A stretch of DNA of 64,000 nt from Chiridota heheva (Eukaryota > Echinodermata > Holothuroidea > Apodida > Chiridotidae): NCBI GenBank assembly GCA_020152595.1, contig JAIGNY010001179.1, forward strand, positions 707,001 through 771,000, written 5' to 3'. Numbering within the stretch: position 1 is the first letter of the stretch; the number at the start of each line of letters is the position of its first letter. Under the pieces are notes generated by a model. That model worked only from the letters and a program-made list of their open reading frames with translations. It made no database searches and was not told the DNA's origin. A program made the translations under genes and the position numbers. Below, in pieces: positions 1-64,000 of the stretch.

Positions 1-261
1 AATGTTTAGAATGAACAGTGTTAGTATAAAAGCTTCTTGTTTTTCAAACTTTTCCTGAGATTATGCAACATATCAGTTCATAATCCTTCATTACATTGAG
101 AACATGCGTAATCTTCTTTACCTTATTTCTCAACATGGGGGGGATATTGTTTCAATCTTTCTTCAAATAAAAGAAATTGAGCTCTCCCTTATCTTTGTAA
201 ATATTTATCTTTCTTGATCTGATCTTTATTCATACAATTTCCAACCTCTCTGCTGTTACTT

Positions 262-310
262 TTAAAGGAGCACCCAGCAGAGAAGCGAGGGCATATTTTT
301 AGGGTCTCTA
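262..310. repeat. Partial terminus of a short inverted-repeat MITE
   Basis: This stretch (AAAGGAGCACCC, then GCGAGGGCATATTTTTAGGG) resembles the left terminus of the complete element at 36453-36690. No matching right end was found near it, so it is at most a half copy. The rest of 1-890 shows no gene or other recognisable structure. Confidence 0.35.
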
Positions 311-889
311 GAAAAATAGAAAAATTGTTTTTCTCAATAACTCTGCTTTGCTATCAACACAAATTTTGATGTGAAATAAACATCGCTTTTCTTGTTATTA
401 GTAGTTCTGTGTTAAGTACTTTGAGATTCTAATGGTGGTTCAACATGAATGTTAAAAAATTCCAAACAGCCGAGCGAGCGATGAACTCAAGAAATGTTTG
501 AGAAAAATTCCCAGAAATTAATGCTCTCTCTTTGGCCGAGTGCTCCATAAGTCTCGGTCGGATATTGTTCTTATGATTGCGGTGTTTTCTTACAATCTTT
601 CTCTTCTTGTAAATTGCATCTTTAATTGGTAGTGTTATATGCATGACTTTGAATAAACTTTGAAATCTCTTCACCTTTTTCTTCTCTGTCTCGTACTATA
701 TCTTCTACTTTCATTTTCTCTAGACTTTGCCCAAACGTGTAAGGAGATCAACAGACTGCCTGTAATAAAACCTTGTGTTACTATTCAAAGATTACTTCTA
801 TAGTCGAACATTTCTATCTTGCATGAAAGGACCAACTTGAACTATGAAGAAATTTGTAACAAACTTGCATGAAAGTGACTTGCAACAGC

Positions 890-1840
890 ACACATTTTAT
901 TAAAAATCAATTAAGAAACAAAATGGTAAAGAAACTACTTCAATATCTTATCCATTAAGGAGATATTCAAGTTTAAAGCTTTGTCTCTTTCATGCAAAAA
1001 GGACTGGTAAGTCTACTTACTACGGTCGACACCCCATCTTCACTTTCTTAACAATTGTTAATGCATTTAAAAGAATTTAACTATTTTACTATATGCATTA
1101 TTTTTGATAAATCTTGGGAGCCGTGATGTCAAAAGTAGTCTTGATTGATTTCAGTCGTTTCAGAGAATCTCCTTAACAGAATAACATTTTTGGATACTTT
1201 CTTCACTAATTTGTCTTTATCGAAATTCTCTTTCATATAAAATGGAACTAATCCATTAAATCTTCTCCTGACATCCGTTGTTTCAGTCACAATTTTGTGG
1301 AAAAAGATTTCAACAAAGCAATACTTTTGCTACTAGTCTGATTTCAGTCATTTGTGTATAAATCTGATAATAGAATATTTCCTTCATGGAGTTGAGATTT
1401 CTAAACATTTTCTTCACCATTGTGTTGCTTTTGTCATGTCCTCTTTTAGACAATGTGAACTTGACCACTAAACTAATTAAAGGATTCAGTGGTCAAGCAT
1501 GTTTATCTTATATGAAAGAAGACTTCATTAGAAACAAAATGGTGAAGAATGCATTCAAAAATCTTACTCCGTTAAGGAGATCTTAAGTTTAAAGTTTGGT
1601 AACATTTGTGTAGAAACGACTGAAATCAGACTAGTTGTGATGTCATAGCCTCAGATTCCTCAGTCTTTATGTATTCTATCAGATTTTGTCCTGCGATTTC
1701 GTAGCTCCAAAAAGGAGTAAAACTGAATCTAGGAAGGGTATTTATAATATACCACCTGAAGGAAGTTTTAGGAAAATAATTTAAAGAATTCAATATACTA
1801 CTTTAAAATACATCAATCACAAGTTTAAGGATGTATGGAC
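890..1840. repeat. Cluster of arms of a foldback element family
   Basis: Arms of one family occur in both orientations. Plus arms run at about 890-1010 and 1478-1690, and minus arms at about 1150-1262 and 1340-1477. They share AAACAAAATGGTGAAGAA, TTAAGGAGATATTCAAG and the outer end GGATT(A/C)AGTGGTCAAGCA. The plus copy from 1478 continues to about 1835 with the same interior as the better preserved 53702-54288 element. The small ORF at 1386-1586 falls inside these repeats and is not a gene. Two arms meet head to head at about 1477/1478. Confidence 0.6.
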
Positions 1841-2021
1841 AGGTAGGGACAAATTGAGCTTAATTGGAAGAACATATGATATATACCATAAATTGCAAGT
1901 ATATTTTGTTAGGTTAACCTATTGTGTTTTATTTCTTCACCATTTGGCAGTTGAATATGACCAAGAGATTTTGAATTTCCTTAATTTTCCTCATTCAATC
2001 CAATAAAATGTGAATTTCTCC

Positions 2022-2956
2022 TTAACCCTTTCTGTACCACGCCGCCGCGATATTATTGCCGTTTTAAGTTCCCCATCGTTGACTCCGCCTCCCGAGTGCA
2101 TTTTCAAAAAAGTGCTGGTAGAGTAAGACTTAATAAATTCGCGACAAATGTGTCAATTCAAAAATATATGCAGCACGATTCCGATGGGCGGGTCACTGAA
2201 GCGGAGCGAGCTCGACTCTGCTGCTTGGAAAGATGAGGACCCTTCAATAATCAGCCCTTGATTAACCCTTACTCTTATCATGCAGCGATTTTATTGCCGT
2301 TTTGGGTTCCCTATCTTTGACTCCAAAAAAGTGCTGGTAGAGTAAGGGTTAATGAACCCGCGACAAGTGTGCCAACTCGAAAATATATGCAGCACGAGCC
2401 CGGTGGCTGAAGCGGAACGAGCTCGACTGCTGCTTGGAAGATGAGGACACTTCAATAATCAGCCCTTGATTAACCCTTTCCCGCGCCGTTTTGGGTTCCC
2501 CATCTTTGACTGCCTCCAGAGTGCATTTTCAAAAAAAGTGCTGGTAGAGCAAAGGTTAATGAACCCGCGACAAGTGTGCCATTTTGAAAATATATGCAGC
2601 ATGATCCCAGTGGACGGCCCACTGAAGCGGAACGAGCTCGACTCGGCTCCCTAGCGCATTTTCAAAAAAGTGCTGGTAGAGTAAGGATTATTGAACCCGC
2701 GACGTGTGCCAACTCGAAATTATATGCAGTGTGATCCCGGTGGGCGGCCCAGCGGGTCACTGAAGCTTAACGAGCTCAACTCTGCTGCTTGGAAGACATG
2801 AGGACCCTTCAATAATCAGCCCTTGATTAACCCTTACTCTACCACATGGTGATATTATCGCCGTTTTGGGTTTCCCCATCTTTTGACTCCGCCTCCCGGG
2901 CGCATTTTCAAAAAAGTGTCGGTAGAGTAAGGGTTAATGAACCTGCGACAAGTAAC
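2022..2956. repeat. Tandem array of TTAA-flanked piggyBac-like MITEs and a shared spacer
   Basis: Short elements at 2022-2133, 2262-2352, 2470-2559, a 3'-half copy at about 2650-2690, and 2827-2937 begin TTAACCCTT(A/T)CTC and end TGGTAGAGTAAGGGTTAA. The core reads GCCGTTTTGGGTTCCCCATC and GCATTTTCAAAAAAGTGCTG. Between them a shared spacer of about 110-130 bp recurs (GAACCCGCGACAAGTGTG ... CTTCAATAATCAGCCC). The duplicated unit is therefore MITE plus spacer, with a period near 190-210 bp. TTAA flanks with CCC/GGG ends fit piggyBac-type non-autonomous elements; that family call is inferred. Confidence 0.75.
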
Positions 2957-3060
2957 ATAACAGTTTGCATCATGCTCCAAACATCGACAATTATTGCCCA
3001 GGGGGTGGTGGTGGCTGGGGCACTTCCATTCTAAAGTGGAAGGTATGTGCTGCACAAATT

Positions 3061-3240
3061 GGACTGCAGTATGAGAATTTTTTTGGTTGACTGCAGTATG
3101 ACAGTTTATGATTTTGAACCTGTGATTTTTGATACCTGCAGTACGAAACTGATTTTTGAGACCAGCAGTATGAAATTATGCAATGTTTTTGAGACCAGCA
3201 GTATGAGATATTGGATTTTTGATACCTCCACTTATGCAAA
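3061..3240 (+). repeat. Degenerate short tandem repeat, core 'GCAGTATGA'
   Basis: Five to six loose copies of GACC(A/T)GCAGTATGA, spaced about 28-40 bp and separated by T-rich filler. The same motif recurs at 10283-10390, on the other side of the LINE cluster. Overlapping ORFs in both strands only reflect the repeat. From 3241 to 3890 I see no gene. Confidence 0.5.
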
Positions 3241-3892
3241 AAGGTAAACTGCTCAAGCGGCACATGTATATATACCTCACGTATGGAACATTCCCCTGAA
3301 GCAATTTTGATGAGAAGTTTTGCCCTTTTTATATTGCATCTGCACGTCCTTCAAACTTTAAAGGTATTTCCAACATGACCTATCACTTAACAGCAGATTT
3401 GTAATGAATTATGCAACTTTTTCAACTATTAACTTTGCATCCAGTTTATAGAGGATCACAGTCAAGTTCATGTCCGTGCCGTGAGCTATCTGTGTACCAC
3501 ATATCCAGTTTACTGTTCTTGAGATATCGCGTTTACGAGCTGGCCGTCACACACACATATACACTGCAATAGGTTCCTAACCAAAAACACGATGAACGTT
3601 CTTTTTATTTCACTATTTTCATATATATAAAAAAGATTTAAACGATAAGTTAGTTAATATGTTGTCTCCACAGTAGGTGCCAGCTTCCACCCTAGCTTCC
3701 CCAGTAGGTCTCCAACCAGTGCTCAACAACTGGTTGATAAAACGGCCACTGGCTTCTTGTAGCAACTACTTCAATGGAGGTGTGTTTGGACGTTATAAAC
3801 CACAAATAATGAGTTGGACAAACTTACCATTGCAATAACACTGTAATACAAAGGAAATGTTCAAGCTAACAGTTTCAAAAAATGGTTCCCAT

Positions 3893-4473
3893 CATTCTGA
3901 ATCTGAATCGGTTAGGTCGGCAAAAATCCTTTAAGAGGACATGAACGCCAACCGAGCGTAAAAAGTATGAGTAAAAAATGATATAAAAAACAACAACTAG
4001 TTAGCAATACAGGTGTCAGTAAGTTTAGCTTTGAAACAGTTGAGACTTAGTGCATGAACAATGTCTGACGGTAAAGCATTCCAATCCTTTAGTGTATGAG
4101 GGAAGAAAGAGTGTTTATATACATTCTTATTAGCATAGGATACCTGGAAATTAAGGTCATGGTTATTTCTTGTATTAGTTCTGACGGTGGGGATAAGTTC
4201 ATCTTTATTGATGGCGACAAGATTGTTATTGATTTTATATAGCATATGTAGCCGGGTGTTGTATCTTCTTGTTTCAAGCAGGGGCCAATCTAATTTATAA
4301 AGCATGTTTTTTACACTAGATTTATCAGAGTAGTCTGCCATACAGAACCTTGCTGCTCTCCTTTGAATATATTCAAGTTTATCCACATCGCACTGGTGAT
4401 GGGGGTCCCAGACTGCAGATGCGTACTCAAGTACTGGCCTGACTAGAGCTTTATAAGCAGTGGATTTAACGTC
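3893..4473 (-). mobile_element. CR1/L2-like LINE, 3' end (part 2 of a split element)
   Basis: This is the C-terminal part of a LINE reverse transcriptase ORF read on the minus strand, with the RT-tail motif 'ALVRPVLEYASAVWDPH' and downstream 'RRAARFCMADYS'. It ends near 3997, followed by a 3' UTR and short GATTCA-type repeats at 3893-3912. It is the direct continuation of 8432-9790: removing the intervening plus-strand LINE joins '...NCPT' to 'DVKSTAYKALVRP' in frame. A second copy of this 3' end lies at 9905-10258. Clade assignment to CR1/L2 rests on motif style and terminal repeats, not on a tree. Confidence 0.8.
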
Positions 4474-4928
4474 GGGAGCGCTACGGACACTTTGCTTCGA
4501 CATGCAAGCATCGCACTTCTTGCCTGAGATGTGCAGGGCATCACCAGTTGAGAGAATGCACTCAACCCCGCGAGCAACCCAAATGTGCCAACTGCAGCAG
4601 AAGTCACATAGCTAGTTACAAGGGTTGTAGCCGTTACATCCGAGCCACTGAAGAGATCAAAGTCAAAATCATGAAAAACCAAAACAGGAAACCCGCATAC
4701 TACAACACCACCACACTCCAAGATGTTAAGATTACCCAAGTCAACCAAGTAGCAAAGATTTCAAGATCCATCGTTGAAACTAACAAGGCTATGGAAGATC
4801 TAGAGAACAGACATGCAAAAGAAATCGCTGAACTAAATGAACGCCACAAACAAACAATCAAAGACATCAATGAAAGAAACGCACAACTATTTCACCAATT
4901 CAGAGGATACAATCCGCAGCCTCACTGA
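4474..4928 (+). pseudogene. LINE ORF1 C-terminal fragment with zinc knuckles
   Basis: The reading frame is open from near the insertion edge to the stop after 4928 and has no start of its own because the element is 5'-truncated. It encodes two Cys/His clusters: a degenerate one (CLRC..HH....C) and 'KCANCSRSHIASYKGC', the knuckle type found at the end of Jockey/I-type ORF1 proteins. A Lys/Glu-rich, probably coiled-coil tail follows ('HAKEIAELNERHKQTIKDI'). In the family, ORF1 binds element RNA. Only roughly the last 150 residues remain. Confidence 0.65.
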
Positions 4929-5169
4929 TTATAAGGGAAGATAGTACACTTTATCACAGATGTCATCATACAGATCACCTCCACCAGATCTATGAGTGAC
5001 ACTAAAAAGCCGATATCATAAACAACAAAGCCAGAGAAATATTGGGCATCAACATTGAACCAAAACATGTAACAGCAGAACTAAAGAAAAAATCTCCGAC
5101 ACGCGCCACAACTAAACCAAAAAGCTAATCAACCATCATTATATATAAACCGCATCCAACAATCTTTCA

Positions 5170-5865
5170 ATGTACGATTTTAAGATTCTACATCTCAACG
5201 CCAACTCCATCTTCAATAAGCAGCTGGAGATAATGGACTACTTATTTACCCAAGACATCGACATAGCATGCTTCAATGAAACAAGACACACCAACGCACG
5301 ACAACCACCTTACTTCCAGGGTTACACAGTCATCTCATCCCACCTAAATAACACAAGAGAACGAGGAGTAGCCATAGCTATCAAGTCAAACATCTCATTC
5401 CAACAACTCCGACTTCAGCCACCAACAGGTGAGGCCATCGGCATCACAGTAACTCTTGACACAGGAAGAAAAGTAGCAATCATCAGCACCTACCAAAGAC
5501 CTACAACAGATACAAGTTTCCCAACAACATGGTTCCGGAACATAATAAAGAAACACAAACACATTATCATCCTCGGCGATCTAAATGCAAAACACATAGA
5601 TCTGGGCAACAACACCACAAACTATCACGGCACACAACTTGTTGACATCCTCAACAACACCCAGTTAATTTGCCTGAACAACGGTCAAGCTACCAGGATG
5701 CCCACTAATACTATTCACGAACCAAGCCAACTAGACTACTGTTTAGTCTCTCAAAGCATCAATCAAATCATCCACAACTTTTCATCGGCGATGATCTCAG
5801 TTCTGACCACCTACCACTTGTACTTCATATTTCTAACAAACCGCAGTCCAAAGAACCGAATCTGA
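5170..5865 (+). pseudogene. LINE ORF2: AP-like endonuclease domain
   Basis: Opens with 'FKILHLNANSIFNKQLEIM' (the LNAN motif), then 'ACFNETRH' (catalytic Glu), 'IIILGDLNAKH' (GDxN), and should close with the SDH motif. The reading frame is lost at about 5785: the expected 'SSDHLPLVLHI' is found one base out of phase. This domain nicks the target DNA to prime reverse transcription. A one-base frameshift separates it from the downstream linker, so the protein cannot be made from this copy. The start at 5170 follows about 240 bp without coding signal after ORF1. Confidence 0.78.
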
Positions 5866-7898
5866 AACCAGATTACAAGAAGGCAGATTGGCCAAAATAC
5901 AGAGAGGAAATCACCAAAAACATAACCAACATCAAAAACATTTGCAGTTTCCAAGACATTGAACAAGCGGCACAGGACATCACTAACCTTATCGTCGCAG
6001 CAAGTGATTTATCAATACCCAAAATCAAACAACAAAAACCACAAGGCATCCCAATTCACATAAGGAACCTAATAAAACAGAGGAGGAGACTACGCAGATC
6101 TTTCTTTCAAACTAAAGATATCTCTATCAAAACCAATATCAACCAAATCACGAAAAGAATACAAGATGCCATTAAACAACAGCGAATCTCCCAGCATGAC
6201 AACTTATGCAAACAAGTATCAAATGAAAAAGACCCGGCTAAATTTTGGAAACTCATCAAAAAAACCATCAATATTAAACGAATTAAAACATCCAGCCCAC
6301 CCATCAAGTACAACGGAACAACTGCTCACAATGATAAAGACAATGTGGAATTATTCCGAAGCTTCTTCTCCACAGTTCATCAAATTACGGATGAACCCTT
6401 TCACAACGAGAAGATCTCAAAACTGGCTAACTTTATTCAACGTGGGTATCCTCAGTCCTACCACCCAACAAACAACATCAACCAAGACTTACATGATAGT
6501 ACGCAGATAACACCGCTCAACATAAAAGAAGCAATAAGGAAAGCAAAGAATACCTCACCAGGAAGAGATGGAATTCAATATATTCACATCAAGAAAGCAC
6601 CAGCATGCCTTCTACACAGCCTCATTCCAACACGGATTCTTTCCGGTCATCTGGAAAACTTCAAACACAATCCTCATACCAAAACCAAACAAAGATACAA
6701 GTCAACCACAAAACTATCGGCCCATCAGCCTACTCCCAATCCTGGGAAAGTGTCTAGAGAAGGTCATTTCAAGTCATCTCTCTAACTATCTCGAAGACAA
6801 CAACATACTCCCCGACAGCCAGGCAGGCTTCAGGAGGAAAAAGTGCACATCCGATCAACTCTTCCGTTTATTACAAGACACTATCACAGCTAAAAATCAA
6901 AGACGTCAAACAATAGCAGCTTTCTTTGACGCCGAAAAGGCGTTCGACAAATTGTGGCACAACGGCCTTCTCCTAAAGATGCGCAAATTCAACATCCCAG
7001 AACACCTTACACGATGGATCGCTAGCTATCTAAGGAGCAGAACCACTACATACACAATAAAAGACAGCTATTCTCAGCCTTTGACCATTTCAACAGGTAC
7101 ACCTCAAGGTAGCACTATCAGTCCAATTTTATTCATCATGTTTACAGCCGATATACCACAACCGCCGACAAAGAATATTCAACTATCGCAATTTGCAGAT
7201 GATATAGCCATCTGGTCCACATACCTACACTACGACAAAGCAGTAAACAACCTACAAAATTATATTCACACCATAGAAAAATGGAGTAATGACTGGAAAA
7301 TTCGACTTAACCCAGCCAAGTCACAGATCCTCCACATCGCAAAGAGACGGAAATTCGACGATAACACAATCCTCACATACCAAGGAACACCAATACCAAA
7401 AGTCACGCATGTCAAATACCTTGGAGTCATCATCGATCAAAACCTCACATTTCAAAAAACAACACAACGCAACTATTTCAAAGATGAAACAGCGAGTCAA
7501 TCTTTTACACAGACTAGCAGGCACTCAAGAAAATCCTAAAGCTACGCCGGAAACTTCAATGAAAGTATATAAAATGCTAATACGACCCATCATAGAGTAT
7601 GCAGCACCAGCTCTTTGCAACCTTTCTGATCATCAACTTGAAGTACGAAGCGACCCAACGAAGGGCTTGCAGAATTGCTCACCATCTACACAATGAAACT
7701 TCTGTAACTACCACCAACGCTATAGCCAACATCCCGACAGTCAAAGACCGCCTCATCAAGCTTCAAAGCAACTTTCTCACCAAATGCAAACAACAAGATC
7801 ATTACCTTCACGACTTCATCATCAAACACATTAACGCCAGCCATTTTGCCAAGAACAATACACCACTAGAACAAATCACCATTGCAGATTTCACGTAA
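5790..7898 (+). pseudogene. LINE ORF2: linker, reverse transcriptase and C-terminal tail
   Basis: Fragments in several frames give a collinear RT: '(N)TSPGRDGIQY' near 6550, 'YRPISLLPILGKCLEKVI' near 6715-6770, 'FFDAEKAFDKLWH' near 6925-6960, 'GTPQGSTISPILF' near 7100, the catalytic 'FADDIAIW' near 7192-7215, and 'VKYLGVIIDQNLTF' near 7410-7450. The tail 'MLIRPIIEYAAPAL' and 'ATQRRACRIAHHL' lies in other frames, up to the stop near 7898. The catalytic aspartates are intact but frameshifts break the chain near 6500, 7490 and 7640. Family role: target-primed reverse transcription. Confidence 0.78.
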
Positions 7899-8084
7899 TT
7901 TCAAGTTTACATCACGACTACAGCCTGCGAGCAGTCTCACCAGGAAGACGGCCACCAGCAAGCCTCATAGCACAGTGAAACAGTTGTAATTTTTCTATTT
8001 TAACCCCATTGTAAAGTCCTTTTACGAGGCAAGCCCTTTTTCTTTTCTCTTCCCTTCTCTTTTAGAAATACCAAGTTGTATACC

Positions 8085-8206
8085 GGTAAAAAGCCTGTTT
8101 ACTGGCTTCCGGTTATACAACTTCCTTCACAGTTCCATGACCTTTTTCAACATAATGACGTACAATACTCCGGTAAAAAGCCTGTTTACTGGCTTCCGGC
8201 AGTATA
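8085..8206 (+). repeat. Two copies of a 3' UTR hairpin
   Basis: ACCGGTAAAAAGCCTGTTTA followed by CTGGCTTCCGG occurs at about 8090-8122 and again at about 8169-8200. Each copy can fold: CCGG.AAAAAGCC pairs imperfectly with GGCTTCCGG, and the outer arms differ (GTATA/TATAC in the first, ATACT/AGTAT in the second) yet still pair. It lies in the 3' UTR of the Jockey-like LINE. Confidence 0.6.
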
Positions 8207-8431
8207 GCTCAAGACCATAGCTCAAGTCCATTACGCCAACGCCATGCCTTTCACCTTGTCCATCTCCTTTTTCCAGTCCTGCGTTCCTTTGTCGCGTCCG
8301 ATGTTTTGGGGTCTGGTTTTGTGTGTGACACGGCTAAAACAAGTTCTGTTCTTCCGACTCATCTAGGCCCATGGCCTAACTGTGGTACCGCTTGCGGTAG
8401 ATCTTTTATTCGAGTCTTCGTCGTCGTCGTC

Positions 8432-9790
8432 GGTGGGACAGTTTGAGAGGTTACGTTTTAATAGGCCAAGTATAGAGTTAGCTTTCTTGGTTATGTTATG
8501 TATATGTTTATCCCATCTAAGTTTATTATCAATTTCAACACCTAGGTATGGGTGGGAGTTGACATGTTTTAGTGGCTGGTTGCATAAGGTATACACAGGT
8601 GATTTAAAGCATTTCTTAGAGGAAATTGACAAGATGTAGCATTTAGCGGGGTTGAAATTCATTTGCCATTTGTTTTGCCATTCTTCAAGTTTGTTAAGAT
8701 CATCTTGGAGGATTTGTTGGTCAGAGGGGTTATCAATTGTTCTGTACACAAGGCAGCAAACAGTCTGACTGTGCTGTTTATATTATCAGGGATGTCATTT
8801 ACATATAAGAGGAAAAGTAATGGACCCAAGAAATGTACTTGTGGTACACCGGATAAAACCTGTTTAGAATCAGAGATTTCACCATCGCAAACAACACGCT
8901 GGATGCGGTTGTTGAGGAATGATGCAAACCAGGCCAGAAGATTTCCATCAATGCCATAGGCGGAAAGTTTGGATAACAGGCACTGGTGGGGGACTTTATC
9001 AAAGGCTTTTGAGAAGTCAAGAATAGCCATAGAGACGTTACTGTTTTGGTCAATTTGTTTAGAGATATCATTTATTGTTAAGAGGAGTTGTGTTTCAGTC
9101 GATCTTTTTGCACGGAAGCCATGTTGTAAATCATTTAAGATATTACGCTCATCAAGGAATTTCATCACATGTGAGTGGATTATATGCTCAAGGATTTTAC
9201 TACAAATGCAGGTGAGGGAAATAGGTCTATAATTAGCTGGGTTTTGTTTATCACCTTTTTTAAAAACGCTACATATGTTTGCTTCTTTCCGCTTGTTAGG
9301 GATAGTACCATTATCGACAGAGGTTTGAAAGAGGTCATCAGCGTGTGCTTTTAGAAACCATGGTGGTATTTGGTCAGGACCTGAGGCTTTGTTGGGGTCT
9401 AGGTTATGCAGTTGCTTTTTGACACCTTCTGGGGTAATTATAAGTTGGTTTATTTTGCTGTTGGTAAGTGGTTTAGTTACAGGAATTTGGGAGGTGTTTT
9501 CTTCTGTGAAAACACTGAAAAACTGGCCATTTAGAATGTTAGCTTTAGTTTTACTGTCACTGCAGAGTTTACCGTTATTTAGTAGATCAGACACACCTAC
9601 AGAGTTACTTCTTAATCTTTTGATATAGGACCAGAATGCCTTTGGGTTTTCGTTAAGTGAGTTTTTAAGTTTATCACAGATGAAGGTGTTTCTAGCTTCT
9701 TTGAGGTTTTTATGGACAGCCTTTCTAAAGCTTTTACAGGTAGTCCAGTCATTGGCTTGTTGATTAGTCTTAGCTATTTCAAACAGGATT
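8432..9790 (-). mobile_element. CR1/L2-like LINE, RT region (part 1 of a split element)
   Basis: A minus-strand RT ORF with 'NPKAFWSYIKRLR' near 9620, 'NKASGPDQIPPWFLK' near 9370, 'NYRPISLTCICSKILEHII' near 9200, 'AILDFSKAFDKVPHQCLL' near 9000, a damaged 'LSGVPQ..LGPLLFLLYVND' near 8830, then 'YLGVEIDNKLRWDKHI' near 8530. The catalytic FADD motif is destroyed by a frame break near 8755 (it reads 'FAALC'). The endonuclease half is missing: recognisable sequence ends near 9780. It continues at 4473-3893 after the nested LINE. Confidence 0.82.
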
Positions 9791-9904
9791 CACATTTTGA
9801 TCCTGTTGAGGAAACTCGTCCCAAGAAAATATACTTGACAAAGATCACCAGCTGAGCACTTCTACTAACAGAGGTAGGTGTGTGCTTCCCAGCAAACGAA
9901 AAAC

Positions 9905-10258
9905 ATTTGAATCTGAACCTGAATCTGAAATCCTTCAAGAGGACATGAACACCAACCGAGCGTAAAAAGTATGAGTAAAAAACTAGTTAGCAATACAAGT
10001 GTTAGTAAGTTTAGCTTTGAAACAGTTGAGACTTGGTGCATATACAATGTCTGACGGTAAAGCGTTCCAATCCTTTAGTGTGTGAGGAAGAACGAGTGTT
10101 TATATACATTCTTTTTAGCATAGGGAACCTGAAAATTGTCATGATTATTTCTCGTATTAGCTCTGACGGTGGGAATAAGTTCATCTTTATTGATGGCGAC
10201 AAGATTGTTATTGATTTTATATAGCATATGTAGCCGGGTGTTGTATCTTCTTGGTTTT
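9905..10258 (-). mobile_element. CR1/L2-like LINE, 5'-truncated second copy (3' end only)
   Basis: Closely similar to 3893-4265, including the ORF tail, the stop region, the 3' UTR (ACCAACCGAGCGTAAAAAGT on the plus strand) and a terminal GAATCTGAACCTGAATCTGA tract. The 5' limit is abrupt at about 10250. The ORF on 10011-10439 mixes this tail with unrelated upstream sequence and is not a gene. Confidence 0.78.
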
Positions 10259-10282
10259 TATGTAAAGCATTGACAGATTTGT

Positions 10283-10390
10283 TGGCAACTGCAGTGCGGT
10301 ATGAAATTATACAATTTTGATACCCGCAGTATGAAAGAACAAAATTAAAACAGTAAAATCTTATTTTGGGGACCTGCACTACGAAAATGA
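10283..10390 (+). repeat. Degenerate 'GCAGTATGA' repeats, second site
   Basis: Three loose copies of the motif seen at 3061-3240 (GGTATGAAATTATAC, CCCGCAGTATGAAAG, CCTGCACTACGAAAA). The two sites lie just outside the CR1/L2-like LINE copies. Confidence 0.4.
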
Positions 10391-10708
10391 TAAAGGAAAA
10401 AATAACTACTAAAAAAATTGTAGAAAACACGGTGTGCAACGAGAGCGACGTAACATCTGATTATTTTTTCTCATACTATTTCGCTCCGTTTTCACTTCAC
10501 TTTGCACCAATTTTTGTTTTATATCTTCATTTTTCTGTGGATGGGCTTCTGTTCTCGGTGAGATCGTTTCTTTTATATTTTCCCTTTCGTTCTGACCAGA
10601 CTTTCGCGCCTTTCGTTACTAGTACAGCAATTTGTATATAGTAGTTCCGCGACTTTTTTTCTAGCTCTCTTCGGTCTCTCGGCCCTTGGTTTTTTTCTTT
10701 CTTGTATT

Positions 10709-11430
10709 ATGCCGAAGCGCTTGTACATTGACCATGACCCTCCCTCCCCTCCCCGTGACCCACCTGCTACCTCCATTGACCATTCTTCAACCCCAATCCC
10801 CAAAATCTTAATTATACATGCCACCGACAAGCAAAAAAGCTTTAAAAACGTTTCTCCCTTCCTCATACATAAAGCGCTCTACGGCCTTATCGGTACCCTC
10901 CCCAAGGTCTCTACCCTCAGATCCGGCGATCTCCTGGTGCACTGCACCAGGGGCACTTAAGCCACCACCCTCCTCTCCACCCAAATCCTAGCCAACACTG
11001 GTATTGACATCAGTCACCCCCAACTGTTCCCTGAACTCCAGCAAAGGCCTCATTCGCACCAGAGATCTTGCTTACTTAATCGATGATGACCTCGTAGAGG
11101 AACTGGCAAGCCAACACGTTATTGAAGCCCGTCGTCTCGTTCTCAAGAGAGACGGAGCCGAAACACCCACCAATACAATACCATCTTCCTTACTTTCGCC
11201 ACACCAGCTCTCCCTCCCACATCATTGCCAGCTACTTAAGAATCCCAGTCGCCCCTTACATTCTCAACCCTCTACGTTGTTATAATTGCCAGAGGTATGG
11301 CCATGGGAAAAACTCCTGCCGCAGCCAAGACAACACCTCCTGCACAAATTGTGACGGTATAATCACCCAGCCAACCACCCCTCCTCGAAAGACTGCCCCA
11401 CCTGGCTTCAGAAAAAAACAAATATAACTA
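10709..11430 (+). pseudogene. I/Nimb-like LINE ORF1
   Basis: The start at 10709 is supported by the matching, though mutated, start region in the 46-47 kb copy. The N-terminal part has 'SFKNVSPFLIHKALYGLIG' and 'LRSGDLLVHC', the RNA-binding-like core seen in I/Nimb ORF1 proteins. After a stop near 10960 the reading continues in other frames to the zinc knuckle 'CYNCQRYGHGKNSC' near 11278-11320 and a second cysteine cluster ending in 'KTAPPGFRK'. From 11430 to about 12030 lies the proline/threonine-rich tail, also broken. Family role: nucleocapsid-like RNA binding. Confidence 0.7.
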
Positions 11431-12029
11431 AACTTAAAACCCTTAATCCCAACATAACTAGGCCAGGAAGCAATTCCTCGCTTCCCTCCACACCAAGCCT
11501 TCCTACTCGAACGTAGTCTCCTCTAACACCAATACCGCCCCACCCCCTCCCCCCAACACAATTAAAACTGACTCACATGCCCAAACCGACCTCACCTGGC
11601 TCTTCTTACCTAGTCCTAAGCCCATCACCATTGCCAACAACCTAACCTAACCACACCCAATACCCACACCACTTCTCTCCTCAACCTCCCTTCCTACTCT
11701 AAAGCCCCCACCTCCCCCTACACCAACATCACTAATACCATCATACATCAAACTAAAACCAGCCAGGCTAACAATCAACAAACCAACCAACAAACAACCA
11801 ACCAAAGAACAACCATTTAACAAACAGCCCGCCACCCAAACCCACATGCATGACACTGAAGAGAATATGGATTGTTCGATTACCGAACACACCGATTATA
11901 CTTCTCGTCCAATTTTCAAAAAGAATCGCTTCCAAAGAAACAGATCCAAAAAAAAACAAGCAAACTCCGACCCAACAGATCTTCCTGCAGATAACCCCCT
12001 GCCTCCTTATGGCGTGCACCACAAACAAT

Positions 12030-12930
12030 TACAATAACACCCACAACATTATACAATGGAACATAAGGAGCCTTACGGCCAATTCTGAAGAAATTGACCT
12101 TCTGGCCACCTCCTTCAACCCAGTCGTTTTCTGCCTACATGAAACATTCTTGAAAACCACCGACCATTACACCCTCAACAATTTCGCTTGCTATCACAAA
12201 CATCAAGTGGACGCCGACAGAGCCTGTGGGGGTGTCTCCATTCTTGTTAGACACGATATCCCACACAGCCTTGTTCATGTGCACACCGACCTTCAGGACA
12301 TCTGTATATCTATCTCCCTCCACAAAACTTTCACTCTTTGCAATATCTACCCCCCTCCCCCCCCCCCCCCCTTCCAACACCAACATTCAACCAACCAGCC
12401 TTAACAACCTCATCCCTCAGCTTCCCACCCCTTCATCCTTTTTGGTGACTTCAACGCTCACTACCCTCTGTGGGGCTCTAATACCACCACCCCCAGAGGC
12501 AAGTTAATCGAAAACGCTCTTCGTCAGCACAGCCTGTCCTTGCTCAACACTAACTCCCCGACCTACCTTCATCCTGCCTAAGGCTTTCTCACTTGTATTG
12601 ACCTGTTTATCTGTTCCCCTAACCTCCTCCCTGATTTTATCTGGAGAGTCACTGCTGACCTCCGTGGTAGTGATCATTACCCTCTTCTTATACACTCCAA
12701 CCTTCAACCCACCCCCACTGACCACACCCCCAATTGGAACTTCGAGAAGGCTGACTGGCCCCTTTTTGAAACCCTCTGTGACTCACACCTCTCCCCCCAT
12801 CTCCTCGAGGATGATTGATCTCATGTCGACTTCAGTAATATCCTTATCAAGATCGCCACCTGCTGAATTCCCCAAAACCCCCAAATCATCTCCCCAACCC
12901 CTGGTTCTCTGATGACTGCAAAACCGACAT
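12030..12930 (+). pseudogene. I/Nimb-like LINE ORF2: AP-like endonuclease
   Basis: 'IIQWNIRSLTANSEEIDLL' starts the domain near 12045. 'VVFCLHETFL' near 12125-12155 carries the catalytic Glu (expected QE; here HE). 'FTLCNIYPP' near 12335 runs into a 15-bp C homopolymer at about 12356-12371. 'LFGDFNAHYPLWGS' near 12440 supplies GDxN, 'CIDLFICSP' near 12595 lies close to the end, and 'SDHYPLLI' near 12675 holds the SDH box. The pieces sit in different frames, so the copy is dead. Confidence 0.7.
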
Positions 12931-13089
12931 CAAGCAACAGGAAAAGAGCCCTCAGGAACTTTAAAACTAACCCGACCACCCCATAACCCCAACCTTTTTC
13001 GCATCAGCCGTGCCAAGGCCAGACGCACTATCAAGTACAGTAAAACCAACACTTGGAACAACTGCATCTCTTCTCTCACCACCAACACC

Positions 13090-14560
13090 CCCACTAAGAA
13101 GATTTGGAGAATGGTTAATAGCTTCCACGGCAGAGTAGGCAAATCTCCCATCTATTTCTCTTGGAATGGTGACCTTCTCACCGCGAAAAAGGACATCGTT
13201 AACCACCTCGCCGCCTCTTTCAGCAACATCTCTCGTCCTCGACCAACTACTCCAATGCTTTCAAAACCAAAAAAAGTTTGCGATGAAGCCCGGAGAATCA
13301 CTTTTCCCTCTGACAACTCCGACAGCTACAACACCCCTCTCACCCTTTCTAAATTAAACCAAGCCATCCACGACGCTGGCTGCACCTCCAAGGGCCCAGA
13401 TAACATCCCCTACCAATTCCTGAAACACCTCTCCATCAAAGCCACGCCACCACTACCCTACTCACCATCTTCAACCACATTTGGTCCTCACATTCTTTTT
13501 CCCCCATCTGGAGGACAGCTATTGTCATCCCCGTCCTTAAACCGGGAAAGGACGTTACCGACCCCTCCAGCTACCGCCCCATCACCCTCACCTGCCGTCT
13601 CTGTAAAATTATGGAAAGATCATTAATCAGAGACTAAACTGGTTCCTTGAGACCAACAGAATCCTCTCCCCTCACCAAAGCGGCTTCCGAAAACGTCGCA
13701 ATACTCTAGACCAATTAATTACGCTCGACATCGCTATCCGGGAATCCTTTGCAAAAAAGAAACACCTCATTGCCATATTTTTTGACCTCGAGAAAGCTTT
13801 CGACACTACTTTGAAATACGGCATTACCCGCAAACTTCACACCATCGGCCTCAGGAGCTATCGGCCTCAGAGGCCATCTCCCCATCTTTATTCAAAACTT
13901 CCTCTCACCCAGGCAGTTCCAACTTTGTATTGGCCACACCCTCTCCAACCCGTACCCCCAAGAAGAGGGTGTCCCCCAAGGCAGCATCCTTTCTCTCACT
14001 CTCTTCAACCTAAGCATTAATGACATCGCGGATAACATTGGCCCCAACATCAAACGTACTTTCTACGTGGATGACTTTACCATCTTCTACTCCTTCCCTA
14101 GATTTCCTATTGTTGAAAATAGGCTCCGAATCAGCCTCAACCAGCTGCAAGTCTGGAGCAACAACAACGGTTTTAAATTCTCTAAAGACAAGACAGTCTG
14201 TCTGCATGCACTTTTGTCATTTCAACAACCTCCACCCCAACCCAAACTTTGTGCTCAATGGTAATCGCATCCCTAAAAATGAACACACAAAGTTCCTGGG
14301 TCTAACTCTAAACCCCAAGCTCACCTACAAGCAACACATCACCAACCTGATACTAAAAGGCAACAGCTCCCTCAACATTCTCCGACTTCTCTCCAACACC
14401 ACTTTGGGAGCGAACCGCTATGCTCTCCTCAAAATTTTCAGGCTCACCATTCGTGCCAAGCTTGACTATGGCAATATTGTCCACTGTATCGCTCACAACT
14501 CATACCTCATCCACACCTTCCAAAATGAAGCCCTCAGGCTTTGTTTAGGTACCTAAAGGA
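13090..14560 (+). pseudogene. I/Nimb-like LINE ORF2: reverse transcriptase
   Basis: Collinear RT motifs in shifting frames: 'GCTSKGPDNIPYQFLKHL' near 13378-13430, 'SYRPITLTCRLCKIMER' near 13570-13620, 'HQSGFRKRRNTLDQL' near 13675, 'FFDLEKAFDTT' near 13777-13808, 'EGVPQGSILS' near 13970-13995, the catalytic 'FYVDDFTIFYSF' near 14061-14095 (YVDD type), then 'KFLGLTLNPKLTYKQHI' near 14290-14340 and 'FRLTIRAKLDYGNIVH'. At least four frame changes occur. The catalytic aspartates are retained. Confidence 0.75.
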
Positions 14561-14899
14561 CCTCCCCAATCACCAGCCTTCATGTTAAACCCAACGAACC
14601 CCCTTTCTACTTAGATGTAAAAAGCTAAGCCTCTCTTATGCTTTTAGAGTCCTCACCAACACCCAGAACCCTATTTACAACCTCATTAGGTACCCCAATT
14701 TCTTCACCCTCTTTGATAGGACTAAAACCCTATTCCCTCCCTTCAGCTTACACATTAAATCAGACCTCTTCCATCTCGGCATCAACCCCGCCACTTTCGG
14801 CACCTACTCCTGGCCCACTTTTCCTCCTTGGGCTACCCCCTCCCTTCTGTCCACCTAGGCCTCTCCACTCATCACAAAACTCAAACCCACCCTAACCTC

Positions 14900-15690
14900 T
14901 TCATCAATCTCCACAACCAAATCAAAGACCAACTCTCAAATTACACCTCCATCTATACTGATGGCCCCAAGGAAGGCAACAAGACAACTGCTGCTGCCGT
15001 CATCCAAGACATCACCCTCAGTAGCAAACTTCCCGACTACTCATCCATCTTTTCAGCCAAGGCTAAGGCCATTGTCCTCGCCCTTAATCTTACTGAGCAC
15101 TTTTCGTTCAGCCACTTTGCCATTTTCTCTGACTCAAAGGCTGTTCTTACTTCTTTACTTAATCTTAAATGGGATAACCTCACATGCCACCTCCTCCTCC
15201 GGAAACTCCTTTCTCCCACCCTCTGCAGGAAAAGTGTTCTTTTCTTCTGGATACCCAGCCATGTTGGCGTCCCTGGCAATGACAGGGCTAATGCAGCCGC
15301 TAAGCTTGCCCTCAACCTCCTCCCTACCCCTTTCCCAAAACCCTCTCTGACATCAAACCGCTTATCGCTTCCCTTGTTTGTGACCGTTGGCAAACCTCAT
15401 GGAACTCCCAAATTGATAACAAACTCCATGTCATCCAGCGCACAATTCCGATCAAATCCAACATCAACAACCAACCTCTCTCGTATCGACAAAGCTCATA
15501 GAATTGGTCACACCCACCTCACTCACTCCCACCTCCTTATTGGCTCTCCCAACCCCTCTGCAACAATTGCCACTGCACCCTCACAGTACATCACGTTCTC
15601 CTTGCTTGCCCCTGTACAACCTTCCCAGAGCTTCCCTCGCTCCCCACAACTCAATTGCGGAGTTCTTCCAGAAAAATCCTCCGGATAAAA
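14900..15690 (+). pseudogene. I/Nimb-like LINE ORF2: RNase H domain and tail
   Basis: 'SIYTDGPKEGN' near 14949 gives the first Asp. 'FSAKAKAIVLALNL' near 15055 stands where the family has AE, so the catalytic Glu position reads Lys. 'FAIFSDSKAVLTSLLNLKW' near 15117-15170 gives the second Asp. 'FFWIPSHVGVPGNDRANAAA' near 15240-15300 gives the terminal motif. The domain is in one open frame (14828-15688), then a Cys/His-like tail and 3' UTR follow. Its family role is to remove RNA from the RNA:DNA hybrid. Confidence 0.78.
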
Positions 15691-16489
15691 TTATCTCCTT
15701 CCTTCATCATACTTCCCTCTACAACCATATTTAATTCTCCTCTTCCACCCCCTCTGTACTTTGTTTTTGTTTCAACCATGCACCTCCCCTCTCGAACACA
15801 GCTTTCTGACCTTTTGTTCTTGAATTTCTCTCATTCTCCCCCTGTTTCCTTTCCTTCCTACCTCTAGAATGATCTAACCTCTCAGGCACAATTTGACCCT
15901 CGTTGTCGTGGTGCCGTTAAGCCCCCATCAAACAAATTAAAAAAACAAAAACATTTTAATACAGTTAAAAAAAAACAAAACAAAAGACACCTGCAAAAAA
16001 TGGTGCAAATAGCACCTGCTTAAACATATACATACAACTAACAAATGAAAATGTATCCCCCCTCCCCTCTCTTCCCTTCCGGGTCTGATCAGTTGTAGAC
16101 AACAACAATGGTGGAAATGGTGTATACGTTAAATAAAATGAGATGCGTTTGATGCAACCTCCGATAAGCTGATAAATGCGTTTGCTTTGTGTAAGTTACT
16201 CGCCAGTACAAAAAACTGTTTTAAATGATTATTTTGAATGAGAAAACCCTTTTTCCTCCAACGGTTTTCCTGCATGAATAATCTAACTCCATACTTTAAT
16301 GACAACTCTTTTTAATTTAAAAAAACGCACGAAACAATTATCGAAAGTAAAAACTGATCACAAAAGCAAATAATGTGATCATTTCCCATCAGGAAAATGA
16401 TAATAACTTTATTTCAGGCCCCTCTCTGCATGTATTATACAGTTATATGCGCTAACCGGACTACGTACCTGACTACGTCCGTATATATG

Positions 16490-16640
16490 TATATGCCTCT
16501 CAGACCGGCATAAAATCATCAAATTCCGATCAAAATTGACAAAGAGCATAAAATAGCATTAAAAAAAAAATCATAACATTTTGTAGAAAAATTGACATCA
16601 TGGATGCAGCAGAGTAGCCAAATCCCTGTCAAAAATGGTG
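16490..16640 (+). repeat. Dispersed repeat, copy 1 (inverted copy at 43985-44165)
   Basis: Shares GGCATAAAA, GATCAAAATTGAC(A/G)AA(G)AGCATAAA, AAATAGCAT and GTCAAAAATGGT with the reverse complement of 43985-44165. The second copy interrupts the DIRS-like element at 40277-48097, so it is probably a separate transposable element; no termini were identified. Confidence 0.5.
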
Positions 16641-17227
16641 AATCTTAATGTTGCACTCTATATGGTTCTTGTTTGGACTTGGTTACCATTGACACTTGCT
16701 TTGCATATTCTTGATATTGTAAAGAACTGTGTTACTAACATATTTTCTTATATGCATGCAGTGAAAATTATGATATTGTGGACCAAAAACTAATCAAATT
16801 CCCTGTCCAGAACTGTCATATTGTCACTAGGGCATGCCCTGAAATGATATATTAGTTGTACTTTTAATAGTTCATATGTGGGCTACAGGAGCATTTTATA
16901 CATGTAAGATTAGTGCCCATACATCAGCGATGTTCGGATTTTCCACATGTTAGAAAATCGAACATCTCAAGGCCACCGAAAATGTACGCATTACTGACTG
17001 CTCTCACGCTCCATACATAAAGTGTACGATTAAACATATACTGTATACGTACGGAGTTTATTTCGGGAATGGCTTAAACGAATACAGCGTGTACATTATT
17101 TAAGAAATATTGAGTGAGGGCACTGCGAGTAGCAATGTCGGGCACAAAGTTGGCATGTTTACCTTAATGTTGCATGTTCAATGAACATTGTGGCACAAGA
17201 CTTTTGAAGTTATTTTCTGCATAATAC

Positions 17228-17263
17228 CAAAGAGCTTCTAGAAGAGCTTGTAGAAGCTCTTTG
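17228..17263. repeat. Perfect 13-bp hairpin
   Basis: CAAAGAGCTTCTA and TAGAAGCTCTTTG are exact reverse complements around a 10-base loop (GAAGAGCTTG) that itself repeats GAAGAGCTT. There is no coding context. Confidence 0.75.
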
Positions 17264-18749
17264 ATAATACATTTAGAGATAGCATTTAGTTATAACTATC
17301 ATACATTCATTGTTTAATGTATAATATTTCAGAGACCCATTTTCTGTATTGAAACTAAGGCCGTCCTTGCTACTGTTCTTTCTAAAAGTACGTTGCCATT
17401 TTCTCTGATTTTATATCTGTCCTCGCGGCCAGTCCAGGCCAAAATGTGGGACAACCCAATAATCTTAAGTACAGAATAAAATAAAACTTGTAAGTAAGGA
17501 GAAATATCCTGCTGGATGCTATAGGTATCCTTGGAAACGTTTGAGCACACAAGGCTGTTAAAGATGCATTTGACCTCAACCCTTCCCATTTTTCCTTATT
17601 TTTTGACTTTACCTTCTTTTGGCACACATGACCATTTTGTCCAATTTTTGTGATGTGGAAGTCTGATTAAATTACCAACCAACAAAAGTTTTGAAGTGTA
17701 CTCCTTTACAAGAACATCCTTTAAAAAAGGGCTGTCGTGGCGTTTTATTTTTGTATGGATAGTAATAAAGAAAGCAGTGGCATGTTTTAAGGGGTGGGGC
17801 TTCGTCCATAAGAATCATAGCCTCCCTCCCTGAAAAAAAAAAAAAAAAAAAATTTCTGCGAAAAATTTCATGAATTTTAAGGAATATCTTCGTCAATTTT
17901 CGGAAAATCTCCTTCATTGTGGGGAAAATTTCCTTCATTTTCGCGAAATCAAGCTCTTTAGTGAAATCATCTTCAATTTCCGGGAATTTTCTGTCAATTC
18001 GAGAAATTCTCAGGAAGTGTTACCAAAAAATCAAACAGGAAATAGAAAAATTTCCGTCCTTTAACAGCATTCAGTGTTTTTTTTTTACGTTTATTTTCGG
18101 GGGGCGGGAGTGGGGAGCTTAAGCCCCCTCAAAAACGAAAAGCTAGACACGACCCTTAAAGGCTATGTATCGTGATTCAAATGTGGCGGCGTCATTTTAT
18201 TTAAAAACGATACTGATTGGACTATTAATGTATACCATTGTGTTTCAACTAATCAAAACACAGGAATTAAATTATATTTACCTCGTACGTTAGAGACGAA
18301 AATTAGGCTTTAAAGAACGAGAACAAAGTTATGTAGGTTTTAATTTATTAATTATAAAATAGAATAGATGCAATAAATAAAGACGATGTGCAACTTGTTC
18401 TCCTGAAATAAATTCTACCCACGCCGAATTTGACAGGTTGCAAGATTACAGTGCATGTGTACGTGCAGACGTGATGGACACTAAAAATTTCTTAACCATG
18501 TTAACATAGCTCTTTTAAGTTTAAGAACCGCGTCCGGTGTAGTCAACATTTTGACCGTATTATACACCTTAGCCACTACATGGCTGTTATACAAGTATTC
18601 AGTATTGCCTAGCATGTAAGTGCCTACCGAGTGAGGTGTTTATCTCACTACATCCAGTGAGACTAGCCTCGTTCATTTCAAATTTCAAATAATATCATTT
18701 CTCCTTCACTATCTCTTTGTGACTCTTCAAAAAATATTAGTGTAATAAA

Positions 18750-18919
18750 TTTACCCCGCTAAGCGTAGCGGGGATATTTACGAGAGTTATACTTACCTTC
18801 CATGCTATAATATGCAATCTGGTCACACGACCTGATTCTAACGCACTTCTAACCGAACCTAAAAAACGCAGTAACCAGCCAAGCCCTGACCTCCATAATA
18901 CCTCTGTACCACCTCACTC
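18750..18919. repeat. DIRS-like copy 1, left (coding 3') terminal repeat
   Basis: The outermost bases form CCCCGCTAAGCGTAGCGGGG (18754-18773), a perfect 8-bp stem with AGCG loop, which the right end lacks. From ATATTTAC onward the sequence matches the reverse complement of the right end, with small differences at the outer edge (CGAGAGTTATACTTACC versus TTCAAGTTATACCTTACC) and near identity after CTTCCATGCTATAATATGC. Confidence 0.85.
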
Positions 18920-18963
18920 AACATTCCACCGAGGCCTGAACGAGAGAGGGGAGGCGGGCGGGA

Positions 18964-19065
18964 TGCATGGAAGGTAAGTATAACTCTCGTAAATATCCCC
19001 GCTACGCTTAGCGGGGTAAATTTACTTCAAGTTATACCTTACCTTCCATGCTATAATATGCAATC
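18964..19065. repeat. DIRS-like copy 1, internal complementary region
   Basis: The left part (GCATGGAAGG...GCGGGGTAAA, 18965-19020) is the reverse complement of the element's left terminus. The right part (TTTACTTCAAGTTATACC..., from 19021) is the reverse complement of its right terminus. Joined at 19020/19021, the block equals the reverse complement of a circle in which the right end abuts the left end. This is the defining ICR arrangement of DIRS1-type elements, thought to template completion of a circular intermediate. Confidence 0.85.
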
Positions 19066-19956
19066 AGATTGCAACCGAGGATAGGAAGGAAGGTAGTTCA
19101 GATCGCCGCACAATTTTTTTTTTTTTTTTAATGGCTGGTACGAAAACTCACACGAACCGAATCCCGTTCAAAGGACGAAATTCCTTCACCTCGGAAGGAT
19201 GAAAGACCTCAAGAGTGGGAAGAACTCAAACATAGTAAACCACGGCGAGGTACAGTCAAACCGAACAAGGCACCATTCGTTGACAGTAACGGAGGCAAAC
19301 CTCGAAAGAACCTGAGCGAAAAGCCCAGAAAAACAAGCCAACCGGAAGAGCGTTTGGACACAATTACAGCAAAGTGTCCACAAAAAACGCCACAAGCCAC
19401 ACCGGATTCGTCCACGAGACGGAACCGGCGAGTAAACCACGATCGGGAACGAAGCGTGTACCAACGAAAACGAATTGAAGAAAACCCGGACAAGGGAAAA
19501 ATTCGTTAGCGCATAACCGCGTAAGAGCTAAAGTTAGCGGGGGAACACGAACGTCGAAAAGTGAGTCAGACCAAAAACAAGAGAAAAACCGCAAAAAGCG
19601 TTTTCTCGAACGGCGGCACGAGAGATCCCGTGAAAAGAGGTTATGCCCCGAACCCGAGTGCATACCGCGGCCGTTCTATGAACAGTTCAGACTACTTTGA
19701 AAGAAAGCCACTGGATGATCTATCGGAGGAAAATGTCACATGACACACTACGAAAAGATCTCCCAGAACTTACCAATGGTCGCGAGTCAAAGACCGTAGA
19801 CCCCACTGGAAAAACCCTGGTGGATAGCTGCAAGTTATCCCAGAGCTCATGACGGAACTAAGCTTGAGAGAGAGCCCACCTCCACAACGGGGAGGGGTGA
19901 ACAACCCCTCAGAAAAGCCATGCTACGTCGAGGAAAGGCGGGCCGGGGCCACACCA

Positions 19957-20484
19957 TCAAACGAAGCGCTCCGGGACTGAGATGCAGTCCGCCGGAGCCC
20001 GGGAAAGAGACAAAAATCGTCCCTGACCCGAGGCTCGTACGTGAAGCCTGCAAGGTCTTGAGCAGCCAAAGTTCGTCCTGCGCCGAGACGAGAGGAACGA
20101 ATCCAGAACACGTGGAGTCCGTACCTCTCTGTCCGAAAAGGAGACCACAACCGTGGCGCAAAACTGAAAAGCCTCGCTCAGCACTAGCGGTAAAAGGGGA
20201 AAAACCCCGGCATTCTGCCTGTCGAAAAAGGTCAAGTACCCGTCCCAGTTTCCGACAGAAGGGGTCACAAGAAAAAGTGCCCCGACCTTGATCAAAGCCC
20301 CCGTCGGCACCGACGGTGATATCGGACGGGTGAAAACTTCGTTCCTTACACCAGGTGGAGCACCGCACCACCACCAAAGGGTGTGACCACCGACTGAAAG
20401 TGTAAAGCGGAGGGACTGAACGACACCATCCGCAGTCCAGAAAAAACTGCGGCTGAGCAAAGGTTGTTGAAACCGACTGACCAA
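19957..20484 (-). pseudogene. DIRS-like copy 1, degenerate RT-connection/RNase H region
   Basis: The minus-strand frame reads 'RFQQPLLSR' then 'SVGGHTLWWWCGAPPG' and 'RPISPSVPTGALIKVGALF'. In copy 2 the aligned stretch reads '..WWCGFFHRSRGA..PSVVTDAS.TGWGAHL', and in the 61-kb fragment 'SPSVPTDAS'. The PTGAL here is therefore a mutated TDAS: the catalytic Asp of RNase H is lost. The WW pair before it is a common DIRS/Ngaro feature. The longer overlapping ORF on 19847-20491 is the same DNA in another frame. Confidence 0.6.
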
Positions 20485-20519
20485 AAATCAAAGGCTAAGC
20501 GAAACAAAAAGGCAGGCGT

Positions 20520-23500
20520 TAATATAAAACGTATACAAGAAGGGCTGCCAACCGTGTAAGGCTATGTAGCTGTGAGGACGGCATGGGTCGTAAGACCGCG
20601 GAGCCCGTACAACATAGTCGACGGCACCAAGCGGGTCCGAAAACTGTAGCAGTTGCGGGACGCGTAGCTCCAGGCCACGCCTATCAACAGCGAAACTTGC
20701 CTAAGAAGTTGACTGGAGAAAGTGTTAACGTACTACGTATAGTAACAACCTTGAAAGCGCGGAGCCTACGGCTACGGCGCGGAGAAACGAATACCGTATG
20801 TCTGTGCGGGCAGTTAAGTAACAGGCCGTAAAACCGCAAGGAAGCAGCTGTAAGGTGTTAAAGTATGGAATGAACCATACGTGCCGTTGTTGGTAATAGC
20901 TACCCCAAACGTAAGGTTGTCTATCAAAAGGCCACCTATGGTCAAGAAAAATATCCTTCATGGAGGTAATATTGACAAGTAGGGGTAACGTACTCGTCAA
21001 CCGTATGAGTCATAAACCCCAACACTGGGGTAGAAATCACGAAAGAGGTGACGTCCTGTATACTACACGGACCGTTAAACACCCTGCACCACGGAGCTGA
21101 AAAGCGCGTGGCTACTGGGGACTTACGCCGTACAAAGTACGCAACCCCGTTAAGTATTATAGATCCGTTATGGGTCTACAAGGCGTCAGCATGACAAGTA
21201 AAAACCACGAGTCCTCCGCCAACTATGTCTCTGTGCACCACGGAGCAAAAGCTCGTGGCTACGAGGGGGACAACTGGTACTGGTACGTGTCCCGAACGTA
21301 GTAGCTATCAGTACAAAGGACCGTCTAGGTCCACGATAGCGTGAACGTACTACACCTGTAACGCGGAGTCGTTATCTCATTATACCTCTGTTCACCACGG
21401 GGCCACCGAGTAAGTGGCTACGCGTAGGGAAGATGCACGCAGTACGCGTTCCCGTTGAGAATAGTTAAAAGATATATATACGGGAGGCCGTAAGGAATAC
21501 GGAGGAGTTCACGTGCCACGCAAGCTATACGATGTCGTAAACTGAGTTTGTTTCATCACGGAGCTCACGAAACCGGTAGCTGCGTGGGGAAGAGGGGACT
21601 ACCGTCGTACTCAGCACGTATCCCGGTAAGAGAAACGGCCGCGAACTCAGTAGTTCATGGCTACTGGTCCTCTACCACACAGCGCGCTGCTGGTATAGGC
21701 CGTTAACTCCGTTTGTATAAAATCACACGGAGCCGCGAAGCTGGCGGCTCTGGCGTGGGACTGCCGTTGAACGCTAAAAACGTCCCAGCAAGAAAAACGA
21801 CCGCGGAACACTGCAACACGCCGGCTAACGGTCGCAATATCCCGAAGTTCCGTTACCGGGTTTATCGACGTTACGGAAACCGCGTTAATATCTGTAGAAT
21901 GCGAGCGAAGGTCTCGTTCGACGCAAGAATCACATTCAGAGTAGTTTGAGCGGTCGCGTGGAACTACGTAACACGGAAGGAATAGCTCGTGATGGTATGC
22001 CTCCCGTAAAGAAGGAAATCTTATCACCCGAGCGCTAGGCCTCGAAACCCGAGCAAGCGCTAACACGCGATGCATCCTGGGAGCGTGACGTGCCGACAAG
22101 CGGGACTCGTCCCCGTGTCCATGAACTGGTGAAAAACTATGCGGAACCGTGGCGTTCACGCGAAAATCTCACCAAGTCAGCTCACACGGACGGGGATCTC
22201 GAAACTAACGGGTGTGACGTCGTTACCTTGCTGTAGAACTAAGCAGCACTACAGACCCAAACGTCATCCCATGCCCCGGACGGAGCCAAGTTGTGTTACG
22301 GACCCTTCACGGGCCGTAAAAACAAGCCGGGGGCGTATGGAACCGACATTCGGAGCCGCACGGACCCTAATGGACCCGATGCAAGTAATCCAATGGCTCT
22401 ACAACTAGCCGTAAAAGGGGACTAACTCACGCAAGACCCGTGGCGTGCCGCCTCTTGTGGGCCTACGGTCCCATCGCGGAACCGAGGACCACAGCGGTGT
22501 ACACAGTTTGAACATGTCGATAACACCAAAGCGCAACCTAAGAAGCGTTTACATGCGACGATCGCAGGACAGTCAAGGCGCGCCAGAACGCGACCGACAC
22601 TAGGGACCTGCCCGTCGTGTCGATGATATAGGCGCAAAACATCGCGGAACTGTGGCGTTCAACGTGGAAAATCCTACAGAGGCAGTTCACACGGCCGTGG
22701 AACAGCGTAGCCATGACCAAGCAGCTTCCTAGCTAGCGAACTCAACCGGGGTTCATCGACAGTGCACGTTATCCCGTTGCAAAAACTCTGAAGTCGTACA
22801 GGCCCGCACGGTCTAGAGAAGCGTTTGCACGCTATGCAAAGCGGGACCTCTGAGGTGCGTAACGTACCGACGCACGGAGGCCTGTCCTCCGTGCCTACGA
22901 TACTGGTGAAAGTAATTGCGGAAATGTAACGTTCAACGCGGATAATCGTATTAATGGTGTTTACATGATCGTGGAACTGCGTAGCTAATGGCCACGGAAC
23001 CATTAATAGAATAGCTCTCACGGCGCTATACTACTTGTGAAGATTATCACTTGTCACCTGGCCACATAGCTCGTAGCTAGCGGGTGCATATCCGGGTAAA
23101 TCGTACGGTGTACGATATCCCGTTACAAAACTACGGAGCCGTACGCATCCGAACACCGGAGCCGCATAATCTGCACGCGTAACGCGTGAGATGGATGTGA
23201 CCGGAGCGTAAATCAAAGAAGCGTTAGCACGCTACGCCGGGACATCAAGGGTGTGTAGAGCATCGACGCCCGAGGACCTGTCCTCCATGTCCATGATACT
23301 GGTGAAAATAATTACGGAACGGTAATGTTCAGCGCAGACAATCTTAATTGCGTTTGCGAAGTCGTGGAACTGCGTAGCTAATGGCTACGGGACCAAGAAG
23401 AAAATAGCTGTCGTGATGCTATACTTCTTGTAAAGAAAGTCATCTGTCACCTGACCACGTAGCGTAGTAGCTAGTGGGCGTATAACCGGGTGAACCGTAC

Positions 23501-23530
23501 AGTGTACGTTATCCCATTAAAGATAAGTTC
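20520..23530. repeat. DIRS-like copy 1 interior: CpG-rich repeats with recurring hairpins
   Basis: Hairpins of CCACGGAGC-loop-GCTCGTGG type recur at about 21088-21111, 21238-21258, 21393-21418 and 21556-21590, and more loosely near 21672, at a spacing of about 150-165 bp. Further on, a longer unit recurs ('ACTGGTGAAA..GCGGAAC..GT.GCGTTCA') near 22122, 22630, 22905 and 23300, roughly every 300-500 bp. No ORF here has a recognisable domain. This is the 5' half of the element in coding sense, where ORF1 and the start of RT would be expected. Confidence 0.55.
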
Positions 23531-23697
23531 CGCTCACTGGAGCCGTCCAATGGAAGCGAAAGGACCCGTAAACGCGGACCGTGGAATCGTATGGAACCGT
23601 ACGGACCCGTAAACACGGGCCGCGGAACCGTCCAATGGAACCGTAAAACACGGACCGTGGAACCGTACGGACCCGTAAACATGGGCCGTGGAACCGT
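23531..23697 (+). repeat. Decamer array GGAxCCGTA inside DIRS-like copy 1
   Basis: Alternating GGA(G/A)CCGTA and GGACCCGTAAAC decamers make a short-period array. The same words are scattered at 22280-22400 and again in copy 2 at 44536-44770, so the array belongs to the element. Confidence 0.65.
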
Positions 23698-24417
23698 ATA
23701 ACTGTCGTAGCCGTTGGGTACGGGACCAAGAAGAAAAATAGCTGAATCAATCCTGAAAATTAAATATTTTATCTCAAATCTGTGTAAGAAAAATAAAAAT
23801 ATTCATATGCCTGTTAACGTGAAAACGAAAATAAGCTCGCTTGTAACAACTGTAGCTCCCTAGAGTTGTTACAGGGCGACCCCACATTTACCCAGCGGTG
23901 ACTACGACCCAATGCGCATGCGCCAAAATCGAAAAAGGAAATTGGCCTAATGCATACGAGAAGGTGTACTGAAATATCCTAACGTGCTAAACACTATACA
24001 TAGTATAACGCTAGGGTCACCTCGAGGCGGGTGGGGCTAAGGGAGAAAAAGACTAATTCCCGGGGCGAGAGGTCCCCTAGACAGGCACAACTTGTGCTCT
24101 AGGACCTAAAACACCCACCACGAGAGTAGGACGCTCTCGAACTAGCCACTCGCTATGTACGAATGGAGACAAAAACCCGCTATCCTAAGTGTAGGCTACA
24201 CGGGTAAAGTCGTGTAGGTCGGCCGAAGAAATCTCGGACCCATGGCTACCTCACCCTTCTCTCGGAAGACTTGAAAAGGCGAGCCAGATGAGAACGGGCA
24301 GCGTAAAAACCATTCAGGTAGAAGCTGCCTAAGAGAAAAGAGTTAGAAAGGTTAATTAAAAATAAAATAAAAATGACCAGTTTTCAGCGATGTTAGTGAC
24401 AACAACGCGCTGAAAAA

Positions 24418-24562
24418 GAGTGAGGTGGTACAGAGGTATTATGGAGGTCAGGGCTTGGCTGGTTACTGCGTTTTTTAGGTTCGGTTAGAAGTGCGTTAGA
24501 ATCAGGTCGTGTGACCAGATTGCATATTATAGCATGGAAGGTAAGGTATAACTTGAAGTAAA
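24418..24562. repeat. DIRS-like copy 1, right (coding 5') terminal repeat
   Basis: Reverse complement of 18771-18919 over about 145 bp, ending CTTGAAGTAAA. It lacks the terminal CCCCGCTA hairpin of the left end. Confidence 0.85.
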
Positions 24563-24563
24563 T

Positions 24564-25500
24564 ATTGTCTATATTTCTAAAACAGTAAAAATGTCTAAAT
24601 AATACCAATTTTCTTATCACTTTTTAGACCTGGCTATTAAGATATTGGATTGGCACCGGAAGTTTTCGTCTACATTTCTCAACGTTGCCAACTTACATGA
24701 CTTTTGCGAATAAAAACAAAGTCATAAATTTATATAATTAGCATTGCTGAAATTGATTGTATCATATTAACCATTAAGATACAACCTTCAATAAATAGCA
24801 TTAATATGAAATCCATATTCTCTTCATTTAATAAAATCTATAATATAGTTCCTAATTAAAAGATGGCGGGTTTTGAGCACGGAGTTTACAATACTAGTCC
24901 TGTTGCGCCTGACATTTCTGAGGGCCACGACAGAAAGAAAAAAATAACATGCAAACAACCAAGGTTATTACAGTCATTGTCATTTGAGGAGATTGGCCAC
25001 TCTGGCCTCACCATCTTTCTCTAGATGTTAAGCTCATGACAGTTATAAATTACTGGGGTAAATCACTATTGTAAAACATTTTTCCAGAGAATTAAGTTCT
25101 CTTTCAATTTTCAATTGGCAATCATAAATGTTACTGTGTATTGTCATGGTACTGATTCTTAAATGAATTTTCCCATATTTGTTTTAATCAAGTTAGAAAA
25201 TGGTGTAAATTAAAATAAACAACTCAGTGAATAAAGAAGGGTCCGCCTAATGGTCCCTAGTGGGGTCCAGGGGCGAAGTCCCGGGGGGTCCTGGGGGACT
25301 CTGCAATTTTAGGTATTTGGAGGGGTAAATTTCAATCAGAATTAGCATAGAATGTTCGTTCTTGAGTTATCTTTGTTGAAAGAGCTACCCATCTTTTATG
25401 CAAGGGATCATTCAAGTTCAGCTGCCTATCAGCGGCGTTGGAAATATTTGACGTTGGGGGACTTTATCATTTGTCCTAACAAACCTACCAATATATATAT
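24564..25500. other. No gene seen
   Basis: AT-rich DNA without coding signal. A short GC-rich block at about 25245-25300 (GGGTCCAGGGGCGAAGTCCC) is the only feature. The ORF at 25352-25579 has no recognisable domain and runs into the LINE 3' end. Confidence 0.5.
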
Positions 25501-25979
25501 GGTTTGGTTTAGTTTGTTGATGTTTAACGGTACCGCGACAGTCAAGAGTCAAATGTGCCAAGAGGGTGTTAAAAACTAAGGTGCTTGAGTTAGGACAGAT
25601 AGGATAGGGAGGAGGGATAGATGGAAGGAGGGAGAGAAGGTGAATAAGAAGTTAAGGTAATAAAAAGAGGGTGAGGAAGGTAAGGCAGAGAAGGGAAAGA
25701 AAGGGAGGTTTAGATCAGGTGGAATAAATTACTGTTGCGAGAGAAAGGTGACGAGGTTGGAGGTAGGATTGTTCATGATAATATCCGAAATTGAGAGGGA
25801 GAGAGGTGTGATCTGGAGTTCAGGTATATGGGACAGGTTAAGAGAATATGCTTGATCAAAAAATCGGCGTTGCATGTAGGGCAGAGAGAAGCATGAGAGC
25901 CGGAAAGTAGGTGAGAATGGGTGAGAAAGGAGTGGCCGAGGTGGATGTGGATAACAGCGTCCTCCCTGCGCTTGCGACT

Positions 25980-26225
25980 GTTGGTCCCGACTTAGGGTTT
26001 GATGGTGTAAAGTTTGTTACTGGTCTTGAGATTTCATGAGTCTTGCCAGGTCTTACTGCGGTAGCTGGAAGTGGAAAACGGTTTTTCTAAGGAAGGAAAG
26101 AGCGTTAAGTTGATTAAAGATTTGTAGGATGAGTGGATTGGACCAGAGCATGTTGAGGATGCCAGTGAGAACGGATTTAGAGTCAGAGAAGATGACGAAG
26201 CGGGGGCAGAAGGAGATTTCAACCT
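25980..26225 (-). pseudogene. LINE RNase H fragment
   Basis: Minus-strand frame 'CPRFVIFSDSKSVLTGILNM' near 26225-26150 matches the second catalytic Asp region of the RNase H in the 10.4-16 kb copy ('FAIFSDSKAVLTSLLNL'). Downstream a CxxC..H-like tail ('CNADFLIKHILLTCP') lies near 25870-25840. Frame changes are present. Confidence 0.62.
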
Positions 26226-26690
26226 AAATACTACGAGTTTACGATACTCACAATTAAACACGATGATATTCAATTGGAGACATTTCTCACACAGGGTAAA
26301 GACTTGGGCGAAGATAGTAAAATAATTTGGAGCTTCACTATAAAGTTAAACACGGTATCCCCAGACGCACACATCATCCTAACACAGGCACACAGCTAAG
26401 TAGAAATACAGTTCCACAATCCTGCCTCACCCCTCAAAATCTAGCGTTTATCGCGGCTATCTGATGTGAGTACAATCGTCAAATGCCTAGATTTACAGTC
26501 ATCCACTATATCTTTTACAAACTTGTACATATCTTAACATTCCCTACATTTTATGCAAATACGATGCACATTCCGACAAAGGGCTGAACCATACAAATAC
26601 AAGCTGTTCGAGAATATCGCCTCACCACCCAAAGTTTACTCCTACATACGTTAATACACAGCCTAAAATTACCTAGAATTAACGCTACAC
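26226..26690. other. Unrelated stretch replacing the LINE RT domain
   Basis: Between the RNase H piece and the endonuclease C-terminus of this LINE lies AT-richer sequence of different composition with no RT motif. It could be an insertion at a deletion site or filler DNA. No terminal repeats were recognised. Confidence 0.45.
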
Positions 26691-27650
26691 ATTTGACACT
26701 GAGAAGGCGAAAGTTGTCCACGTTTGGGGGAAAAGATGTTGGTTTGGAAAATACAGAGGGCTTTGTTTTTGAGTGAGATGGCCTGAAGTTCTGTGGGGTG
26801 AAGGTGGGGATAGATAATATAGCAACATCCAGGATCTTGGAGAGAGGAATAGAGACCCCAGTCTGCATGCTGGAATCTCCAGTTTTTAGGAAAATGTGTC
26901 GAGGGGGAAAGAGTGGAGATGTGGATGGGAAAATGCGAAGGGTGAATTCTCCAGTCTGAGAAATCGACAAATAAAGAGGGAAGGGTCGCAGACGGAGAGG
27001 TTGAGGCTGATAAAAGTGCCAGTATCTGGGTTTAAATAGGTGGAGGAGCCGTCGTTGAGGAGGGAAAGGTTGTGGTAAATCAGGAGGTTTTCCTTTGGTA
27101 GTCAAGGAAAGAGGAGCCCCATAGGGGATTTGAGCAATGAAGTTTCCGTTAGGATGAAGGGTTTGAGGAGTTGGCAGATAAAGTCGTCGAGATTAGAAAG
27201 GGAGGGTGGGTAAATGGAGTTGGGGGGGGGGGTAAATGGAGTTGAGGGGGTAAATGGAGTTGAGGGGGGTAAATGGAGTTGAGGGGAGTAAATGGAGTTG
27301 GGGGTAAATGGAGTTGGGGGTAAATGGGGGGTAAATGGAGTGGGGGGAAAGGTTACAGAAAGGGATGGTTTTGTGTAAGGTCACGGAACGGCATTTGGCT
27401 TGGAGGTTGGATTAGAAGGGATGTCATTTTTGACGTAAATGGAAGAGCAGAGGCTCTTCTGGCGTTCTGGGAGATGAAATGGGATCCCGTGTACCCCAGA
27501 ATGGGGGCGGAGTCGGGAGAGGATAGAAAGGTTTCCTGAAGGCAGATAATGCTAAGGTTGAATGTGGAGATCAGGAGTTCCAAGTTCTTTCAAAGAGAAT
27601 GGCAGAGAGACCGCGACAATTCCATTGTATGTCTGCCATTTAAAAGTAGT
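26690..27650 (-). pseudogene. LINE AP-like endonuclease domain
   Basis: Minus strand: 'DIQWNCRGL' near 27630, 'IICLQETFLSS' near 27550-27515 (intact QE), then 'FCNLSP..' near 27355, where a 140-bp minisatellite interrupts the domain. After it come 'LLNDGSSTYLNPDTGTFISL' near 27055-26995 and 'KNWRFQHADWSLYSSL' near 26885-26840, the C-terminal part and linker. The domain is split between frames. Confidence 0.62.
27205..27350 (-). repeat. Minisatellite in the LINE endonuclease
   Basis: Eight or so units of GTAAATGGAGTTG followed by a variable G run (unit about 15-23 bp). It sits at the point of the endonuclease that is a proline/C-homopolymer run in the 10.4-16 kb copy (about 12350-12372). Confidence 0.8.
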
Positions 27651-28084
27651 TTGGAAGGAAGAGGCCCCTGAGGGGAGCTCAAGTAAGGGGGAAGGAGGGA
27701 GGGGGGGGGTAGCTGTCCGAATTCCATGTCTTGGAAAGGCTTGTGATCTATGAAAGGGAGTGCTATAGAGAAAGAAAATTTGATTGGGGGTCCCCTCGTC
27801 ATTGTGAGAAGACTTGGGGAGTTGGTGTTGGGTGGATGGTGTACTGAGTTAGGAAGATTTGTTTTTTGTTGGTTGGTAGTTGGGGTTCTGTTAGTGTTTT
27901 TTTTTGTGGCCTGAATAGTGATGGGTAGCAGGTAAGATTGATAAAGGTTGAGGCAGTTGATATGGGTCTGTGGGTGTTGCCGTTTGTTGAGTCAGGTGAT
28001 CTAATAAAAGGGAGGGGGGGGAGGGGGTGAGATCCTTGTTGGTAAAGTGGCTTTCTCCGGGGTGAAGCAAGCATCTTGGTGTGA
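27650..28084 (-). pseudogene. LINE ORF1 C-terminal remnant
   Basis: Between the endonuclease start and the minisatellite. The minus-strand frames are rich in Pro, Thr, Asn and Gln and lack a clear zinc knuckle. By position it is the ORF1 tail and the ORF1-ORF2 junction. The assignment is by context only. Confidence 0.4.
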
Positions 28085-28680
28085 GGGGCCTGAAATGTTG
28101 GTGATAGGGGAGGAAGTGCTAGGGGAGGAAGTGCTAGGGGAGGAAGTGGTAGGGGACAAGGTGGTAGGGGAGGAGTGGTAGGGGAAGTGGTAGGGGGAAG
28201 AATGTGGTAGGGATAGTGGTAGGGATAGGAAGTGGTAGGGATAGGAAGTGGTAGGGGGAGGAAGTGGTAGGGGAGGGTGGAGGTAGTGGTAGGGGAGGAA
28301 GTGGTAGGGTAGGGGAGAAGTGGTACAAGGAGGAAGTGGTACAGGAGGAAGTGGTACAGGGAGGAAGTGGTAGGGGAGGAAGTGGTGGGGGAGGAAGTGG
28401 TGGGGGAGGAAGTGGTAGGGGAGGAAGTGGTGGGGAGGAAGTGGTAGGGGGAAGTGGTGGGGGAGGAAGTGGTAGGGAGGAAGTGGTAGGGGAGGAAGTG
28501 GTAGGGGAGGAAGTGGTAGGGGAGGAAGTTGTAGAGGGAGGAAGTGGTAGGGGAGGAAGTGGTAGGGGAGGAAGTGGTAGAGGGAAGAAGTGGTAGGGGA
28601 GAAAGTGGTAGGGGAGGAAGGGGTAGGGGAGGAAGTTGTTGGGGAGGAAATGGTAGGGAGGAAATGGCGGATAAGAGTGG
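28085..28680 (+). repeat. 15-bp G-rich minisatellite
   Basis: About 35-40 units of GGAGGAAGTGGTAGG with small indels, nearly free of C. The ORFs across it (Gly/Ser/Val/Glu repeats) are by-products. It directly abuts the larger 22/23-bp array. Confidence 0.9.
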
Positions 28681-28759
28681 CCCCTCCTGGGATGGAAAGC
28701 TGATGAATCCAGACTGTCGGTATGGATGTCCCTGGAGATGGTGTGGGTGCGGGGAGAGG

Positions 28760-31700
28760 TGGGGAGGGGGGGAGGGGAGGAGTGGTGGTTGGGTTGGAGT
28801 GGGGAGGGGAGGTTGGGTTGGAGTGGGGGTGGTGGTTGGGATGTAGTTGGAGTGGGGGTGGTGGTTGGGTTGGAGTGGGGTGGTGGTTGGGTTGGAGTGG
28901 GGTGGTGGTTGGGTTGGAGTGGGGTGGTGGTTGGGTTGGAGTGGGGGTGGTGGTTGGGTTGGAGTGGGGGTGGTGGTTGGGTTGGAGTGGGGTGGTGGTT
29001 GGGTTGGAGTGGGGTGGTGGTTGGGTTGGAGTGGGGTGGTGGTTGGGTTGGAGTGGGGTGGTGGTTGGGTTGGAGTGGGGGTGGTGGTTGGGTTGGAGTG
29101 GGGTGGTGGTTGGGTTGGAGTGGGGGTGGTGGTTGGGTTGGAGTGGGGTGGTGGTTGGGTTGGAGTGGGGTGGTGGTTGGGTTGGAGTGGTGGTGGTGGT
29201 TGGTTGAGTGGGGTGGTGGTTGGGTTGGTGGGGTGGTGGTTGGGTTGGAGTGGGGTGGTGGTTGGGTTGGAGTGGGGTGGTGGTTGGGTTGGAGTGGGTT
29301 GGGTTGGAGTGGGGTGGTGGTTGGGGTTGGGAGTGGGGGTTGGAGTGGGGTGGTGGTTGGGTTGGAGTGGGGGGTGGTGGTTGGGTTGGGATGGAGTGGG
29401 GGTGGTGGGTTGGAGTGGGGGGTGGTGGTTGGGTTGGAGTGGGGTGGTGGTTGGGTTGGAGTGGGGGTGGTGGTTGGGTTGGAGTGGGGGGGTGGTGGTT
29501 GGGTTGGAGTGGGGGTGGTGGTTGGGTTGGAGTGGGGGTGGTGGTTGGGTTGGAGTGGGGTGGTGGTTGGGTTGGAGTGGGGTGGTGGTGGGGTGGGGGG
29601 TGGTGGTTGGGTTGGGTGGGGTGGTGGTTGGGTTGGAGTGGGGGTGGTGGTTGGGTTGGAGTGGGGTGGTGGTTGGGTTGGAGTGGGGGTGGTGGTTGGG
29701 TTGGAGTGGGGTGGTGGTTGGGTTGGAGTGGGGGTGGTGGTTGGGTTGGAGTGGGGTGGTGGTTGGGTTGGAGTGGGGGTGGTGGTTGGGTTGGAGTGGG
29801 GTGGTGGTTGGGTTGGAGTGGGGTGGTGGTTGGGTTGGAGTGGGGTGGTGGTTGGGTTGGAGTGGGGTGGTGGTTGGGTTGGAGTGGGGTGGTGGTTGGG
29901 TTGGAGTGGGGTGGTGGTTGGGTTGGAGTGGGGGTGGTGGTTGGGTTGGAGTGGGGTGGTGGTTGGGTTGGAGTGGGGGTGGTGGTTGGGTTGGAGTGGG
30001 GGTGGTGGTTGGGTTGGAGTGGGGGTGGTGGTTGGGTTGGGGGTGGTGGTTGGGTTGGAGTGGGGTGGTGGTTGGGTTGGAGTGGGGTGGTGGTTGGGTT
30101 GGAGTGGGGTGGTGGTTGGGTTGGAGTGGGGTGGTGGTTGGGTTGGAGTGGGGGTGGTGGTTGGGTTGGAGTGGGGTGGTGGTTGGGTTGGAGTGGGGGG
30201 GGTGGTGGTTGAGTGGGGGTGGTGGTTGGGTTGGAGTGGGGTGGTGGTTGGGTTGGAGTGGGGGTGGTGGTTGGGTTGGAGTGGGGGTGGTGGTTGGGTT
30301 GGAGTGGGGTGGTGGTTGGGTTGGTGGGGTGGTTGGAGTGGGGGTGGTGGTTGGGTTGGAGTGGGGGTGGTGGTTGGGTTGGAGTGGGGGGTGGTGGTTG
30401 GGTTGGAGTGGGGGTGGTGGTTGGGTTGGAGTGGGGTGGTGGTTGGGTTGGAGTGGGGTGGTGGTTGGGTTGGAGTGGGGGTGGTGGTTGGGTTGGAGTG
30501 GGGTGGTGGTTGGGTTGGAGTGGGGTGGTGGTTGGGTTTGAGTGGGGGTGGTGGTTGGGTTTGGGGGTGGTTGGGTGGGGGTGGTGGTTGGGTTGGAGTG
30601 GGGTGGTGGTTGGTTGGAGTGGGGGTGGTGGTTGGGTTGGAGTGGGGGTGGTGGTTGGGTTGGAGTGGGGGTGGTGGTTGGGTTGGAGTGGGGGTGGTGG
30701 TTGGGTTGGAGTGGGGGTGGTGGTTGGGTGGAGTGGGGTGGTGGGGGTGGTGGTTGGGTTGGAGTGGGGTGGTGGTTGGGTTGGAGTGGGGTGGTGGTTG
30801 GGTTGGAGTGGGGGGGTGGTGGTTGGTGGTTGGAGTGGGGTGGTGGTTGGGTTGGAGTGGGGGTGGTGGTTGGGTTGGAGTGGGGTGGTGGTTGGGTTGG
30901 AGTGGGGGTGGTGGTTGGGTTGGAGTGGGGTGGTGGTTGGGTTGGAGTGGGGGTGGTGGTTGGGGGGGTGGTGGTTGGGTTGGAGTGGGGTGGTGGTTGG
31001 GTTGGAGTGGGGTGGTGGTTGGGTTGGAGTGGGGGTGGTGGTTGGGTTGGAGTGGGGGTGGTGGTTGGGTTGGAGTGGGGTGGTGGTTGGGTTGGAGTGG
31101 GGTGGTGGTTGGGTTGGAGTGGGGTGGGGTGGTGGTTGGTTGGGTTGGAGTGGGGTGGTGGTTGGGTTGGAGTGGGGTGGTGGTTGGGTTGGAGTGGGGT
31201 GGTGGTTGGGTTGGAGTGGGGGTGGTGGTTGGGTTGGAGTGGGGGTGGTGGTTGGGTTGGAGTGGGGGTGGTGGTGGTTGGGTTGGAGTGGGGTGGTGGT
31301 TGGGTTGGAGTGGGGTGGTGGTTGGGTTGGAGTGGGGTGGTGGTTGGGTTGGAGTGGGGTGGTGGTTGGGTTGGAGTGGGGTGGTGGTTGGTTGGGTGGG
31401 GGTGGTGGGGGTTGGGTGGGGGTGGTGGTTGGGTTGGAGTGGGGGTGGTGGTTGGGTTGGAGTGGGGGTGGTGGTTGGGTTGGAGTGGGGGTGGTGGTTG
31501 GGTTGGAGTGGGGTGGTGGTTGGGTTGGAGTGGGGGTGGTGGTTGGTTGGAGTGGGGGTGGTGGTTTGGAGTGGGGGTGGTGGTTGGGTTGGAGTGGGGT
31601 GGTGGTTGGGTTGGAGTGGGGGTGGTGGTTGGGTTGGAGTGGGGGTGGTGGTTGGGTTGGAGTGGGGTGGTGGTTGGGTTGGAGTGGGGTGGTGGTGGTT

Positions 31701-33935
31701 GGGTTGGAGTGGGGGTGGTGGTTGGGTTGGAGTGGGGGGTGGTGGTTGGTTGGGTTGGAGTGGGGGTGGTGGTTGGGTTGGAGTGGGGTGGTGGTTGGGT
31801 TGGAGTGGGGTGGTGGTTGGGTTTGGGGGGTGGTTGGGGGGTGGTGGTGGTTGGGTTGGAGTGGGGTGGTGGTTGGGTTGGAGTGGGGTGGTGGTTGGGT
31901 TGGAGTGGGGTGGTGGTTGGGTTGGAGTGGGGGTGGTGGGTTTGGGGTTGGAGTGGGGGGGGGTGGTGGTTGGGTTGGAGTGGGGGTGGTGGTTGGTTGG
32001 AGTGGGGTGGTGGTTGGGTTGGAGTGGGGTGGTGGTGGGGTTGGTGGTTGGGGGTGGTGGTTGGGTTGGAGTGGGGTGGTGGTTGGGTTGGAGTGGGGTG
32101 GTGGTTGGGTTGGGTGGGGTGGTGGTTGGGTTGGAGTGGGGTGGTGGTTGGTGGTTGGGTTGGAGTGGGGTGGTGGTTGGGTTGGAGTGGGGGTGGTGGT
32201 TGGGTTGGAGTGGGGTGGTGGTTGGTTGGAGTGGGGGTGGTGGTTGGGTTGGAGTGGGGTGGTGGTTGGGTTGGAGTGGGGGTGGTGGTTGGGTTGGAGT
32301 GGGGTGGTGGTTGGGTTGGAGTGGGGTGGTGGTTGGGTTGGAGTGGGGGGTGGTGGTGGGTTGGGTTTGAGTGGGGTGGGGTGGTGGTTGGGTTGGAGTG
32401 GGGGTGGTGGTTGGGTTGGAGTGTGGGGTGGTGGTTGGGTTGGAGTGGGGGTGGTGGTTGGGTTGGAGTGGGGTGGTGGTTGGGTTGGAGTGGGGGTGGT
32501 GGTTGGGTTGGAGTGGGGGGGTGGTGGTGGAGTGGGGGTGGTGGTTTGGAGTGGGGGGTGGTGGTTGGGTTGGAGTGGGGTGGTGGTTGGGTTGGAGTGG
32601 GGTGGTGGTTGGGTTGGAGTGGGGGTGGTGGTTGGGTTGGAGTGGGGTGGTGGTTGGGTTGGAGTGGGGGGTGGTGGTTGGGTTGGAGTGGGGGTGGTGG
32701 TTGGGTTGGAGTGGGGTGGTGGTTGGGTTGGAGTGGGGTGGTGGTTGGGTTGGGGGTGGTGGTTGGTTGGAGTGGGGGTGGTGGTTGGGTTGGAGTGGGG
32801 GTGGTGGTTGGGTTGGAGTGGGGTGGGGTGGTGGAGTGGGGTTGGTTGGGTTGGAGTGGGGTGGTGGTTGGGTTGGAGTGGGGGGTGGTTGGGTTGGAGT
32901 GGGGTGGTGGTTGGGTTGGAGTGGGGTGGTGGTTGGGTTGGGTGGGGGTGGTGGTTGGGTTGGAGTGGGGTGGTGGTTGGTTGGAGTGGGGTGGTGGTTG
33001 GGTTGGAGTGGGGGTGGTGGTTGGGGGTTGGAGTGGGGGTGGTGGTTGGGTTGGAGTGGGGGGGGTGGTGGTTGGGTGGTGGGGTGGAGGGGGTGGTGGT
33101 TGGGTTGGAGTGGGGTGGTGGTTGGGTTGGAGTGGGGGTGGTGGTTGGGTTGGAGTGGGGTGGTGGTTGGGTTGGAGTGGGGTGGTGGGGTGGTGGTTGG
33201 GTTGGAGTGGGGTGGTGGTTGGGTTGGAGTGGTGGGGGTGGTGGTGGTTGGGTGGGGTGGTGGTTGGGTTGGAGTGGGGTGGTGGTTGGGTTGGAGTGGG
33301 GTGGTGGTTGGGTGGAGTGGGGTGGTGGTTGGGTTGGAGTGGGGTGGTGGTTGGGTTGGAGTGGGGTGGTGGTTGGTTGGAGTGGGGTGGTGGTTTGGAG
33401 TGGGGGGTGGTGGTTGGTTGGTGGGGTTGGGTTGGAGTGGGGGGTGGTGGTTGGGTTGGAGTGGGGTGGTGGTTGGTTGGAGTGGGGTGGTGGTTGGGTT
33501 GGAGTGGGGTGGTGGTTGGGTTGGAGTGGGTGGGGTGGTGGGGGTTGGAGTGGGGGGTGGTGGTTGGGTTGGAGTGGGGTGGTGGTTGGGTTGGAGTGGG
33601 GGTGGTGGTTGGGTTGGAGTGGGGGGTGGTGGTTGGAGTTGGTGGTTGGGGTGGGGGGGTGGTGGTGGTTGGGTTGGGGAGTGGGGGGTGGTGGGGGTTG
33701 GAGTGGGGTGGTGGTTGGGTTGGGGTGGGGTGGTGGTTGGGTTGGAGTGGGGTGGTGGTTGGGTTGGAGTGGGGTGGTGGTTGGGTGGAGTGGGGTGGTG
33801 GTTGGGTTGGAGTGGGGATGGTGGTGGGTTGGGGGTGGAGTGGGGGTGGTGGTTGGGTTGTGGGGTGGTGGGGGTGGGTGGTGTGTGGTTGGGTTGGAGT
33901 GGGGTGGTGGTTGGGTTGTGGTTGGGTTGGAGTAG
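28760..33935 (+). repeat. Giant 22/23-bp G-rich minisatellite (about 5.2 kb)
   Basis: Roughly 230 units beginning GGAGTGGGG(G)TGGTGG and ending TTGGGTT. Length alternates between 22 and 23 bp through one G in the first G run, with occasional 1-12 bp indels. I see no cytosine on the plus strand from about 28751 to 33953. Neither strand offers stop codons, so the predicted plus-strand ORFs of up to 1240 codons are repeat artefacts. Each unit has several runs of two to five G, favouring G-quadruplexes. It lies inside ORF1 of the minus-strand LINE, where the C-rich sense strand would read Thr/Pro/Gln/Asn/His. Confidence 0.93.
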
Positions 33936-34140
33936 GTGATGAATTGGGAAAGGTGCAGGTATTCGGGTTCAGCTGGTTTGGGTATTTAGAGTCTAGGATT
34001 TTTCTAGCTTCAAGGTATGAGATGTTTTAATCTTGGAGAACTCCTTCTCCCTGAGCCACTTGGGTGGTGGAGGTAGGGAGGAGTTTAGATTAGGTGAAGG
34101 TTGAGCATTTAACAAGGTCTCCAGAATTGAGGCGTCTCTT
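33936..34140 (-). pseudogene. LINE ORF1 N-terminal fragment
   Basis: Minus strand from about 34140 shows 'RRLNSGDLVKCSTF', matching the 'LRSGDLLVHC' core of ORF1 in the 10.4-16 kb copy, then a low-complexity stretch that runs into the giant array. No upstream start codon or 5' UTR is visible, so this end is truncated near 34140. Confidence 0.55.
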
Positions 34141-36452
34141 ATCACGTTTTAAAAACTATTTGTAAGGGGGGGAAAGGAGAGGGAGGGGGTAAACTTATTG
34201 GACATTTGGCAATATTTCCCGAAATTTGATAGAAACTTTTCCAAAATTGAAGATAAGTTCTTAAAAATAAAGGAAATTGAACAAAAATTGAAGCAAATTT
34301 CTTAACTAAAGGGTAGATTTTCCAAAAATTGAAGATTTCTGGAAGAAAAGAAGCCATGCATGGAATTTGACTCTTCAAAATCAATTCTTCTGACCTTCAT
34401 TATATTGGGGGCCAAAATGGTATTGGTCCCCAATAAACTATTACCCCCAGTACCTACACCACTGCATATGTGATGTAATTTATTGATACTAGCAAAATTC
34501 TCTTCAGACAGTCAGATCAGGCTATATTTGATCAAAACTAGGCCCCATTTTCGTGTATGGCCTACCGTCGTTTAAAAAACAAATTGTCATGTATTAGTAG
34601 CATATTTTTTTAATGATCTGAAGATAAAATAAATAAAATATCCTGGCGCACTGCATGCATCATGAGATATTTGTGGCTGTCAACAGCTCAATACACTTGT
34701 TGAAGGTGCAATTCCTGTAAATGTAACCCCTTTACAGCCTTAATTAAAGAGTAGAGTCCCGAATCCTGAAAAACTAAATATAGCAGGTTAGCTTTATATT
34801 CTTGTTCTTTTGTGTTTACATATCGGCCTATAAACCCACCTGGCTGATCCAGCAAACCCCACAATTAAAAATCTCACAAGTGTAGTAAAACATTAAAACG
34901 GTCAGAAAAATTATGATTAAAGGGCTTAAATTATTAATTGCATGTGTCAGCACATCTGTTAATTGTGGATAGGCATAACTATGTTTTGATTATATTTTGT
35001 GTTATAATCTAGTTCATATTTTGCTGCCTCAGTATCACAACTTTAATTCATTTACACAAAAATGTTTTATATGTCGAACGTTTTACAAGCAAGTTACCAA
35101 GGAAATTATTCCTGTTTATGGAAGATCCCCCCAAATCTCTCGACAGATATCAAAATTTCACGACAAAATTTTAGGGGTGTGACACCCCCACCCCAAAACC
35201 CCATCCCCCGGTTGCAACACCCCTGCAAATAGCGCATATTTGTGTTTTGTGTTATATCTAAAATAAATGTAATTATTATATTTTTGAATTTAATTAATTG
35301 TAAAATTCCATTCTTGTGAGAACTGTAAATTATTTGGTTGTCATTGTAATGTTGAGCCCATTGTGTTATAAATATATTATACAATACTTAAAACTTAAAA
35401 TTCATATTCTGCATCAGAACCTGAAAACATTTGGTTTTCTGGTTGGTGCAACCTAGAAGATTTTGGTCCAAAATGAATAAAAACTTTAGCCGATACGAAT
35501 AATAAATCAATATCTCTCTTTTCTATGATTCATTTCATATTTCAGTTAATTATACCTTCGGCTTTGATAAATTCGGGGGATACAGTTATCTTTTTTGAGG
35601 TAGGGGGCGGGGGTGCTATAGCCCATTTAGACATGTCACTGGGACCAACTTATTGCACACTACACAATATACAAAATCAACTATAGATTTTTTTGTATGT
35701 TGTGTAGCACAGGTACAATCCCATATTAAACCATGTTGAGAAAAATTGTAAGTGTAGGTTTGACTGGGATATCTTCCACTGCACATATTCATTTTGGTAT
35801 AAAATCAAATGGAAAAAAATTCATATAAACAAGCTGGTGAAGCTTTAAAAAGCATCATTTTGTTATAGCCAGTAGCATAATATTTAACAAAAATTGGCAT
35901 AAAATCATAAATAAAATTTTCAAAAAGTGGCTGGGAGGCCTGTACATGTATGTATACTGCTGCTCAGTGATCTGGTTATATGATATCGTACATATTGTAT
36001 CTGAGTCGGCACCATGGGGCCGGCTTGCGGAGGCAAATTTACTGTCTTTAAAATTCAAAATTAGGATTGCCAGTAACCTTGGGGCAGTAATGAATAAAGA
36101 TATTTCATGCTTCCGAAATATTTTCAGTGCATTTCTTACTCAAACTGTCAAAGAAACTTTTATTTTGGTCGCCAGGTGAGACATAGAGTGTTCTCTGGCA
36201 AATAAAATCATCATTTTTCAATTATTAGGTCACCAAGATTCTTCATCACCATGACAACAATGGCAACAGGAATTGTCAAGGGTTGGTTTAATGTGTATGA
36301 AATAAACACTGGCAGAAAATAGTGTTTTTATGTTAATTTAATTGACTATTTTTCCAATTACATTTTAAAAAGGCAAAAATCAATTTGATGAATAGATCAT
36401 CACATGAGTTGTGCATGTGCATTCCTTTCGTGAATAATGATTGATTTCATAC
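34141..36452. other. No gene seen
   Basis: AT-rich DNA. At 34180-34350 there are degenerate TTTTCCAAAAATTGAAGA-type repeats resembling those at 17860-18060 in inverse orientation. A G/C-rich block lies at 35170-35215. ORFs are short and unrecognised. Confidence 0.5.
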
Positions 36453-36690
36453 TAAAAGGAGTTTTGACCGAAAAGTGAGGGCGTATTTTAGGGGTCACCC
36501 CAAAATCAAATGCTTATCTAGCATGCAACAGTACAGCAATTTTCTGGTTAATATGAAAAGTCAAGTGACCTTTGCCCTCACGTAATCTGTGGGCAATGGA
36601 GGCATGAAGTATCTATCTGTTGTGGATAATATATTTGTGAAATTCGCAAAAACGGGCGCCCTCACTTTTCGGTCTAGTGTTCCTTTAATG
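36453..36690. mobile_element. Short inverted-repeat MITE
   Basis: The left end AAAAGGAGTTTTGACCGAAA followed by AGTGAGGGCG is inverted at the right end (CGCCCTCACTTTTCGGTCTA then GTGTTCCTTT). The terminal repeats are about 35 bp, imperfect. The interior has no ORF. A related half copy lies at 262-310. The superfamily was not determined. Confidence 0.75.
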
Positions 36691-37111
36691 TTGAATCAGC
36701 ACAATCGATAACCTCGGGTAAACAATTATTCTCTGATGATGACAACTATCCTGAGAATAATACGTGTCTATTATTCTTTGCCATCTGCTCGGAGACCAGA
36801 ATGATTTTCTCAAGCTTATTAAGTTACTGCTGAAATTGCACAAGATCGTGGTAATTGGAAGAAATTTGTGGTCGTCTGTATAACAGCCGAAAGATGATGA
36901 TGATTATCCTAACAATAACATGTCTATTATTCTTTGCCAATATCTTCATGTCAAATCAAGACAAAACTGAAGCATTATGGGTAAATTTTATCACAGGATA
37001 AAATAATGTAATAAACTACCATATTATATCCTTAGGATAACATATATGTTATTGGTAAGTCTTTGCATGTCAAAGTCAAATGGCACAAATGAGGCATTGT
37101 GGGTACAGCTG

Positions 37112-63169
<26,058 letters not shown>

Positions 63170-64000
63170 CTAAATAAAGACAAAAAAACAAAAAAAACTT
63201 GGTAAAAGTTTATTTGACTGCCGAGTTGGAATTATTTATAAAATTTCTCACGGTTCTGATTGAAGGTGTCAAAAATCTTTCAACGTAAAGTGTAGTGAAT
63301 ACATCTTCATATACTTCCCTCTTTCGCAAATAATGTACTTTTATCCCACAATTACACGGGGGACGTTTTTAGAGCATATACTTACCACATATACTGTTGT
63401 TTACTCAAGAAATCTATCAAATTAATTTTTTTGATATCTTATTTTTCTTCCCCCGAATTCCTAATTTTCCTGCGCTTAAAATTGCCAGAACTGTAGATTT
63501 TTTCCAGCTCCACATGACTGAAACTATTCAAAAGTATGTGTCTAAGTTTTGTTGACATACTCAAATCACTTGAATAGGTGTCTAACAAAAGGAAATATTT
63601 TTGAAATGTACATAAATATATAATTAATCCAGGGTGTATCCGGGGTAGGTGGCAGGGGTTTAAAAGTCAGGCTTGATTATTCAGCAGCCATTTTATAATG
63701 GCGATTCTGCATGATGATCTGAGATGCCTATTAAAACTTGTCCAGATACCTCTCAGGACAGAAACTACAATTACCATCCTCGGTAGTTTGTATTCTTTCT
63801 ATTGAAATCCATTCAGACAACTATTAGCGGAAACTCATAGTGATATAAATTGTGAAAGTGAAAGTGCTGTGTAGTTGTATAGAACCAAAGATTACTGTGC
63901 TCACAATGTGGTTAATCAAGCATTGGTGTTCAAGTTAACAAAATGAGTCCAGGAGAGTGAGACTTACTATCTCCCAACTAATTCCTTTGCAACTAGGGAC
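63170..64000. other. KRI1 intron up to the window edge, nothing further seen
   Basis: No KRI1-like coding block could be read on the minus strand. The next upstream exon should encode the stretch before 'LRKIWTDPEL' and must lie beyond 64000 or be too short to recognise. Confidence 0.5.

Follow-up and report, generated by a model that had tools for sequence, protein, structure and literature searches.

Repeat copies in the window and terminal anatomy of copy 1

The window, i.e. the whole 64-kb stretch of DNA analysed here, holds LINE-type ORFs at 5149-7539, 8659-9789 and 14759-15688, in which Pfam recognises endonuclease, reverse transcriptase and RNase H domains, and a long low-complexity, minisatellite-like stretch of PHSNPTTTP-type repeats at ~27800-34030, in which several frames of either strand are open. 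The LINEs identify the host as a eukaryote. The window also holds three copies of one repeat family, two with the full layout and one remnant, which together make up our material. Published systems are cited below from extracts of the respective articles.

Copy 1 spans 18747-24562 (5,816 bp), as delimited by BLAST and terminal alignments, and its sense strand is the minus strand. In the sense orientation it ends in TTT on both sides, which corresponds on the plus strand to AAA at 18747-18749 and 24560-24562 (triplets read by eye), and its circular junction triplet is AAA. The left terminus with its inverted terminal repeat (ITR), i.e. the sense 5' end, was placed at 24418-24562 (minus) by terminal alignments. 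The conserved part of the right ITR, at 18792-18919 (minus), is an exact reverse complement of 24418-24545 over 128 bp, and BLAST aligns the two ITRs at 99.3% identity over 136 bp. Outside the 128-bp run we observed a divergent part of 15-17 nt and, on the right side only, an extension (boundaries set by eye); this right extension occupies 18750-18776 (minus, ~27 nt, boundary likewise by eye). Copies 1 and 2 each carry AAA at either end, with flanks that otherwise differ, and no target-site duplication is visible at either copy (flanks compared by eye).

Copy 2 (40274-48096, minus; 7,823 bp) is an older member of the same family that carries later insertions and a tandem duplication of 289 bp at 41433-42011. 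Its layout is that of copy 1, with collinear blocks 63-75% identical between the two and shorter matches of 65-76% inside the repeat array, while the reversed sequence of copy 1, compared with copy 2 under the same settings as a control, gave 0 matches. The ITRs of copy 2 are identical at 116 of 146 aligned positions. Stretches within 46103-47495 of this copy resemble the window repeats at 15612-15936 and 10434-11440 on the opposite strand (79-83%), which would fit the insertion of a shortened LINE-like element. Copy 3 (61316-61440, minus) is a deletion remnant in which ~60 bp of right terminus (~61316-61376) are followed by ~70 bp of the RNase H region, with AGA at its one end.

The internal complementary region

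Copy 1 contains a composite block at 18965-19065 built from two halves that overlap at 19020-19024. The right half (18965-19024) is the exact reverse complement of the right terminus 18746-18805 (60/60), and the left half (19020-19065) that of the left terminus 24518-24563 (46/46); no strand is assigned to either half. The corresponding BLAST E-values within the window, 4e-25 for the 60-bp and 2e-17 for the 46-bp half, exclude a chance origin of these matches. The first-pass annotation had described this block as the reverse complement of the joined ends of the element, flanked on both sides by further terminal sequence. Both parts of that description stand, apart from an offset of 3 nt in position: the junction sequence GCGGGGTAAATTTACTTC is present, with a single occurrence in the window, at 19011-19028 (+) rather than at 19014-19031. 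The same composite had also been proposed for copy 2, and we find it there at 40491-40593 (no strand assigned) by BLAST and by alignment to that copy's own termini, which it matches at 51/62 and 42/48 positions (82-88%).

The block adjoins the minus-strand 3' end of copy 1, i.e. the 3' end of the sense strand. Four exact matches to a 14-nt core, CTTACCTTCCATGC, are present in the window, at 18792 and 19038 (+) and at 18965 and 24532 (-); these sites are the two ITRs and the two halves of the block in copy 1, with none elsewhere. According to the sections of PMC3266345 drawn on here, DIRS1-like elements are characterised by ITRs, a one-sided extension, lack of a target-site duplication and, close to the 3' end, an internal complementary region (ICR) whose halves overlap at the circular-junction triplet and which shares with the ITRs a core of at least 10 nt present in both ITRs and both ICR halves. 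Every terminal feature in those sections that can be tested here is found in copy 1, in agreement with the initial reading of the block as the ICR of a DIRS1-type element. The DIRS1-type terminal anatomy of copy 1 is thus supported.

Sense orientation and gene content

A six-frame motif scan detected the RNase H remnant VVTDAS*TGWGAHL in copy 2 at 42780-42823 (minus). The pattern TDAS..GWG occurs once in the six frames of the window, at this very place, and none of 2400 random sequences matching copy 2 in size and dinucleotide make-up contained it. In the extract of PMC2685390, 'LTTDAS' and 'ASKSGWG' are given as published DIRS1 pol motifs. The location of TDAS..GWG on the minus strand of copy 2 fixes the sense orientation of the family as minus. 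Homology with copy 2 (63% identity) places the RNase H region of copy 1 at 20070-20419 (minus), where TGAL stands in place of TDAS; copy 3 keeps TDAS, followed by a change of frame (both residue comparisons by eye). The scan that found TDAS..GWG returned none of the motifs RMPFGL, YLDD, DLFAS or a variant of ADALSR.

Profile and database searches gave no protein match. Pfam returned nothing for the six frames of copy 1 (stops read as X, E up to 1) or for the minus frames of copy 2, and in these same frames neither a tyrosine recombinase nor a methyltransferase domain was matched. NCBIfam gave no match with three minus-strand reads, two protein homology searches with 398 and 204 candidates gave none at E up to 10, and Phage records gave none either. 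A single match to PDB sequences, to a ribosomal protein at E 0.3, was taken as chance. Searching IMG/VR by protein yielded 7 stretches, none of them confirmed, and searching it by the RNase H motif yielded 0 loci with a long pattern and 16 with a shorter one, none DIRS-polymerase-like by eye. As a control, two of the LINE ORFs of the window were detected by RVT_1 (1.7e-45 and 1e-20); note that these are open frames and hence control only partially for read-through scans. In copy 2, the ORF at 41804-42271 (minus) bears some resemblance to a recombinase and could be a remnant of one, but a protein search with this ORF gave no match.

Since no profile or database protein was matched, the gene evidence for the DIRS assignment is one short motif, and since no recombinase was matched, we call copy 1 a non-autonomous derivative and not a full DIRS1-like member. 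Lacking recognisable genes, it falls short of a complete, autonomous element of this type.

The internal repeat array

At 22093-23744 (no strand assigned), copy 1 carries degenerate internal repeats whose units are 66-95% alike at several offsets, for example 22817-23125 and 23217-23519 (76.8%); within this array, Tandem Repeats Finder reports short arrays only and Rfam matched no family. Parts of it match copy 2 (22275-22442 against 44666-44830, E 2e-11; 23492-23622 against 44624-44756, E 9e-10), and the array, being partly common to both copies, is older than their split. A function of this array seems doubtful to us, and we take it as non-coding filler.

Comparison with known DIRS1-like elements

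The closest parallels to copy 1 are the TTT-ended animal DIRS1-like elements, XtDIRS3 and AcDIRS2 (PMC3266345) and Xenopus families (PMC9210276), for which the extracts describe the same TTT ends, AAA junction and absence of target-site duplication, and whose length near 5.8-6.2 kb also includes that of copy 1. In Table 3 of PMC3266345, XtDIRS3 is listed with TTT/TTT ends, an AAA junction, a divergent part of 11, a conserved part of 123, an extension of 34 and an ICR of 41-65, and AcDIRS2 with a divergent part of 26, a conserved part of 136, an extension of 28 and an ICR of 39-60. Copy 1 is comparable in its conserved ITR (128 bp, against 123-136), its right extension (~27, against 28-34) and its ICR halves (46 and 60, against 39-41 and 60-65). 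The difference lies in the interior: these elements are described as carrying GAG, RT/RNase H/MT and YR genes, whereas copy 1 has none recognisable and a degenerate repeat array instead.

Dictyostelium DIRS-1 likewise has ITRs and, on its 3' side, an ICR with complementarity to both ends, and its circular cDNA is reported as experimentally shown (PMC5633606, extract); in contrast to copy 1, the full-length element has three partly overlapping ORFs, and it is likened here by description only. Ngaro and PAT-like elements are tyrosine-recombinase retrotransposons and, according to the sections of PMC3266345 drawn on, have split direct repeats, whereas the repeats of copy 1 are inverted and accompanied by an ICR. 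The DIRS1-type terminal architecture itself is textbook; the interesting part is a young, gene-less copy.

Age and origin of copy 1

The terminal repeats and ICR of copy 1 are near-perfect; counted as free of differences over 234 compared positions, they give a 95% upper bound of 1.3% on their divergence, an optimistic bound because the runs were chosen as exact matches and partly overlap. For CpG, copy 1 has an observed/expected ratio of 1.21, compared with 0.59 for copy 2 and 0.51 for the whole window, and at sites where one copy has CpG and the other TG or CA, CpG is found 52 times in copy 1 and 9 times in copy 2. From its sequence, copy 1 looks young, with little decay since insertion, although part of this evidence consists of maximal exact runs, which are exact by choice, and gene conversion between the inverted repeats is an alternative cause of their identity. 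Its longest ATG ORF is 142 aa; with so little decay, the simplest account is that copy 1 was already gene-less before its last move. Its ends and ICR are intact, but genes for RT, RNase H or a recombinase cannot be recognised in it, so that a relative probably provided these enzymes in trans. We therefore consider it likely that copy 1 is a recently mobilised, non-autonomous DIRS1-like element using the proteins of its relatives.

Alternatively, copy 1 could be an old DIRS1-like element, once autonomous, that lost its genes to decay at this site, with its ITRs and ICR held identical by gene conversion. Closely spaced inverted repeats can convert one another, so this route is possible on general grounds, and genes that Pfam fails to recognise are what it expects. 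However, such an age is hard to reconcile with the high CpG ratio of copy 1 in a CpG-poor window and with a CpG loss that is one-sided, in copy 2; moreover copy 2, with the same layout, did not keep its repeats identical. We regard decay in place as unlikely.

Less probable still is an autonomous copy 1 with proteins that have diverged beyond the reach of Pfam and NCBIfam. At 19847-20494 the sense strand is open in two overlapping frames (215 and 176 aa), and DIRS1-like elements are known to have long overlaps between ORFs (PMC3266345, sections drawn on here). Against this, no ATG ORF exceeds the 142 aa given above, the RNase H motif of copy 2 is altered to TGAL in copy 1 (by eye), and 20417-24400, where the polymerase is expected, contains 46-62 stops per minus frame. 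We hold this reading to be very improbable. The two overlapping frames of copy 1 nevertheless count against the non-autonomous reading, in that they may have some coding function. Long open frames at 42660-43304 (214 aa) and 19847-20494 (215 aa), both minus, overlap the RNase H region in another frame, and their presence in both copies is possibly the trace of an overlapping ORF.

The length of these frames is to be read against the base composition of copy 1, whose sense strand is A-poor (15% A and 33% T over 19066-20416); a low A content lowers the density of stop codons and makes long open frames likelier by chance. Where the two copies are aligned, A is found only in copy 2 at 168 sites and only in copy 1 at 60. 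Hypermutation or editing was rejected as the origin of the A-poor strand, since the A excess of copy 2 replaces T, C and G alike. This spread fits better with an older A-poor family composition from which copy 2 drifts towards that of the host, and the low A content on the sense side of copy 1 is probably a long-standing feature of the family.

Finally, we reject as extremely improbable that a separate palindromic DNA transposon (MITE) makes up 18750-19065 and flanks other repeats by chance: the segment is near-palindromic by itself, but its matches include the far end (24418-24563) and not just the near one, the two copies share the same interior order, there is no target-site duplication, and no stand-alone palindrome without the interior, which the first-pass annotation had named as a refuting case, is found in the window, where the sole additional terminus (61316) is joined to RNase H interior sequence.

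Proposed mobilisation of copy 1

In the DIRS model (Cappello 1985; Poulter and Goodwin 2005, as cited in the extract of PMC5633606), parts of the termini are missing from the sense RNA; both ends are rebuilt on the ICR as template, which also aligns them so that a circle can close, and this circle is then inserted by a tyrosine recombinase at a matching triplet without target duplication. The perfect match between ICR and termini, the AAA junction and the absence of a target-site duplication in copy 1 fit this model. Applied to a recently mobilised, non-autonomous copy 1, the ICR would act as the template restoring the termini missing from the transcript, the ends would be brought together to form a circle with an AAA junction, and a recombinase presumably provided by a relative would insert this circle at AAA, again without target duplication. 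By analogy with the DIRS model, we infer that copy 1 replicated through a circle.

According to the same extract of PMC5633606, it is not fully proven that DIRS replication requires the ICR. An element with intact ITRs, extension and ICR but unrecognisable genes would single out these three as acting in cis, and copy 1 would offer a ready-made donor for a trans-mobilisation assay. In the literature searched, outside Repbase and subscription journals and partly from extracts, we found no description of a non-autonomous DIRS element.

Most transposon groups commonly include derivatives without genes, so that the surprise of a gene-less copy 1 is modest. A more far-reaching proposal is that copy 1 belongs to an active gene-less DIRS1-type family, for whose mobilisation in trans ends and ICR would suffice and in which the internal array would be functional as non-coding sequence (e.g. 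in RNA packaging or protection) and not debris; we see this as a tentative idea with a small chance of being correct. The right extension holds, at 18754-18773, a perfect 8-bp stem, CCCCGCTA/TAGCGGGG, around the 4-nt loop AGCG; adjoining the circle junction, this stem could be a candidate recombinase binding site.
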